From Opitutales bacterium (GTDB lineage Bacteria > Verrucomicrobiota > Verrucomicrobiia > Opitutales > Oceanipulchritudinaceae): 64,000 nt of DNA. The translations under genes and the position numbers were made by a program. The stretch spans positions 1 through 64,000 of the forward strand of contig SLNJ01000024.1 of assembly GCA_007133065.1 (NCBI GenBank), written 5' to 3'. Positions 1-64,000 of this stretch are shown here, one piece after another. The notes beneath the pieces are model-generated. The model made no database searches, was not told the origin of the DNA, and was given only the letters and a program-made list of their open reading frames with translations. Numbering within the stretch: the stretch's first letter is position 1; the number at the start of each line of letters is the position of its first letter.

Positions 1-535
1 GAAAATACGGATACCGGATCAGCGGGGCTTCGGCCGATCCGTTGGCCGGTGAGAATATTTGGCTGATGGGGTGAAATTCGCGCAGGTAGAAGCGCCCGCC
101 CGGTTTGAGCATGCGTGCGACGACCGCGCCCCACCGCTGCAGGTCGGGGAGCCAGGGCAAGACGCCCGCGGTCGCGACCACCCGGTCGAACCGGCCGGTC
201 ACCCGTTCCGGGGTCGCATAGACATCGGCCTCCACAAATGCGGCTGCGACGCCGCACTCATCCGCCAGGCGGCGGGCGAGGGCGATGGCGCGAGGGCTGA
301 AGTCCACCCCGGTCACGTCCGCCCCGAGGCGCGCCCAGGAAAGCGTATCCATTCCGAAGTGGCATTGTAGATGGAGCAACCGGAGCCCGGTGACCGGTTC
401 GAGGGCTGAGCGATCGATGCCGGGCAAAGACAGCTCCCCGCGCCGGAAGGCCTCGACGCCGTAGAACTCCGATTCGAAATGTATGTCGGCCCAGGTGTCC
501 CACGTGCGGCGGTTGATTTCGAGGTCCGGGTCCAT
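1..535 (-). CDS. Class I SAM-dependent methyltransferase (3' part beyond window edge)
   Basis: Reading the minus strand from the ATG at 533-535 gives 178 codons with no stop before the window edge, so the C-terminus is missing. A Rossmann methyltransferase core is visible. The glycine-rich SAM loop is the variant HLQCHFG (residues 55-61) followed by the acidic VDFS strand end (77-80). A later LKPGGRFYLREFHP segment matches the post-motif strand of small-molecule methyltransferases. The substrate cannot be inferred. It lies 58 bases downstream of the DAHP synthase gene on the same strand and could be co-transcribed. The HLQCHFG form of the SAM loop is typical of one uncharacterised methyltransferase subfamily; the family call is solid but no function is. 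Confidence 0.85.
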   Translation of the reverse strand, partial: MDPDLEINRRTWDTWADIHFESEFYGVEAFRRGELSLPGIDRSALEPVTGLRLLHLQCHFGMDTLSWARLGADVTGVDFSPRAIALARRLADECGVAAAFVEADVYATPERVTGRFDRVVATAGVLPWLPDLQRWGAVVARMLKPGGRFYLREFHPISQIFSPANGSAEAPLIRYPYF

Positions 536-593
536 GGTGCCAATGCATGCGATTTCGTGAGATTAGACAACCCGGAATCCATCACGAAACCGC

Positions 594-1697
594 TCAGCCG
601 AGCCGCCTCCGCCTCACGGCTTCGGCCAGGGATTCGAACACGGTTTCGGTGGTCTCCAGCGAAATGCAGCCGTCGGTGATGCTCTGGCCGTAGACCGGAG
701 CGGAATCGGCCGCAAGATCCTGGCGACCCTCAACGAGGAAGCTCTCCAGCATCACGCCGGCGATGCCCTGATTCCCCGCGCTGATTTGCCGGGCCAGTTC
801 GGATGCGACCGCGGGTTGCCGCCGGTAGTCCTTCTCGCTGTTCCCGTGGCTGCAATCGATGATCACGTAGGGAGGCAGGTCCGTCCGCTCCAATCCAGCG
901 ATCGCATCCCGGACGTGCTCCTCCCCGTAATTCGGCCCGGTGCGAACCCCGCCGCGCAGGATCAGGTGTCCTGTGTCGTTCCCGGAAGTTGAGAAAATCG
1001 CTGTGACGCCCTGCTTGGTGACCGACGGAAACCAGTGAGGCGATCGTGCCGACCGGATGGCGTCGATGCCCATCTGGATATTCCCTCCAGTCCCATTCTT
1101 GAAGCCCACCGGCATGGAGAGGCCGGAGGCCAATTCGCGGTGCACCTGGCTTTCGGTCGTTCGTGCGCCGATGGCCGCCCAGGATACCGTGTCAGCCAGG
1201 AACTGGGGGATGATGGTGTCGAGAAACTCGGTGCCGGTTGGAAGGTCCTCGTCGATGATATCAAGAAGCAGTTTTCGCGCCAGACGCAGGCCATCGTTGA
1301 TGCGAAAGCTTCCGTCGAGGTGTGGATCGTTGATCAGACCCTTCCACCCGACCACGGTCCGGGGCTTCTCGAAATAAACCCGCATGACGACGAGGATTTC
1401 GTCGCTGAACCGGTCGGCGAGCGGTTTGAGGCGCCGGGCGTATTCGAGCGCCGCGGCGGTGTCGTGGATGGAGCACGGTCCGGTCACCGCAACCAGGCGA
1501 TCGTCATGGCCGCTGAGGATGTCGGCTATTCGCTTCCGCTGAAGCCGCACAAAATCCGCGCTCCGGGCGTTGAGGGGCAGTTCCTCGATGAGAATCGCCG
1601 GAGGTAAAAGCGGGCGCAGGGCCTGTATCCGCGTATTGTCGACGTGGTCGAAGGACTCCGAATCCGGAGCGTTTACGCATTCGGTGACGTCATCCAT
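594..1697 (-). CDS. aroG: 3-deoxy-7-phosphoheptulonate (DAHP) synthase, AroF/G/H type
   Basis: The 367-residue protein condenses phosphoenolpyruvate with erythrose 4-phosphate, the first step of the shikimate pathway. It is full length for the class I-alpha (AroF/G/H) family. Diagnostic motifs are GPCSIHD (73-79), KPRT (111-114) with the following GWKGLINDP stretch, GARTTESQ (177-184), GFKNGTGG (198-205) and DCSHGNS (281-287), which carry the PEP, sugar-phosphate and metal-binding residues. The start ATG at 1695-1697 leaves a normal N-terminal arm, the part that binds the feedback amino acid in this family. Which of Phe, Tyr or Trp inhibits it cannot be read from the sequence, so the letter in the gene symbol is only a family label. 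Confidence 0.95.
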   Translation of the reverse strand: MDDVTECVNAPDSESFDHVDNTRIQALRPLLPPAILIEELPLNARSADFVRLQRKRIADILSGHDDRLVAVTGPCSIHDTAAALEYARRLKPLADRFSDEILVVMRVYFEKPRTVVGWKGLINDPHLDGSFRINDGLRLARKLLLDIIDEDLPTGTEFLDTIIPQFLADTVSWAAIGARTTESQVHRELASGLSMPVGFKNGTGGNIQMGIDAIRSARSPHWFPSVTKQGVTAIFSTSGNDTGHLILRGGVRTGPNYGEEHVRDAIAGLERTDLPPYVIIDCSHGNSEKDYRRQPAVASELARQISAGNQGIAGVMLESFLVEGRQDLAADSAPVYGQSITDGCISLETTETVFESLAEAVRRRRLG

Positions 1698-1827
1698 CAG
1701 TCGATTTCAAAGGAAAATACTCCATTGTTGCAAGGCTCCAAGTTTCGTTGCCGTAATGAACTGAGGTTATTCCGTATACTGGATTTCACTTCGGGGCCAA
1801 AGTAACGGAGCAGCGCCAGAAGCCGGA

Positions 1828-1845
1828 AGCTCCGTGACGGGAGCT
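1828..1845 (-). terminator. Small hairpin after the aldo/keto reductase gene
   Basis: AGCTCC and GGAGCT form a perfect 6-bp stem around a 6-base loop, 38 bases past the stop codon of the aldo/keto reductase gene and upstream of aroG. No T-run follows on the minus strand, so it is at best a weak or factor-dependent terminator. Confidence 0.2.
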
Positions 1846-1883
1846 GAATTACTGGCCGGAGCATCCATCCGATTCGCAGTGCA

Positions 1884-2837
1884 TCATGGGAGGCGGCGGC
1901 CGAGTGATGCATTCAGCAACCGCCACCAGGCATCGGAGTCCATCGCCGCTTCGGTTGCCGGGACGCACTGCCGCACGCGATCGGCTTTCATCGTGCCGAT
2001 GACCGGGACGATACCGGCCGGATGGCGTAGAATCCATGCGAGGGCTACGCCTTCGGGGGAGAATCCGGTTTCCGCTGCGACTTCAGCCACCGCGTTCCGA
2101 ACGGATTTCGTCCGTTCATCGTCCGACTCGGAAGGTTTTGAGAGCAACCCTCCCGCTACCGGCGACCACGCTTGCAGCTGAATCCCTTCCCGGTGACAGA
2201 AATCGACGACCCCTTCCGCACCGGTGAAGACGCGCTCGGTGCGGTTGACAAAGAGACCTTCCGAGATCGACCACGGGTGGATCAAGCTCAGCTGAATCTG
2301 GTTGGCCACCAGCGGCGTATCGCAGGCTGACTGCAAGAGCTGGATCTGGGCGACGCTGAAGTTGCTGACTCCGAAATAACGCACCTTGCCCGCTCGGCGC
2401 AAGCGGTCAAACGTCGTTGCGACGGTTCCCGGGTGGAGCAGAGGATCCGGGCGGTGGATCAGCAGCACATCGAGGCAGTCGACCCCGAGGCGTTGCAGGA
2501 TGGCGTCGACGGACGCGTCAATGTAATCCGCCGACTGGTCATAGCGATGCAGGTCACCGATGCGGATCCCGCACTTCGACTGGAGGACGATTTTTTCCCG
2601 CCAATCCGGATGCCGCTTCAGCACCTCCCCGAAAACCGCCTCGCAGTTTCCGCGTCCATAGATGTCGGCGTGGTCGAACAGGTTGATTCCGCACTCGAGG
2701 CAGGTCTCCACCATCTCCTCCGCATGTCGGATCCGTTCGGGATCTTTCGGGTCGTCCCGTGCTCCCATGAAGCGCATCGCTCCAAAAGCTAAGGGTGAGA
2801 CCTCAAGGTCGGTGTGCTTCCAGGTGATCTTTTTCAT
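1884..2837 (-). CDS. Aldo/keto reductase (YdhF-like)
   Basis: This 317-residue protein belongs to the NADPH-dependent aldo/keto reductase superfamily, a soluble TIM barrel that reduces carbonyl groups. The complete catalytic tetrad is visible: D55 and Y60 in FDHADIY, K88 in QSKCG, and H128 in LLIHRPDP. The N-terminal LAFGAMRFMG and the later GKVRYFGVSNF segment are typical family signatures, and the length is normal. The family resemblance is to the YdhF branch with a long ADIYGRGNCE loop. Its stop is 185 bases from aroG and its start is 36 bases from the stop of the glycoside hydrolase gene on the same strand. It may therefore be co-transcribed with that hydrolase and act on a sugar carbonyl, but this is only context. 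Confidence 0.92.
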   Translation of the reverse strand: MKKITWKHTDLEVSPLAFGAMRFMGARDDPKDPERIRHAEEMVETCLECGINLFDHADIYGRGNCEAVFGEVLKRHPDWREKIVLQSKCGIRIGDLHRYDQSADYIDASVDAILQRLGVDCLDVLLIHRPDPLLHPGTVATTFDRLRRAGKVRYFGVSNFSVAQIQLLQSACDTPLVANQIQLSLIHPWSISEGLFVNRTERVFTGAEGVVDFCHREGIQLQAWSPVAGGLLSKPSESDDERTKSVRNAVAEVAAETGFSPEGVALAWILRHPAGIVPVIGTMKADRVRQCVPATEAAMDSDAWWRLLNASLGRRLP

Positions 2838-2873
2838 AATGTGTTTTGTCGTTTCCGTACTCCAGTCGCGCTC

Positions 2874-4295
2874 TTATAATGATGCATCCAGATGGATGCG
2901 GAACAACTCCCGGTTGATGGTTTGCATGCGTGTCGTGAGGGTCTCCCACGGCTCGTCCTCGATGGTGACGAGACCGTAGTTCGAATTCTCCCCGTCGTGC
3001 CGCCCTTCCGCCGGTTGATCGGTGTATTGGAACCAGTGGAATCCGACCGCGAAGGGGAGTTTCATCAACGCGGTGGTGTATTTTGCGTAGCGGTCGGCCC
3101 GCTCCTGTTGCGTTTGAACCGGTACTCCCGCGCCGTGAGTATTCGGGAGCCCCGAGTCCATCGCCTTGAAGGAGAACTCGGTGAGCATGATCGGTTTGCC
3201 GGTCCACTCATGAAGCGTGTGCAAGCGTTCGACCGGCGCCTCAAAGCTGTAGTTGTTATACGATACGAGGTCCACGTGAGGGCCCATGCTCTGTACCACT
3301 TCTGGAAACGCGGAGCCCGCGAAGCGGCAACCGAGGATCATGTGGTTGGGGTCGTGGCTGCGGATTGCCTCCCTGCAGCCGGTGAAATACCGCTCCGCAA
3401 CCCGGCGCAGGAATCCGGACTCCAGTTTTGAGCGCTCCCGGCCTCGCTCCGTTCGAGGAGGCGCTTCCACGGCGGCCTCGAAAGAATCAAAGGCCGTTCC
3501 CCAGTATGCGTTGAGTGAATCCACGGAATCGTGCCAGGCGCGGAGGTAGGTGATGATGCGCGCCGGCAGGCAGCACTCGAGCAGCGTGTGCATCAGCGAC
3601 TCCCAGCGAACCGCACGCATCGGCTCGCCGACCGATTCGATATCGGTGGTGTACCGCAGCGCATCGAAACCGGGGAATTGTGTCTCCCACATTTGGTTAA
3701 ACCGTTCGATCGATTCGTAGCGCTCCTGCAGGAAACGGATGAGGTCGCGTTTCCCGGACGCCTCGGCATCAAGCCTCCAGTAGTCCGCGAGCAGGGTGCG
3801 ACTGGTCCGAATGTCCGGCCCCCAGCGCAGTTCGTTGTCGGTGAAGTACCCGAGCAGGTGTGGGTCGTCCCGGAGCTGAGCGCATTGCTCCTCCGCCGCA
3901 TTGAGCGTGGCCGCCCGGAACCGGTCCGAGAAAACATCCGGGAAAATCCCTTTGCGCCATTCCCCGCCGGAGGCCACACCGATGTTCAGGATCCGCACGT
4001 ATGGCATTCCGCAGGCGTGCAACTCCGGGTCCGACCAGGTTCCGATCGTGTTGAACCCCCATGCCGCCACCCTGCCGAGTGCCGCGTCCATCCATTCCTC
4101 CCGCGTGCCGTATTTCGCCGTCACATGCCGGTGGTACGGAGCGTATCCCAGGGCCGGGGAGGGATCGCCGTTCCATGTGATGTGGTTCACTCCGAACGAA
4201 AGAAACCGGTTTCCGCGAGGATCCACCAGCCAATCCACGCCATCGACCCGCTCCGTATGGAAGTAACCCGTTCCCGTGCCGTTCAGGATGCTCAT
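2874..4295 (-). CDS. TIM-barrel glycoside hydrolase, agarase-like
   Basis: A 473-residue protein starting at ATG 4293-4295. The reading frame stays open upstream, but that part has no protein-like character and overlaps an opposing gene remnant. The chain looks like a retaining (beta/alpha)8 glycoside hydrolase: FTDNELRWG places the acid/base glutamate at E155, and IMLTEFSFKA places the nucleophile at E373. An HWFQYTDQP segment near the end fits the last barrel strand. It resembles beta-agarase-type GH families (GH50/GH86 area), but I cannot assign the family or substrate by eye. No signal peptide is evident, so it is probably cytoplasmic and acts on imported oligosaccharides. It lies immediately upstream of the aldo/keto reductase gene. 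Confidence 0.82.
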   Translation of the reverse strand: MSILNGTGTGYFHTERVDGVDWLVDPRGNRFLSFGVNHITWNGDPSPALGYAPYHRHVTAKYGTREEWMDAALGRVAAWGFNTIGTWSDPELHACGMPYVRILNIGVASGGEWRKGIFPDVFSDRFRAATLNAAEEQCAQLRDDPHLLGYFTDNELRWGPDIRTSRTLLADYWRLDAEASGKRDLIRFLQERYESIERFNQMWETQFPGFDALRYTTDIESVGEPMRAVRWESLMHTLLECCLPARIITYLRAWHDSVDSLNAYWGTAFDSFEAAVEAPPRTERGRERSKLESGFLRRVAERYFTGCREAIRSHDPNHMILGCRFAGSAFPEVVQSMGPHVDLVSYNNYSFEAPVERLHTLHEWTGKPIMLTEFSFKAMDSGLPNTHGAGVPVQTQQERADRYAKYTTALMKLPFAVGFHWFQYTDQPAEGRHDGENSNYGLVTIEDEPWETLTTRMQTINRELFRIHLDASL

Positions 4296-4448
4296 GAGAG
4301 CATGGATCGAAGCAGACTGCACCGACGATGACAACGCTGATTCATACGTGGATGCCGCGGAAGAGAATAGGGGTTGCTGGTTGCCCCGGGGTCCGTGTGC
4401 CTTGCCTTGACACGGAGTCACGGACCGTGCATTTGCAATAGACAGATT

Positions 4449-4757
4449 ATGAACGCATCCTCGGGACCATTTCGGTTTCAGCATCACATCGACATCTTCA
4501 GTTGTGAGATGGAGGGGGTTCCGGGCGAGGAACCGCCCCGGTACTACATCTGGGAGAACGTCGACGGCAAGGGGCTCGAGTGGCGCGAGCACGTGATTCT
4601 CGACGCCAACCTCGGGGGACATGCAGCCGTGGTCGGCGATGTCACCGGCAACGGATTGCCCGATATCGTATCCAAACCGTGGAGCCCGCGTTCGGATAAC
4701 GCCGTTGAAGGCAAGCGGTTTGTGCTCTTCCTGGAGAATCTGGGCTCGCATAGCTGA
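4449..4757 (+). pseudogene. 5'-truncated FG-GAP/VCBS repeat gene remnant
   Basis: About 100 codons ending at TGA 4755-4757 encode only the last blade of an FG-GAP/VCBS beta-propeller. The segment HHIDIFSCEM, a DGKG turn, then GGHAAVVGDVTGNG and PDIVSKPW aligns with the C-terminus of the intact FG-GAP protein at 16174-17313 (HLDILCAEM, DGKG, VHEAKVGNFAGNG, ADIVTKPY). Upstream of FRFQHHID the frame has no propeller sequence. A nominal ATG exists at 4449, but one blade cannot fold as a propeller. I read it as a deletion remnant, divergent from the glycoside hydrolase gene. Confidence 0.75.
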
Positions 4758-4763
4758 ACAGGA

Positions 4764-4812
4764 GCCGCTCCTTCAGGGTTCGGAGAGAGCATATCCACTT
4801 GCCGGGAGCGGC
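4764..4812. repeat. 8-bp inverted repeat
   Basis: GCCGCTCC at 4764-4771 and GGAGCGGC at 4805-4812 are exact inverse complements separated by 33 bases. They lie between the FG-GAP remnant and the CPBP protease gene. No T-run follows. It could be a weak hairpin or chance in GC-rich DNA. Confidence 0.3.
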
Positions 4813-4838
4813 CTGGATCCCCTACAAGTGCCCTCGGA

Positions 4839-5870
4839 ATGGGCCGGGCCAACGAGATGACTGAATCACAATGCGGCGTTCCGCGGCGGCGGGAGTGGAT
4901 GCTTTTCGGGCTTGGTCCGGACGCGTATTCCTGGCGCGGGGTGGGGCTGCTGTGCGGGGTGTACTTCGGGGCGATGGTGTTCGCGGCGGTGCTTTCCCCG
5001 GCGGTTTTTCACGCGGCGGGGTGGTGGGTGGATACGTTTCCGGGCTGGTGGAATCGATGGCTCGAGGGGCGGACGGATTTTGGGGATTTCCCGCGCCACT
5101 TCGATCGGCTTCGATGGGTGCCCGTGGTTCTCTTGTTCCCGTTCTTGCTCAACGCGTGCGGACTCCTGTCGTGGCGGGCGCTGGGACTTCGCTTCGGCCG
5201 GGAGGATGGGGAGTTGTTCTGGCGCGGGATGATCGGTGGGTGCGCTCTGGTCGGGGTGTTGATGCTGTTTCAGCTGGCGTTCGTGACCGTGACGATTGAT
5301 GCGCGGTACGCCTACGGGGGAGAATACGACGCGATGCTCTGGATTCTGCCGGGAGCGTTGATCCTGAGTCTCGTGGAAGAGATTGTATTCCGCGGGTTTA
5401 TATTTCGCATTTTCTACTCCGCCCTGCGGCCGGTGACCGCGATCGTGGTGAGTGCGGTGGTCTTCGCTTATCTGCATTACAAGATGCCTCCCGACGTATG
5501 GCGGGAGATCGGGGATGCGGTTGGATGGTTGAGCGGTTTCCAGGTGGCCTGGGGCACCCTGACGGGGATCGCGCACGACTTTTCGGCTGTTCCGTTTTTC
5601 ACTCTCGTTCTGGTCGGCATTCTCCTGAACCTCGTTTTTCTGCGGACCGGGTCGCTTCTCGCCTGCATCGGAGTGCACGCTGGAATTGTCTGGTTGCGCA
5701 TGGCATACGACAAGACGCACAACACCCCGCTCGCCGAGCATGCCTGGTTTTTTGGAACCGCGGCGTTGAACGACGGGCTCCTCACCCTGCTACTCCTCGG
5801 ACTCGCGGTCTGGTATCTTTTATGGGAGGTCCGTCAGTATGAGCGCTACCGCCGCAACCAGTCGCAGTAA
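4839..5870 (+). CDS. CPBP-family intramembrane glutamic endopeptidase
   Basis: A 343-residue polytopic membrane protein with the three CPBP (Abi/CAAX protease) motifs: EEIVFR at 180-185 with the paired catalytic glutamates, H213 in FAYLH, and H280 in CIGVHAG. Six to eight hydrophobic segments are spaced along the chain, the first around 36-60. The family includes Rce1-like prenyl proteases and bacteriocin-immunity proteins; the bacterial substrate is usually unknown. The start may be ATG 4839 or ATG 4857, and neither has a convincing ribosome binding site. It overlaps the start of comF by 32 bases, so the two are very likely translated from one transcript. Residue numbers assume the longer form. 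Confidence 0.9.
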   Translation: MGRANEMTESQCGVPRRREWMLFGLGPDAYSWRGVGLLCGVYFGAMVFAAVLSPAVFHAAGWWVDTFPGWWNRWLEGRTDFGDFPRHFDRLRWVPVVLLFPFLLNACGLLSWRALGLRFGREDGELFWRGMIGGCALVGVLMLFQLAFVTVTIDARYAYGGEYDAMLWILPGALILSLVEEIVFRGFIFRIFYSALRPVTAIVVSAVVFAYLHYKMPPDVWREIGDAVGWLSGFQVAWGTLTGIAHDFSAVPFFTLVLVGILLNLVFLRTGSLLACIGVHAGIVWLRMAYDKTHNTPLAEHAWFFGTAALNDGLLTLLLLGLAVWYLLWEVRQYERYRRNQSQ

Positions 5871-6600
5871 CGGTTATCACGTCGGAAGGGCGGCGCTTGA
5901 GGCAATCCTCGACGTGATTTACCCTCGGCACTGTATCGGGTGCGGCGAGGCGGTCGACGGTGGGCGGTTTCGATGGATCTGCCCGGCGTGCGAGCTCGAT
6001 TTGTACCTCGTGCGGGAACCGAGCTGTCAGACCTGCGGCTATCCCTTCTTCGGAAGGGTCGAGAGTTTGCGATCGTGTGTCCATTGCCAGCACCTGGATC
6101 CGGTGTTCGAGGAGGGGCGGACGCTATTCCTGCACCGCGGGGTTGGGCGGCATCTGATCGCCGAGATGAAATACCGCGGCGGCCTCTACCTGATCTCCGA
6201 CATCATTGGGCTGGCGGCTCGCTATCCGGGGATGTCGCGCTACGTGTCGGGGTGCGAGATCGTGCCGGTGCCGCTCCACTCGCGCCGGGAACGCGAGCGC
6301 GGCTACAACCAGAGCCGCGAGATCGCCCGCCGGATGGCGCGGTGCTTTGGAGGCCGGGTTTCCGATGTGCTCGAACGGGTTCGAGACACCGAATCCCAGA
6401 CCCGGTTGACCCGACGGAAGCGTTTGCGTAACATGAAAAAAGCCTTTGCCATTCGCCCGGGAATCGATCTAGATAGCAGGTCAACCTATATGCTTGTGGA
6501 CGATGTATTTACCACGGGTGCGACGCTGAACGCCTGCGCGACGGCGCTTCGCCGGAATGGAGCACAGCGGATTCGCGTCCAAACCCTGGCCCATGGATGA
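5839..6600 (+). CDS. comF: ComF-family phosphoribosyltransferase-like protein
   Basis: A 253-residue ComF/GntX-type protein. Four N-terminal cysteine pairs (C32/C35, C48/C51, C63/C66, C80/C83) form the double zinc ribbon of the family. The C-terminal type I phosphoribosyltransferase domain has the PRPP-binding loop VDDVFTTGATL around D221-D222. In naturally transformable bacteria ComF acts in the cytoplasm during DNA uptake; other competence genes are not in this window, so the role here is unproven. A good Shine-Dalgarno (GGGAGG) precedes the ATG at 5839. The gene begins inside the protease gene and ends 56 bases before the chosen accD start. Confidence 0.92.
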   Translation: MSATAATSRSNGYHVGRAALEAILDVIYPRHCIGCGEAVDGGRFRWICPACELDLYLVREPSCQTCGYPFFGRVESLRSCVHCQHLDPVFEEGRTLFLHRGVGRHLIAEMKYRGGLYLISDIIGLAARYPGMSRYVSGCEIVPVPLHSRRERERGYNQSREIARRMARCFGGRVSDVLERVRDTESQTRLTRRKRLRNMKKAFAIRPGIDLDSRSTYMLVDDVFTTGATLNACATALRRNGAQRIRVQTLAHG

Positions 6601-6656
6601 TTTCAAGCGTCTCCCGTCCGCAGGGAACGGAACGCGCAACGCAAAGAACAATCGAT

Positions 6657-7571
6657 ATGCCATTTTTCTCGAAACCGAAATACTCAACGGTCACAGCACC
6701 GAAGAAGAAGGATATCCCCCGGGATATGTATACCCGTTGTCCGAGCAGCGGAGAGATCGTCTACACCCGGGAGTTGGAGGAGAACTTGATGGTGGTGCCG
6801 AAGAGCGGCTACCATTTTCCGCTCACCGCTCCCCAGCGCATTAAATCTCTGGTGGACGAGGAGAGCTTCGAGGAGACCGACAGCGGTCTGTTTAGCGTCG
6901 ATGTGCTCGGGTTCAAAGGGAAGGCCGATTACAGTGAAAAACTGCGGCGGGATCAGGCCAAGACGCAGCTCGAGGACGCAGTCCTCACCGGGACCGCCAA
7001 AATGGGAGGGATTCCGGTATGTCTCGCTGTGACTGATTTCCGGTTTCTCGCCGGGAGCATGGGGTCGGTCGTTGGGGAGCGCATCACCCGAACCATCGAA
7101 CGCGCCCTTGAACGACGGATTCCGATCCTCATCGTATCTTCCTCCGGAGGCGGTGCGCGCATGTACGAAGGCGTGATCAGCCTGATGCAGATGGCGAAGA
7201 CCTGTTCCGCGCTCAACCGGCTGCACGAGGCCGGCGTTCCCTTCATCTCGGTGATGGCGGACCCCACATACGGAGGTGTCTCCGCGAGCTTTGCGACCGT
7301 GGGGGACCTGAATCTCGCCGAGCCTGGGGCGCGCATTGGGTTCGCCGGGCCGCGGGTGATCAAAGAGGGGACAAACGAGACCCTGCCAGAGGGATTCCAG
7401 ACGGCCGAATTCCTGATGGAGCGTGGCTTGGTCGACCAGATTGTACCGCGCAACCAGTTGCGCAAACGGCTGATTGTCTTCCTCCATGCGTTTCACCACG
7501 GTATGCGGCCGCACCCGGAGGTCTTCGGGAAGAACGGATCAAGGAGACAGCCCGTCGCAGCCGCCGATTAA
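6657..7571 (+). CDS. accD: Acetyl-CoA carboxylase carboxyltransferase subunit beta, zinc-finger-less
   Basis: A 304-residue AccD, which with AccA transfers the carboxyl group from biotin carboxyl carrier protein to acetyl-CoA in fatty acid synthesis. The start at ATG 6657 gives the N-terminus MPFFSKPKYSTV; an upstream in-frame ATG at 6597 would add 20 poorly conserved residues. The crotonase-fold core is well conserved (SLMQMAKT, DPTYGGVSASFAT, IGFAGPRVI). Two oddities stand out. The zinc-ribbon positions read C28, S31, V47, S50 instead of four cysteines. The active-site loop reads SSSGGGARM, one glycine longer than the usual SASGGARM. accA is not in the window. folC follows after 88 bases. 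Confidence 0.95.
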   Translation: MPFFSKPKYSTVTAPKKKDIPRDMYTRCPSSGEIVYTRELEENLMVVPKSGYHFPLTAPQRIKSLVDEESFEETDSGLFSVDVLGFKGKADYSEKLRRDQAKTQLEDAVLTGTAKMGGIPVCLAVTDFRFLAGSMGSVVGERITRTIERALERRIPILIVSSSGGGARMYEGVISLMQMAKTCSALNRLHEAGVPFISVMADPTYGGVSASFATVGDLNLAEPGARIGFAGPRVIKEGTNETLPEGFQTAEFLMERGLVDQIVPRNQLRKRLIVFLHAFHHGMRPHPEVFGKNGSRRQPVAAAD

Positions 7572-7659
7572 CCCGCCCGGCGGTATTGCGCTTCGGCGAA
7601 TTCGTGTTTTCGTGTCCCTTTTGTATCCCTGCTCCGTGACGAGCCACAGAGGAAACCGC

Positions 7660-8964
7660 ATGTCATCATTTTCTCAATACAGCGACGCCAAGGACTATCT
7701 TTACGCTCTGAAGGCCCGTGGGACGACCTACGGGATCGAGCGCATGGAACACTTCGCCGATGCCCTCGGCCATCCGGAACGGCGGGTGCCGATGGTGCAT
7801 GTGGCCGGGACGAACGGGAAGGGGAGCACCGCGGCGATCCTCGAGTCGATTTTTCGTCATGCGGGTTATCGCACCGGCCTGTTCACCTCGCCGCATCTCG
7901 TCCACCTCGGCGAGCGGATCCAGGTGAATCGTGAGCACCTTTCGCCGGATGCGATCGCAGCGTACGCGAGCCGGTTGCGGGTGGTTGCGGAAGCGGTTGA
8001 CGCCGGTCGACCGGGGATGCACCCCAGTTTCTTTGAGTTCATGACAGCGATGGGATTCGAGCGATTCGCCACCGATGGGGTGGAGATCGCGATGATCGAG
8101 ACGGGACTGGGCGGCCGGCTCGATGCTACGAATGTGCTCCTGCCCGAGGTGTCTATTATCACCTCGATCAGCCTCGATCACTGCGATGTGCTCGGCGACA
8201 CGCTCGAGAAGATCGCCCGAGAGAAAGCGGGCATCGTGAAGCCGGGTCGGCCCGTGGTGCTCGGGCGTCTGCCTGCCGGAGCGGAGGCTGAGATTCGCGC
8301 AATCGCCGGCGAGCGCAATGCGCCGGTTTTCTCGATCCGGGAACGATTCGGCTCCGATGCATCGTCCTCGTCCTACCCGCAATGCGGCCTCGACGGAACC
8401 TACCAACGCTGGAACGCGGCCACCGCAACACTGGCGGTCGAGGTGTTGAGCGATCGCTTCCCGGTGACCGGTGAAGCCCTGCGCGACGGTCTGGCCCGGG
8501 TCCAATGGTCCGGGCGATGGGAGCGCCGGCGAATCGACCAGGGGAAGCTGCTCGTTCTGGACGCCTCGCACAATCCGGAAGGGGTGACCATGCTCGCCGC
8601 GAACCTTGAGCGGCTTGTGGCGGAGACGAAGAAGCGTCCGATCTTCGTGACCGGGACCCTCGGCGAACGGCGGGCCAATGCCCTCTATCCGGTGGTCGCC
8701 CAATACGCGCGCGAGATCCACCTGTTGCAGCCGAACCAGCGTCGCGCATCACCCTTTGAGGTTCTTGAAGCCGCAATTCCGGCCGATTTCGCGGGCCCGG
8801 TCCTCCGTTCCCGCGTTCGCGAGCTATTTCCCTGTCCCGGCGTGTGCGCCCTGGGGGAACCGGACGACCTGATCGTGGTTACCGGGTCGATCTACTTGAT
8901 CGGGGAGATCCTTGAGGCGCTCGAATATCCGGCGCCTGTCGCGGAAGAGACGTTGCAGGACTGA
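7660..8964 (+). CDS. folC: Bifunctional folylpolyglutamate synthase / dihydrofolate synthase
   Basis: A 434-residue Mur-ligase-superfamily enzyme that attaches glutamate to dihydropteroate and folates using ATP. The P-loop AGTNGKGST lies at 49-57. TSPHLVHLGERI, EIAMIETGLGGRLDATN and SISLDHCDVLGDT are FolC signatures, and LDASHNPEG marks the C-terminal domain. The start at ATG 7660 is chosen because an AGAGGAAA Shine-Dalgarno sits about seven bases upstream; the frame is open further 5' without family similarity. Length is normal. The adjacent accD-folC order is also familiar from enteric bacteria. folC converges on dapL with 54 bases between stops. Confidence 0.95.
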   Translation: MSSFSQYSDAKDYLYALKARGTTYGIERMEHFADALGHPERRVPMVHVAGTNGKGSTAAILESIFRHAGYRTGLFTSPHLVHLGERIQVNREHLSPDAIAAYASRLRVVAEAVDAGRPGMHPSFFEFMTAMGFERFATDGVEIAMIETGLGGRLDATNVLLPEVSIITSISLDHCDVLGDTLEKIAREKAGIVKPGRPVVLGRLPAGAEAEIRAIAGERNAPVFSIRERFGSDASSSSYPQCGLDGTYQRWNAATATLAVEVLSDRFPVTGEALRDGLARVQWSGRWERRRIDQGKLLVLDASHNPEGVTMLAANLERLVAETKKRPIFVTGTLGERRANALYPVVAQYAREIHLLQPNQRRASPFEVLEAAIPADFAGPVLRSRVRELFPCPGVCALGEPDDLIVVTGSIYLIGEILEALEYPAPVAEETLQD

Positions 8965-9018
8965 GCCGGATGGGGCGGGATATCGCGCTGCGTGACAGGT
9001 TCTTGGCGTCCGCGGCGT

Positions 9019-10242
9019 TCACGCGAGTGCGCTGCGAATACGTTGAACTGCTTTGTTGACGTTGTCGCGGGAGTTGAATGCACTCAAGCGGATGTGCCCT
9101 TCCCCGCACGGGCCGAATCCGGCCCCCGGGGTGCATACGATCCCCGCCTCATTGAGGAGACGATCAAAGAAATCCCACGAGGATCCTTCGGCTTGGATCC
9201 AGATGTAGGGGGCGTTGTCACCGCCGACGCAGGAGAGCCCGAGATCGGAGACTGCGTCCCGGATGATCCGGGCGTTCTCCATGTAGAAACGGACCAGAGC
9301 TTGCGTCTGCTCCTGGCCTTCCGGGGTGTAGACCGCCGCGGCGGCGCGTTGGACCGGGTAGGAGACGCCGTTGAATTTGGTGGTATGGCGGCGGTTCCAG
9401 AGCGCGTGCAGCGATTGTCGACCGCCCCGTCCGTCGGAGGCGTAGAGGTCGCTTGGAACAACCGTCCACGCGCAGCGCGTGCCGGTGAAGCCGGCGCTCT
9501 TGGAAAAACTCCGAAATTCGATCGCCACCTCCCGAGCTCCCGGGATTTCGTATATGCTCCGCGGCAGGTCATCATTCTGAATGAACGCGCAGTAGGCGGC
9601 ATCAAAGAGGATGATGGCGCTCTGTTCGCGGGCGTAGTCCACCCATGCCTGCAGTTGTTTCGCGGTGGCGGTGGCCCCTGTCGGGTTGTTCGGGAAGCAG
9701 AGGTAGATCAGATCGACCGCCTCGCTCGGGAGCTCGGGAACATATCCATTCCCCGGGGTGGCCTCGAGGTAGACCAGGCCCTCGAAGCGTCCGTCCCGGT
9801 CCGGGCCGGTGCGGCCGGCCATCACATTCGTATCGACGTAAACCGGGTAGACCGGGTCTGGAATAGCCACGCGGATGTCCGTTGCGAATAGCTCCTGAAT
9901 ATTACCGGTGTCACACTTCGCCCCGTCGCTGACAAAGATCTCGTCGGCGCGTACCTCGGCCCCCCGGGCCTGGAATTCGTGCCGGGCAATGGCTTCGCGG
10001 AGAAACGGGTATCCCTGCTCGGGACCGTATCCGCGAAATGTCTCGCGCTCGCCCAGTTCGTCTACGGCGGCGTGCATTGCGTCGCGGCAGGCTTGCGGCA
10101 GCGGTTCGGTAACATCGCCGATACCAAGGCGGATTACCTCCTTGCCTGGGTTGGCCTCGGTGAAGTCGTTGACGCGTCGCGCGATATCCGCAAAGAGGTA
10201 ACTCGCGCGCAGTTTCAGGAAGTGGTCGTTGATTTGGATCAT
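9019..10242 (-). CDS. dapL: LL-diaminopimelate aminotransferase
   Basis: A 407-residue fold-type I PLP aminotransferase that converts tetrahydrodipicolinate directly to LL-diaminopimelate, bypassing the succinyl or acetyl intermediates of the DapC/D/E route. Typical DapL features are the N-terminal [14 protein letters not shown], the [12 protein letters not shown] segment, [18 protein letters not shown] (184-190), FDAAY with D214, and the PLP lysine K248 in [12 protein letters not shown]. The start is ATG 10240-10242; the frame is open a further 43 codons without similarity. The enzyme is typical of chlamydiae, Verrucomicrobiota, plants and some other bacteria, which supports the placement of this genome. 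It is divergent from panC. Confidence 0.95.
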
Positions 10243-10370
10243 GAGAGGAATCGGGTGCCCATCCCGGCCATCCAAGGGTGGAGCTTCGAGGAAGGGGTCT
10301 TGTTCTATGCTTGTCTTCGTCGGTTTGGTTGAGGAGTCTTTCGACCTACTTTTGAGAGGAAGCGATTGCA

Positions 10371-11213
10371 ATGCAAATTCTGAAATCGGTCAAAGAGATG
10401 CAGGAGCATGCCCTGGAGCTGCGCCGCGAGGGCAAACGAGTCGCGTTCGTGCCGACGATGGGGTACCTGCACGCAGGGCACGAGAGCTTGATCGAGGAGG
10501 CGGCGCGCCGTGGAGACAGCGTGGTGGTTTCGATATTCGTCAACCCGACCCAATTTGGTCCGAGCGAGGACTTTCGGACCTATCCGCGCGATCTTGATCA
10601 CGACTTGGCGGTTTGCGAGCGAAACGGTGTGGACGTGGCGTTCGTTCCGGCCGCCGATGAGATGTATCCCTCGGATTACTCGACGTTTGTCGAGGAGGAG
10701 AGGCTTAGTGCGGGAATGTGCGGCGTATCACGACCAAGTATGTTTCGCGGGGTCTGCACGGTGTTGGTGCAACTCTTCAATATCGTGTTCCCCGATGTGG
10801 CGATCTTCGGTCAGAAGGATGCGCAGCAGGTGGCGGTCGTCCGCAAGATGGTGCGCGACCTGCATTTCAAGGTCGAGGTGGTGGCCTCGCCCACGATGCG
10901 CGAACAGGACGGGCTTGCGATGAGTTCGCGCAACAGCTATCTGAACGAATTCGAGCGCGGCGATGCCGCGCAGATCTACCAGGCGCTCCTCAAAGGAAAG
11001 GCGGTTCCGGACTCCGGTCAGCTGAGCGCCGACCGCGTATTGGCGGAGATCATGCACCACTTACGGCAATACCGGCGATTGCGCGTCATCTATGTCCATG
11101 TCGTCGACAAGGATACGCTGGAACCGCTCCGCGAGGTCAAACCGGGCAAAACGCTCGTGGCGACGGCGGTATGGTGTGACGAGGTGCGACTGATCGACAA
11201 CATTGAGTTGTAA
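10371..11213 (+). CDS. panC: Pantothenate synthetase (pantoate--beta-alanine ligase)
   Basis: A 280-residue enzyme that joins pantoate and beta-alanine with ATP cleavage to AMP, giving the coenzyme A precursor pantothenate. The HIGH-type nucleotide motif is [10 protein letters not shown] (28-37). [14 protein letters not shown], the FGQKDAQQ segment and MSSRNSYL (in place of KMSKS) follow in the expected order. A GAGAGGA Shine-Dalgarno lies about ten bases before the ATG. It is divergent from dapL across a 128-base spacer that should hold both promoters, and is followed by nadB after 11 bases, indicating an operon. panB and panD are not in the window. Confidence 0.96.
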
Positions 11214-11224
11214 CACGACCCGCA

Positions 11225-12823
11225 ATGGAGCGATTTGATATTATTGTCGTCGGCAGCGGGATCGCCGGTCTCTCCTTTTCCTTGAAAGCGGCTGAACGCG
11301 GCTGCCGGGTGGCAATTCTGACCAAGAAAAACCAGGCCGAGTCGAACACCAACTATGCTCAGGGAGGAATCGCCTGTGTGTTCTCGAGCGGCGATGATTT
11401 CGAACTGCACGTGCGCGATACCCTGAAGGCGGGCGACGGTCTCTGCCAGGAGTCGGTGGTGCGCTGTATCATCGAGGAGGGCCCGGAGCGGGTCGAGGAG
11501 TTGATTCGCCTTGGGGTGGCGTTTTCCCAGCTGGAGGATGGCCGGGTTTCCCTGCACCGCGAAGGGGGCCACTCGAAACGGCGCATCTTGCATGTCCAGG
11601 ATTTGACGGGTCGCGCGATCGAGCAGGCGTTGTTGCACGCGGTGGCGGAGAGCCCGCAAATCACGATGTTCGAGCACCACTTGGCGATCGATCTGATCAC
11701 CAGTCACAAGATTGGACGATTCGCAGCCGAACAGAACCGCGTGCTCGGGCTCTACGCTCTGGACGTACGAACCGAGGAGGTGAAAACCTATTCCGCTCCG
11801 GTTGTCTTTCTTGCCGCGGGCGGAGTGGGGCATGTGTACCTGTACACGACCAATCCGAGTATTGCGACCGGTGATGGTATTGCCATGTCGTGGCGTGCGG
11901 GGGCGGAGATTCGAAACATGGAGTTCATCCAGTTTCATCCGACGGCGCTCTATTCAAAAACTGAGGAACGGTTTCTCATTTCCGAAGCGGTCCGCGGCGA
12001 GGGTGCCGTGCTCCGCAATACCGCCGGAGAGCCGTTTATGCAGCGCTACCACCCCTCGGCTGACCTGGCGCCGCGCGACGTGGTCGCCCGGGCGATTGAT
12101 GCCGAGATGAAGCGGTCCGGTGCAACCCACCTGTGGCTGGATATCTCCGGCCGCGATCGTGATGAATTGCGTGAGAAGTTCCCGAGTATCTTCGCGGCCT
12201 GTGAACGGCAGGGGATCGATATTTCCCGGGACAGGATCCCGGTGGTGCCTGCCGCGCATTACCTCTGCGGAGGTGTCGCGGCGAATGTCGATGCGGAGAC
12301 GAACCTGCCGGGACTGTACGCTGCGGGCGAAGTCGCGTGCACCGGGCTACACGGGGCGAACCGGCTTGCGAGCAACTCCCTGCTCGAGGCGGTCGTGGTT
12401 GCACACCGTGCCGCAAGAGCGGTCACCGGGTACTTGAGCAACGACTATCCGGACGTTCCCGCACTGCCCGAGTGGGTCGACGGGGATGTTCGCAACTCCG
12501 ATGAACGGGTCGTTCTGAGTCATAACTGGGATGAATTGAAGCGGACGATGTGGGACTACGTTGGAATCGTTCGCACGACCAAACGTCTGGAGCGCGCGTG
12601 TACCCGGATCGAGCGGCTGCGCCAGGAAATCCACGACTATTACTGGAATTTCAAGGTTGAGCCAACCCTCCTCGAGTTGCGCAACCTCATCGAGGTTGCC
12701 GCCCTGATTGTCGAATGCGCGCTGCAGCGCCGGGAAAGCCGCGGTCTGCACTATACCCTCGACTACCCGGAGAAGAGGGGCAAGCTAGAGGACACGAGGG
12801 TCGTGCAGGGACACGACGCGTGA
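11225..12823 (+). CDS. nadB: L-aspartate oxidase
   Basis: A 532-residue flavoprotein that oxidises L-aspartate to iminoaspartate, the first step of de novo NAD synthesis. The dinucleotide-binding loop VVGSGIAG is at residues 8-15. SNTNYAQGGIA, the substrate-loop HREGGHSKRRIL, MEFIQFHPTAL, and AAHYLCGGV with GEVACTGLHGANRLASNSLLE are characteristic of NadB and distinguish it from fumarate reductase and succinate dehydrogenase flavoproteins. The C-terminal helical domain is complete. It sits 11 bases after panC, so the NAD and CoA precursor genes are likely co-transcribed. nadA and nadC are not in the window. Confidence 0.95.
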   Translation: MERFDIIVVGSGIAGLSFSLKAAERGCRVAILTKKNQAESNTNYAQGGIACVFSSGDDFELHVRDTLKAGDGLCQESVVRCIIEEGPERVEELIRLGVAFSQLEDGRVSLHREGGHSKRRILHVQDLTGRAIEQALLHAVAESPQITMFEHHLAIDLITSHKIGRFAAEQNRVLGLYALDVRTEEVKTYSAPVVFLAAGGVGHVYLYTTNPSIATGDGIAMSWRAGAEIRNMEFIQFHPTALYSKTEERFLISEAVRGEGAVLRNTAGEPFMQRYHPSADLAPRDVVARAIDAEMKRSGATHLWLDISGRDRDELREKFPSIFAACERQGIDISRDRIPVVPAAHYLCGGVAANVDAETNLPGLYAAGEVACTGLHGANRLASNSLLEAVVVAHRAARAVTGYLSNDYPDVPALPEWVDGDVRNSDERVVLSHNWDELKRTMWDYVGIVRTTKRLERACTRIERLRQEIHDYYWNFKVEPTLLELRNLIEVAALIVECALQRRESRGLHYTLDYPEKRGKLEDTRVVQGHDA

Positions 12824-12854
12824 TTGCCCGGAAGCGAAGCGAGCCGGGATCCGC

Positions 12855-13349
12855 TTATTCCATTTGCGGTGCGCGGCGTTCCTGACCCTCTCCGAGAGCC
12901 CTGGCGCCGGTTGTGAATCCTTCGAGCAGCTGCTGCGAGAGTACCACCGCGCCGAATGAGGCTGCGTAGCATAGGATCAATGCAAACAGCGCACCGCCCC
13001 AGGAGATCCCCATGAGTGCCTTCGCAAGGAGTACTCCGGCGATCAGGAATCCGGCGATGCCGATGGCGAAATATGCCGCACTCGGATTCCCTGTGCCGGC
13101 AAGCTCCTGCTGCAGGTAGATCTCGCCTGCTGCCGCGCAAACGAGGAAGACCCCGAGGGCGAGGACCATCCCTGCGAAGAAAGGCAGCATTCCCCGGCGG
13201 GATTTGAACAGAAGCCCTGAAATGATGCCACTGAACAACAGCAGAGCGAAGAATCCAATTGCGCTGAGTAGCATCAGCTGCGAGGGCGTTGGATCTCCGA
13301 TGAAAAGCGCACTCCAATACCGGCCGGCAACGTCCCAGAATTCTTTCAT
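12855..13349 (-). CDS. Hypothetical four-helix membrane protein
   Basis: A 164-residue protein I do not recognise. It has four likely transmembrane helices at about 24-48, 55-75, 91-113 and 116-138, a basic KSRRG turn after the first pair suggesting a cytoplasmic loop, and a charged C-terminal tail rich in Arg, Glu and Gln. No catalytic motif is visible. It converges with nadB (31 bases between stops) and is divergent from the IMPase-family gene across 171 bases. The helix pattern and clean reading frame support a real gene, but no function can be named. Confidence 0.7.
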   Translation of the reverse strand: MKEFWDVAGRYWSALFIGDPTPSQLMLLSAIGFFALLLFSGIISGLLFKSRRGMLPFFAGMVLALGVFLVCAAAGEIYLQQELAGTGNPSAAYFAIGIAGFLIAGVLLAKALMGISWGGALFALILCYAASFGAVVLSQQLLEGFTTGARALGEGQERRAPQME

Positions 13350-13520
13350 ATGACATCATATCGTATCCAACAAGTGTTTGATGATCAACTGGAAATACAT
13401 GAGGTTCACACCCCGGTTTCAACCTGACTATAACGGTATGCCATCCGGGGTGTAGGCCCCGGGAGTGCGATTTCCGCCGTTGCATTTAGCGGTAGTGGCG
13501 TTCACGCTCCGCAGGCAAAC

Positions 13521-14285
13521 ATGCATGAACTACACAAGACGCGCGAGTTGGCCGAGAGCGTGGCGGTCGACGCTGGCAAGCGACTCCGCGATGCCGGGCG
13601 CGACTATCGCGACATCCGGGCGCAAAACGAGCACGACGTAAAACTCCGCGCCGACACAGAGTCGGAGGCGTTCATCCGCGATGCGCTCAAGGCCGGTTCG
13701 GAGCATGCGTTGATCGGCGAGGAGGAGGGCGGCAGCGCCGGGATGCTTGATGGGGACGAGTACTACTGGGTGGTGGACCCGCTCGACGGAACTGCGAACT
13801 ACCAGCGGAGGATTCCACTCTCTTGCGTAAGCATAGGCCTCCTCCGTGGGCGGACACCCGTGCTCGGGGTCGTCTACGATTTCCACGCGGAGGCGTTGTT
13901 CTCCGGGTTGGTGGCTGCGGACTGCCGGCTGAACGGAGCGCCCTTGCACCCGTCATGGGCGCAATCCCGGGAGGAGGCGGTGCTCTACACGGGGTTTCCC
14001 CATGGAGGGGACTTCTCGGAGGAGGCACTCCGGAAATTTCTGCTGAAGGTGCGCACCTACCGGAAAATACGATCGCTGGGGAGCGCGGCGCTGGGGCTTG
14101 CGTGGGTGGCGGCCGGCCGGTTTGACGCATATTACGAGGAAGCGGTTCGGCTATGGGATGTTGCCGCCGGTCTCGCCCTCGTGCAGAGTGCGGGCGGTGT
14201 CGTGCGGCTCGATCCCGCGCACGATAGCGGATTCCTTGCCTTCAACGTCTCGGCGGGTGGGCGTCAGGAACTGCTCGTCGAGTAG
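13521..14285 (+). CDS. Inositol monophosphatase-family phosphatase
   Basis: A 254-residue lithium-sensitive-type Mg-dependent phosphatase of the IMPase/SuhB/CysQ superfamily. The metal and catalytic residues are present: GEEEG with E67-E68, WVVDPLDGTANY with D86 and D89, and LWDVAAG with D213. Preferred substrates in the family include inositol phosphates, histidinol phosphate, fructose 1,6-bisphosphate and 3'-phosphoadenosine 5'-phosphate. The motifs do not separate these. A histidinol-phosphatase role is possible because this genome has his genes, but they are almost 50 kb away. The gene stands alone, flanked by a divergent promoter region and a 305-base convergent gap. Confidence 0.9.
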   Translation: MHELHKTRELAESVAVDAGKRLRDAGRDYRDIRAQNEHDVKLRADTESEAFIRDALKAGSEHALIGEEEGGSAGMLDGDEYYWVVDPLDGTANYQRRIPLSCVSIGLLRGRTPVLGVVYDFHAEALFSGLVAADCRLNGAPLHPSWAQSREEAVLYTGFPHGGDFSEEALRKFLLKVRTYRKIRSLGSAALGLAWVAAGRFDAYYEEAVRLWDVAAGLALVQSAGGVVRLDPAHDSGFLAFNVSAGGRQELLVE

Positions 14286-14590
14286 AGGGGGCACCGTTGT
14301 CGGGCCAGGCCTCCGCGGCGCCTGCGGTGTGACATTCAGGAGTGCTCCAGACCGGTCATTCCGCAGGACGTAGCGCGGCAGCTGATCCCGTCTTGAGGCG
14401 CAATCGAGCCCGCTGGGAACCCCGCAGACGCAGCTTCCGACTCAAGGCTGGACGACATCCCCGGATGCCATCCTCGGATGTAGTCCCGCGTATACGGCGG
14501 GCAAAGGCATACTTCGCCGGCCCCTTTGTGCAGGCGCAGCGCACGACCCGTATTACGCACGATCCAGCGTACACCCGGCGGTGGCGCTGT
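14286..14590. other. 305-base convergent intergenic region
   Basis: This stretch lies between the ends of the IMPase-family gene and asnS. I see no protein-like frame, tRNA fold or T-tailed terminator. The only structure I noticed is the pair of 12-bp dyads annotated separately at 14456-14480. Confidence 0.5.
14456..14480. repeat. Tandem 12-bp dyad CATCC-N2-GGATG
   Basis: Two consecutive copies of CATCC-NN-GGATG, at 14456-14467 and 14469-14480, are separated by a single base and differ only in the middle dinucleotide (CC versus TC). Each copy is an inverted repeat with 5-bp arms. The arrangement resembles a double protein-binding site, but the location between two converging gene ends does not suit a promoter operator. 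Confidence 0.35.
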
Positions 14591-15988
14591 TCAAAAGGAC
14601 GCGTTGCCGGGAGTTCTTGGAAAGGGGATGACGTCGCGTATGTTGGGAATGCCGGAGAGGAACATGAGCATGCGTTCAAAGCCCATGCCGAATCCGCTGT
14701 GGGGAACGGATCCGTACCGGCGCAGATCGAGAAACCACTCGTATTGTTCGCGCGGGAGCGCGTGGGCGTCGAGAGCGTCTTCGAGCCGGCCGAGTCGCTC
14801 CTCACGCTGACTGCCGCCGATAAACTCTCCGACCCCGGGGACGAGGACGTCCATCGCTGCGACGGTACGCCCGTCCTCGTTCTGGCGCATGTAGAACGGC
14901 TTGATGCTTCTTGGATAGTCGTAGACCGCGAGCGGGCCTTTCACGTATTCGTCGGCAAGGTACCGTTCGTGTTCGGTCTGCAGGGGCTCTCCAAATGCGA
15001 CGGGAAACTCGAACGATCTGCCGCTCTTTGCGAGGATCTTGAGCGCTTCCTCGTAGGTGATTCGTTCGAAACGCTGCGAGAGGAGGGTTTCGAGCCTATT
15101 TCGCAGAGATTTGTCGACGAACCGGTTGAACAGATCGATCTCGGAGGCGCAGTGTTCGAGAGTATCGTGGATCAGGGCGTGGGTGAACTCCTCGACGAGG
15201 TCCATGTTTCCGTGAATATCGCAGAAGGACATTTCAGGCTCGACCATCCAGAATTCGCTGGCGTGGCGCCACGTGTTCGAGTTTTCCGCCCGAAAGGTCG
15301 GGCCGAACGTGTATACATTCGAGAACGCGGCGCTGAAGACCTCCGCTTCGAGCTGGCCGCTGACCGTGAGGTAGGTGGGTACGCCGAAGAAATCCTCGGA
15401 GAAATCCGGATGACCCTCCGGCGTCCGCGGCGCGTTGAGCAGGTCGAGCGTGGTGACCCGGAACAACTCGCCGGCTCCTTCGCAGTCGTTCGCCGTGATG
15501 ATCGGCGTCTGAACGTAAACGAAGCGGCGATCTTGGAAGAACGTGTGGATGGCGTGTGCAAGGCGGCTGCGCAGGCGGAATATGCAGCCGAAGAGATTCG
15601 ACCGCGGGCGCAGATGTGCGATCTCCCTGAGGAACTCGCGGCTATGCCCTTTCTTCTGGAGCGGGTAGGAGGCATCTGCGTTGCCGTGCAACACAATCGC
15701 TTCGGCGATCACCTCCCACTGTTGTCCCTTGCCTTTGGAGGGTTCGAGGCGCCCGTTCACGCTGACCGCGGCGCCGGTGGAGATGGCTTTGACCACGGTT
15801 TCATACTCGGGTAGGGCCGAGTCTGCGATTGCCTGAAGGTTTTCGAGGCACGTGCCGTCATTGATCTCAATAAATGAAAACCCTTTCGCATCGCGCCGCG
15901 TGCGGACCCAGCCCTGAATAAGGATGCGGTCCAGCGGCTCGGTGCGTGCGAGGGCGTCGCGAACATAGGTGCGGGGAGGTGGCTCCAT
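14591..15988 (-). CDS. asnS: Asparaginyl-tRNA synthetase
   Basis: A 465-residue class IIb aminoacyl-tRNA synthetase. An N-terminal OB-fold anticodon domain ([22 protein letters not shown]) leads into the class II core. [24 protein letters not shown] is motif 2, and [15 protein letters not shown] near the end is motif 3. The [20 protein letters not shown] segment is characteristic of AsnRS and separates it from AspRS. The start at ATG 15986-15988 matches family N-termini; the frame is open 75 codons further upstream without similarity. It is divergent from the FG-GAP gene and converges with the IMPase-family gene. Confidence 0.96.
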
Positions 15989-16173
15989 AGGAAGCAATCT
16001 GGTCGGCCCATGCGCCGTCTGGCAATCCCAAAGGCCGCACAGCTCGCGTCCCGGTTGTCCCACCGATGCAATCGCCGTTTTCACATGGTCGCTCCGCGCT
16101 GCTCGAATCCACTTGCCACCCTCGATGGTGTCCACTCTCCTGCGTGCGCGAAAACCTCTCAACAGGAATGACG

Positions 16174-17313
16174 ATGACCACGATCCACACGACAGACTTT
16201 GAACACTTCTCAAGCGTGAAGCTCGATCTGCCGACGCCGCCGATCAGCCAAATGCAGACCTTTGCACTGGCTTGTGACATAGACGCGGACGGCAGCGATG
16301 AATTCATCCTGGGAGGACGCCAGGATGCTCCGTTGCTTGTATGGTACAACCGGACGGGAGACGATTGGCAAACGTATCTGATCGAGGATGATCCATCGGT
16401 TCGTATTGAAGCGGGCGGCGCGTTTCATGATATCGACGGGGACGGGTATCCCGATCTGGTCGCCGGGGGTGATTTCAAAGGGGACGGCCTGTACTGGTGG
16501 AAGAATCCCGCCCCTCCCTACGATCGCAAGCGCCCCTGGAAACGCCATGTGATCAAGAGCGGAGGAGGAACGCAATTCCACGACCAGATTTTTGGCGATT
16601 TCGACGGGGATGGGAAAGCGGAACTCGTCTTCTGGAATCAGGGGGAGCGCATGCTGTTTCACGCTCCGATTCCCTCCGATCCGGCGCGCGAACCGTGGGA
16701 TTACCGCGCGATTTTTGATGACAGCGGAGATCATTTCAAGCGTGAGGGGCTTGCCAAGGGCGATATCGACGGTGACGGCGTCGATGAATTGCTGGCCGGC
16801 GGCCTCTGGTTTAAATATGAAGGCGATGGGAAATTTACGCCGTACGCGATCGACGACACAGTATTCGACCCACGGATTCTGGCGGCCGATTTCAACGGCG
16901 ATGGCCGGCTGGAAGTGGTGATGCTTCCGGCCGATCACACCGGGCGACTCAAGATCTACACATGCACAGGGGATCCGAAAGATCACAGTTCGTGGAAGTC
17001 CCGTGAGTTGCTCGACGAGGATGTCGATCACGGGCATTCGCTGCAGGCAGCGGATTTCAACGGAAACGGTCACCTCGATATACTCTGTGCCGAGATGCGC
17101 CAATGGGGGCCGCAGGACAACAATCCGAACTCCTCGATGTGGATCCTCTACGGCGACGGAAAGGGTAATTTCAAGCCGGTAGAGATCGCATCAGGATTTG
17201 GGGTACACGAGGCCAAGGTCGGCAATTTCGCCGGTAACGGAAAGGCCGATATCGTGACCAAGCCGTACATCTGGCAGAGCAACCGAATCGACCTCTGGAT
17301 AAACCGCCACTGA
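16174..17313 (+). CDS. FG-GAP/VCBS repeat beta-propeller protein
   Basis: A roughly 379-residue protein built of about seven repeats with Asp-rich calcium-loop cores: DIDADGSDEF, DIDGDGYPDL, DFDGDGKAEL, DIDGDGVDEL, DFNGDGRLEV, DFNGNGHLDI and NFAGNGKADI. This fits a seven-bladed integrin-alpha-like propeller. Such domains usually bind carbohydrate or protein ligands and are mostly secreted, yet no signal peptide is visible here. ATG 16174 is preferred over ATG 16168 because AGGA sits six bases upstream. Lyase-type genes follow directly, so a polysaccharide-related role is likely. The last blade has a homologous broken copy at 4449-4757. Confidence 0.88.
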   Translation: MTTIHTTDFEHFSSVKLDLPTPPISQMQTFALACDIDADGSDEFILGGRQDAPLLVWYNRTGDDWQTYLIEDDPSVRIEAGGAFHDIDGDGYPDLVAGGDFKGDGLYWWKNPAPPYDRKRPWKRHVIKSGGGTQFHDQIFGDFDGDGKAELVFWNQGERMLFHAPIPSDPAREPWDYRAIFDDSGDHFKREGLAKGDIDGDGVDELLAGGLWFKYEGDGKFTPYAIDDTVFDPRILAADFNGDGRLEVVMLPADHTGRLKIYTCTGDPKDHSSWKSRELLDEDVDHGHSLQAADFNGNGHLDILCAEMRQWGPQDNNPNSSMWILYGDGKGNFKPVEIASGFGVHEAKVGNFAGNGKADIVTKPYIWQSNRIDLWINRH

Positions 17314-17326
17314 GAACCACGGCCAC

Positions 17327-18010
17327 ATGGATATCGGATCGTTCGTTCTCGACGCGAAGGGTGTCCGTTGGGCCATCGACCTCGGAGCGCAATCCTACAG
17401 ATCTTTGGAGCGCCGGGGCATGGGGATCTGGGACATGCGACAGGAATCCGAGCGTTGGAGTGTGTTCCGCCTGAACACGCACAGCCACAACACGCTTTTG
17501 GTGGACGAGGAGCAGCAGTTGGTCGAGGGATTCGCGCCGATCATCTCGTTTTCTCAGAATCCGGATTCCGCCCACACGGTTGTGGATATGACGGAAGTCT
17601 ACGCCGATGTGATCGATCGCGCGTTGCGCGGGGCGCGGTTCTTTCCGGGTGAATCGGTGCTGTTGCACGACGAGATCACCGGGCTTGGCCTCGGCCAACG
17701 CATTCGATGGGTAATGATGACCCGGGCGGAAATCGAACTCGAGAGCGATCGTGCCATCCTTCGGCAGGAGGGCCAGACTCTGTATGCCCGGATTCTTGCG
17801 CCGGCGGATGCCGAGTTTGCGGTCGTGCAGACCGAACCGCCGCCAAACGAGTGGGACGCCCCCAACCCTGGAACACGGATGCTCGCACTCTTCGTCGACG
17901 GCTGCGACGACGCGTCGTCGCGGCACCTGCGAATACTCCTCTCGAAGGAGAAGCTTTCGGACGAGCGCGTTGGAGAATTGCGCAGTCTTGACTCGCCCGC
18001 CAACTGGTGA
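17327..18010 (+). pseudogene. 5'-truncated heparinase II/III-like gene copy
   Basis: The 227 codons match only the C-terminal beta-sandwich half (from residue 389 onward) of the intact heparinase II/III protein encoded just downstream. Roughly half the positions are identical, for example MDIGSFVLDAKGVRWA against MDVGSFVLDWKGVRWA, with shared SHNTL, RAILRQEG and LSDER. The alpha/alpha-barrel half is absent, and an in-frame TAA lies at 17300-17302. The copy begins inside the conserved NHGHM block, 13 bases after the FG-GAP stop codon, as if a deletion fused the two. The frame itself is intact and could be translated by reinitiation, but a catalytic enzyme is not expected. Confidence 0.8.
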
Positions 18011-18022
18011 ACCTTTTTCGGT

Positions 18023-19888
18023 ATGCCCAACATATTCAATCGGGAGAACTTCATTCGCAGCCTCCGTCCTGAGCATCCTCGGCTGTTCGCCGATGCGGCA
18101 CGGTGGGCGGCGCTTCGCGAACAGGCGGAAACCAGCGAACCGCTCGCTGCTGTAATCGCCATCCTGCGCGGGTCGGCCGCTGAAATGATGGATGCATCGC
18201 CGCTCGATCGCGTCCTCGAAGGACGCCGGCTTCTCGCGGTCTCCCGCGAGGTGCTCAAACGGGTCCTCACACTGGGGGTGCTGTTTCGCGTCACGGGCGA
18301 GCACCAGCTGCGGGATCGGATCGGCGCGGAGGTGCTCAACGCCGCCCGGTTCACCGACTGGAATCCCTCCCACTTCCTCGACACTGCCGAGATGACCCTT
18401 GCCCTGGCCGTGGCTTATGATTGGTTGTACGAGGAGTGGAGAGAGGAGGAGCGCTCGATCCTGAAGCAGGCGATCATCGAGAAGGGATTACAGGCGGGCA
18501 GGGGACCGTTGGGGTGGAAATCCGCGCATACGAATTGGAACCAAGTGTGCTTCGCCGGGATGATCGCAGGCGCTCTCGCTGTGGGCGAGGACGAGCCGGA
18601 CCTGGCGGTGGAGTACCTGAACGAGCTCGCCGCAAACGCCGGCCTGCCGCTCGACGCCTGTCTCCCGGACGGAGCGTACCCGGAGGGCCCTGGATACTGG
18701 AGCTACGGCATGCACTTTCAGATCATCCTCCTGTCCGTGCTTGAATCAGCCCTCGGAACCACCCTGGGCATCGACGAGCACCCTGCGTTCGCCGGCAGCC
18801 CCGTGTTCATCAATGTGGTCACCGGGCCGAGCGAGCGGTACTTCAACTACGCCGACGGGAATGCGCGGGTTCAACTGAAGCCCGCGCTGCATTGGTTTGC
18901 AGCCCGCGCTTCGAATCCCGGCCTCGACGCGCGCGAGCGTGCACGGCTCCGCGCCGCCACGGGATCCGAATCCGAATCGGCGCGAGCGCATGACCGGAAT
19001 CGCTTCCTCCCGCTCGCCTTCTTCTGGCTGAATCCCGAACTCGGGGATACAAACGCGGAGTCGCAGTTGCCGTTGCATTGGCTCGGGGATGGCATCAATC
19101 CCATCGCGGTACACCGCTCCTCATGGGAGCGCAACGCTGCGTTTATCGGGATCAAGGGTGGTTCACCGTCCGTGAACCACGGCCACATGGACGTTGGGTC
19201 GTTCGTGCTCGATTGGAAGGGCGTGCGCTGGGCAGCCGATCTCGGTGCGCAAGATTACCATTCCCTTGAGTCGGTCGGATTGAAACTCTGGGACCGTGCT
19301 CAGGATTCTGAACGCTGGCAGGTCTTTCGGCTCGGCAGCTTCAGTCACAACACCCTCGTGATCGACGGGAAACCGCAACAAGTCGATGGATCCGCCCCGA
19401 TCACCGGGTTTTCCGGCTCGCCGGAGGATCCATTCACGGTGGTCGATTTGACGCCGGTGTACACTCAATCCCTGGATCGGGTTGTTCGCGGGGTGCGGAT
19501 GATCGGCAACGACGCCATACTCATGCACGACGCGCTCTCGGGGATCAATCCCGGCCAGAGTGTGCGCTGGGGCATGGTTACCGAGGCCGAGGTGGATCCC
19601 GATGGCCAGCGTGCGATCCTGCGGCAGGAGGGTCGGGTCCTCCACGTCCGAATTCTTGCACCTCGGGAGGCGACGTTTCAAATCGTCCAGACTGACCCGC
19701 CGCCGCACAAGCTTGACGTCGCCAACCCGGGAACCCAGATGCTCGCCTTTTTCAGCGTAGGATCCAGCGGCGGCACCACCCGCGATCTGAAAGTGGTGTT
19801 CTCTGCGGATGAATTGTCTGACGACCGCCTCGAGGCGGTGGGGGAACTCCCGCCGCCGTCGCAGTGGTCAGGGGACCTGAACCGGTGA
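18023..19888 (+). CDS. Heparinase II/III family polysaccharide lyase-like protein
   Basis: A 621-residue protein with the two-part architecture of heparinase II/III and alginate-type lyases. Residues of about 1-340 form an alpha-helical toroid, with AMTLALAVAYDWLYEEW-type helices and an HTNWNQVCFAGM segment. The C-terminal beta-sandwich starts near the conserved SVNHGHMDVGSF block (N385, H386, H388). Lyases of this group cleave uronic-acid-containing polysaccharides by beta-elimination. No signal peptide is present, so the product is probably cytoplasmic and acts on imported oligosaccharides. It lies 12 bases after the truncated copy. The substrate is not inferable from sequence alone. Confidence 0.88.
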   Translation: MPNIFNRENFIRSLRPEHPRLFADAARWAALREQAETSEPLAAVIAILRGSAAEMMDASPLDRVLEGRRLLAVSREVLKRVLTLGVLFRVTGEHQLRDRIGAEVLNAARFTDWNPSHFLDTAEMTLALAVAYDWLYEEWREEERSILKQAIIEKGLQAGRGPLGWKSAHTNWNQVCFAGMIAGALAVGEDEPDLAVEYLNELAANAGLPLDACLPDGAYPEGPGYWSYGMHFQIILLSVLESALGTTLGIDEHPAFAGSPVFINVVTGPSERYFNYADGNARVQLKPALHWFAARASNPGLDARERARLRAATGSESESARAHDRNRFLPLAFFWLNPELGDTNAESQLPLHWLGDGINPIAVHRSSWERNAAFIGIKGGSPSVNHGHMDVGSFVLDWKGVRWAADLGAQDYHSLESVGLKLWDRAQDSERWQVFRLGSFSHNTLVIDGKPQQVDGSAPITGFSGSPEDPFTVVDLTPVYTQSLDRVVRGVRMIGNDAILMHDALSGINPGQSVRWGMVTEAEVDPDGQRAILRQEGRVLHVRILAPREATFQIVQTDPPPHKLDVANPGTQMLAFFSVGSSGGTTRDLKVVFSADELSDDRLEAVGELPPPSQWSGDLNR

Positions 19889-19899
19889 CACAGCACGCG

Positions 19900-20040
19900 T
19901 CACGTTTCAAACCGCGCGAACACGTGCCCCTGCGGATCCCATGCGCGGCAATCCAATTTCACGCCCATCCATCCGCCACCATTTCCTGCAGGCCGCCCGC
20001 CGTTCGCGGGGCCAACGCTGAATTCGGATTCGCAGGTATT
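19900..20040 (-). pseudogene. Possible C-terminal remnant of an unidentified gene
   Basis: On the minus strand about 46 codons before a stop at 19900 have a protein-like composition, with a GGGWMGVKLDC segment followed by RAWDPQGHVFARFE. This resembles the end of a secreted or carbohydrate-active protein, but I cannot place the family. Upstream the frame loses this character. It occupies the 235-base gap between the heparinase-like and UROD-like genes. Weak evidence. Confidence 0.2.
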
Positions 20041-20123
20041 CAATTTAACCTTGTCGTTGCTTGCTCGAGTGGTACGTTCTTGTCCGTAAGTAACGCCGGT
20101 TTCGCTGAAAACAGAGATCAAGC

Positions 20124-21191
20124 ATGAGCAAGATGACATCAAAAGAGCGATTTTCCAGAATGTTCGACCACCGGGAGGCCGATCGAGTCCCAATCGTTGA
20201 CTCCCCATGGCGTGCTACGATCGAACGATGGCAGAGAGAGGGGATGCCGGAGGACGTGAGCTACGTCGATTACTTCGACCTCGACCGGATCGGGCACGTC
20301 GGCGCCGATAGCTCTCCGCGTTTTGAGGAGCGAACGATCGAGGAGACGGACGAGTACCGCATCCACACGACCAAATGGGGTGCGACGCTCAAGAACTGGA
20401 AGCACGAGGCGTCGACACCGGAGTTCCTGGATTTCACGATCGTCGATCGCGACAGTTGGGAGAAGGCGAAGGAACGCATGACGCCCACGAAGGACAGGAT
20501 CAACTGGGCGCATCTGGAGAGAAATTATGCAACATGGCGGAAAGAAGGACGGTGGATCGAAGCCGGGTTATGGTTTGGTTTTGATGTAACCCATTCGTGG
20601 ATCGTCGGAACCGAACGCCTTCTTTACGCCCTTGTGGAGGACCCGGAGTGGTGCCGCGACCTGTTCGCACACGAACTCGAGACAAATCTGGCGTTGCTGG
20701 ACATCATGTGGGATGCGGGGTACGAGTTCGACTGCATCAAATGGCCCGACGATATGGGGTACAAGGGAACGCAATTCTTCTCGTTGAACATGTACCGCGA
20801 GATGTTGAAGCCGTTTCATAAACGCGCGGTTGAGTGGGCTCATGAGAAGGGGGTGCGCGCTGAACTCCACTCGTGCGGAGATGTGAATCCATTCGTACCG
20901 GAGTTTGTCGAAATCGGACTCGACGCCCTCAATCCGCTCGAGGTGAAAGCCGGTATGGACCCAAGGCATCTGAAGGAAACATACGGCGATGTTCTCGTGT
21001 TTCATGGCGGAATCAACGCCGTACTTTGGGACCGCCCCGACGCGATTCGGGCCGAGATTGAGCGAGTTCTTCCGATCATGAAGCGGAACGGCGGGTACAT
21101 ATTCTCATCCGATCACTCGATCCCATCAAGCGTGGGTCTGGAGGACTTCAGGCAGATCGTTGCACTAGCAAAGAGTCTCGGGTCGTACTGA
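20124..21191 (+). CDS. Uroporphyrinogen decarboxylase (URO-D) family protein
   Basis: A 355-residue TIM-barrel protein of the URO-D superfamily (COG0407). The N-terminal SKERFSRMFDHREADRVPI and the ELHSCGDVNPFVPEFVEIGLDALNPLE segment (H249, C251) are typical of the branch that includes corrinoid methyltransferases (MtaA/CmuA type) rather than haem-pathway HemE. The His-x-Cys pair is the usual zinc site of the methyltransferases. True HemE residues for porphyrin binding are not evident. Such proteins are expanded in Lentisphaerae, Verrucomicrobia and Planctomycetes, often next to carbohydrate genes. The position after heparinase suggests demethylation of a methylated sugar or related compound, but this is speculative. 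The start is ATG 20124; ATG 20133 is an alternative. Confidence 0.85.
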   Translation: MSKMTSKERFSRMFDHREADRVPIVDSPWRATIERWQREGMPEDVSYVDYFDLDRIGHVGADSSPRFEERTIEETDEYRIHTTKWGATLKNWKHEASTPEFLDFTIVDRDSWEKAKERMTPTKDRINWAHLERNYATWRKEGRWIEAGLWFGFDVTHSWIVGTERLLYALVEDPEWCRDLFAHELETNLALLDIMWDAGYEFDCIKWPDDMGYKGTQFFSLNMYREMLKPFHKRAVEWAHEKGVRAELHSCGDVNPFVPEFVEIGLDALNPLEVKAGMDPRHLKETYGDVLVFHGGINAVLWDRPDAIRAEIERVLPIMKRNGGYIFSSDHSIPSSVGLEDFRQIVALAKSLGSY

Positions 21192-21270
21192 TCGCGCGAG
21201 GCGCGAAAAGAAACGACACTCCGCTCCCGGCGATCGCCGTTATCGCCATCGTCGCCGGCGTGTTTGCGGA

Positions 21271-21804
21271 TCAGGTCAACCCCCTGAAATCCACCCAGAA
21301 CTGACGTTCCTCCTCGTTGCGTGGGTGGCCGGCGAAACCGAATTTGATGTAGAGCCGGATCGCGGGAATGCGGGCTGAGGCCGTCTTGAGGAACGCCCGG
21401 CGGTGGCCGAGGTCGCGGAGGCGCGTACAGACGCGTGAGAGCAGAGGTTTCGCCAGACCGCGACCCTGCCATTCTGGAAGGATGGCCACCCAGTGAACCT
21501 GACCGTCGCCGAGTGGAGAGTCGTGGTCGAACCAGGCCGTGGCGGTCCCGATTCTCGCGCCGCCGGGAGCGCGGAGATAGAACTGGCGTTGTCGCAAGGT
21601 GGCTTCGTCCTCGCCGAACTGGTGGGCAAACGTTTCCTCGGTGAAGGTGTTGTACCGGTCGGATCGGTGATGGATGGCGAGCCAGTCCCTCTCGGCCCCC
21701 GGAGCGTAGGGATCGATCCGAAAGTCCGCAGGGAGGGCAAACTCGGGCAGCCCCTCCAGATCCGGCCGGGTCATCGCGAGTGAGATTACTTTTGAGGAAT
21801 TCAT
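21271..21804 (-). CDS. GNAT family N-acetyltransferase
   Basis: A 177-residue acetyl-CoA-dependent acyltransferase of the GNAT fold. The acetyl-CoA pyrophosphate loop is WQGRGLAKPLL (Q113-A118), preceded by the beta-bulge strand VHWVAILPE. The later RAFLKTASARIPAIRLYIKFGF matches the helix and final strands of the family. The substrate is unknown. It sits on the opposite strand to the URO-D-like gene (79-base convergent gap) and downstream of the Gfo/Idh/MocA gene on its own strand (65 bases), which may be its transcription partner. Confidence 0.88.
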   Translation of the reverse strand: MNSSKVISLAMTRPDLEGLPEFALPADFRIDPYAPGAERDWLAIHHRSDRYNTFTEETFAHQFGEDEATLRQRQFYLRAPGGARIGTATAWFDHDSPLGDGQVHWVAILPEWQGRGLAKPLLSRVCTRLRDLGHRRAFLKTASARIPAIRLYIKFGFAGHPRNEEERQFWVDFRGLT

Positions 21805-21869
21805 TACCTGACGATGATCGCTGCCGATCCAGCGCGTATCCCCTTCTAATGCCAGTCTTCGCGGCTGAG

Positions 21870-22973
21870 CTAGATTGCGATGCTCTTCGATTGCGAGGCG
21901 GATTCCACCTCCTCGACGGAGACCTCTCGCCCAAGCTCGTCCGAAAGATAGATGCCTTCGCTGATAAGCATCGTCTGGAGCGCAAGCTCCGCTGTTGGAA
22001 GCAGTGGAACGCGGTGCTGCAGGGCGGCGATCCAGTGGTGCTGAGGGGAATCATATCCGCTCTCATCCGGGTCCATCATGTGCCAGCGCCGATCCACCTC
22101 GTTCACCTCGACGGTCGCGTTCACTTCGACATCGTCCAGGGTGGCATGAAAACTCAGAGGGTTGAGGCGCAGTCCGCCGTCCGAGCCGACGATCCAACTG
22201 CTCTCAAATCCGCCCAGATGGATCGCCCAGGACTCGAGAATGTCGAGCGTCGCCCCGTTCGTGAAGCGCACAAATCCCATTCCCAGCTCCTCCACGTCAT
22301 AGCGACTCTGTTCGCGGCGGGCAGCGTCCATCCCGGTCTCCTGATACACCTTGCCGCTGATGCGTGCGATCTCGGGTTGCCCCAGCAGGTGTAGCATCTC
22401 CGAGATATGGTAGACTCCCATGTCGATGAGCGCACCGCCGGCGGAGCTCGCTTTCTGCACGAAGTTCGCGGTTCCATATCCGTCGACAAAAGGGCGGCCT
22501 CGCCGGCGAAATCCGATGGAACGGGCGTGGTAGATTTCCCCAAGGCGGCCCGCGTCGATCATGCGTTTGGCGATCTTCGTCTCCTTGCTGAACAAGCGGT
22601 TGAGCTGGATGCTCAGCATCCGCTCGCACTCCTGCGCCGCTTCGACCATCGCCTTGCCGTCCACGTACGATCCTGCAATGGGTTTCTCACAGAAAACATG
22701 TTTGCCGGCCCGCAGGGCCGCAATCGTCACCGGAGCGTGGAGGTTGTTGTGCAGGCAGACATCCACCGCCACAATATCGTCTCGGTTCAACATTTCCCGG
22801 AAATCCGAGTAGGTGTGATCGATTGCGTATTCGTCCGCAACGCCCTTGAGTTCAGCGGCGTTGGTGTCGGATGCGGCCACGACCGCGACTCCGGGGATTG
22901 TTGCATAGCGCGCGAGATGCCTCTTGCCAATCTGCCCCACGCCGACGATTCCGATTCGAGTGATATCGCTCAT
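21870..22973 (-). CDS. Gfo/Idh/MocA family NAD(P)-dependent oxidoreductase
   Basis: A 367-residue oxidoreductase with an N-terminal Rossmann domain (RIGIVGVGQIGKRHL, residues 6-20) and the family EKPIAG motif (catalytic K97). A C-terminal alpha/beta domain follows, including GGALIDMGVYHISEMLHL with the usual Asp/His pair. Family members oxidise or reduce sugars, inositols and related compounds. No signal peptide is present. Its location next to lyase-like and URO-D-like genes supports a role in handling unusual sugar units. It is divergent from the MurA-like gene across 274 bases. Confidence 0.93.
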   Translation of the reverse strand: MSDITRIGIVGVGQIGKRHLARYATIPGVAVVAASDTNAAELKGVADEYAIDHTYSDFREMLNRDDIVAVDVCLHNNLHAPVTIAALRAGKHVFCEKPIAGSYVDGKAMVEAAQECERMLSIQLNRLFSKETKIAKRMIDAGRLGEIYHARSIGFRRRGRPFVDGYGTANFVQKASSAGGALIDMGVYHISEMLHLLGQPEIARISGKVYQETGMDAARREQSRYDVEELGMGFVRFTNGATLDILESWAIHLGGFESSWIVGSDGGLRLNPLSFHATLDDVEVNATVEVNEVDRRWHMMDPDESGYDSPQHHWIAALQHRVPLLPTAELALQTMLISEGIYLSDELGREVSVEEVESASQSKSIAI

Positions 22974-23247
22974 GTGTTCTGCGTTCTGATTGTTGATGTT
23001 TTTCTGCTTCCGTCTTCAGGATCGGGAATCAAAACGTACAATTCAAGCAAGATTCTTGCGCGCCGCTGGATATCGCCAAAAAGGCGCCAGAGTGCTCCGC
23101 CAGCCTCTTCAGCCAGAGCACCATCGAAGCCGCCTCGAGAGCCGGGCGTCATTTTCTGATTGTGGCGCGTGTTCACGGTTGATTTCGTTTTGGCGATTGG
23201 ATTTGTTGTGTGATGCTCACCGATTTACTCCGTCCGCTCCAAACCCC

Positions 23248-24549
23248 ATGGCGAACCTGATCGTACAAGGCGGCAAACCACTTTCCGGAACGATTCGGCC
23301 TTCCGGGAACAAGAACTCGGTGCTCCCGCTGGTCTGTGCGACGCTGCTGACGGAGGAGGCGGTCACGTTGTCCAACGTTCCTGATATTACGGATATCCGG
23401 AAGCTTGTGGCTTTTTTCGAGTCAATGGGATCCCGGATCGATTGGAACCGGGCGAAACAGGAGTTGGTTCTGAACCACGCCAACTTCGGGGGCGACCTGG
23501 AGGAGAGTGAAATCCCCCGGGGTATGCGGTCGTCGGTGCTGCTCTTCCCGGCGTTGCTGTACCGGTTGAAGCGCATTTCGATGCACTCCAACGTCAAGGG
23601 CTGCGCGCTTGGGGTCCGCGAGATCGATCCGCACCTGGAGATTCTCAGGCAGATGGGAGCGACGGTGAGCCACAACGATGTGCTGGAGTTGAGACTGGAG
23701 CGGAAGCGCTTCAAGGCGGCGCGACATTGGCAGGACTACATGTCGGTTACGACGACGGAGAATTTCGTGATGGCCGCGGTCCTCGCGGACGGGGAGTCGG
23801 AGCTGATCAACGCGGCGAGCGAACCGCACGTCCAGGAGCTCTGCCGGTTTCTGGTGGCGATGGGCGCACGGATCGAGGGCATCGGGACCAGCGTGCTCCG
23901 GATTACAGGCGTTGATTCGCTCTGTGGAGCGGCGGCGGAAGTGTCGTCCGATCATCACGAAGTGGCGACGTTTCTCGCGCTGGGTGCGATCACGGGGGGA
24001 GAGGTCCGGGTGGAGCGGTCACTGCCCGAGCACTCTGTCCTGATCAACCGCGCCTTCGCCAAGCTTGGCGTGACGGTGGAGTACGAGGAGGGCGATACGG
24101 CAATCGTCCGAAAGGGCCAGACGTTGCGGGTTGAGGGAGTGTTCACCCCGAATCTGCTGCCGAAGATCGAGGCGGCCCCATGGCCGTATTTTCCTGTGGA
24201 TCTTCTGCCGCCCATGGTGGCGTTGGCGGCCCGGGCGGAGGGCGTGATCCAATTCTGGAACAAGGTGTATGAGGGGGGATTTCTGTGGGTTCCCGAGCTG
24301 GTCAAGTTCGGCGCGCACGTGGTGACGAGCGATCCGCACCGCATCATCGTGTTTGGAAGCCGGCCGATGCGCCCGGCCGTCGTGGATGCTCCCTACATCA
24401 TACGGGCGGCGGTCGCGCTCTACATGGCGGGTGCGTGCATTGAAGGGCGGACGATCGTGAAGAATGCCGCCTCGATCCGGCGAGCCCACCCGTTTTTCGT
24501 GGAGAATCTTCAAAAACTCGGAGCCGAAGTGGAGTGGGACGAGTCGTGA
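23248..24549 (+). CDS. Divergent UDP-GlcNAc 1-carboxyvinyltransferase (MurA-like)
   Basis: A 433-residue enolpyruvyltransferase of the MurA family, which transfers enolpyruvate from PEP to UDP-GlcNAc. The substrate-binding K22-N23 pair (SGNKNSVLP), the active-site C119 and R124 (GCALGVREIDPH) and the Asp in FPVDLLPPMVALA are conserved. Other positions differ from canonical MurA. The usual VFENRF block reads VYEGGF near residues 340-345, losing its arginine. The final GYERIEDKL block is replaced by AHPFFVENL, losing the C-terminal arginine. This looks like a secondary MurA subfamily rather than the main cell-wall enzyme. The glycosyltransferase gene follows 27 bases later. I leave the symbol blank for this reason. 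Confidence 0.85.
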   Translation: MANLIVQGGKPLSGTIRPSGNKNSVLPLVCATLLTEEAVTLSNVPDITDIRKLVAFFESMGSRIDWNRAKQELVLNHANFGGDLEESEIPRGMRSSVLLFPALLYRLKRISMHSNVKGCALGVREIDPHLEILRQMGATVSHNDVLELRLERKRFKAARHWQDYMSVTTTENFVMAAVLADGESELINAASEPHVQELCRFLVAMGARIEGIGTSVLRITGVDSLCGAAAEVSSDHHEVATFLALGAITGGEVRVERSLPEHSVLINRAFAKLGVTVEYEEGDTAIVRKGQTLRVEGVFTPNLLPKIEAAPWPYFPVDLLPPMVALAARAEGVIQFWNKVYEGGFLWVPELVKFGAHVVTSDPHRIIVFGSRPMRPAVVDAPYIIRAAVALYMAGACIEGRTIVKNAASIRRAHPFFVENLQKLGAEVEWDES

Positions 24550-24576
24550 GGGTTTCCGTGCCGAGGAGATGATGAT

Positions 24577-25317
24577 ATGGCAGATCGGGTTCAGATCGTG
24601 TGTATGAAATGGGGGAGCAAGTACGATGCATCGTACGTGAACAAACTCGCCTCGATGGTACGCCGCCACCTCGCGCGTCCGCATCGGTTCATCTGTTTCA
24701 CCGATGATCCGACAGATCTGGACGCGGGTGTGGAGCGGCATCCTCTCCCGGAGGTGGCACTGCCGGACGGGATTCCCGAGCGTGGCTGGCGCAAGCTGGG
24801 GATCTTCCAGCGGAACCTTGCGGATTTGCAGGGGTCGACGCTGTTTCTCGATCTCGATGTGGTGATCGTGGACGCGCTCGATCCGTTTTTCGAGCACCCC
24901 GGGCGGTTCTGTATTATCCGCGACTATAAGGCGTTGCGCCGGGACCGCTATGTCGGCAATTCCTCGGTGTTCCGGTTTGAGGCCGGGACCGACGGCTGGG
25001 AGGGGATACTGGAGACATTTGTCCGGGACCGCGAGGCGATCCGCGCCCGCTTCCGCAACGAGCAGGAATACCTCTCGCACTACGTGCACAGCAGCGGTGC
25101 CCTGTCGCACTGGCCGCATGCGTGGTGTCGCAGCTTCAAGCACGACTGCATGCCTGGGTTGCCGTGGGCCTTCTTCCGGACGCCGCGCATCCCCGAGGGA
25201 GCCCGGATCATCGTCTTTCACGGACATCCCCACCCCGATGAAGCGATCGCGGGACGGTCCGGCTCGTGGAAACGCCACGTTCGTCCCACGCCGTGGGTCG
25301 CGGAGCACTGGCGGTAG
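24577..25317 (+). CDS. Glycosyltransferase-like protein (GT-A fold, GT8-like)
   Basis: A 246-residue protein with features of retaining GT-A glycosyltransferases. The DxD metal/nucleotide-sugar site is FLDLDVVI (D92, D94), preceded by GSTL and followed by NSSVFRF. A late FHGHPHP segment resembles the C-terminal His motif of GT8 enzymes. The acceptor is unknown. A GAGGAG Shine-Dalgarno lies about nine bases before ATG 24577. The 27-base spacing from the MurA-like gene suggests one operon, so a cell-surface or envelope glycan is the likely product. Confidence 0.8.
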   Translation: MADRVQIVCMKWGSKYDASYVNKLASMVRRHLARPHRFICFTDDPTDLDAGVERHPLPEVALPDGIPERGWRKLGIFQRNLADLQGSTLFLDLDVVIVDALDPFFEHPGRFCIIRDYKALRRDRYVGNSSVFRFEAGTDGWEGILETFVRDREAIRARFRNEQEYLSHYVHSSGALSHWPHAWCRSFKHDCMPGLPWAFFRTPRIPEGARIIVFHGHPHPDEAIAGRSGSWKRHVRPTPWVAEHWR

Positions 25318-25353
25318 TCCGCAGGCCGAGCGACGAACGGGATGTAAAGGTTT

Positions 25354-25367
25354 CCCGCACATGCGGG
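25354..25367. terminator. Palindromic hairpin between converging genes
   Basis: CCCGCA-CA-TGCGGG is a perfect inverted repeat in the 115-base gap between the glycosyltransferase and the converging lyase gene. No T-run follows on either strand. It may be a weak bidirectional stop signal, or the stem of an RNA end. Confidence 0.25.
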
Positions 25368-25432
25368 CGAAGCGGATGGGACCGGGGATCCAGGATCGAT
25401 CCGCACGATTGATCCCGGGGATTTCGGCGCGG

Positions 25433-27559
25433 CTACCGTTCCATCGCAGCCTCGGGCGCCGGGATGTGTTGGAACGTTGCCGTTCCGTCGGGGGCGAAAC
25501 GAATGCGATCTTCGCTCCGGTCGGACCAGCGCAGGCGAACCCGGTCTCCGCCGTCCGGGGTTGCTTCCCGGGTGAAGTCGATGGGGCCTTGGTCGGACCG
25601 GTCGACCGGGAGGAGCAACCACAGGAAGCGTTCGGGACGCCGGCTCTCGGTCTCGAGCCGCGCGGTGTAGGCGGGTTCCCGGATATTGAAGTCAGCGGAG
25701 TACCATCCCATGGGATGTGGCTTCTCACGTCCCCGAATGAGCTCTGCGTTCCATCGCGACGGCTCGAGCGGCACGATACGGAGGCGGGGATGTCCGTTGG
25801 CATGTGCGAGCAGACCGCGCTCATCATGCGTCACGCGGACCTTCGGATGGAAATTCCAGAGAACCGTGATCGAGGCCGGCCCGAAGTGGCGGACATAGTC
25901 GGAGACGAGCCAGAATTCACCTCTCCGGTACAGGACCCCGCGCCGGTAATGGACCGGTCCCGAGCCCGTTGCGGGATCGCTCGGAAACCGTGCATCCGCT
26001 GAGAAATAGTCGTGTGATTCGTTGACCTCCGCGATTACAGGGAGCGGGCGTTCCCGTGCTTCAAGCGGGGGGGGCTCGGGCGCCCGGCCGTTGTGGAAAA
26101 GCAGATTGTGACTCTCGGGGCCGGTGAAATACGTTCGCCACGGACCGGGCTGGTAGGTGTAGCGTCCGGAGTCGGTGAGAAGGTCCTGCCCACCCAGGGT
26201 GATGCTGAGGTGCAACCGGTCGTCGTGTTGATGACCGGTTCCGTGGGGACCGATGTCAAAGAATGCCCACTGCGCCGATGCACTCCACCCGTCACGCATG
26301 ACGGCATGTCCCGCCCATGGGAAGTAACGCGTCGGCGGATCGGCCGGGAGAATGCCTGCATTCCCGTTCAGCGCGATGTAAACCCAATCCTCGCGGTCGT
26401 AGAACCGCTTGACCGCCTTTACGAACCCACGGTTGTACTCCAGGTCGGAGGCGCTGTTCAGCGGACCTGTTCCGTCTGGACGCATCACGTATGCGGAGTA
26501 GTTCCACATCTGTTCGACACGCGCGCGCAGTCCCTCCGAGACCGGAACGTTGTTGTGGGCGAGGATATCGAGAAAACGCTGGGCGTTGACCGCCACGACG
26601 CGCTGGTAGTGGTTTGTCAGTTCCTTGTAGGCACCGTCCGGGTACGTCTGATCAAATATTTCCTTCTCGGTTCGCCGGATGGCGTAGTCGAGCCACGCTT
26701 CCGACTTCCGGAACTCGGGCCACACGACCGCGACCACCGCGAGGGCCGCCTTTTCCGTGAGCAGATGATTTCCTCCCCAGAACGATGCGTAATGGCGCAA
26801 GGCATCCCCGTGGTCCGCGATGCTGGCCAGCATGAGGAGGCGGGTCTCCGGAGAAAATCGCGGTTCGTCGCGCAGTGTCTCCCAGACATAGGGCCAGGAG
26901 TCGAGCATGCGTCGTGCCGCCTCGAGCGCGCGCCATGGTTCCGAGAAGGTGAGCCGACCCGGGTAGGGGTTCGACACAATCCAATCCCGCAGATGCGCGT
27001 CAATGGCGTCGACGAACTCGATGCGACCGGTCTCGCGGTACGCGTCGAGCAGTTCGCGGAAGTAGCGATGCCGGTTCAGGAGCCATGCCCACTCCTTGTC
27101 GTCGCGGGGACCGCGGTGTCGCCAGTCGAGCCCCCGTTTCGCGGTACGGGGTTGGCGTGCGGTGACCCCCTGGATCGTGAACGTGTCCTCCAGTACCGCT
27201 TCGGCACGGGAGATCGCGATCGCGATCGGCGGGCTGTCCTGCGGGTCGAGCGAGGATTCGAGGCTGGGCGGATTGCGATCGCGGTAGTGTTTTAAGAGCA
27301 ATGCGCCGGCGCGATCCCACTTCTTATCCTCCACCGCCTCATGGATGTCCGCCCATCCCGGACGGTTCAGGTCGAGTTGCGCGAAGAGCCGGGCGATGCG
27401 GGCCTCTTCGCGCTCGATGAATCCGGGCTCGAACGCGATGGTGTCGGCGGCATGGGACGGCTGAGTCCCAAGGAGCAGGCAGGCCATCAGGCAGAAGGCG
27501 AGAAACGTGCCCCGGACCGATCCTGGTTTTCTTGCGGGCCGTAATCCTCGCGCCGGCAT
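25433..27559 (-). CDS. Secreted heparinase II/III-type polysaccharide lyase
   Basis: A 708-residue protein starting at ATG 27557-27559. It has a basic N-region, a hydrophobic core (FLAFCLMACLLLG) and an AHA-like cleavage site before ADT, so it is exported. An alpha-helical toroid domain follows, including FSEPWRALEAARRM, FWGGNHLLTEKAAL and PDGAYKELTNHYQRVV. The C-terminal beta-sandwich contains GTGHQHDDRLHLSI with the paired histidines and aspartates, and the GGQDLLTDSGRYTY segment seen in heparinase II/III and alginate lyases. It is larger than, and only distantly similar to, the intracellular lyase at 18023-19888. The two could act in series on one polymer, outside and inside the cell. Confidence 0.88.
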   Translation of the reverse strand: MPARGLRPARKPGSVRGTFLAFCLMACLLLGTQPSHAADTIAFEPGFIEREEARIARLFAQLDLNRPGWADIHEAVEDKKWDRAGALLLKHYRDRNPPSLESSLDPQDSPPIAIAISRAEAVLEDTFTIQGVTARQPRTAKRGLDWRHRGPRDDKEWAWLLNRHRYFRELLDAYRETGRIEFVDAIDAHLRDWIVSNPYPGRLTFSEPWRALEAARRMLDSWPYVWETLRDEPRFSPETRLLMLASIADHGDALRHYASFWGGNHLLTEKAALAVVAVVWPEFRKSEAWLDYAIRRTEKEIFDQTYPDGAYKELTNHYQRVVAVNAQRFLDILAHNNVPVSEGLRARVEQMWNYSAYVMRPDGTGPLNSASDLEYNRGFVKAVKRFYDREDWVYIALNGNAGILPADPPTRYFPWAGHAVMRDGWSASAQWAFFDIGPHGTGHQHDDRLHLSITLGGQDLLTDSGRYTYQPGPWRTYFTGPESHNLLFHNGRAPEPPPLEARERPLPVIAEVNESHDYFSADARFPSDPATGSGPVHYRRGVLYRRGEFWLVSDYVRHFGPASITVLWNFHPKVRVTHDERGLLAHANGHPRLRIVPLEPSRWNAELIRGREKPHPMGWYSADFNIREPAYTARLETESRRPERFLWLLLPVDRSDQGPIDFTREATPDGGDRVRLRWSDRSEDRIRFAPDGTATFQHIPAPEAAMER

Positions 27560-27708
27560 TCGAGCAGCGGGCTGGATCGATCCGGATCCAGGAGCATCGC
27601 ACCCGGGACCGATGCACACAGACTGAAACCTTCTTCCGCGTCGAAAAGAGGTCGATGACGGCAAGCACATTTGCGGGGAACTCTCTCAGATAGCGCCGCG
27701 AGAATCGA

Positions 27709-27960
27709 TCACTTTGCTGAATCGAGACGGTGGGAGAGGCGGCGTCCGAAGAACGAGCTGCAGAAGTATAACACCAGCGCGAGAATGATTCCAATTCCGG
27801 GACGGATTGCCTGGGATTCCAGAAAGTAGCCGAGATAGTTCGGGTCGAAGTCGCGCCACGTCAGCGCCAGGTTGGCGCACAATTGCCATGCACTCACAGT
27901 GAACACGGCGAGTGCCAGAATGCGGATAGCCAGGGTGGCTGCGGCGGTGTACGGATTCAT
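27709..27960 (-). CDS. Hypothetical small membrane protein (two helices)
   Basis: An 83-residue protein with two probable transmembrane helices at about 9-31 and 55-73, joined by an NLALTWRDFDPNYLGYF linker and ending in a basic GRRLSHRLDSAK tail. I do not recognise a family. It starts 17 bases after the stop of the DUF374 acyltransferase gene, so the pair is probably co-transcribed. A role in lipid or envelope biogenesis is only a contextual guess. Confidence 0.65.
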   Translation of the reverse strand: MNPYTAAATLAIRILALAVFTVSAWQLCANLALTWRDFDPNYLGYFLESQAIRPGIGIILALVLYFCSSFFGRRLSHRLDSAK

Positions 27961-27977
27961 CCTGAATTTCCGGGCGA

Positions 27978-28796
27978 TTATCGGGAAGCACTGCCGGATT
28001 GTAAATCCGAATCCACCGCGCGTTCAACCTGCGAAGGGGATGGAAACGGGTCGCGCGTGATCTCGAGGAATTGCTTCCGCATCCGGCCGGCGGCTTCTTC
28101 ATCGCTTTCATATCCCTGCTCGGAGTAGGGGAGGAGGGACCGGAACCGTACGTTGACTCGTGTGAACGGGAGCGGGATGAAGTGGCGGTCCCAGGTCTTG
28201 AGACGCCATGCGAAATGGGCATCGGCGCAGACGAGCAGGATCGGTGCATCGGTTTTGCGCGCGAGCATGGTTGCGCCGCGTTGCCATGAATACATCGGTC
28301 CGCTCGGTCCGTCCGGCGAGATTCCGAGACTCTGCCCCTCGCGATACTCGGCGAGCAATTGCCGGGTCGCCGCAATGGCGCGGCGGCTGCTCGAGCCGCG
28401 AACCGGCCGCATCCCCACCCATTCATAGAAGGCGGCCTCCCACGCCGCCATCCGGCTCGGACTGACCAGGCAGCTCACCCGCCGCGGATCATAGCACTGG
28501 CGCGTGATCTCAGGGATCAGGAGCGAGCGGTTGTGCCAGGTGATGACCACCATCGGCGCCCGTCGGGCCGCCTTCTCGAACTCCTGAATCTCAGTTTCCG
28601 AAACGTGGAGGCGCAGGCTCCGGCAGTACAGGCGTAACAATCCTCCGATGAGAAACAGCGCCAGCCGCCGCCAGCCGCGGAGTTGGAAGATTGTGCCCCG
28701 GTGAAAGGCGCGTTCGGTTCGGCTGCGCTCGGTCCCGGTCCGGTTGGAAGATGTCGGCACGAGTTCCCATTGTCTGACGATTCGCGGAAAAAGCAA
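27978..28796 (-). CDS. Lysophospholipid acyltransferase family protein (DUF374)
   Basis: A 272-residue acyltransferase of the LPLAT superfamily. The catalytic block is ITWHNRS with H88, replacing the usual HxxxxD by the DUF374 pattern. VSPSRMAAWEAAFYEWVG, GSSSRRAIAATRQLL and ISPDGPSGP (159-167) are standard for the family, which often acts on lipid A-like molecules. The start is a TTG at 28794-28796, supported by a perfect AGGAGG six bases upstream (28803-28808). A later in-frame GTG at 28760 has no comparable signal. The gene starts 30 bases after carB ends on the same strand. Confidence 0.85.
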   Translation of the reverse strand: MLFPRIVRQWELVPTSSNRTGTERSRTERAFHRGTIFQLRGWRRLALFLIGGLLRLYCRSLRLHVSETEIQEFEKAARRAPMVVITWHNRSLLIPEITRQCYDPRRVSCLVSPSRMAAWEAAFYEWVGMRPVRGSSSRRAIAATRQLLAEYREGQSLGISPDGPSGPMYSWQRGATMLARKTDAPILLVCADAHFAWRLKTWDRHFIPLPFTRVNVRFRSLLPYSEQGYESDEEAAGRMRKQFLEITRDPFPSPSQVERAVDSDLQSGSASR

Positions 28797-28802
28797 GTGC
28801 CC

Positions 28803-28808
28803 CCTCCT
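28803..28808 (-). promoter_or_regulatory. Perfect Shine-Dalgarno AGGAGG deciding a TTG start
   Basis: The minus-strand sequence AGGAGG lies six bases before the TTG codon at 28794-28796 of the acyltransferase gene. Since many genes in this window have weak ribosome sites, this one fixes the start codon convincingly. Confidence 0.7.
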
Positions 28809-28826
28809 GACTGGTGCGACCTCGAA

Positions 28827-31800
28827 TTACGGCTTTCGTCTGTGGATGATTTTGGCGAACTCCTGTAGTGATTTGACGGCGAGCGGGTATTTATCAAGGG
28901 ATTGGAGAGCGAGGACGGCGGCCTTTGCACCGGAGAGGGTGGTCATAATGCTGACGCCGTGTTTCACGCCGGTACTGCGGATCACGTTTTCATTCTGGCG
29001 CGGGATCATGCCGTGGGGCGTATTGATGATCATCGCGATTTCGCCGTTCTTGATCAGGTCAACGATATTGGGGCGACCCTCGTTGATCTTGTGGACCTGG
29101 GTGACCTCGATATCATTCTCCCGCAGGCAGGCGGCGGTTCCGCTGGTGGAGAAGACGTGAAAGCCGAGTTTTATAAGGCGCTTGGCGAGATCGACGGCGT
29201 ACGGTTTGTCGATGTCCTTGACCGACAGGAAGACATTGCCACTGCGGGGGAGCGCGGGTCCCGCCGCCATCTGGGTCTTCGCGAATGCGATCCCCAGGTC
29301 CTCGTCGAGGCCCATTACCTCGCCGGTCGAGCGCATCTCCGGGGAGAGCACGATCGGTGCTCCGGGGAAGCGAACGAATGGGAAGACCGACTCCTTCACG
29401 GTCCAATAGTGCGGGACGATCTCCTCGGTGAACCCGAGTTCGTCGAGCGTGGCTCCGGCCATGCACCGGGCCGCGAGTTTCGCCAACGGCACGCCGATGG
29501 CCTTGCTCACGAATGGAACGGTCCGGGATGCGCGCGGGTTGACCTCGAGGACGTACAGGTCGGAGTCCTTCAAGGCGAACTGCACGTTCATCAGACCACA
29601 CACCTTCAACTCCTTGGCGAGCGCCTGGGTGGCATCGCGGATCTGATCGATCATGAAACGGCCGACTGTGTGCGGGGGGAGCACCATGGCCGCGTCGCCG
29701 GAGTGAACGCCGGCGAACTCGATGTGTTCGAGCATGCCGCCGATGACCGTGGTGGTTCCATCGCTGATGGCGTCGACGTCAACCTCGATGGCATCTTCCA
29801 GAAACTGGTCCAGGAGAACCGGTTTCCCGGGTGCGGCGTCGAACACCTCGCGGAGCACGCGTTCCATTTCTTCGCGATCGTAAACAATAAACATCCCCCG
29901 CCCGCCAAGCACGAATGAAGGGCGCAAGAGTATGGGAAATCCGATACGTTCGGCCTCCTTGAATGCTTCATCGGCGCTCATGGCGATACCGTTGACGGGC
30001 TGGCGCAGGCCCGCGTTGTCGAGAATGGCTTTGAAGAGCTTGCGATCCTCGGCCGCGTCGATGTTGTCCGGATCGGTTCCAATGATCTGGACCCCGTTCT
30101 GCTTCAACTCGGTTGCCAGGTTCAGCGGGGTTTGCCCGCCGTACTGAACGATCGCCCCGGTACACCCTTCCTGACGATAGACTTCGAGCACATCTTCGAG
30201 CGTGAGCGGTTCGAAATAGAGTCGATCCGAAGTGTCGTAGTCGGTTGAGACCGTCTCCGGGTTCGAGTTGACCATGACGGTTTCAATATCCGCATCCCGC
30301 AAGGCGAACGAGGCGTGCACGCAGCAGTAGTCGAACTCGATTCCCTGGCCGATACGGTTCGGCCCACCACCAAGGATCATGACTTTCCTGCGATCGGAAG
30401 GCAGTATCTCGCTTTCGTCCCCGTAGGAGGAGTAGTAATAGGGCGTGTACGCCTCGAACTCGGCGGCGCAGGTATCGACGAGTCGATAGACCGTGTTGAG
30501 CCCATGCTGTTCGCGACGTTCGCGTACGACCGGTTGTGCGAGCCCTGTGATATTTGCAATCTGTTGATCGGAGTACCCCGCCTCCTTGGCGACCCTGAGG
30601 AGCGTGGCGTCGAGCTCCGCGCCCGCGGACTCCATCTGCTGTTCGATCTCCACGAGTTCCTTGAGTTGATACAGAAACCAGGCATCGATATGCGATAGCT
30701 CGTGGATATCCTCCAGGCTCATTCCCGCACGCAGGGCGTAGCGGAAGTAGAAGATCCGGTTGCAGGTCGGGCGCGCAAGGTATGACTTGATCCTCTCCGT
30801 GTCGGTGACCTCGTCGCCGCCGAATTTACCTCCTCCACCGAACCCAAGGGAGCCGATCTCCAGTGAGCGAAGGGCCTTCTGGAGCGACTCCTTGAAGGTG
30901 CGTCCGATCGCCATGGCTTCCCCGACGGACTTCATAGAGGAGGTCAGCGTATCATCGGCATCGGGAAACTTCTCGAAGGTAAAACGGGGAATCTTTGTAA
31001 CGACGTAGTCAATCGTCGGTTCGAAACTGGCCGGGGTCTCCCTGGTGATATCGTTCTGAATCTCGTCGAGACTGTAGCCGACGGCGAGTTTGGCGGCCAT
31101 CTTTGCGATCGGGAACCCCGTCGCTTTAGAGGCGAGGGCGGAGCTTCGCGAGACGCGCGGGTTCATCTCGATCACCACCATGCGCCCGCTGTGCGGATCG
31201 ATCGAGAACTGGATGTTGCTTCCGCCCGTCTCAACCCCGATTTCGCGGATGACCGCGAAGGAGGCGTCGCGCATGAGCTGGTACTCCTTGTCGGTGAGAG
31301 TCATGGCTGGCGCGATCGTGATCGAATCGCCGGTGTGCACCCCCATCGCGTCGAAATTCTCAATCGCGCAAATGACAACGCACTGGTCCTTGTGATCGCG
31401 CATGACCTCCATTTCGAATTCCTTCCATCCGAAGAGGTACTCCTCGATCATCACTTCATTTACCGGGGAGGCATCGAGTCCGCGCTGAATCAGATCCTCG
31501 AACTCCTCGCGGTTGAATGCGACCCCGCCGCCTGTGCCGCCGAGGGTGAAACTGGGGCGGCTGATGATCGGGAAGCGCCCGATTTCGTCGATCACACGGC
31601 GCGCCTCGTCGATGGAGTTGGCGAGGCGGCTCTGTGGGACATCGAGGCCAATCTTTTGCATCGCCTCCTTGAACAGCTCGCGGTCCTCTCCCTTTTGAAT
31701 GGCTTCGTAATTGGCTCCGATCACTTCGACGCCGTGCTTTTCGAGGATCCCGGTCTCGTGCAGTTTGCAGGTGAGATTGAGGGCCGTCTGCCCGCCCAGG

Positions 31801-32066
31801 GTGGGCAGCAGGGCGTCAGGTCTTTCCTTTTCGAGGATCAGATCGATTACCTCGGGGGTGAGCGGCTCGATATACGTGACATCCGAGAAATCCGGATCTG
31901 TCATGATCGTGGCCGGATTGCTGTTCACAAGGATTACTTTGTACCCCTCTTCGCGCAGGGCCTTGCAGGCTTGGGTGCCGCTGTAGTCGAACTCGCAGGC
32001 CTGCCCGATAATAATGGGGCCGGAGCCGATGATGAGGATGGAATGGATATCGGTTCGTTTCGGCAT
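28827..32066 (-). CDS. carB: Carbamoyl-phosphate synthase large subunit
   Basis: A 1079-residue full-length CarB that makes carbamoyl phosphate for pyrimidines and arginine from bicarbonate, glutamine-derived ammonia and two ATP. The N-terminal synthetase half starts with [18 protein letters not shown]. The homologous second half starts with [19 protein letters not shown], and each half contains an ATP-grasp domain ([37 protein letters not shown]). The C-terminal MGS-like domain is the usual site of allosteric control. carA is not in the window. Divergent from pyrF, so two pyrimidine genes share a 185-base upstream region. The acyltransferase gene follows closely downstream. Confidence 0.98.
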
Positions 32067-32251
32067 TGTGGTGTCGGGTTGGCTCGAGAGTTCGGCTCTG
32101 GGCGGCGGGTAATAAAGCGCGCCGGGCGCGGCGGGGGCAAGCGAAAATCCGGCGTCCCACGGAGGAAAATAATGCAGGCCGTGGAAGCGCCTCGCTCCGG
32201 ATTGTCAGGATGGTGTTGCCAAACGGCGTTTCGCCTGTCTCGTTGGGAAGG

Positions 32252-33118
32252 ATGGAGGGTATGCTGGATCGATTGCGGCTGTCCTGGGGGCGGGAGGGGA
32301 AGATGCTGTGCGTGGGTCTGGATCCGGACACGGAGCGGCTGCCCGGTTGCGTGAAAGGGGAGGAGCGACCGCTCTTTGCGTTTTCCCGCGCGATCGTCGA
32401 TGCGACCGCGGACCTGGTCTGCGCGTTCAAACCGCAGGCCGCATACTTCCACGCGGCCGCGGCGGAGAGTGAGTTGGCGGAGACAATCGCCTACATTAAA
32501 GAGCGGTACCCGCACCTGGTGGTGATTCTCGACGCAAAACGCGGTGACATTGGCGCGACGGCCCGGCAGTACGCGCTGGAGGCTTTTGTGCGGTACGGGG
32601 CCGACGCGGTCACAGTGAACCCGTACATGGGGGGAGACACGGTTGAGCCGTTCGCGCAGTACCGCGATCGGGGTGTGTTTCTCATATGCCGGACCTCAAA
32701 CCCGAGTTCGGGCGACTTGCAGGAGCTGGCGACCGGGGAAGCGGGGCGTCCGCTCTTCGAGGAGGTGGCGCGTCTCGCCACGGGGCGGTGGAATGCCAAT
32801 CGCAATATCGGACTGGTGGTCGGCGCTCCGTATCCGTCGGATCTCGGTCGGGTTCGAAGGCTGGCTCCCGAAGCTCCGATCCTTGTCCCGGGGATCGGAG
32901 CGCAGGGAGGGGATTTGAACGCGGTTTTGCGCGAGGGGTGCGACGTCGCCGGAGCAGGCTTGCTGATCAACGTATCGCGTGATATTATTTTTGCCGGTGA
33001 CGGGCCGGATTTTGCGGACAGAGCCCGCGTGGCGGCGGAGGAATACGCGGCTGCGATTCGAAAGGCGGTCGAGGCCGGGGGGCGTGACAATGAAATGGGA
33101 TCGGAGAGCCGTTCATAG
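32252..33118 (+). CDS. pyrF: Orotidine 5'-phosphate decarboxylase, type 2
   Basis: A 288-residue OMP decarboxylase of the longer, type 2 subfamily (COG0284 branch), which makes UMP. The catalytic Lys/Asp array is in LDAKRGDIGATARQYA. KPQAAYFHAA, TVNPYMGGDTVEPF and LVPGIGAQGGD complete the fold. The start is uncertain: ATG 32252 and ATG 32261 are both closely preceded by GGAAGG or GGAGGG; ATG 32210 is also in frame. A strong GGAGG followed by an out-of-frame ATG lies at 32161-32174. purU follows after three bases, so the two are one operon. Confidence 0.94.
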   Translation: MEGMLDRLRLSWGREGKMLCVGLDPDTERLPGCVKGEERPLFAFSRAIVDATADLVCAFKPQAAYFHAAAAESELAETIAYIKERYPHLVVILDAKRGDIGATARQYALEAFVRYGADAVTVNPYMGGDTVEPFAQYRDRGVFLICRTSNPSSGDLQELATGEAGRPLFEEVARLATGRWNANRNIGLVVGAPYPSDLGRVRRLAPEAPILVPGIGAQGGDLNAVLREGCDVAGAGLLINVSRDIIFAGDGPDFADRARVAAEEYAAAIRKAVEAGGRDNEMGSESRS

Positions 33119-33121
33119 CGG

Positions 33122-33985
33122 ATGATGGCGCAGGCACAACCGCGGATCGTTGCACTCCTGCACGGGGAGGATCAACCGGGGATTGTGTGGAAGGTCTCCG
33201 GTTGGATTTACCAGCGGGGCGGGAACATCATCCATGCCGATCAGCACCGGGATGGGGCTTCGAACATTTTCTTTCAGCGCCTGGAATGGGATCCGCTGGG
33301 CAGGGATCCGTTGGAGGAGATGGAGCGGTTCCGCGTGTTTGCGGAAGTGGAGCTCGAGATGCGGGTCCGGACGTGTCTCTCAACGTATCGTGCCAAGCTC
33401 GGGGTTCTGGTTTCGAAGGTGCCGCATTGCTTTCATGATCTGATCATCCGGGGCCTTACCGGGGAATTGCCCGGGGACATTGTCTGCGTCATCTCCAATC
33501 ATACGGCGTTGCGGAGCGAGGCCCAGCGCTACGGACTTCCCTTCTACCACGTGCCGGTCACGGATTCCAATCGGGACCAGGCGGAGGCAGAGCAGGTTCG
33601 CCTGCTCAAGGCGCACGATGTGAAACTCGTGGTTCTGGCGCGATACATGCAGGTCCTCAGCGGAGGGATGTTGGACGAACTGGATGTACCCGTCATTAAC
33701 ATCCATCACAGCTTTCTGCCGGCCTTCAGCGGGGCGCGTCCCTATCACCAGGCGCATCGGCGCGGTGTGAAGATCATCGGTGCGACGGCGCACTATGCGA
33801 CCGCCGAGCTGGACGCCGGGCCGATCATCCAACAGGAGGTTGCACGGGTCAGCCATCGTCACAGCGTCGAGGAGCTGATTCGCAAGGGGAGAGATCTGGA
33901 GAAAACGGTGCTCGCCCAGGCGGTACGTTGGCATCTCGAGCACCGCGCCCTCGCGTACGGCAACAAGACGGTGGTGTTCGATTGA
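33122..33985 (+). CDS. purU: Formyltetrahydrofolate deformylase
   Basis: A 287-residue PurU that hydrolyses 10-formyltetrahydrofolate to formate and tetrahydrofolate, balancing one-carbon pools and supplying formate to PurT-type purine synthesis. An N-terminal ACT domain (RIVALLHGEDQPGIVWKVSGW) precedes the formyltransferase domain. The catalytic Asn, His and Asp are N193 and H195 in INIHHSFLPAF, and D231 in TAELDAGPI. The GARPYHQAHRRGVKIIGAT segment is PurU-specific. It begins three bases after pyrF. Confidence 0.95.
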   Translation: MMAQAQPRIVALLHGEDQPGIVWKVSGWIYQRGGNIIHADQHRDGASNIFFQRLEWDPLGRDPLEEMERFRVFAEVELEMRVRTCLSTYRAKLGVLVSKVPHCFHDLIIRGLTGELPGDIVCVISNHTALRSEAQRYGLPFYHVPVTDSNRDQAEAEQVRLLKAHDVKLVVLARYMQVLSGGMLDELDVPVINIHHSFLPAFSGARPYHQAHRRGVKIIGATAHYATAELDAGPIIQQEVARVSHRHSVEELIRKGRDLEKTVLAQAVRWHLEHRALAYGNKTVVFD

Positions 33986-34097
33986 TCTCGTGCGCCGGCG
34001 AAACGGCGTTTCACGCGCCCGCACGGAATTAACCGCATTGGGTTGACTCAGCTGCATTACTTTGCCAATGAGGGCTCTTTTCCCGCAATCGCAGAAT

Positions 34098-34805
34098 ATG
34101 AGCAATCAGCCTGAACAATCCCAGCCCCCGAAACCGGACAAGCGTCTCTTCGCCAAGCGCAGTGAGCGGGAGGAGCTCCCCCCGGACGCCGACCTCGAGG
34201 ATCGTTTCAATGACTTTTGGAAGCGCAATGGGCCGGCCATTTTCCTGGCGATCGCCGTGATTGCGATTGTTGTGACAGGGTATCAGACGATCGAGTATTT
34301 CGGGGAGCGCCGAGAGGCGGCGGTGCGCAGCGAGTTCGGCGAGGTAATGGGCGATCCGGCAGCGCTCGTGAGTTTCGCCCAGGAGCACGAGGGCCGATCG
34401 ATTGGCGGTATGGCTTACCTGATGTTGGCGAACGACGAATACGCGCAGGCACGATATCGCGCAGCCGCGGACCACTATCATAAGGCGGCGGAGGCGTTGG
34501 TTGAGACCCCCATCGTGGGGCGGGCTCGACTCGGTGCAGCGATGTCCCTGATGAAGCTCGGTCAATTCGCCGAGGGCGAGGCGATCCTGCAGGACCTCGC
34601 CGGCAACCAGGCGATACCGGGGGTGGTCCGAGCCGAAGCGGCTTACAACCTCGGCGTGGCGTATTGGGAACGGGAGAACTACGAGGCGTTGTCCGAACAG
34701 CTGGATTTCATCGAGGATATGGAAGAGAGCGGGTATTGGGGGTTCCGGGCGATGCAGCTGCGCGAGCGGATCCCACAGCTGCGCGAATTCGCATCCGGGG
34801 CGTAG
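34098..34805 (+). CDS. Membrane-anchored TPR protein, YfgM-like
   Basis: A 235-residue protein with a charged cytoplasmic N-terminus (residues 1-45, rich in Pro, Glu, Lys and Arg), one transmembrane helix at about 46-63 (PAIFLAIAVIAIVVTGY) and a periplasmic tetratricopeptide-like domain (YRAAADHYHKAAEAL; GRARLGAAMSLMKLGQ; VRAEAAYNLGVAYWEREN). This topology matches YfgM/ancillary SecYEG proteins, which bind exported clients near the translocon; that role is inferred. The start ATG 34098 is preferred over an upstream in-frame codon because the longer N-terminus has no support. It ends 46 bases from the converging ExbB gene. Confidence 0.8.
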   Translation: MSNQPEQSQPPKPDKRLFAKRSEREELPPDADLEDRFNDFWKRNGPAIFLAIAVIAIVVTGYQTIEYFGERREAAVRSEFGEVMGDPAALVSFAQEHEGRSIGGMAYLMLANDEYAQARYRAAADHYHKAAEALVETPIVGRARLGAAMSLMKLGQFAEGEAILQDLAGNQAIPGVVRAEAAYNLGVAYWERENYEALSEQLDFIEDMEESGYWGFRAMQLRERIPQLREFASGA

Positions 34806-34826
34806 CGGGGATCGGGGCGACCCCGC
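34805..34826. terminator. GC-rich hairpin between converging genes
   Basis: GCGGGG (34805-34810) pairs with CCCCGC (34821-34826) across a 10-base loop, in the 46-base gap between the YfgM-like and ExbB genes. It has no T-run, so termination is uncertain. Confidence 0.25.
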
Positions 34827-34851
34827 CTGGCGGCCGCGCCACCCCCGCAAC

Positions 34852-35625
34852 TCAGGCTCCCCCTGTCCCGTCCTCCGGCTTCTGATTTCCGACCAGTGCA
34901 TCGATGAGGCAACCCGCCTCCCGGCTCGTCCGTTGCATTATTCCGGCGAGTCGATTTCGGAGGACGAAATAGGCGATCATCGCCGGGATTCCTATGACGA
35001 GCCCGGTTGCGGTGGTAATGAGGGCCTGTCCGATGTCGCCGGCGAGGAGTTCGGGCCGTCCCATCCCGCCCCGTGCAATGGTCTGGAATGCGCCGATCAT
35101 ACCGCTAACCGTGCCGAGGAGGCCGATCATCGGCGAAACCGTTGCGATGACGTTGAGGTAGTTGATCCACTGGGCGATGCCGGATTCTTCCGCTTCCGCG
35201 GCTTCGACAAAATCCGATTCCACCTGATCCTTGTTGGCATCGGGGGTGTCGATCCGCGCTTTGGAGAGGGACGCGCGGAGGCAGCGGGCGAGGACGGTAT
35301 CGCTCGTTGCCAGGCGGCGTTGAACGCTGTCGAGATCGCGGGCCACGAGGCGGCGCTTCAGATCGACGAGGAGCCCTGCGGGGATGAACCGCTCCTGCCT
35401 GGTTTGTGACAGGCTGAAGAATATCAGGAAGAACAGCGCGAGGCAGCAGCCCCCGAGCGGCCACATTGCCCAACCGCCGCCTTTTAGAAGACCCCACAGG
35501 CTTTGTCCGGAGTCGGCGAGCTCCTCTGTGTTGTCCGCGTAGAGGGCAAGCGCGCAGCCGCAGAGGATTATGGCGGTTAGAGCGAGGGATCGAAAAAGGA
35601 TGTCGTCTGGTGCGGAGCGGTTCAC
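34852..35625 (-). CDS. MotA/TolQ/ExbB proton-channel family protein
   Basis: A 257-residue inner-membrane protein of the ExbB/TolQ family. Predicted helices lie at about 12-30, 48-74, 157-187 and 198-224. The region NVIATVSPMIGLLGTVSGMIGAF, followed by AGDIGQALITTATGLVIGIPAM, is the family's proton-channel signature. Family members use proton flow with ExbD/TolR partners to energise outer-membrane transport or other envelope processes. Start is GTG 35623-35625, which overlaps the upstream stop codon (GTGA), so it is translationally coupled to the TPR gene. No ExbD, TolR or TonB follows; the opposite-strand YfgM-like gene begins 46 bases away. Confidence 0.9.
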   Translation of the reverse strand: MNRSAPDDILFRSLALTAIILCGCALALYADNTEELADSGQSLWGLLKGGGWAMWPLGGCCLALFFLIFFSLSQTRQERFIPAGLLVDLKRRLVARDLDSVQRRLATSDTVLARCLRASLSKARIDTPDANKDQVESDFVEAAEAEESGIAQWINYLNVIATVSPMIGLLGTVSGMIGAFQTIARGGMGRPELLAGDIGQALITTATGLVIGIPAMIAYFVLRNRLAGIMQRTSREAGCLIDALVGNQKPEDGTGGA

Positions 35626-36605
35626 GGGTGGTCCTTGGTGTCTTTGCGATTATCTTGATCGCCGAACGCATGAACTGCGTCCGGGAGGGGAAATTCTGCG
35701 GAGGGCCATTTCAGGCGGCGATCGCGCATTTCGCCGAACAGGAGTCGGGCATGATTGGAGTCATTCAGGGCGAGCGCGGCGTGCACGGCGATCGCGTAAC
35801 AGAGTTCAAGGTCGTCCACTGGCAACTGGGAGGAGAAGACGATCGGGTGCAGGGCGTGATCGAGGGCTGTTTCGTAATCTTGGTTTTGCAGCGCAGTGGC
35901 GGCGATGATCCACCAGCCGAGGGCGCTCCTGCGGTAGGGCCCGGCCGAGCGGATCCACGCTTCGGCCTGCGTGCGTGCGGCTTCGTCCCACCCAAGACGG
36001 AAATAACCGAGCAGCAGCGCAGCTTCGAGCGGATCGCGGCTTTGCTCCGGGAGGTGCGGGAGCAAGTGCTTGGCCACCGCAACGGCTTCGACGGATCGCC
36101 CCTGCTGCAGGCGCCCGTCAACCAGCGCGGCAAAAGCCAGAACCTCCTTCTCCCGAAGGTATGGGAGGTAGGGGAGGCGGTGGTAGTAGAGCGTCTCGAG
36201 GATCACGAGCGCTTCCGCGCGTCTTCCCTCGCCCATGAGGTCGCGCGCGAGGTCGATGTGCCGGGCTCCGGGAAGCTCGACGCGCAGGATTTCGCCGGCG
36301 CCGAGCGTGTACTCCACCCTCCCTGCTTCCACCGCGAGGATGATCGAACGATCGGTGACACTGCGCGGTGTCCCTGTGAATACCCGGCCGTCCGTCAGCC
36401 AGACGGTGATCGGCTCGGCGAGCGTATCGACGAGAGCATTCGGAGCAGCGCCGACGGCGGCAGCGGGAACATGGGCGCCGCCGAGCAGCGCGATCATCAA
36501 TGGCAGCAACGGACGCCATCCGCGGCACGAGCGATCCCCCGGTCCGCTGCCGGCGGAACGTGACGCAGTGCTGCGAAACTCCGTTGTTCTGTGATGATGA
36601 CTCAT
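35622..36605 (-). CDS. Exported TPR-containing protein of unknown function
   Basis: A 327-residue protein with a long basic N-region and hydrophobic core (PLLPLMIALLGGAHVPAAA), suggesting export. The mature part begins with a small beta-rich segment (ITVWLTDGRVFTGTPRSVTD, RVEYTLGAGEILRVELP) of the type that follows signal peptides in some planctomycete and verrucomicrobial proteins. Helix-turn-helix repeats of TPR-like spacing follow (AEALVILETLYYHR, AALLLGYFRLGWDEAARTQA, GWWIIAATALQNQDYETALDHAL). ATGA overlaps at both ends link it to its neighbours, so it is certainly part of the TPR-TPR-ExbB operon. No family name can be given. Confidence 0.8.
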   Translation of the reverse strand: MSHHHRTTEFRSTASRSAGSGPGDRSCRGWRPLLPLMIALLGGAHVPAAAVGAAPNALVDTLAEPITVWLTDGRVFTGTPRSVTDRSIILAVEAGRVEYTLGAGEILRVELPGARHIDLARDLMGEGRRAEALVILETLYYHRLPYLPYLREKEVLAFAALVDGRLQQGRSVEAVAVAKHLLPHLPEQSRDPLEAALLLGYFRLGWDEAARTQAEAWIRSAGPYRRSALGWWIIAATALQNQDYETALDHALHPIVFSSQLPVDDLELCYAIAVHAALALNDSNHARLLFGEMRDRRLKWPSAEFPLPDAVHAFGDQDNRKDTKDHP

Positions 36606-39499
36606 CCGTGTTCATTGTCCCCGTCCGAGGATATCGGGGAATCGACGGTTGCGTCGCGCGGGAGCAACACCTCAAGGCGACGCATTTCCCGCTTTGCCTC
36701 TTCGTGCAGGCTCGGATCGTCTGTTTCGTTCATGAACCGTAATTCGCGCCAGGTGTTGTAAGCGGCCTGGAGGTCGCCGGTCGCTTCGAACATCGCGGCA
36801 CTGCGTCGGTAGGCATCGGCGGTCAGGTCCGGGAATGCCCGGTACATGTTGTAGATCCGCTGGTAGTAGGGGATTGCTCGCTTCGGTTCCTCCCGGGCCT
36901 CCGCGATGCGCGCGAGCCCCTGAAGCGCTTCGGCTTGGGGGCGTCCGCGCGCCTGGCGCAGTCGCAGCAGTGCCTCGAACTGCTCCCGGGCGGCATCATA
37001 AGCGCCGAGAGCCGTGAGCACACGACCGTGCGCGAGCATTGATTCGGGCCCAAGCGGATGCATCGGCAGTTCGCTGATGATGCGGTGAAAAAGATGCCGC
37101 GCCGACTGCCATTCACCCCGGTCCTCGGCCAGGCGGCCGAGGTAGTGCAGGGCGTGCGCGCGGTCGGGGGAGTCGGGAAAGCTCTCCAGAAGTCGGTGCA
37201 GGTATCGTTCTGCCTCTGCGGCTTCTCCGCGCAGATAGAAAAACGCCCCCATACGCCCGAGTGCGAACGCGTCGAGCCGGTCCACAGGAACGAGGTCCGC
37301 GATCTCGCGAAGATAGCCCTTGCCCTCGTCGTGCGTCCCATCGCGGGGTTGGGTTTTGCCGAGACGGAGGCTCAGGCGGGCAAACCAGGTGAACTGGGAG
37401 TTTCGAAGCGCGTCAGCGCGGGCGGTCTCCAGCCAGGACTCAAATTCTGTGATCCCGCCGAGCGTGGCACCGAGTTCAGGGTTGCGCTGCACTTGATATT
37501 CCAGCGCGTCGAGGATGGCGTCGATTTCGGTGGCGGCGGGATCGTTTCCGTATCGGTCGAGCGCCGAAAGAAACAGTGGAACCGCTTCGGAGACCCGCCC
37601 CTGCTGCTGTCGGGCCCAGCCGATCCAGTAGAGTGCTTCGCTCACACGCGGGCGCTTTAGAAGATCGTCCCGCTCGAGATACGATTGAAAATGATGTACC
37701 ATCAGGTCGTACTCCTCGAGCGCCCGGTAGATCTTTCCCGACTGGAAGATCGCGTAGACGAACAGGGCCGAGTGTTCCGGCGGGACGCGTCGAAAGTCCG
37801 AGGCCGCCTCGATGTGGCGGCCCTGGCCCATCAGGATGTCCCCCCGCAAGACCCGACCCTCGGGTTCCCTGGCGTGGCCGGGAAATCGCTGCAGAAATCC
37901 ATCGATCTCCCGCAGAGCTTCGTCGTAGTCGCGCATGGCGTAGCGTGTTGCCGCCACGCGATAGTGGATTTCGGGCTCAAGCCGGTGCTGAGCGGGGAGG
38001 GTTCCACGGAGCGCGTGGAACTCCTGCAGCGCGCGGTCGTAGGATTGCTCGAGAAACCACGCCATGGCATGCCAAAAGCGCGCCGGATCGACGAGGTTGC
38101 TCCCGTTGGCGTTCCGGTCCGCTGCAATGCGCGCGAAATGACGGCGCGCATCCGCCTGCGCCTCCTGTTCGAGCGCGACAAATCCCAGGGTGAAAAGCCA
38201 GCGCTCCGCCTGCCCGTGATCGGGGTATTCCTCGAGCAGTTCCCGCAGGATAGCCGCCGCCGATTCCAGGTCGCGTTGCTCGCGATACGTGCGGGCGAGC
38301 AGAAACAGGGTCTGGGGAACGCGTTCGGAGTCGGAGTATTCGCGCAGGTAGGCGCGGCCGATGGCGAGGGCGTCGTCCCATCGTTCCATCGATATGGCCG
38401 CGACGATCCACCGGTAGTGAGCCTCCCTCCTGTCGCGCTCCGCGAGTGTCGTGTCGCCCGCAAGATACCGTAGAATCTGAATGGCTTCGCGCGGGCGCCC
38501 GGCGAGGAGGAAGGCATGGCCGCGCCGCAGTTGGAAGCCCGGGGTGTAGTCCTCGGATCCCCGCAATCCTTCGAGGGTGGATTCAATGCGACCGGTGATG
38601 CGCAGGAAGTAGTTCTCCCAGATGGACGCACTCGAGGGAGTCAGGTGTGCTCGATAGCGTGCATAATGGGTGCGAACGGCGTGGAGCCGTTCCTCCTGGC
38701 GCTCGATCAGCTCGTTGCGGGGAGGGACGAGCCGGTAGGCGCGCAGCGCCGCGATGGGGCGCTCCGAGGCCAGGAAGCGGTCCCCGATGCGCAGCGCTGC
38801 GAACGCAAGCACTCCGAGCTCCGGCATTGTGCGCAGGCTCCAATCGGTTCCGAATAGCAGCGCTGCCGAGGACTCCCACTCCTTCGCATCGGTCAGCGCC
38901 CGAATCGCTCGCAGGCGGGCCTGAGTGCGAAGACTGGGCGGGTGGCCTCCCGCGTAGAAGGCGTTGAGCAACGATACTCCCGATTCGAGATCTCCGGTTT
39001 CGAGTCGCAGCTCCGCCTGTCGCAAAAGCGCCAGCGCCGCGCCCGGTTCGGCCGGGTGTTGTTCGGCGAAACGTCCGAATGCGTCAATCGCGGCATCATA
39101 CTCCCCGGCCGCTTCGAGCGCCTGCGCAAGCGCATAGCGAACAAAAACGCGGTCCGCTGAGGACATCTCGACGATCTGCAGGGCCTCCCGAAACAGCGCG
39201 ACCGCGCGCTGCGGATCTCCACTGAGCAGGTGGGCATAGCCGTTGAGCGGCAACAGCATCCGTTGCGTCCGTGGTGCACGAAACTCCGGTTCCCGCCCGA
39301 ATGTTGCCTCCAGCTGATGAAATAGCCGGGCAGCCTCTTCGTAGCGATCCGCCTGAAACGCTTCCACCGCTTGTTGCATCAAGCCTCGCATGGTCTGCCC
39401 AACCTGGCCGGCCAGGCTCGTTGACCCCAGGAGGGTGAAGAGCGCCAAAAGCAGGCCAAAGAAGCTGCTCCGCCACCGGTGCCGGAATTGTGCGCGCAT
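36602..39499 (-). CDS. Large exported tetratricopeptide-repeat protein
   Basis: A 965-residue protein with a clear signal peptide (RRSSFFGLLLALFTLLGS-type core within residues 1-31) and about twenty TPR-like helical pairs along the whole chain, for example QAVEAFQADRYEEAARLFHQL, VRYALAQALEAAGEYDAAIDAF and PDRAHALHYLGRLAEDRGEW. No catalytic domain is visible. It resembles periplasmic scaffolds such as the TPR partners found next to ExbB/ExbD in other Verrucomicrobia and Bacteroidetes. Start ATG 39497-39499 is chosen because the open frame upstream has no signal peptide. It heads a three-gene coupled operon and is divergent from rpsL across 495 bases. Confidence 0.88.
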   Translation of the reverse strand: MRAQFRHRWRSSFFGLLLALFTLLGSTSLAGQVGQTMRGLMQQAVEAFQADRYEEAARLFHQLEATFGREPEFRAPRTQRMLLPLNGYAHLLSGDPQRAVALFREALQIVEMSSADRVFVRYALAQALEAAGEYDAAIDAFGRFAEQHPAEPGAALALLRQAELRLETGDLESGVSLLNAFYAGGHPPSLRTQARLRAIRALTDAKEWESSAALLFGTDWSLRTMPELGVLAFAALRIGDRFLASERPIAALRAYRLVPPRNELIERQEERLHAVRTHYARYRAHLTPSSASIWENYFLRITGRIESTLEGLRGSEDYTPGFQLRRGHAFLLAGRPREAIQILRYLAGDTTLAERDRREAHYRWIVAAISMERWDDALAIGRAYLREYSDSERVPQTLFLLARTYREQRDLESAAAILRELLEEYPDHGQAERWLFTLGFVALEQEAQADARRHFARIAADRNANGSNLVDPARFWHAMAWFLEQSYDRALQEFHALRGTLPAQHRLEPEIHYRVAATRYAMRDYDEALREIDGFLQRFPGHAREPEGRVLRGDILMGQGRHIEAASDFRRVPPEHSALFVYAIFQSGKIYRALEEYDLMVHHFQSYLERDDLLKRPRVSEALYWIGWARQQQGRVSEAVPLFLSALDRYGNDPAATEIDAILDALEYQVQRNPELGATLGGITEFESWLETARADALRNSQFTWFARLSLRLGKTQPRDGTHDEGKGYLREIADLVPVDRLDAFALGRMGAFFYLRGEAAEAERYLHRLLESFPDSPDRAHALHYLGRLAEDRGEWQSARHLFHRIISELPMHPLGPESMLAHGRVLTALGAYDAAREQFEALLRLRQARGRPQAEALQGLARIAEAREEPKRAIPYYQRIYNMYRAFPDLTADAYRRSAAMFEATGDLQAAYNTWRELRFMNETDDPSLHEEAKREMRRLEVLLPRDATVDSPISSDGDNEHG

Positions 39500-39994
39500 C
39501 GATATCCGGAGCGTTTCCGGAACCGGCGAGTTGGCAAGAAGAAAATGACAATAATATGTAAAATAATCAACATTACCCTGTCGCGATCGGGCGATCGGCA
39601 CGGCGCGCGCAGCCTTCAATAGGTCGTTGCGGAGCTGCAATCACGATTCGCCCCGGTCTTTCAGCTGTTTGCCAGGCCAATATCAGCCCATCGCTCGCTC
39701 CTTTTTCTCCCGATGTATTGCGGTTTCAAATGGTCAACCTATTCCAGGACGGGAGACCCGCATCTGGAAATCCCGCCATTCCTGAAAAATCCCGATGTTT
39801 TCTCTTGCGTGGCAGGCATTCAATCTGTTGAGTCATAGCTTCTCATCGGTGCTACATGGCTCGGATCCGGAGGGTCCGGGCTGTATCTCCTCAGACCTTT
39901 CCAGGAAGATTTGAAGAAATCCGGAGAATCTTCTTGATTCGGGAAGGGAGTGGATTATTTTTGCGCCTTTTCCCGAATTCTATCCGCAACGTCT
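39500..39994. other. 495-base divergent intergenic region before the ribosomal supercluster
   Basis: This long spacer should hold promoters for the TPR operon (minus) and the str/S10/spc/alpha supercluster (plus). An AT-rich block at about 39538-39580 (minus strand TTGATTATTTTACATATTATTG) could carry the TPR promoter; the plus-strand candidate is annotated separately. I see no coding frame, tRNA or T-tailed terminator. A longer RNA leader before rpsL is possible but not demonstrable by eye. Confidence 0.5.
39934..39961 (+). promoter_or_regulatory. Candidate sigma-70 promoter for rpsL operon
   Basis: TTGATT at 39934-39939 and TATTTT at 39956-39961 are separated by 16 bases. The -10 end lies 33 bases before the rpsL ATG, a plausible distance. 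It is the best match to a housekeeping promoter in the 495-base spacer, judged by eye only. Confidence 0.4.
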
Positions 39995-40375
39995 ATGCCC
40001 ACAATTAACCAACTGCTACGCAAGCCACGAGTGCTCAAAGGAATGAAGAGCAAGTCGCCCGCATTGCGCAACAACCCCTTCAAGCGGGGCGTTTGCGTGC
40101 AGGTGATGACGCGTACGCCGAAAAAGCCGAACTCGGCGATCCGCAAGGTTGCCAAGGTTCGCCTGACCAACGGGATGGAAGTAATCGCCTACATCCCGGA
40201 CGAAGGCCACTCGCTACAGGAACACAGCGTGGTGCTCGTGCGCGGCGGCCGCGTCAAGGATCTTCCTGGCGTGCGCTACCACGTGGTCCGCGGGACTCTG
40301 GACTGCATGGGCGTGGAAAAACGGCGGCGCAGCCGTTCGAAGTATGGAGTGAAGCGGCCTAAAACCAGCAAGTGA
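39995..40375 (+). CDS. rpsL: 30S ribosomal protein S12
   Basis: A 126-residue S12 of normal length. The decoding-site segment [12 protein letters not shown] (with K43, the position whose mutation gives streptomycin resistance) is wild type in appearance, as is [25 protein letters not shown] 39995 gives the normal [10 protein letters not shown] start; an open GTG start 45 bases upstream is not supported. First gene of the supercluster; rpsG follows after 37 bases. Confidence 0.98.
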
Positions 40376-40412
40376 ACCCGGTTAACTCGTCACCAGAATA
40401 ATCCCGTAGACC

Positions 40413-40883
40413 ATGTCACGCAGACGCAGAGCCCAAAAGCGCGAACACGCGCCAGATCCCCGTTACGGCAATCAGCTTGTAACCCATCTCACCAATATCG
40501 TGATGTGCGATGGAAAGAAATCCGTCGCCCAGCATATCGTATATGGCGCTTTCGAGCGGGTTGCGGAGAAGCTTGGCAAGGGAGATCCGATCGACCTGCT
40601 ACTCGGGGCGCTCGACAACATCCGCCCGAAGCTCGAGGTGAAGAGCCGGCGTGTCGGTGGCACGACGTACCAGGTTCCGCTTGAGACTGCATTCGAACGG
40701 CAGCAGAGCCTTGCTTTTCGCTGGATTGTCTCGGCCGCCCAATCGCGCAAAGGAGGGATGACGGAGGCTTTGGCGCTTGAGATCATCGACGCCTACAACA
40801 ACACCGGTTCGGTGGTGAAAAAGAAGGATGACACGCACAAGATGGCGCAGGCTAATCGGGCCTTCGCCCATCTGCGCTGGTAG
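40413..40883 (+). CDS. rpsG: 30S ribosomal protein S7
   Basis: A 156-residue S7, which starts assembly of the 30S head and contacts the mRNA exit and E site. [17 protein letters not shown] at the N-terminus, the [21 protein letters not shown] block and the C-terminal [10 protein letters not shown] are typical. It lies between rpsL and fusA, the standard str order. Confidence 0.98.
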
Positions 40884-40985
40884 GCGAGCGGCACGGTTAT
40901 CCAAAACAACACGCAGGGCCTTTCAGGTGAGCGGTGCTCCCGCTGTCCGATAGCCGACGCACCACAAGTATTTCAGAATTAGATA

Positions 40986-43145
40986 ATGTCCATAGATCCG
41001 ACCAGCATTTCGTCCCTGAACAGCAAGGACCGCCTCTGTCCGATGGAGTACCACCGCAATATCGGAATAGCGGCGCATATCGACGCGGGTAAGACGACCA
41101 CGACCGAACGTATTCTGTTCTACACCGGGAAGGTCCATAAGATCGGCGAGGTGCATGATGGCACCGCGGTAACCGACTGGATGGCGCAGGAGCGCGAACG
41201 CGGGATTACCATCACGGCGGCCGCAATCACCGCTCAGTGGATCACGCAGAAGGGCCCGTACGCGGGGATCAAGCATAAGATCAACATCATCGACACCCCC
41301 GGGCACGTCGACTTCACCGCCGAGGTGGAGCGTTCGCTCCGCGTGCTGGACGGTGCGGTCGCTGTATTCTGTGCCGTGGCCGGCGTCCAGCCGCAGTCAG
41401 AAACGGTCTGGCGGCAGATGGACAAATACAAGGTGCCCCGCATCGCGTTCATCAACAAGATGGACCGAACCGGGGCCGATTTTTTTGGTGCGGTCGAGGA
41501 CATTCGCAAGAAGCTCGGCGGCAACGCGATGCCCCTGTACCTTCCGATCGGGGCGGAGGAGAACTTCAGCGGCCTGATCGACCTGGTAACGATGAAGGCC
41601 CATATCTACACGAAGTCGGATGCGACCGGTTCGCAGTTTTCCGAAGAGGACATTCCCGAGGAATTCATTGAGCAGGCCCGCGGATACCGGGAGAAGCTGC
41701 TCGAGGAGATCGCGGCATTCGACGACGTCCTGGCGGCGAAGTACTTGGAGGGCGAGGAGATCTCCGAGGATGAATTTCGGCTGGGGATTCGGGCCGCCAC
41801 GCTCGCTCGCGCCTTTATTGGGGTGATTCCAGGTACCGCGTTCAAGAACAAAGGGGTTCAGAAGCTCTTGAACGCCGTGATCGATTTCCTCCCCAGCCCG
41901 CTGGACGTTCCGCCCGCCGTCGGGCTGAATTCGGAGGAGGAGCGGATCGAAGTCAAATCGGACGACCATGCCAAGGCCGCCGGGTTGGTTTTCAAGCTGT
42001 GGACGGATCCGTTCGTCGGGAAGCTGGTTTTCTTTCGTCTCTACTCGGGAACGCTGAGCAAGGGGACGGCAATGTACAATCCGCGCACACGCAAGACCGA
42101 GCGAATCAGCCGCCTCCTCGTCATAGCGGCCGATCGCCGGGAGGATGTCGATATGGTGTTTGCCGGCGACATCTGCGCGGTGGTTGGAACCAAGGATATT
42201 CGCACTGGGGATACGCTTTGCGACAAGAGCCGCGACGTCATCCTGGAGCCGCCGAGTTTCCCCGACCCAGTTATCAGCATGTCGGTGGAGCCGAATACGA
42301 AGGGCGACCAGGAAAAGCTCTCCTCCGCACTGCAGCGCCTGGCTGAAGAGGATCCGACCTTCCAGATCAAGTCGGATACGGAGACAGGTCAGACGATTAT
42401 TTCAGGAATGGGTGAGCTGCACCTGGACATCATTCGAGACCGATTGCTGCGGGAGTTCAAGGTGGCCGCCGAGGTCGGAAGGCCTCAAATCGCCTATCGC
42501 GAGACGATTCTGCAGCCCGCCGCGGGCGTCGGCAAGTTCGTCCGCCAGTCGGGCGGCCGCGGGCAATATGGCCACGCGGAGATCAAGATCGAGCCAAACG
42601 AGAAGGGCAAGGGCTACGAATTTGTGAATGAAATCGTCGGTGGTGTGATTCCGAAGGAATTCATCAAACCGACCGAGGAGGGGATCCGGGAGGCGATGCA
42701 GAACGGCACCGTGGCCGGTTTCCCCGTCGTTGATGCCCGCGTCCGTCTCGTCTTCGGCTCGTTCCACGAGGTTGACTCGTCGGAAATGGCGTTTCGAATG
42801 GCGGGGATTTTCGCCATGCGCGATGCGATGAAGAAAGCCGATCCGATCCTTCTCGAACCGATTATGGGCGTGGAGGTGGAGACCCCCGAGGAATACCAGG
42901 GCGACGTGGTTGGCGATCTGAACCGGCGTCGTGGCGTGATCCAGTCAATTGAATCGAAGGGGCCGATCGTTCGGATTGTCGCGAACGTCCCGCTCGAGAC
43001 GATGTTCGGGTACGCCACCGATGTGCGCTCGCTCTCCAAGGGTCGCGCCTCCTATACGATGTCGCCAAGTCACTTCGACCAGGTGCCCGCCAGCAACCTC
43101 GAGCGGATCGTCGAGTCCTCAACCCGAGCCGTAGCCCGCACCTGA
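40986..43145 (+). CDS. fusA: Elongation factor G
   Basis: A 719-residue translational GTPase that drives translocation. The G-domain has AHIDAGKTT (30-38), the switch [10 protein letters not shown] and the NKMD specificity motif, followed by the domain II-V segments ([33 protein letters not shown]). It is close to standard length. It starts with ATG 40986; ATG 41043 would shorten it by 19 residues. The usual partner tuf does not follow; rpsJ starts 31 bases after the stop. 102 bases separate it from rpsG. Confidence 0.98.
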
Positions 43146-43176
43146 CCCCCCGCAAGAATCCAGGATCCGTCATATC

Positions 43177-43485
43177 ATGAATGGCCAAAAAATACGTATC
43201 AAGCTTAAGGGCTACGACTACCGAGTGATCGACCAGAGCGCCGTCGACATCGTCAACACGGTAAAGCGCTCCGGAGCGCGGGTGGCCGGTCCGGTGCCGT
43301 TACCCACCCGAATCGAGAAGTTCACGGTAAACCGCTCGCCACACGTCGACAAGAAGTCGATGGACCAATTCGAAATGCGGACGCACAAGCGCCTGATCGA
43401 TATTCTCGAACCAACCGCCCAGACGGTGGATGAGCTGAAAAAGCTGAATCTTCCGGCGGGGGTTGACATCACAATCAACGTTTGA
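43177..43485 (+). CDS. rpsJ: 30S ribosomal protein S10
   Basis: A 102-residue S10 (also the NusE transcription-antitermination factor) of normal length. [35 protein letters not shown] is the full family signature (PLPT loop and SRDQFE-like block). It follows fusA, and a 304-base gap separates it from rplC, so the S10 operon is split after its first gene. Confidence 0.97.
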
Positions 43486-43789
43486 TCCACTCACCGCTTT
43501 TTCGTTTCCCGAAGTACTCACTTCCGATCACCATCACGCGAATCCCCGCTTCTCAGTTCTGACATTCAGGCCCGGTCCCGGGCTCGCATCGAAATCCAAG
43601 ATCATCAACCATTTCACCGCCGACCACACAAGCTTCGCCCGACAGTTCACGCCGATCCGGTTTGAAATTCGGTCCACGGAGCTTCCCGTATCGGAGAACC
43701 CACAATCAACATATCCAACCCTCTAATGCAGGGCTACGTCAAACGGAGGCGCCGCTTGCCGGGAGCGTTTCCCCCTGCCGCTTAGGAAT
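43486..43789. other. 304-base leader between rpsJ and rplC
   Basis: This spacer is long for a ribosomal operon interior. A perfect 6-bp hairpin (GCCCGG-TC-CCGGGC) lies near its middle at about 43570-43583. A second weak pairing (AAACG with CGTTT) brackets 43741-43770 just before rplC. No T-run terminator or convincing coding frame is present. It could contain an internal promoter or a ribosomal-protein-binding leader, like the S10 leader of enteric bacteria but at a different site. Confidence 0.4.
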
Positions 43790-44431
43790 ATGAATTACAC
43801 ACTTTTAGGAAAGAAGATCGGGATGACCCAGGTCTACGACGAGCAGAACGCGCTCGTCCCCGTCACGGTCATCGAAGCTGGCCCCTGCCCGGTTGTGCAG
43901 GTCAAAACCGTCGAGTCCGATGGGTACAATGCCGTCCAGATCGGGTTTGGGAAGCGTAAGGACAGGCGGACCACCAAGGCGCTGGCCGGCCACTTTACCA
44001 AGGCCTCAGTCGGCAATCTTCAGAACCTGCGGGAGGTTCGCTGCGAACAACCCGTCGAGCAGCAGCCGGGTGATGTGCTGACCGTTTCCGGGTTTAATCC
44101 CGGGGAAATGGTCGACATCATCGGGGAGACAAAAGGGCGGGGATTCCAGGGCGTGGTGAAACGCTTTGGTTTCGCCGGGGGCAACGCCAGCCACGGCTCC
44201 ATGTCGCATCGGCGCGGCGGCTCCTACGGCATGAGCCAGGATCCGGGTCACACCTTCAAGAACAAGAAAATGCCCGGGCATATGGGCAACGTGCGCCGGA
44301 CCGTGCAGAACCTCCTGGTGGTCCGTGTGCTGGAGGACAAGAATATCATTCTCGTGAAGGGCAGCGTGCCCGGAGCGAACGGCTCCAACGTGGTGGTGCG
44401 CAGCTCTGTGAAGCGGAAGCGCTCCGCCTGA
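43790..44431 (+). CDS. rplC: 50S ribosomal protein L3
   Basis: A 213-residue L3, which initiates 50S assembly and reaches the peptidyl-transferase centre. MNYTLLGKKIGMTQVYDE, TKGRGFQGVVKRFGF and GHMGNVRRTVQNL are diagnostic. The glutamine-containing loop target of PrmB methylation is present. Normal length. ATG 43790 has TAGGAA just upstream. rplD follows after 27 bases. Confidence 0.98.
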   Translation: MNYTLLGKKIGMTQVYDEQNALVPVTVIEAGPCPVVQVKTVESDGYNAVQIGFGKRKDRRTTKALAGHFTKASVGNLQNLREVRCEQPVEQQPGDVLTVSGFNPGEMVDIIGETKGRGFQGVVKRFGFAGGNASHGSMSHRRGGSYGMSQDPGHTFKNKKMPGHMGNVRRTVQNLLVVRVLEDKNIILVKGSVPGANGSNVVVRSSVKRKRSA

Positions 44432-44458
44432 ACCATTTGACGACGTAGAGTGAAGACC

Positions 44459-45094
44459 ATGAACCTGAATGTCTACACCCCCGAGGGCGCTGCCAGCACG
44501 TCCAAGAACTATGCGATTCCCGAATTTGAAGGGGACAAGGGTCTGAAGGCGCTTCGGCAGGTGGTGCTGGCCTACCTCGCCAACCGACGCCAGGGCACAT
44601 CGAGTACGAAAACGCACTCCACCGTGAGCGGGACCGGGAAGAAGCCCTTTCGGCAGAAGGGGACCGGCCGGGCGCGCCAGGGAAGTTTGACCGCCAACCA
44701 GCACTACCATGGATCCGTTGCCCATGGTCCGCAGCCTCGCGATTGGTCGCAGAAAATCCAGAAGAAGCTGCGGCGCCTCGCCCTGCGGCGGGCCCTCTAC
44801 GATCGCGCCGTGGCCGGGGAGATCGACGTGATCGAGAAGTGGGAGGTCGCCGAGGCCAAGACCAAGCGCTTCAACAGCGTCGTCGAAAACATCGCTCCGG
44901 CCGGCAGACTCCTTCTCGTCGACGATTCGTGGTCCGACGGAACAGCATTAGCAGCGCGCAATATCGCCCGGCTCACCCTCACCGAGGCGGACTCCCTGAA
45001 CGCCCTCGACCTGTGTGATTACCATCGAATTATTATTAGTGAAAAGGGGATTGAGAAACTCCTTTCGCGTGCGAACGGAGGAGAGGCACAATGA
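44459..45094 (+). CDS. rplD: 50S ribosomal protein L4
   Basis: A 211-residue L4, lining the exit tunnel and, in some bacteria, acting as autoregulator of the S10 operon. TGKKPFRQKGTGRARQGS and the tunnel-loop region GSLTANQHYHGSVAHGPQP are typical. ATG 44459 is preferred to an in-frame GTG at 44450. Its stop overlaps the rplW start (ATGA). Confidence 0.97.
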   Translation: MNLNVYTPEGAASTSKNYAIPEFEGDKGLKALRQVVLAYLANRRQGTSSTKTHSTVSGTGKKPFRQKGTGRARQGSLTANQHYHGSVAHGPQPRDWSQKIQKKLRRLALRRALYDRAVAGEIDVIEKWEVAEAKTKRFNSVVENIAPAGRLLLVDDSWSDGTALAARNIARLTLTEADSLNALDLCDYHRIIISEKGIEKLLSRANGGEAQ

Positions 45095-45381
45095 TCCAGA
45101 GTGACAAGATTCTGCTCAAGACGATCGTATCCGAGAAAGCCGTTCAGGCCTCTTCCGAGTACAATCAATACGCCTTTAAGGTTCACCCCGAGGCAAACCG
45201 CATCGCAATTGCGCGAGCGGTGGAGAAGGCCTTCGGCGTGCATGTGCTGAAGGTCAACATCATGAACGCGAAGCCGAAGGCGAAACGCGACCGCATGCGC
45301 CGGGGGCGAGTCGCAACCTACGGCGCTCACAAGAAAGCGATCGTCAAGCTCGCTGAGGGAGAATCCCTCGACATCGTCTAA
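45091..45381 (+). CDS. rplW: 50S ribosomal protein L23
   Basis: A 96-residue L23 at the tunnel exit, docking site for SRP and trigger factor. TIVSEKAVQASSEYNQYAFKVHPEANRIAIARAVEKAFGV is the family core. It starts inside the rplD stop codon (ATGA), so the two are translationally coupled. Confidence 0.97.
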   Translation: MIQSDKILLKTIVSEKAVQASSEYNQYAFKVHPEANRIAIARAVEKAFGVHVLKVNIMNAKPKAKRDRMRRGRVATYGAHKKAIVKLAEGESLDIV

Positions 45382-45405
45382 CGAGAGTATCCGGAGACCC
45401 ATACC

Positions 45406-46248
45406 ATGCCTTTGCACGAAACACGTCCCGTAACCCCCTCGCAACGCTTCCGCGTCGCCAACCGTTCCGGTGTCGCCGCCAAGCGTCCCGAGCGCCTGTT
45501 GACCCGGTCGACCAAGCGCAGCAGCGGCCGCAATGTTCATGGGCGGATCACCTCACGCCGGCGCGGCGGCGGGCACAAGCGCAAGTTCCGCCGGATCGAT
45601 TTTCGGAGGGAGAAGTACGGGATTCCCGCACGCGTCGCCGAGATCGAGTACGATCCGAACCGCTCGGCCAACATTGCGCTTCTGGTCTACTCGGATGGGG
45701 AAAAACGCTACATTCTGGCACCACGTGAAGTGCGTGTCGGCAGCGTGCTCACGAGCTACGCGCAGAAGGGCGAATACCAGCCCGGGAACGCGATGCCGCT
45801 GCGTCACATGCCACCCGCGGCCCGCCTCCACGCCCTGGAACTGGTTCCGAACACCCGGGCTCAGCTCGTTCGCAGCGCCGGGGTTTCGGCACAGCTCGTC
45901 GGCATCGAGGGAGACCGCGCCACCATCAGGATGCCGAGCGGTGAGTTGCGGATTCTGCACGCCGATTGCCGCGCCACCCTCGGGGCGGTCGGCAACCCGG
46001 ACCACCAGCGGACGGTCCTCGGCAAGGCCGGACGCAATCGTTGGCGCGGACGCCGCCCGCGGGTACGCGGTGTGGCGATGAACCCGATCGACCATCCGAT
46101 GGGCGGCGGCGAGGGTCGCACCTCCGGTGGCGGGCACCCGGTCTCCCCGTGGGGGCAGCTCGCCAAGAGCTACCCGACGCGCCGTAAGTCGAAGCCGTCG
46201 AACCGGCAGATTCTCGTTCGCGCCAACGGGCGCAAAGTGAAACAATAA
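45406..46248 (+). CDS. rplB: 50S ribosomal protein L2
   Basis: A 280-residue L2, needed for subunit association and peptidyl transfer. GRITSRRRGGGHKRKFRRIDF, the KAGRNRWRGRRPRVRGVAMNPIDHPMGGGEGR block (with the conserved histidine near the catalytic centre) and PWGQLAK are all present. Length is normal. Confidence 0.98.
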   Translation: MPLHETRPVTPSQRFRVANRSGVAAKRPERLLTRSTKRSSGRNVHGRITSRRRGGGHKRKFRRIDFRREKYGIPARVAEIEYDPNRSANIALLVYSDGEKRYILAPREVRVGSVLTSYAQKGEYQPGNAMPLRHMPPAARLHALELVPNTRAQLVRSAGVSAQLVGIEGDRATIRMPSGELRILHADCRATLGAVGNPDHQRTVLGKAGRNRWRGRRPRVRGVAMNPIDHPMGGGEGRTSGGGHPVSPWGQLAKSYPTRRKSKPSNRQILVRANGRKVKQ

Positions 46249-46265
46249 GCGTTCCAGGAATTGTC

Positions 46266-46538
46266 ATGTCCCGATCTCTCAAAAAAGGATTCTACGTCTA
46301 TCCAAGCCTTTGGAAAAAGGTCCTCGACGCCCAGCAGTCGGATTCGCGCCGACCGATTCGAACCTGGTCGCGGAGCAGTGTTATCACTCCGGAGTTCGTC
46401 GGTCTCAATATGGAGATCCACAACGGGAAGAGCTTCTTCCCCCTCCATGTGACCGAGAACATGGTGGGACACCGCCTCGGGGAGTTTGCGCTGACACGCA
46501 GTTTCCGCGGGCACCAGTCCCATACGCAGAAGAAATAA
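46266..46538 (+). CDS. rpsS: 30S ribosomal protein S19
   Basis: A 90-residue S19 of the 30S head. MSRSLKKGFYVYPSLWKKV, the TWSRSSVITPEFVGL segment and HRLGEFALTRSFRGHQ are standard. rplB precedes it by 17 bases and rplV follows by 21. Confidence 0.98.
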   Translation: MSRSLKKGFYVYPSLWKKVLDAQQSDSRRPIRTWSRSSVITPEFVGLNMEIHNGKSFFPLHVTENMVGHRLGEFALTRSFRGHQSHTQKK

Positions 46539-46559
46539 CCGATCCGGTGCCGTACCGCC

Positions 46560-46907
46560 ATGGAAGTTCAAGCCCTCAGTAAATATATCCGCATTTCGCC
46601 GAAAAAGGCGCGTGATGTCGCGCGCACGATACAAGGCAAACCGGCCAACGACGCCCTGGAAATGCTGAATTTCATCCCGCGCAAGGCCGCCCGCCTGCTG
46701 CGCAAGACGCTGCAAAGCGCCGTGGCCAACGCGGAAAACAACCACGAATTGTCATCGCGCGACCTGATCGTCGCGCGCGCCCTTGTGGAGGAAGGCCCGG
46801 TCCTTCGTCGCTTTCGTCCGGTCGCCCGCGGCGCCGCCCATCCTATCCGCAAGCGCACCAGTCACCTTCGCATCGTTCTCTCCGAGCACGTGCCAACCAG
46901 CAAATAA
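46560..46907 (+). CDS. rplV: 50S ribosomal protein L22
   Basis: A 115-residue L22; its extended hairpin lines the exit tunnel where macrolides bind. ALSKYIRISPKKARDVARTIQGK and the ARGAAHPIRKRTSHLRIVL end are typical. No insertion in the hairpin is evident. Confidence 0.97.
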   Translation: MEVQALSKYIRISPKKARDVARTIQGKPANDALEMLNFIPRKAARLLRKTLQSAVANAENNHELSSRDLIVARALVEEGPVLRRFRPVARGAAHPIRKRTSHLRIVLSEHVPTSK

Positions 46908-46914
46908 TCGTATC

Positions 46915-47556
46915 ATGGGACAGAAAGTTAACCCGATTGGATTCCGCCTCGCAGTTCGCCGCAACTGGGAATCCCGATGGTATGCCCGAAAGGGCGAATT
47001 TGGCCACCTCGTCGAGGAGGATTACCGCATCCGCCACCTGCTGCACTCCAAGCTGCGTTTTGCCGCCGTGCCCCGGGTGTTTATTGAACGCGCGGGCAAC
47101 CGCGTGCGCGTGAAGATCTTCACTGCCCGGCCCGGGATCGTGATCGGGCGCAAGGGACAGGAGCTTGAGAAAATCAAGGAGGAACTCAACAAGCTTGTCG
47201 GGAAGGACGTCCTTCTCGACATCCAGGAGGTGAAGAAGCCCGAGCTTGTCGCCGCGCTCGTCGCCGAGAATGTCGCATTGCAGCTGGAGCGGCGCATCGC
47301 GTTCCGCCGCGCCATCAAGAAGGCGATCCAGACGAGCATGAGTCTCGGAGCCGAGGGCGTTCGCGTGCAGGTGAGCGGCCGCCTCGGCGGTGCGGATATC
47401 GCCCGCACCGAGTGGCAGCGCGACGGACGCGTTCCGCTGCACACGTTGCGGGAGAATGTCGACTACGGCGCGGCTGAGGCGCGCACCACCGCCGGGACGA
47501 TCGGGGTGAAGTGCTGGCTTTGCCTTCCCGCCGACGAAAAGCCGCTTGTATACTAA
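46915..47556 (+). CDS. rpsC: 30S ribosomal protein S3
   Basis: A 213-residue S3 with the KH-domain motif GIVIGRKGQELEKIKEEL and the C-terminal RVQVSGRLGGADIARTEWQRDGRVPLHTLR, part of the mRNA entry helicase. ATG 46915 gives MGQKVNPIGFRL, the family start. Slightly shorter than E. coli S3 (233), a normal variation. Confidence 0.98.
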   Translation: MGQKVNPIGFRLAVRRNWESRWYARKGEFGHLVEEDYRIRHLLHSKLRFAAVPRVFIERAGNRVRVKIFTARPGIVIGRKGQELEKIKEELNKLVGKDVLLDIQEVKKPELVAALVAENVALQLERRIAFRRAIKKAIQTSMSLGAEGVRVQVSGRLGGADIARTEWQRDGRVPLHTLRENVDYGAAEARTTAGTIGVKCWLCLPADEKPLVY

Positions 47557-47595
47557 CCGTCTGATCACCAAAGAGACGCATCAGGAGAATATCTT

Positions 47596-48015
47596 ATGGC
47601 CCGAAGTCCATCCCGTACCAAGTATCGCAAGACCCATGGCGGACGCGTGCGCGGCAATGCCAAGGGAGGCGACACCCTGGCGTTCGGCGAATTCGGCATT
47701 CAGGCGCTGGGGCGCGGCTCTCTCACAGGAGCGCAACTCGAGGCTGCCCGTATTGCCATCAACCGTTTTCTCAGCCGGCGCGGTAAAGTCTGGATTCGCG
47801 TTTTCCCGCATAAACCGGTGACCCGGAAACCGGCGGAAACCCGCCAGGGGAAGGGGAAGGGGAACGTGGAATTCTACGTGGCAACCGTGCGGCCCGGAAA
47901 CATTCTGTTTGAACTGAGCGGTGTGCCTCAGAGCGCTGCGCGTGAAGCGATGCGTCTGGGGGACGGCAAGCTCCCAATCCCGTGCCGCTTCGTCAGCCGC
48001 GAGGAACTCGCTTAG
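47596..48015 (+). CDS. rplP: 50S ribosomal protein L16
   Basis: A 139-residue L16 with the [26 protein letters not shown] core and the [20 protein letters not shown] loop near the A site. AGGAGA lies about nine bases before the ATG. Normal length. Confidence 0.97.
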
Positions 48016-48041
48016 TTTGGCGCGGATCGAGATCACTTTTT

Positions 48042-48245
48042 ATGAAAACCAAGGAAATTCAGGAACTTTCGGCCAGCGAACTGGAGAAGAAAATTCGTGA
48101 TACGCGCGATGAGCTTCTGCAGATGCGCATGAAGAAACAGACCGGCCAACTGGAGAAATCGCACATGCTCCAGGAGCTCAAGCGCGATGTCGCGCGCATG
48201 GAGACCATCCGCCGACAGAAATCCACCGCTGAGCAGAACGCCTGA
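48042..48245 (+). CDS. rpmC: 50S ribosomal protein L29
   Basis: A 67-residue helical L29 at the tunnel exit. MKTKEIQELSASELEKKI and the LLQMRMKKQTGQLEKSHMLQELKRDVARMET helix pair are typical. ATG 48042 is chosen over an open frame that starts inside rplP. Confidence 0.95.
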   Translation: MKTKEIQELSASELEKKIRDTRDELLQMRMKKQTGQLEKSHMLQELKRDVARMETIRRQKSTAEQNA

Positions 48246-48268
48246 AGCACCACCAAGGACCAATATCC

Positions 48269-48541
48269 ATGTCTGAATTCATTCGCAACCGCCGGAAGAG
48301 TATCATCGGAGTCGTCACGAGCCGCTCTGGAGACAAGACCGTGAAGGTGACGTACGCCTACAAGATTCCGCATCCACGCTATCGCAAGGAGATCAACCGC
48401 AAGACCGTCGTTCACGTACACGACGAGAAAAACGAATCCGCGGTAGGCGATAGGGTGACGATCATGGCGACGCGTCCGTTGTCGAAGCTGAAACGCTTCC
48501 GGATCGTCGAGATAACAGAAAAGGCGTCAAACGCGGTATGA
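48269..48541 (+). CDS. rpsQ: 30S ribosomal protein S17
   Basis: A 90-residue S17 with the RRKSIIGVVTSRSGDKTVKV start and the YAYKIPHPRYRKEINR and HDEKNESAVGDRVTIMATRPLSKLKRFR OB-fold segments. Normal length and position. Confidence 0.97.
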   Translation: MSEFIRNRRKSIIGVVTSRSGDKTVKVTYAYKIPHPRYRKEINRKTVVHVHDEKNESAVGDRVTIMATRPLSKLKRFRIVEITEKASNAV

Positions 48542-48592
48542 GGTTTCGGGCTATGCCGGCGAGCCACGATCGTTTCCTGGAGGAGATTTACC

Positions 48593-48958
48593 ATGCTTCA
48601 ACTTTTATCCAAACTGAATGTTGCCGACAACACCGGCGCCAAGTCCGCCAAGCTGATTCGTCCGCTGGGTCAGATTCGGCGGACCGCCAGAATCGGGGAC
48701 ACGGTTATCGTCCACATCAAGGAGAGCACCCCGGATGCGACGGTCAAGAAGGGCACGGTCTGCCGTGGGGTTATCGTTCGGACGCGCGCACCGATCCGTC
48801 GTCCCGACGGCTCGTACCTGCGTTTCGACACCAACGCGATCGTTTTGATCAATCCGGACGGCAATCCGCGCGGCACGCGCATCTACGGACCCGTCGCCCG
48901 GGAGTTGCGTCAGAAGCGCTTCATGAAAATCGTCAGTCTGGCTCCGGAGGTGCTGTGA
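48593..48958 (+). CDS. rplN: 50S ribosomal protein L14
   Basis: A 121-residue L14, at the subunit interface and the binding site of ribosome silencing factor. [16 protein letters not shown], the [24 protein letters not shown] block and [13 protein letters not shown] are diagnostic. TGGAGGAG precedes ATG 48593 by about eight bases. rplX starts one base after the stop. Confidence 0.98.
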
Positions 48959-48959
48959 T

Positions 48960-49229
48960 ATGAGCGAAAAGAACAAGATTAAGAAAGGCGAGGAAGTCGT
49001 TGTGATCGCAGGGAATTTCCGGGGGGAACGCGGCAAGGTCATGCAGGTCCTCCCCCGCAAAGAGCGCGTCCTCGTGGAGGGAATCAACAAGCGCAAACAC
49101 CACGAAAAAGCCGGACGCGACAACAACCAGGAGGGCCGGATCGCCGAGCGGGAGCAGCCCATCCACATCTCCAATGTCATGACGGCGTCGCGCTACGACG
49201 AGCGCAGGCCCAAACCATCAGATGCTTGA
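48960..49229 (+). CDS. rplX: 50S ribosomal protein L24
   Basis: An 89-residue L24, an early assembly protein. The KOW motif (KIKKGEEVVVIAGNFRGERGKVMQVL) and the basic VEGINKRKHHEKAGRDNNQEGRI segment are clear. It lacks the zinc-bearing C-terminal tail seen in some longer L24 forms. Confidence 0.96.
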   Translation: MSEKNKIKKGEEVVVIAGNFRGERGKVMQVLPRKERVLVEGINKRKHHEKAGRDNNQEGRIAEREQPIHISNVMTASRYDERRPKPSDA

Positions 49230-49281
49230 ATTTGCAGTGTAATGACACCGGCACGGAAACCCGGTGTACCAGGAACCAACC

Positions 49282-49830
49282 ATGCAACAAAACGAACTCC
49301 AACAAGCGTATCGCGAGCGCATCCTCCCCGATCTGATGAAGAAGCGGGGATACCGGAACCGACACCAGGTTCCGGCGGTCGAGAAAGTCGTCATCAACAG
49401 CGGATTTGACGCGACAATCGACAAGTCCGGAATCGAGGATCGGGTCAAGGAGATCTCGCGGGTGGCCGGGCAGCGCCCGGTGGTAACCCGCGCCCGCAAG
49501 AGCGTGTCGAATTTCAAACTGCGCGAGGGTATGCCGATCGGATTGAAAGTCACCCTGCGCGGTCCCAGCATGTATGATTTCCTCATGCGGATGATCCATG
49601 TCGCCCTTCCCGGGATCCGCGACTTCCGCGGCGTGCCGAACAAACTCGATGGCAACGGAAACTACACGCTCGGGATCTCCGACCACACTATTTTCCCCGA
49701 AGCCTCGCATGAGTCCGTTAAATCCAACCTTGGAATGGATATTACCATCGTCACCACCGCCAGAAGCGACGAAGAGGGCTACGAGCTGCTCGAGCAGATG
49801 GGAATGCCGTTCCGCAAGCGCACCAATTGA
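49282..49830 (+). CDS. rplE: 50S ribosomal protein L5
   Basis: A 182-residue L5, binding 5S rRNA and the P-site tRNA. VPAVEKVVINSGF, GQRPVVTRARKSVSNFKLREGMPIGLKVTLRG and the DFRGVPNKLDGNGNYTLGI block are standard. ATG 49282 follows an AGGAA sequence; a GTG 18 bases upstream is in frame but less likely. Confidence 0.97.
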   Translation: MQQNELQQAYRERILPDLMKKRGYRNRHQVPAVEKVVINSGFDATIDKSGIEDRVKEISRVAGQRPVVTRARKSVSNFKLREGMPIGLKVTLRGPSMYDFLMRMIHVALPGIRDFRGVPNKLDGNGNYTLGISDHTIFPEASHESVKSNLGMDITIVTTARSDEEGYELLEQMGMPFRKRTN

Positions 49831-49860
49831 ACCCCGACCTGATTTTTATCACTTTTCGAT

Positions 49861-50166
49861 ATGGCCAAGAAAGCAATTGTTGAGCGCAACAAAAAGCGCG
49901 AACGCCTCGTCGCTCGGTATGCCGCGAAACGCACCGAGCTCAAGAGCATCCTACGCAATGCCGACACAGCGGACGAGGACTTCTATGAAGCCCAGCGGAA
50001 GCTTGCGAAGCTTCCCCGCAACTCCTCGTCCGTGCGCGTGCGCAACCGCTGTGCGATCACCGGCCGGCCGCGCGCGTACCTGCGCCGCTTTCACCTTTCA
50101 CGGATCACCTTCCGGGAGTTGGCGACGCAGGGAAAGATTCCCGGTGTCACCAAGTCCTCATGGTAA
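49861..50166 (+). CDS. rpsN: 30S ribosomal protein S14 (zinc-independent form)
   Basis: A 101-residue S14. It is the longer C-minus type, with [28 protein letters not shown] but no CxxC pairs, so it does not bind zinc. A zinc-dependent paralogue elsewhere in the genome cannot be excluded. Confidence 0.97.
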
Positions 50167-50202
50167 CGCCCTCCTCCCCGATCAACGTCAAGCGCAGTAC
50201 CG

Positions 50203-50595
50203 ATGTCAGACTCCATCAGTAATTATCTTACCGTAATCCGCAATGCCTATGCCGCCCGCAAGGAAACTTGTACGGCCGTGCACTCGCGGGTCCATATGAG
50301 CATCGCTCAGATCCTGAAGGCGGAAGGCTACATCCGTGATGTGCGGGAGAACACGGACGCACATGGACACAAGATTCTGGAGATGTCGCTCAAGTACGTC
50401 GATGAGGCTCCGGCGATCACCGGCATTCGACGCGAGAGCAGACCCGGCCGCCGGCTGTACTATCAGCACCGGGAGATTCCGCGGACCCTCGATGGGCTGG
50501 GGATCGGAATCCTCACGACATCACGCGGCGTGTTGAACGATCGCGCCGCCCGGCGGCAGAAGGTTGGCGGGGAGATGATTTGCAGTGTCTGGTAA
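50203..50595 (+). CDS. rpsH: 30S ribosomal protein S8
   Basis: A 130-residue S8, a primary 16S binder and a repressor of spc operons in several bacteria. SNYLTVIRNAYAARK, the LKYVDEAPAITGIRRESRPGRR segment and the LGIGILTTSRGVLNDRAARRQKVGGEMICSVW end are standard. Confidence 0.97.
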   Translation: MSDSISNYLTVIRNAYAARKETCTAVHSRVHMSIAQILKAEGYIRDVRENTDAHGHKILEMSLKYVDEAPAITGIRRESRPGRRLYYQHREIPRTLDGLGIGILTTSRGVLNDRAARRQKVGGEMICSVW

Positions 50596-50622
50596 CGTAT
50601 CCGATCAAGGAGCAAACGTATT

Positions 50623-51159
50623 ATGAGCAGAATTGGAAAACTTCCCGTCGCCATCCCCGACAATGTTCAGGCTTCCGTCGAAGACGTCACCGTTCGAGTC
50701 GAGGGACCCAAGGGAAAACTGGAACGGACCTTTAACAAATCCGTGCGCATCACGATTGAGGAGAACGCAATCCTTGTTGCGCCCGTCGGCCAGGATCGGT
50801 TCGCCCGATGCATGTACGGCACGACCCGCAGCATTATCGCAAGCATGGTGCGAGGTGTTTCAGAGGGTTACGCGAAGAAACTCGAAATCAACGGCGTCGG
50901 GTTTCGTGCCGATCTGCAGGGGAAAAACCTCAACCTCGCGCTCGGCTACAGTCACCCCATCAATTACTCCGTCCCCGACGGCATCAATGTGGTGGTGGAG
51001 GGCCAGACGAAGCTCACGGTCTCCGGGGTGGACAAGCAGCTCGTCGGGCAGGTCGCCGCCGATATCAAGAGCTACTACCCGGTGGAACCATACAAGGGCA
51101 AAGGGGTTCGCATCGAAGGGGAATTCGTCCGACGCAAGGAAGGCAAGAAAGCCGGCTGA
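50623..51159 (+). CDS. rplF: 50S ribosomal protein L6
   Basis: A 178-residue L6 with its two repeated alpha/beta domains. [42 protein letters not shown]-like text and the final [23 protein letters not shown] are typical. Normal length, GGAG ribosome site nearby (AAGGAGCAAACGTATT before the ATG). Confidence 0.98.
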   Translation: [178 protein letters not shown]

Positions 51160-51202
51160 GTTCGGACGCACCGATTATTCAACTTAAGAAGCACCCACGG
51201 AT

Positions 51203-51565
51203 ATGAATTTGGATCAGAAAAGAAAACTACGGCAGAAGCGCGTATGGCGCATCCGTCGACACGTCAAGGGGACGGCCGAGCGGCCCCGCCTTTGCGTCCA
51301 CTTCAGCAACAAGAACATCTTCGCCCAGGCGATCGACGACCGCCGGGGGCACACCCTCTTGGCCCTTTCGACGCTCGACAAGGGCCTGCAAGGGGAGAAT
51401 TGTACCGCGAACACCACGAGTGCCGCCCGCCTTGGCACCGCGTTCGCCGAACGATCGCTTGCCGCCGGCGTCCGAAAAGTGGTCTTCGACCGCAACGGCC
51501 GCCGCTATCACGGCGCGGTCAAGTCCTTCGCTGAAGCGGCGCGCCAGGGTGGCCTCGAATTTTAG
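51203..51565 (+). CDS. rplR: 50S ribosomal protein L18
   Basis: A 120-residue L18, the 5S rRNA binder. [41 protein letters not shown] and the [26 protein letters not shown] end are standard. Confidence 0.97.
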
Positions 51566-51573
51566 GAGCAACT

Positions 51574-52089
51574 ATGAGCAACCAACCCAGAAGAGGCTAC
51601 GGCAGAAACCGCCAGGAAGAGCAGGAAGAGAATCCTTTCTTCGAGAAGGTCGTCCACATCAATCGCTGTGCCAAAGTCGTCAAGGGCGGCCGTCGCTTCA
51701 GCTTTTCGGCGCTTGTGGTCGTGGGCGATCGCGAGGGCCGTGTCGGCGTCGGATACGGCAAGGCCAAGGAGGTGCCCGAATCCATCCGGAAGGGCACCGA
51801 GCAGGCGCACAAGAATCTCGCTCCGATCCAACTCAAAGGAAATACGATTCCGCACGAAGTGGTCGGGGAGCACGACGGAGGACAGGTGCTCCTGCGCCCC
51901 GCCAGTCCCGGGACCGGAGTGATCGCCGGCGGCGGCGTGCGCGCGGTTCTGGAGGGATGCGGCATCAAGGATGTGCTCTCCAAGAGCCTGGGTTCAAACA
52001 ATTCCGGGGCCGTGGTGTTCGCCACGCTGGACGGTCTCCGCCAACTGCGCTCGGCGGATACCATCGAGCAGCTCAGGTCGGCCGAATAA
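51574..52089 (+). CDS. rpsE: 30S ribosomal protein S5
   Basis: A 171-residue S5, important for decoding fidelity and the spectinomycin site. [46 protein letters not shown] and the [25 protein letters not shown] block are diagnostic. rplO starts only 45 bases later, leaving no space for rpmD. Confidence 0.98.
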
Positions 52090-52134
52090 ACAAGTTCACT
52101 CGGCGGAAGTGAACCAGACTCTACTCAATCAGCC

Positions 52135-52626
52135 ATGCGATTACATCAGATTATTTCAAGCGACGGCGGCAATCCTCCCCGCAAGCGAGTCGGCCGCGGT
52201 GAAGGCGGCGGCCGGGGCAAGACCTCGGGCCGTGGACACAAAGGACAGCGCGCGCGCTCCGGCTACAGCCTTCGTCCGGGGTTTGAAAGCGGGCATATCC
52301 CGCTCTATCGGCGGTTGCCGAAACGTGGATTCAAGCGCACGCAGTTCCAGATTCGTTACGGTATCGTCAACCTGGCCGCGCTCAGCCGCGTGCAGGGCGA
52401 TGTCGTGAATCGCGAATCGCTGGTGGCCGCCGGGCTGATCGATTCATCGGATCGCTACGTCAAGATTCTGGGAACCGGGGAGGTGGACCGCGCCTTCACC
52501 GTCCACGTGGAGAAGATCTCGGCGACCGCCCGGCGGAAAATAGAGGCAGCCGGCGGGACGGTAGCACTCGTGGACGAGCCCGCCACCGCCGATTCGACCG
52601 CCACCGCTGAGGAATCGTCATCGTAA
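52135..52626 (+). CDS. rplO: 50S ribosomal protein L15 with acidic C-terminal tail
   Basis: A 163-residue L15. GGRGKTSGRGHKGQRARSG, the FKRTQFQIRYGIVNLAALSR segment and AIEAAGG-type end (KIEAAGGTVALVDE) are the family core. After about residue 147 a tail rich in Ala, Thr, Ser, Asp and Glu (EPATADSTATAEESSS) is added. Similar tails occur on S11 and L17 in this window. Confidence 0.96.
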   Translation: MRLHQIISSDGGNPPRKRVGRGEGGGRGKTSGRGHKGQRARSGYSLRPGFESGHIPLYRRLPKRGFKRTQFQIRYGIVNLAALSRVQGDVVNRESLVAAGLIDSSDRYVKILGTGEVDRAFTVHVEKISATARRKIEAAGGTVALVDEPATADSTATAEESSS

Positions 52627-52663
52627 CCGTGCCTGCCCTACGCCGTTTTCCGCATACCGCGCC

Positions 52664-54163
52664 ATGATTTCCTCCTTCATCAACTGCTTCAAGATTCCCG
52701 AGTTGAGGGACCGTATATTCTTGACGCTCTTCCTCCTCTTCATCGCGCGCGTGGCGGCGAACATCCCGCTGCCGGGCATCGACCCGATGCCGTTGCAGAA
52801 CTTCTTCGCGGATCAGCGAACCGGCTCCGGCGGCGACCTTCTCGGTCTCTATAATATGTTCACCGGGGGCGCGTTGCTGAAAGGAGCGATTGCGGCTCTT
52901 GGAATCATGCCGTACATCAGTGCAGCGATCATCTTCCAACTGCTCGGTGCCGTGGTGCCCTCCCTCTCGCGATTGCAGCAGGAAGGTGAAGTCGGCCGAC
53001 AGAAGATTACCCAGTACACGCGTTATGCCACCGTTGGAATCTGTCTCGTGCAGGCGACCTTGTTGATTCTCACTCTGGAGAATCCGGGGCGCCTCTTTCA
53101 GGGATTCAGTGAGCAGGCGTACGGTTCGATCATCATCACCGGGCATACCTTCTTCCTGATCACCTCGGTAATATTCCTGACCACCGGAACGATCCTCCTG
53201 ATGTGGCTCGGGGAGCAGATCACCCAGCGCGGCATTGGAAACGGGATTTCCATGTTGATCGGCGTCGGGATCATCGCGGACCTGCCTGCCGCCATCAACC
53301 TGACCTGGAGTATGTTCTTCGCGCCGGTCGGCGTTGAAACCCTGGGCCTCCCGCACGCGATCCTCTTATTCCTGCTGCTCTTTCTGGTGATCGCCGGGAT
53401 TGTCGCGGTGACGCAGGCGCAGCGGAAGATTCCGGTACAGTACGCCAAGCGGGTCGTCGGCCGCAAGGTGTACGGCGGACAGAGCACCTTCCTGCCGCTC
53501 AAGGTCAACTACTCCGGCGTCATGCCGATCATCTTCGCCAGCGCCATCATGATGTTCTTTCAGACCATGGCGGGATGGTTTGGCGCTGCGGTCGATCTTC
53601 CGTTCATGCGTGATTTTGCCACCATGTTCCAGCACGGGTCGATGCCGTACTATGTCATGTTCGGCATGCTCATCCTGGGGTTCAGTTACTTCTGGGTCTC
53701 GATCATGTTCAAACCAATCCAGGTTGCGGATGACCTGAAGAAGTACGGCGGTTATATCCCCGGGGTGCGCCCGGGTGAGCCGACCGCCAAATTCCTCGAC
53801 TTTGTCATGACCCGCCTGACTCTGGCCGGGGCGATATTCCTGACCATCATCGCGGTGTTCCCGGACGTGCTTCTCTTTACCCAGGGGATTCCCTACCAGA
53901 CGGCCCAGTTCTTCGGCGGAACCGGAATGCTGATTATCGTCGGCGTGTTGCTCGATGCGTTGCGCCAGGTTGAAACCTTTCTAATCCAGCGGCACTATGA
54001 CGGATTCCTCAAGAAGGGCCGGATCCGCGGGCGCAGTGTCGGACGCGTCCGGCAGCTTGACACCTCCGGCCTGCGCGATGCCAACCGGCTCTGGTTTTGG
54101 CTCACGATCGCCTTGGTCTCCGGCCTGGTTGCCTGGCTCCTGAACTATCTGCTCATCCGCTGA
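52664..54163 (+). CDS. secY: Preprotein translocase subunit SecY
   Basis: A 499-residue SecY with ten predicted transmembrane helices, the protein-conducting channel of the Sec pathway. IPELRDRIFLTLFLLFIARVAANIPLPGI, the QQEGEVGRQKITQYTRY loop, and the basic C5 loop with AQRKIPVQYAKRVVGRKVYGG are diagnostic. It is somewhat longer than E. coli SecY (443), mainly in loops, for example DLLGLYNMFTGGALL and the 240s-270s region. Standard location after rplO. Confidence 0.98.
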   Translation: MISSFINCFKIPELRDRIFLTLFLLFIARVAANIPLPGIDPMPLQNFFADQRTGSGGDLLGLYNMFTGGALLKGAIAALGIMPYISAAIIFQLLGAVVPSLSRLQQEGEVGRQKITQYTRYATVGICLVQATLLILTLENPGRLFQGFSEQAYGSIIITGHTFFLITSVIFLTTGTILLMWLGEQITQRGIGNGISMLIGVGIIADLPAAINLTWSMFFAPVGVETLGLPHAILLFLLLFLVIAGIVAVTQAQRKIPVQYAKRVVGRKVYGGQSTFLPLKVNYSGVMPIIFASAIMMFFQTMAGWFGAAVDLPFMRDFATMFQHGSMPYYVMFGMLILGFSYFWVSIMFKPIQVADDLKKYGGYIPGVRPGEPTAKFLDFVMTRLTLAGAIFLTIIAVFPDVLLFTQGIPYQTAQFFGGTGMLIIVGVLLDALRQVETFLIQRHYDGFLKKGRIRGRSVGRVRQLDTSGLRDANRLWFWLTIALVSGLVAWLLNYLLIR

Positions 54164-54225
54164 TAGCGTGACTCGGTTGCGCCTCTCTTCCTTCCCTTCG
54201 TACCACAATGCTCCGTCGCAACACC

Positions 54226-54993
54226 ATGATTCCGATCAAATCGGCAGATGAGATTCAGCAAATGCGTGAATCATGCCGGATCGCGGCGTGTGTACTCGAT
54301 GAGATAACACGCATGGTTGCGCCGGGGATTAACACCTATGATCTCGACCAGGAAGGCAAGCGTCTCATCGCGTCGTTCGGCGCACACAGTGCGTGTTTCG
54401 GATATCGGGTCGGCTCCCGGAGCTACCCGGCGTACACCTGCCTCTCGGTGAATGAAGAGGTCGTCCACGGAATCGGCTCGCTCCATCGGGTTCTTCGCGA
54501 AGGGGATATTATAACGATCGACGTTTGCGTCGTCTACCGCGGATTCGTGGGAGACAACGCGCGCACCGTCGCTGTCGGCACGGCCGACCCCAAAATCATC
54601 GCCTTGCTCCGGACAACCGAAGAGGCGCTCTTCCATGCCATCGAACAGGCCCGCGAGGGCAATCGGGTGGGGGATGTCTCCCATGCCGTTCAGCAGTACT
54701 GCGAGCGGCGCGGGTACTCGATCATCCGGGATTTCGTCGGCCACGGTGTCGGCCGAACGATGCATGAAGATCCGCAGATTCCGAACTTCGGAGCGCCGGG
54801 CCGGGGGGATCGACTCCATCCCGGCATGACGCTCGCAATCGAACCGATGGTCGCGCTCGGGCGCCCTGAAATTGAGATGTGCGAGGATGGGTGGACCGCG
54901 GTAACCCGCGATCGCGCTCCGAGTGCGCACTACGAACACACCGTGCTGCTTACCGACGATCGGCCGGAAATCTTGACAATCCCAAAGAAATAG
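54226..54993 (+). CDS. map: Methionine aminopeptidase, type I
   Basis: A 255-residue type Ia MetAP that removes N-terminal methionine. The metal ligands are present: D99 and D110 (ITIDVCVVYRGFVGDNART), H173 (GHGVGRTMHEDP), E206 (LAIEPMV) and E237 (YEHTVLL); H81 is the catalytic base. ATG 54226 gives the usual MIPIKSADEIQQMRES start; ATG 54208 would add six residues. The next gene is rpsM; infA and rpmJ, which often lie here, are missing. Confidence 0.96.
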   Translation: MIPIKSADEIQQMRESCRIAACVLDEITRMVAPGINTYDLDQEGKRLIASFGAHSACFGYRVGSRSYPAYTCLSVNEEVVHGIGSLHRVLREGDIITIDVCVVYRGFVGDNARTVAVGTADPKIIALLRTTEEALFHAIEQAREGNRVGDVSHAVQQYCERRGYSIIRDFVGHGVGRTMHEDPQIPNFGAPGRGDRLHPGMTLAIEPMVALGRPEIEMCEDGWTAVTRDRAPSAHYEHTVLLTDDRPEILTIPKK

Positions 54994-55084
54994 CTTTTAT
55001 CCTCAATCTTTTTCCCTATCTTCAGTCTTCGCGGTGAAGAGCGGTGTCTGCTCTTATCCTTAAATATTTAACAAACAAATAGAT

Positions 55085-55459
55085 ATGCCACGCATTCTCG
55101 CAGTAGAAATTCCCGGCAACAGACCGTTGCCCTACGCCCTCCGGTACATCTATGGTATCGGGCCGACGCTGGCTGCCAAGCTCGTGGCCGAAACCGACCT
55201 CGATCCCTCCCGGCGTGCCAGTTCCCTCTCCGAGGCGGAGATCAACCAGATTGCGGAACGCATCACGGCCAACGGGATTCGTGTCGAGGGGGACTTGCGG
55301 CGGGAGGTCGCCGGCAACCTCAAACGCCTTCAGGCGATACAGTCCTATCGCGGGATGCGGCACCGGCGGGGGCTTCCCGTGCGGGGCCAGCGGACCCGAT
55401 GCAACGCCCGCACTCGCAAAGGGAAAGTGAAGACCGTGGGGATCCAGAAGAAAGCCTGA
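55085..55459 (+). CDS. rpsM: 30S ribosomal protein S13
   Basis: A 124-residue S13 of the 30S head, contacting P-site tRNA and bridge B1. [33 protein letters not shown] and [28 protein letters not shown] are standard. The 91-base gap after map is AT-rich with a run AAATATTTAACAAAC just before the start and could hold an internal promoter. Confidence 0.98.
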
Positions 55460-55485
55460 CAACCGGCAATGATTCAATTTGTCCT

Positions 55486-56154
55486 ATGAGCGAAGAAGAA
55501 AAGCAAGAAAACGAGCAGGCAACCGCCTCTCCCGGCCAGGGACAGGAGCCCGCCCGTACGGACGCGGCGTCTCAGGCCCCGGCTGAACCTGAGAAATCGG
55601 GGTCCGAAGCCGGCCGTGGCGACGGCGCCGCGCGAGATAAAACGACGAAATCGGACCAGTCCGAGGCGCCGAATGCGACGGAGCAGGAGGAAGGCAATGC
55701 AGAAAAGGAGGAGGCCGAGGACAAAAAGCCGGCCCAACCGAGTGCCGCCGATCTGCTCAAGGCCGACATCGGCGAGGTCAAAGTGCGCAAGGCGAAGGGG
55801 AGCAAGAATATCAGCTCCGGGGTCGTTCACGTGCTGGCGACGTTCAACAACACCAAGGTTACTTTCTCGGACCAGATGGGCAATGTCATCTCCTGGTCCA
55901 GCTCGGGCAAGTGCAATTTCCGCGGATCGCGCAAGTCGACCGCCTACGCCGCCCAGATCGTCACACAGGACGCCGGCCGGGTTGCGATCTCGCATGGGCT
56001 GAAAGAGGTCGATGTGCGCGTCAAGGGACCGGGCATGGGCCGCGATTCCGCGATTCGCGCGCTTCAGGCGCTCGGGCTCAATGTGTTGTCCATTACCGAT
56101 GTCACGCCGGTTCCGCACAATGGGTGCCGACCGCCCAAGCGCCGGCGCGTTTGA
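55486..56154 (+). CDS. rpsK: 30S ribosomal protein S11 with ~90-residue acidic N-terminal extension
   Basis: A 222-residue S11, against about 130 normally. Residues from about 98 onward are canonical: [53 protein letters not shown] and the C-terminal [18 protein letters not shown], including the Asn-Gly where isoaspartate forms in other bacteria. Residues 1-90 are a Glu/Ala/Lys/Gln/Pro-rich low-complexity segment with runs such as [17 protein letters not shown] and [19 protein letters not shown] 55486 is 26 bases after rpsM. No in-frame ATG opens the canonical core, so the extension is probably translated. Confidence 0.93.
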
Positions 56155-56200
56155 TTCCCGAGCCATCGCCACATCCGACTCTCCCAGCACGCATTTTATC

Positions 56201-56809
56201 ATGGCACGTTATACCGGACCCACCACTCGCATCAACCGCCGTTTCGGAATGGCGATTTTCCCGGCGAACGCTGCATTTGAGCGCAAGCCACACCCCCCAG
56301 GCATCCACGGCCCGCGCATGCGGCGCCGGCTTACTGATTACGCGATCGGTCTCAACGAGAAGCAGAAGCTGCGTTATTTGTACGGCCTCAACGAGAAGCA
56401 GTTCCGTCTGACCTTCGAGCGCGCCAAACGGCAGCGTGGTGTTACCGGCGAGAGTTTTGTCCGCATGCTTGAGATGCGTCTCGACAGCGTGGTTTACAAC
56501 CTCGGATTCGCCAAGACCCGCCGCCAGGCGCGACAGTTCGTCAATCACGGTCATGTCCTGGTCAACGGACGCAAGCTTGATATCGCCAGCGCTCAAGTAT
56601 CGGACGGGGACGAGATCGAGGTCAAGGCCAGCAGCTCCTCGCGCCAGCTCGCGACGCGCGCCATGGAAGACACCCGTATGAGAACGGTTCCGCTCTGGCT
56701 GACCCGTTACGACGATACATTGAAAGCCGCGGTGAACCGCGCCCCGGCAGCAGACGACATACAGACAGGAATTAATGTGCAGCTCATCGTCGAGTTCTAC
56801 AGCCGGTAA
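56201..56809 (+). CDS. rpsD: 30S ribosomal protein S4
   Basis: A 202-residue S4, a 16S assembly initiator and frequent alpha-operon repressor. MARYTGPTTRINRRFG, the KQKLRYLYGLNEKQFRLTFERAKRQRG block and the S4 RNA-binding domain RRQARQFVNHGHVLVNGRKLD are present. No zinc-finger cysteines. ATG 56201 chosen as the family start. Confidence 0.98.
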   Translation: MARYTGPTTRINRRFGMAIFPANAAFERKPHPPGIHGPRMRRRLTDYAIGLNEKQKLRYLYGLNEKQFRLTFERAKRQRGVTGESFVRMLEMRLDSVVYNLGFAKTRRQARQFVNHGHVLVNGRKLDIASAQVSDGDEIEVKASSSSRQLATRAMEDTRMRTVPLWLTRYDDTLKAAVNRAPAADDIQTGINVQLIVEFYSR

Positions 56810-56872
56810 TCCCGGCTCCTTGGCGATGTCCACCTCTTATTTCTGTACCGCAAATATACACACGGCACAATA

Positions 56873-57874
56873 ATGGCGATTCGACTAGGCAAATTCCAGA
56901 TACCCAACCGTCTGGCAAAAGACGATGATACCGCGACGGAGACGTACGCGCGCTTTACTGCGGAGCCGTTTGAGACCGGATACGGTCACACAATCGGCAA
57001 CTCGTTGCGCCGCATCCTCTTGAGTTCGATTGAGGGTGCCGCGATAGCATCGGTCAAGATCGACGGTGTGCACCACGAGTTTCAAAGCATTGAGGGCATT
57101 GTTGAGGACGTGACCGACGTGGTTCTAAACCTGAAAAAGGTGCTGATCAAGTCGCACAAGCGCGAAACGATCCACCTTCTGATCGATGTCAACAAGGAAG
57201 GTGAAGTGACGGCCGGCGACATCCGGCCCGATTCCAATGTGGAGATCGTGAACCCCGAGCAGGTGATCTGCACGCTGGACAAAAAGCGTCGCTTTGTTGC
57301 GGAACTCGAGGTCAAGACCGGGCGCGGGTACGTCTCCGGCGAGGAGAACAAGGAGTCCGAGCAGCCGATCGGCGTGATCGCCATCGACTCGCTCTACAGC
57401 CCGGTCACTCTGGTGAAGTACACGGTGGAGAACACGCGTGTCGGTCAGATGACGGACTTTGACAAGCTCATCTTCGAACTGTGGACCGACGGGCGGATCA
57501 CGCCTGACGACGCGATCAAACAGGCAGCTGCGATCCTGAAGCACCACCTCGATGTTTTCGACAACGTCACCAAGGAGAGTGTCGAGTTTGACTCGGAACA
57601 GTCCGAGGTCTCCGAGGAGCAGAACAAGCTCCGCAAACTGCTGAACATGTCCGTCAACGAAATCGAGCTCTCAGTCCGCGCCGCGAACTGTCTCAACAAC
57701 GCCAATATCACGACGGTCGGCGAGTTGGCGATGAAGTCCGAGCAGGAAATGCTCAAGTACCGGAATTTCGGAAAGAAATCGCTGAATGAGATCAAGGCGA
57801 AGCTGGAGCAACTCGGTCTGAGCCTCGGGATGAAGCTCGACGATCGCCTCCTCGACAATCGCTCCGAACCCTGA
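56873..57874 (+). CDS. rpoA: DNA-directed RNA polymerase subunit alpha
   Basis: A 333-residue RpoA. The assembly domain contains FETGYGHTIGNSLRRILLSSIEGAAI; the alpha-CTD, which binds UP elements and activators, has ELSVRAANCLNNANITTVGELAMKSEQEML and NFGKKSLNEIKAKL. A linker joins the two as usual. Full length. rplQ follows after 54 bases. Confidence 0.98.
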   Translation: MAIRLGKFQIPNRLAKDDDTATETYARFTAEPFETGYGHTIGNSLRRILLSSIEGAAIASVKIDGVHHEFQSIEGIVEDVTDVVLNLKKVLIKSHKRETIHLLIDVNKEGEVTAGDIRPDSNVEIVNPEQVICTLDKKRRFVAELEVKTGRGYVSGEENKESEQPIGVIAIDSLYSPVTLVKYTVENTRVGQMTDFDKLIFELWTDGRITPDDAIKQAAAILKHHLDVFDNVTKESVEFDSEQSEVSEEQNKLRKLLNMSVNEIELSVRAANCLNNANITTVGELAMKSEQEMLKYRNFGKKSLNEIKAKLEQLGLSLGMKLDDRLLDNRSEP

Positions 57875-57928
57875 GTTTCCCCGCCGGCGTTCGTCAGAAA
57901 CAACACTTAATCAATCGGGTTATATACC

Positions 57929-58513
57929 ATGCGACATCGCAAACACCGGCACACCTTGGGCGTCACCAAAGAGCACCGCCACGCGAAGCTTGCCAATCTC
58001 GCAGCGGCGCTCTTCTTGCACGGCAGGATTGAGACCACCGTGTCCAAGGCCAAGGCACTGCGCCCGTTCGCCGAACGGATCATCACGCTGGCCAAGGAGG
58101 CGCAGAACAGCACGCCAGAACGTGCTGTTTACCTGAGACGGCAGGCGCTGGCCCGCGTGCGGCATCCCGAGGCTGTGCGCATGCTCTTCAGTGAGCGTGT
58201 AGCGGAGTTCCTCAACCGTCCGGGCGGATACACCCGGATTTACAAGATCGGGCCGCGGGTCGGTGACGCGGCGGAGATGGCGCTGATCGCCCTGATCGAG
58301 GCCTCCGACGAGGGATACTCGCGCAAGCGGCGTTCGAAATCAACCGCCAAACCAAAACCGGCCGCGGAGGAAGGCGCCGACGCGGCGACGGAGTCGGCAC
58401 CGGCTGTTTCGGATGCCGCGACGGCCACCGAGGAGGATTCGGCGAGTGAGCCGCCCTCTGCAGAGGAGACGCCCTCCGATGAAACGCCCGAATCTCCCGG
58501 CAAAAAGGAGTAA
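57929..58513 (+). CDS. rplQ: 50S ribosomal protein L17 with acidic C-terminal extension
   Basis: A 194-residue L17, against roughly 120-130 usually. Residues 1-126 form a normal core: MRHRKHRHTLGVTKEHRHA, NLAAALFLHGRIETTVSKAKALRPFAERI, GPRVGDAAEMALIALIE. Residues 127-194 are a low-complexity tail with a basic start (KRRSKSTAKPKP) followed by many Glu, Ala, Ser, Thr and Pro residues (AEEGADAATESAP; EEDSASEPPSAEETPSDE). It is the last gene of the supercluster. A 78-base gap precedes a small zinc-ribbon gene. Confidence 0.95.
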   Translation: MRHRKHRHTLGVTKEHRHAKLANLAAALFLHGRIETTVSKAKALRPFAERIITLAKEAQNSTPERAVYLRRQALARVRHPEAVRMLFSERVAEFLNRPGGYTRIYKIGPRVGDAAEMALIALIEASDEGYSRKRRSKSTAKPKPAAEEGADAATESAPAVSDAATATEEDSASEPPSAEETPSDETPESPGKKE

Positions 58514-58591
58514 TCAGCGCACTTACGTGGATGACTCGGACATATCGGGCGGGCGAAACTGAACCGCGGGGTGCCCGGCTGAGGCGCGCGC

Positions 58592-58825
58592 ATGATCACC
58601 CTGACGATTGCCTGGTTTTTTGTCAGCCTGTTGATGGCAGGCATGTTGTTCGTGTCTGCGCTGTGGTTTTACTACGATCGGCGCGATCGCAATCTCTACG
58701 AGGCCGAACGCCTGCGTCGAACCTTTCACTGCATCCGGTGCGGCGCTCTCTACACCGCTCCGCTGGGCCGAATCGAAGTGAATTGCCCGCACTGCGATTT
58801 CAAGAACACTTCGTTGCGGTTCTGA
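58592..58825 (+). CDS. Small single-pass membrane protein with zinc ribbon
   Basis: A 77-residue protein with one transmembrane helix (about 4-27) and a short basic segment (YYDRRDRNLYEAERLRRT). A C-terminal zinc ribbon follows with paired CxxC motifs (C47/C50 and C65/C68). It has no recognised family name. The conserved arrangement and its location just after the ribosomal cluster suggest a real gene. The topology would place the zinc ribbon on the cytoplasmic side if the N-terminus faces outward, but this is not determinable by eye. Confidence 0.7.
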   Translation: MITLTIAWFFVSLLMAGMLFVSALWFYYDRRDRNLYEAERLRRTFHCIRCGALYTAPLGRIEVNCPHCDFKNTSLRF

Positions 58826-59175
58826 CAGCTTCTGCGAAGGGCTCTTCTCGGATTTTTGTGGTACCGGTTGCCTGAGAACGCTGTGGCGGTTCCGCCCCGG
58901 AAACGCAGCGCCGGCTCGATGCCGTTGTGGGCCTCCCCTTCGCAAAGCCTGTGGCGTGACATACAGGAGTGTGCCAGCCCGATCCTGCCCAGCGCCTGCC
59001 GACCTCCGGCCTGTGCTTGTCGTTGTCGAATAGAAGCAACAGGGAGATTCCTTCCGGCGCCGGAGAGGATCCGAATCGCTTCGCCATCCATGGGGTTGCG
59101 CCCTATCGATTCTGCCTCCTTGCACTTGCATTCGGCCGGGGTGGTCCCTAGGTTTCTCCGTTTCCCACAAATCCC
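58826..59175. other. 350-base intergenic region before guaA
   Basis: I find no recognisable gene, tRNA or T-tailed terminator here. It should hold the guaA promoter, for which a candidate is annotated separately. An open minus-strand frame is present but does not look like a protein. Confidence 0.5.
59126..59154 (+). promoter_or_regulatory. Candidate promoter for guaA
   Basis: TTGCAT at 59126-59131 and TAGGTT at 59149-59154 are spaced by 17 bases, ending 21 bases before the guaA ATG. The -10 hexamer is a weak match. Judged by eye. Confidence 0.3.
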
Positions 59176-60714
59176 ATGTCCCAGGCGATTGCAGTTCTCG
59201 ACTTCGGTTCCCAGTACACGCAGGTGATCGCGCGGCGTATCCGCGAGTGTCACGTCTATTCGCGGATCTACCCTTACGCGACATCGGCTTCGGAACTGCG
59301 GGCGGACGGCGTGAAAGGGATTATCCTATCCGGGGGACCGAGTAGCGTGCTGGCCAAGGATGCTCCTTCCCCGGATCGCCGCCTCTTCGAACTGGGGGTT
59401 CCGGTTCTGGGGATCTGTTATGGCCTTCAGCTTATGGGGAAGATGCTGGGCGGGACGGTGGAGCCGACCCGGCAGCGGGAGTATGGCGACAGCCTGTTGA
59501 CGATCCGGAAAAAGGGCAAACTGTTTCACGGAATCAAGCCGACGATTCATGTCTGGAACTCGCACGGAGACCAGATGCGGTCCCTGCCGGACGGATTTTC
59601 AACGATCGCTCGCACCGAGAATTCCGATTACGCGGCAATTGCCGACGAGGAGCGGCGATTCTACGGGCTGCAGTTTCATCCGGAGGTCTTTCACACCGAG
59701 CAGGGCACCGATATCATCCGGAACTATCTCTACCGGATATGCGGCTGCAAGGGAGCGTGGTCGATGGCTGAGTACCTTGAGACGGCTGTGGAGCGAATTC
59801 GCGCCGAGGTCGGATCGGAGCGAGTCATCCTCGGTCTGAGCGGCGGGGTCGATTCCTCGGTTGCGGCCGCGTTGATCCACAAGGCGATCGGGGAGCAGTT
59901 GATCTGTGTGTTTGTGGACAACGGCCTGTGCCGGCTGAACGAACGCGAAGCCGTCGAGAAGCTCTTTCGCGAGAACTTCAAGTTGAACCTGCGTGTCGCG
60001 CGGGCGGCCAATGTGTTTCTCTCCCGGCTCAAGGGGGTTACAAATCCCGAACAGAAGCGCAAGATCATCGGGCGCACGTTCATCCAGGTCTTTGAACGGG
60101 AGGTCAAACGCCTGGGCAATATCGCATTTCTCGCCCAGGGAACCCTCTATCCGGATGTCATCGAGAGCGTCTCCATCGAAGGGAACCCCGCCGCCCTGAT
60201 CAAGAGCCACCACAATGTCGGCGGCCTCCCCAAGCGGATGAAACTTCAGCTTGTGGAACCGTTGCGCGAGCTGTTCAAGGACGAGGTGCGCAGGCTTGGC
60301 GCCGAGCTCGGACTGCCGAAGGAAGTTCTATGGCGGCAGCCGTTCCCGGGGCCGGGTCTGGGAGTACGCGTGATGGGTGAAATCACGCGTCCCCGCCTCC
60401 GCGTACTGCGGGAGGCCGATGCGATTCTCCTCCAGGAGATGAAGAAAAGCGGCTACTACTACAAGGTGTGGCAGAGTTTTGCGGTGTTTCTCCCGGTGCA
60501 CACGGTCGGTGTCATGGGGGATGAGCGCACGTACGAGAACGTTATTGCGCTGCGGATTGTTGAAAGCATCGACGCGATGACCGCGGACTGGGCGCGCCTG
60601 CCGCACGAACTCCTCGGACGCATTTCAAACAGGATTATCAATGAAGTCAAAGGCATCAACCGCGTGGTTCTGGACATCAGTTCCAAGCCGCCCAGTACCA
60701 TCGAGTGGGAGTAA
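59176..60714 (+). CDS. guaA: GMP synthase (glutamine-hydrolysing)
   Basis: A 512-residue two-domain enzyme that aminates XMP to GMP. The N-terminal glutamine amidotransferase has the nucleophile C81 ([12 protein letters not shown]), with H168 and E170 in [12 protein letters not shown]. The ATP-pyrophosphatase domain begins with the P-loop SGGVDSS (222-228), and the dimerisation domain ends with KPPSTIEWE, as in characterised GuaA. Normal length. A LolA-like gene follows after four bases. Confidence 0.98.
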
Positions 60715-60718
60715 CTCC

Positions 60719-61504
60719 ATGGCGCGTACCGTAACGAATGCATTTCCGTTCGCGTTGTTCATGTGGCTCGCGACGACTCTCGCCGGGTCGGTTCCTGTCG
60801 ATGCGGTCCTCGCTCAGGCGCGCGAGCACCTCGGCGGGGACGCCGTGCTCAACGGTATCGAGAGTATTCGGTATGAAGGTACGTTTTTTAACCGTCCCGA
60901 CGGTACCGGCGGACGGTTCATCATCACGCTCCAGAAACCGGGGCAGCAGCGGACGGAGTTCAACGATGGACGCCTTACTACAATCACGGCCACGGACGGG
61001 GTCGTCGGATGGAATCGCGTTTCCGACAACCGGGATCCGGACCGATATGACCTGCGCGGTCTCAGTCCGAAAGAGCACCGCCGCCTGCGCTATAATACGC
61101 ACGACAATCTCTATTTTTACTCTCGGATGGATCGTGTGGACGGCGAAGTGGAGTACGAGAAGCGAACAATTCAGGATGGCTTTCCGGCCCATAAACTTGC
61201 GTTCTATTTCGACGATGAGCTGGTCTTCCATCGCTTCATCGACGTGCAGGACGGTTCGGTTATCGCGACCCGGAATCCCGACGGCGTCACGGTCCGCGAG
61301 TTCGGTAACATGTGGGTGGACGGCATGCGGTTTCCGCGCCGCGTGATCGCTTACCTCGACGGCGAGGAGGCGACCCGCCTCGAGTACGAGCGAATCGTGC
61401 TGAACGAGAGCTATCCGGATTCCTTTTTTGAATTTCCGACGATCGAACCGCGGTCATTGCGTTCGCCGGATGAGGAACTGGGATCACGGGAGGAGGGATC
61501 GTGA
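60719..61504 (+). CDS. Exported LolA/outer-membrane-lipoprotein-sorting-like protein
   Basis: A 261-residue protein with a short hydrophobic signal (FPFALFMWLATTLAGS within residues 8-25). A beta-rich mature part contains the pattern VLAQAREHLGGDAVLNGIESIRYEGTF, FIITLQKPGQQRTEF and LAFYFDDELVFHRFIDVQDG, as seen in MucB/RseB/LolA-like domains of the outer-membrane lipoprotein-sorting family. The assignment is by overall pattern, not a specific motif. Start ATG 60719. It sits four bases after guaA, and its stop overlaps the GTG start of hisD, so all three may be co-transcribed despite unrelated functions. Confidence 0.65.
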   Translation: MARTVTNAFPFALFMWLATTLAGSVPVDAVLAQAREHLGGDAVLNGIESIRYEGTFFNRPDGTGGRFIITLQKPGQQRTEFNDGRLTTITATDGVVGWNRVSDNRDPDRYDLRGLSPKEHRRLRYNTHDNLYFYSRMDRVDGEVEYEKRTIQDGFPAHKLAFYFDDELVFHRFIDVQDGSVIATRNPDGVTVREFGNMWVDGMRFPRRVIAYLDGEEATRLEYERIVLNESYPDSFFEFPTIEPRSLRSPDEELGSREEGS

Positions 61505-62796
61505 GGACGATCTGTTATGCATCCCGCGGTTCGGAGAAGCGCCTGATTCGGTTCGCCGAATCGGTATCCCGATCCGATGTAATCTCCGAGCGGGTCCGAA
61601 GCATTCGCGAGCGCATCCGTGCCGAGGGGATGCCCGCGGTGCTCGCGTTGAGCGAAGAGGTGGAGGGCGTGAAACTGACGCCCGCGACATTGCGCGTTCG
61701 CGATGCCGAGTTGCGGACCGGGCTGCAGGCGTTGTCGTCCGAGCGCAGGCGAGCCATCCGCGAGGCGATGCGCAGTGTTCGGGCCTTTCACAGAAAGAGT
61801 CTTCCCCGGAAATGGGCGATGCGCAATGCCCATGGAGCTCGAGTTGGTGAGGTTTTCTACCCGTTGCGTGAGGTCGGAATCTACATCCCGGGAGGACGAG
61901 TTCCGCTCGTCTCGACCGTGGTGATGACTGCCGTCCTCGCCCGGATGGCGGGTGTGCGGCGTATTGCAGTATGCACGCCGCCCGATTCCAGTGGGGCGGT
62001 GAATCCCGTCCTGCTCGGAGCCTTTGCCCTGTGCGGGGTCTCCGAGGTCTACAAATTGGGTGGAGCTGTCGCGGTTTCAACGCTGGCCTACGGGGCCGGT
62101 TCGATTGCGCCGGTGGACAAAATCTTTGGACCGGGCGGCGCGTATCTCAACGAGGCCAAGCGCCAGGTTTTTGGCGAGGTCGGAGTCGACCTGCTGGCCG
62201 GTCCGAGCGAGGTGATGATTATCGCGGACGCAAGCACGCCGCCCGCCTACGTCGCCGCGGATCTCCTCGCGCAGGCCGAGCACGATGTGCGTTCCCGGGT
62301 CGTCTTTACCGCGCCGGATCGGGAGTATGTCGGCCTGGTTCGCGCGGAGATCGACCGTCAGCTTCCGGAACTCAGACACCAGGATTCGATTCGTGCCGTG
62401 TTGCGCGAGGGCTCTCTGGCGGTCCTGGTGTCGGGGTTGGAGGAGGCGGCGGCTGTGGCGAATCTGCTCGCGCCGGAGCATCTGGAGATCCTGCTTCCAC
62501 CCTCATCCGCCTCCCGTGCGACGAAACTGATTACCACGGCCGGTGCGATATTCGAGGGACGGGAGACGCCAACCGTGCTCGGCGACTTCGCTTCCGGTCC
62601 GAATCACACCCTGCCGACCGGGCGCACTGCGCGCTACCTGAGCGGTTTGCGGGTTGCGGACTTCTTCCGCCGAAGCAGCGTCGTCCGGTATTCCCGCCAG
62701 AGCCTGGCGCGCGCCGCACGGATGGTCGAGGCGTTCTCGGAGATGGAACAGCTCGATGCGCACGGCCGCTCGTTGACGATTCGGCTTCGCGACTGA
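61501..62796 (+). CDS. hisD: Histidinol dehydrogenase
   Basis: A 431-residue HisD that converts histidinol to histidine in two NAD-linked oxidations. KIFGPGGAYLNEAKRQVFGEVGVDLLAGPSEVMIIAD holds the cofactor and active-site region; Q258 and H261 (LLAQAEHDVRS) and the APEHLEI Glu-His pair are zinc and catalytic residues. GDFASGPNHTLPTGRTARYLSGLRVADFF completes the family signature. Start is GTG 61501, overlapping the previous stop (GTGA). hisC follows in about 26 bases. Confidence 0.96.
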   Translation: MRTICYASRGSEKRLIRFAESVSRSDVISERVRSIRERIRAEGMPAVLALSEEVEGVKLTPATLRVRDAELRTGLQALSSERRRAIREAMRSVRAFHRKSLPRKWAMRNAHGARVGEVFYPLREVGIYIPGGRVPLVSTVVMTAVLARMAGVRRIAVCTPPDSSGAVNPVLLGAFALCGVSEVYKLGGAVAVSTLAYGAGSIAPVDKIFGPGGAYLNEAKRQVFGEVGVDLLAGPSEVMIIADASTPPAYVAADLLAQAEHDVRSRVVFTAPDREYVGLVRAEIDRQLPELRHQDSIRAVLREGSLAVLVSGLEEAAAVANLLAPEHLEILLPPSSASRATKLITTAGAIFEGRETPTVLGDFASGPNHTLPTGRTARYLSGLRVADFFRRSSVVRYSRQSLARAARMVEAFSEMEQLDAHGRSLTIRLRD

Positions 62797-62822
62797 AGCA
62801 AGGCGTGCATCGATTTTGTCCC

Positions 62823-63914
62823 GTGAAACGGTTTTGTCCCAACGATCTCGCATTACCGAACGTTACCGGCCTGAGCGCCTACGTGCCGGGTGTTCAACCG
62901 TCGGAATCCGGATGGACTAAACTCAACACAAATGAGAATCCGTACCCCCCGAGCTGTCGGGTTGCGAATGCGATCGGCAAGGAGTGCGAGCGGCTCCGCC
63001 TCTATCCCGATCCAACCTCGAAAGAGCTGCGTCACGCCTTGGCGCGCTATCACGGCGTTAATCCATCCCGGGTGATCGTCGGTAACGGGAGCGACGATGT
63101 GCTCAATCTCCTTTTTCGCACATTCTCCGGAGCGGATCGTCCGGCCGGTTGGACGGTTCCGAGCTATTCCCTTTATCCGGTGCTTGCGGGAATCCAGGGC
63201 TGCGTGCCGGTTCTCTGCGAATTTGATTCGGACATCCGATTGCCGGCTGCCGCGATCGAGCGCTGCGGCGCCAACATATTCTTTCTCACCTCGCCCAACG
63301 CTCCGACGGGCGTGGCGTTTCCCAACCGGGAGATCGATCGGTTGGCCGGTCGATTCCCGGGAGTGCTGGTAATCGACGAGGCCTATGTCGATTTTGCACG
63401 GGAGTCCGCAATCGCGCTGCTTGACGAGCACCCGAACCTCGTTGTTGCCAGGACTTTTTCAAAGTCCTACAGCCTCGCCGGCATACGTGTCGGCTACGCG
63501 GTTGCCTCCGACGCGGTCGTTGCGCTCCTGGATCGCGTGCGCGAAAGCTACAACGTCGATCGTATCGCCCAGGCGGCCGCGCGCGCGGCATTGGAGGACC
63601 GCACATGGTGCACCGAGACGATCGGACGGATTCTTGCGACCCGGCAGCGTACGCTGCAGCGCCTCGCAGGACTTGGATGGCACACGTACCCTTCCGAGGC
63701 GAACTTCGTCTTTACCCGACCGGTGGAGGCGACGGGGCGGTCGGGGAAATCGGCGGCTGCCGATCTCTTCGAATGGCTGCGCGCGGGCCGGGTTCTCGTA
63801 CGCTATTTTCCGTGCAACCCATTGACAGAGGCATACCTCCGAGTCACGATCGGAACCGATTCCCAAATGGATCGGTTTTTTGAACGAGTAAAATCATGGC
63901 CGAAGAACGCATAG
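62823..63914 (+). CDS. hisC: Histidinol-phosphate aminotransferase
   Basis: A 363-residue fold-type I PLP aminotransferase of the HisC family. The LSAYVPG and KLNTNENPYPP segments open the enzyme; NGSDDVLNLLFRTF, FLTSPNAPTG, VIDEAYVDFA and the PLP-lysine block RTFSKSYSLAGIRVGYA follow. Start is GTG 62823 (or GTG 62805); neither has a good Shine-Dalgarno. It overlaps the hisB start by 19 bases. Confidence 0.94.
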   Translation: MKRFCPNDLALPNVTGLSAYVPGVQPSESGWTKLNTNENPYPPSCRVANAIGKECERLRLYPDPTSKELRHALARYHGVNPSRVIVGNGSDDVLNLLFRTFSGADRPAGWTVPSYSLYPVLAGIQGCVPVLCEFDSDIRLPAAAIERCGANIFFLTSPNAPTGVAFPNREIDRLAGRFPGVLVIDEAYVDFARESAIALLDEHPNLVVARTFSKSYSLAGIRVGYAVASDAVVALLDRVRESYNVDRIAQAAARAALEDRTWCTETIGRILATRQRTLQRLAGLGWHTYPSEANFVFTRPVEATGRSGKSAAADLFEWLRAGRVLVRYFPCNPLTEAYLRVTIGTDSQMDRFFERVKSWPKNA

Positions 63915-64000
63915 CTGAGGTGCGGCGGGAGACGCGTGAAACGCGGATTTTCCTGCGCCTCGAGATTGACGGCAACGGACAGGCGGAGATCGAGACCGGC
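63896..64000 (+). CDS. hisB: Imidazoleglycerol-phosphate dehydratase (5' part only)
   Basis: The first 35 codons, cut by the window edge, read as RRETRETRIFLRLEIDGNGQAEIETG, which is the N-terminal block of HisB (the R-x-T-x-E-T start and TG before the first His motif). It overlaps hisC by 19 bases, giving the gene order hisD-hisC-hisB. Confidence 0.85.
   Translation, partial: MAEERIAEVRRETRETRIFLRLEIDGNGQAEIETG

Follow-up and report, generated by a model that had tools for sequence, protein, structure and literature searches.

The three overlapping genes studied here probably encode the scaffold-and-stator part of a vWA force-transducer motor driven by the proton motive force, with genes distributed over three unlinked loci. 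They lie in a stretch of 64,000 nucleotides from an Opitutales bacterium (contig SLNJ01000024.1), here called the window, and encode two exported proteins, T1 and T2, and an ExbB/TolQ-like channel subunit. What the locus lacks is most likely encoded at two other sites in the same genome: two ExbD-type subunits on contig C131 and, on contig C119, a TonB-like arm that ends in a vWA domain. As a dedicated ExbD pair is present in trans, the window shows a variant layout of a motor type already known rather than a machine that works without ExbD.

Gene organisation of the trio

The three minus-strand genes (Table 1) are joined by overlaps, ATGA between T1 and T2 and GTGA between T2 and ExbB. The open reading frames and both overlaps confirm the coupled unit of a 965-residue protein, a 327-residue protein and an ExbB-family subunit given in the original prediction. 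A longer T1 of 1012 residues would start from a TTG at 39640. Many TPR models match T1 in a Pfam profile search, and the protein shares 27% identity across about 930 amino acids with T1 of a complete operon (L050); it is the putative periplasmic scaffold of the motor. T2 has no TPR match in Pfam. Its AlphaFold model (mean pLDDT 83.8) contains a five-stranded SH3-like barrel (66–110) and then a helical part, which Foldseek groups with TPR proteins, for example BamD and MamA (E about 1e-3, a modest value); the alignment of T2 homologues holds 22 sequences. ExbB scores 96.3 bits against PF01618 (cut-off 22.9) and misses by a wide margin the cut-offs of the NCBIfam equivalogs for TolQ (69.8 bits, 221 needed) and ExbB (56.8 bits, 206.2 needed). 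The pore threonines, one in TM2 and two in TM3, are retained. Scanning for promoters and terminators gave no promoter-like site, and terminator-like matches were near the shuffled mean.

Table 1. Positions of the trio and of the adjacent gene in the window
Feature	Position	Strand	Basis
T1, exported TPR protein, 965 aa	36602..39499	-	ORF from ATG, overlaps, TPR models
T2, exported protein, SH3-like barrel and TPR-like helices, 327 aa	35622..36605	-	ORF, AlphaFold model, Foldseek
ExbB/TolQ-like proton-channel subunit, 257 aa, GTG start overlapping T2 stop	34852..35625	-	PF01618
TPR_21-type neighbour, convergent, outside the system	34062..34805	+	PF09976

No exbD or tonB adjoins the trio in the window, so the predicted absence of ExbD/TolR and TonB holds at the locus; the adjacent gene is the convergent TPR_21-type one. 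A related TPR_21-type neighbour (27.7–39.9% identity) stands beside the trio in seven relatives' loci. The order T1-T2-ExbB, on whose conservation in relatives the original prediction depended, is beyond chance because it recurs in other genomes. Among 72 genomes searched, T1 lies directly upstream of T2 in all 21 other genomes with T2, ExbB comes next in 20 of these 21 loci (the remaining locus runs off its contig), and the 4-base T1/T2 overlap is present in 12. An assembly artefact as the origin of the absent ExbD is rejected, since other genes flank the trio on either side within its 77-kb contig; it is also contradicted by near-closed relatives (G036, G227, G230, G329, G426 and G470), in which a single contig carries all three pieces at distances of 0.3 to 3.2 Mb.

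Probable ExbD partners elsewhere in the genome

The description of the channel as lacking ExbD applies to the locus and fails for the genome (G000), which encodes eight ExbBs and eight ExbDs. For each of the remaining ExbBs, an ExbD is encoded nearby. Contig C131 carries an ExbB-less tandem pair, ExbD1-ExbD2, at G000:C131:1977-2838, scoring 93.9 and 75.2 bits against PF02472; a lone ExbD on contig C1 likewise has no ExbB nearby. The orphan ExbD1 is 34% and the orphan ExbD2 49% identical to its counterpart in L050. In the ExbD tree, from which Helicobacteraceae rows were left out, the orphan D1 groups with D1 and the orphan D2 with D2 of the six-gene operons.

Across 372 genomes of the order, the ExbB clade occurs in 76, ExbD2 in 74 and both in 68; ExbB, ExbD2 and vWA occur together in 62, and vWA was not found in six of the 68 genomes with ExbB and ExbD2. 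The ExbD pair and vWA without a full ExbB match are present in G023, G047 (f8), G211, G222 (f24) and G245 (f11), and with a partial ExbB match in G003; the trio of G047 is a deletion remnant. A vWA gene without ExbB and ExbD2 at threshold is found in G002, G007, G010, G217, G388 and G043, that of G043 being operon-linked in its other system. Phylogeny, co-occurrence and the complete operons of relatives all point to the C131 pair as the best candidate, which strongly supports the earlier suggestion that the channel uses a distant ExbD.

Operon forms

A complete operon, T1-T2-ExbB-ExbD1-ExbD2-vWA, occurs in L050 and in paralogous systems. The clade of the window has an operon of different order, T1-T2-ExbB-vWA-ExbD1-ExbD2, in five genomes of family f11, namely G167, G306, G333, G368 and G404, and in G313 and G412 the same-clade operon is broken at the contig end inside vWA. 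An exbD downstream in close relatives, which the original prediction had regarded as the sign of a local loss, thus occurs in a minority (5 of the 68 genomes with both genes). The ExbB of the window falls with the operon ExbBs in the ExbB tree. The first such tree, which predates the inclusion of same-clade operon-bearing relatives, placed the scattered ExbBs in one clade (support 93/97). Seventeen of 68 rows had been dropped from it: six duplicates of G genomes (L041, L045, L051–L054), six Helicobacteraceae rows, three ORFs running into neighbouring frames (L032, L034 and L039) and two truncated ORFs (L179 and L190). With the operon relatives added, those seven genomes and G348 together make up a group within the clade. 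A tree forcing all 32 scattered rows together was weakly rejected (AU p 0.034) under a simple LG+G4 model, with a group partly named afterwards and an unresolved backbone. From this weak rejection and the nested operon group, we lean towards an operon that was rejoined in the window clade rather than ancestral.

The proposed vWA arm and its docking motif

Contig C119 encodes, alone at its site, a TonB-like protein ending in a vWA domain. The protein is predicted to consist of a helix (20–44), a linker and an end domain with pLDDT about 97; the Foldseek matches of the end domain are vWA domains (best E 1.3e-8). As Pfam gives no match to the protein, the vWA assignment rests on the model and homology. 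The sequence of the helix contains no Asp.

The histidine of a Ser-x3-His motif is regarded as essential for docking of TonB and TolA to such motors. Ala-x3-Gln replaces this motif in the C119 arm as well as in all 22 scattered homologues, and the His is present in all 13 motor-linked vWA homologues of the six-gene layout. As the C119 arm has neither the docking Ser nor the docking His, it might no longer couple to the motor. In the vWA tree, Gln versus His requires at least two changes; the second Gln case is family f17 (G032, G051 and G065), in which ExbB sits with the ExbDs and vWA lies at another site. Scattering and the His-to-Gln replacement as one event are not supported: four detached extra vWA copies retain His, and the arm in window-clade operons has Gln in seven of eight cases and Met in one. 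Read by eye, the vWA helices of G002, G007 and G010 have neither His nor Gln at the docking site. Four ExbB columns (114, 158, 211 and 212), none in the first helix, set scattered apart from linked ExbBs. No compensating sites were found in ExbB; f17, with Gln, agrees with the linked ExbBs at three of these columns. We give even chances to an arm that, throughout the clade, binds ExbB through its Ala-x3-Gln face in a motor from three unlinked loci, perhaps rejoined in one sub-lineage.

Proposed motor and alternatives

ExbB would form a pentameric channel in the inner membrane, whose pore would contain a dimer of one ExbD1 and one ExbD2 from C131. The arm of TonB/TolA type, docking on the ExbB rim and transmitting force, would be the C119 protein with its single N-terminal helix, linker and vWA domain, and the exported T1 and T2 would form the periplasmic scaffold of the motor. 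We infer that these proteins assemble into one complex, conduct protons and transfer force. The originally suggested TPR-scaffold envelope machine would fit the 2025 vWA force-transducer proposal with its TPR gene (PMC12204202).

An ExbB driven by, or driving, the TPR proteins only would agree with the lack of ExbD in the retrieved sequence beside ExbB in 41 of the 42 rows compared. We consider such a machine barely credible, however, as the pore threonines are kept and a dedicated ExbD pair exists, both in trans and in operon form. ExbB might instead pair with another ExbD, either the lone one on C1 or one belonging to a Tol- or TonB-type system, and leave the C131 pair to serve elsewhere. 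Besides the trio's ExbB and the C131 pair, the genome does offer seven ExbB and six ExbD genes, and the C1 ExbD is also without ExbB nearby, but none of those six ExbDs groups within the vWA-operon ExbD clades, 68 of the 76 genomes with the trio also carry the C131-type pair, and trio and pair share one operon in five relatives; this pairing is very unlikely. The motor could also consist of the trio and the C131 pair, with the Gln-type vWA protein released and acting alone. We regard this as unlikely: the Gln-type vWA gene stands between ExbB and ExbD1 in same-clade operons and vWA is retained in 62 of the 68 genomes with ExbB and ExbD2, even though every scattered arm has its docking Ser and His replaced and vWA homologues persist without trio and pair in G002, G007 and G010.

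Under the preferred three-locus motor with its vWA arm, an ExbB without an adjoining ExbD need not be partnerless, and naming the partners makes testable a function that is unreadable from a single operon. The docking His is naturally missing across the clade, even in operon form, and this offers a natural test of whether the His is required for force transfer powered by protons or represents just one mode of docking. Surveys that identify the B subunit by its position beside the A subunit gene would overlook this lineage.

Comparison with known systems

In the PVC group, vWA force-transducer systems comprise a TPR gene, a TolQ-like gene, two dissimilar TolR-like genes and a helix-linker-vWA transducer; an SHLS motif with His in the transducer helix is stated for 'many' members (Williams-Jones et al. 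2025, PMC12204202). The pieces described here match that proposal, so the window holds part of such a system, split over three loci. Shared are the TolQ/ExbB-like subunit (PF01618; tree with operon ExbBs), the dissimilar TolR/ExbD pair, here in trans on C131, and the helix-linker-vWA transducer on C119 (model and homology). In contrast to the published systems, the TPR genes adjoin ExbB and the rest is on C131 and C119 (adjacency is found in five relatives), T2 is an extra SH3-like/TPR protein that the section consulted does not mention, Ala/Gln stand in place of the SHLS Ser/His, and the window-clade operon places vWA ahead of the ExbDs. Beyond this source, the literature searched gave no description of a Gln variant of SHLS or of a split form.

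A second vWA family has a vWA pair with TolQ and no TolR (PMC12204202). It resembles the present system in its vWA proteins and a TolQ-like gene without a TolR neighbour; here there are a dedicated ExbD pair, a single vWA gene and no Asp in the vWA helix. The ExbD pair and the helix without Asp also separate the present system from the TPH-vWA family, where vWA is the pore subunit, with an Asp-bearing helix and no TolR/ExbD. With TonB-ExbB-ExbD and TolA-TolQ-TolR, the system shares the channel and pore-subunit families and an arm with a single N-terminal helix, and the pore Thr and the ExbD Asp are kept; it differs in having two different ExbDs, TPR partners and a vWA domain replacing the C-terminal domain of TonB/TolA.

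The trio and its conservation

The three overlapping genes predicted in the window were found as claimed: a 965-residue TPR protein (T1), a 327-residue protein (T2) and ExbB, with ATGA and GTGA overlaps at the junctions. The predicted structure of T2 has an SH3-like barrel at residues 66-110 followed by helices, which resemble TPR proteins (Foldseek on the predicted model, E ~1e-3). All three proteins have signal-like N termini when read by eye. Residue 200 of ExbB is Gln, where the Glu of TM3 is usual; among 33 ExbBs of scattered systems (trio, ExbD pair and vWA gene at separate loci), this site is Q in 5, E in 27 and a gap in 1.

Coordinates of the genes and remnants
Feature	Location	Strand	Remarks
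T1	window 39499-36602	minus	matches many TPR models
T2	window 36605-35622	minus	no match to any Pfam TPR model
ExbB	window 35625-34852	minus	PF01618, 96.3 bits
TPR_21-type gene	window 34062-34805	opposite to ExbB	convergent, downstream of ExbB; same neighbour in 7 relatives
ExbD1, ExbD2	C131 1977-2387, 2389-2838		tandem
vWA protein	C119 88405-89346		no match in Pfam or NCBIfam
Lone ExbD (L226)	C1 8613-9017		follows a large DUF3418-bearing helicase gene; no ExbB nearby; type seen with the two-ExbB systems of C8 and C95
T1-ExbB remnants (L209, G047)	7412-9773		decayed in place, joined
Tandem vWA transducer genes (L258, G063:C57)	6763-8811		behind one ExbB-ExbD-ExbD set

The gene order is conserved. 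T2 was detected in 22 of 72 relatives, and T1 precedes T2 at all 21 loci outside the window's own genome; ExbB follows T2 at 20 of these, the remaining locus ending at a contig edge. In five members of the window's own family (G005, G006, G011, G014, G016) the ExbB belongs to this clade and is more diverged; T1 was found beside it in four. In a class-level survey of 141 genomes, 23 of them within the order, no ExbB of at least 47% identity was found outside the order. The best (41%) comes from G198, where ExbB, two ExbD genes and the beginning of a vWA gene form one run.

Probable partner genes elsewhere in the genome

A search of the whole genome (94% complete, 162 contigs) gave 8 ExbB and 8 ExbD matches. 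C95 and C8 each carry two ExbBs and one ExbD; C12, C120 and C111 have one of each; C131 has two ExbDs and C1 has one. The window's ExbB (contig C53, no ExbD) is the only ExbB lacking a nearby ExbD. The C131 pair has no ExbB beside it in the 14 kb fetched, and the Asp of the ExbD helix is present in both proteins.

In L050, an uncultured Verrucomicrobia contig, T1-T2-ExbB-ExbD1-ExbD2-X form a single run. The protein X starts with one helix and ends in a vWA-like part. T1 of L050 is 27% identical to that of the window over ~930 residues, and its ExbD2 and ExbD1 are 49% and 34% identical to those of C131. The two T2 proteins show no significant BLASTP similarity and are equated by position and architecture alone. 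A second, more distantly related system with this layout is present in seven relatives (G018, G024, G036, G038, G043, G063, G064), the T2 slot not always being recognisable by sequence; parts of the layout are also found in Planctomycetota. A profile of X gave a single match in the window's genome, on C119, unlinked to the trio and the C131 pair. The model of this protein has a helix at residues 20-44, a low-confidence linker and an end domain with pLDDT ~97, for which Foldseek returned vWA domains (best E 1.3e-8).

Linkage, trees and loss

The strongest link between the pieces is provided by operons of the window's own clade. In five f11 relatives (G167, G306, G333, G368, G404), exbD does lie downstream of the trio, in one run T1-T2-ExbB-vWA-ExbD1-ExbD2; here vWA precedes the ExbDs, in contrast to L050. 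In G313 and G412 the same order runs until the contig ends inside vWA, and in G412 the remainder of vWA and both ExbDs are on another contig. G348 has T1-T2-ExbB-vWA together, with the ExbDs elsewhere. The vWA gene is a single intact frame in the five except G167, where sequencing error and decay are not distinguishable, since T1 is broken too.

In a tree of T1, T2 and ExbB, the operon-bearing genomes and G348 form one group inside the clade. There is weak evidence (p 0.034, backbone unresolved) against a tree in which the scattered rows all stay together, which leans towards the operon loci having rejoined after scattering. The ExbB tree, built before these operon-bearing relatives were found, splits rows without (33) and with (18) a local ExbD on one branch (support 93/97). 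A quick ExbD tree of 148 columns, with partial support, places each gene of the orphan pairs beside its counterpart in the vWA operons, first with first and second with second, and puts the other six ExbDs of the window's genome elsewhere. The 22 scattered vWA arms form one group (86/100).

At strict thresholds, 76 of 372 genomes of the order have ExbB, 74 ExbD2 and 81 vWA; 68 have ExbB with ExbD2, and 62 all three. Fisher's test for ExbB with ExbD2 gives p 8e-58, which is overstated, since the genomes are related. In the 72-genome set, trio and orphan-type pair are both missing from G002, G007, G008, G010, G012 and G015 (f1), G045 (f4), G020 (f5) and G026 (f11), and from G062 (f8), which keeps only an ExbB remnant. 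Because family members carry both, this suggests repeated joint loss. However, the trio is not intact in G023 and G047 (f8), which retain the pair and vWA, and among the 372 genomes G211, G222 and G245 likewise have pair and vWA, with no ExbB match. In G047 T2 has been lost to a deletion that joins T1, near profile position 712, directly to ExbB, near its position 100, and T1 is broken; the vWA gene is intact, as is the ExbD pair, 31 kb from the remnants.

The comparative evidence thus supports well the original suggestion of a distant ExbD: the window's ExbB would be partnered by the C131 pair. The C119 vWA protein is probably the arm of the motor.

The docking motif

PMC10666116 and PMC8928145 describe the SHLS motif (Ser-x3-His) of TonB and TolA; TonB S16 and H20 lie on one face, and TolA H22A and TonB H20A abolish colicin activity. 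This site was compared in 42 vWA arms. All 13 motor-linked arms from L050-type layouts carry His, 11 of them with Ser four residues earlier; in the scattered clade all 22 arms have Gln, and all 22 have Ala at the Ser position. Gln is also found in all three f17 arms, which take a separate position on the vWA tree, and, by eye, in four further scattered arms, while four detached extra vWA copies all have His. Arms in operons of the window's clade, also read by eye, have Gln in seven and Met in G348. Gln-type arms are thus encoded inside motor operons, and loss of His is independent of scattering. vWA homologues of G002, G007 and G010 (L253, L251, L252), genomes devoid of trio and pair, have neither His nor Gln at this site when read by eye. 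PMC9008036, on ExbB-TonB contact sites, leaves this picture unchanged.

Comparison with known systems

Searches of open-licence literature found no report of the split form or of a Gln variant of the docking motif. PMC13274419 lists ExbB/ExbD genes for alginate uptake in an isolate, which have no bearing on the trio. A survey of MotAB homologues (PMC12505986) identifies B subunits by their proximity to A-subunit genes, an approach that would miss a case like the window's. Inner-membrane-tethered vWA proteins are proposed as force transducers in PMC12204202; the window's system belongs with those described there in content, but not in layout or motif. It is a new form of vWA force-transducer motor, its genes distributed over three loci here and in most of the relatives that have the motor, and with an arm that, judged from its sequence, lacks the canonical docking residues.
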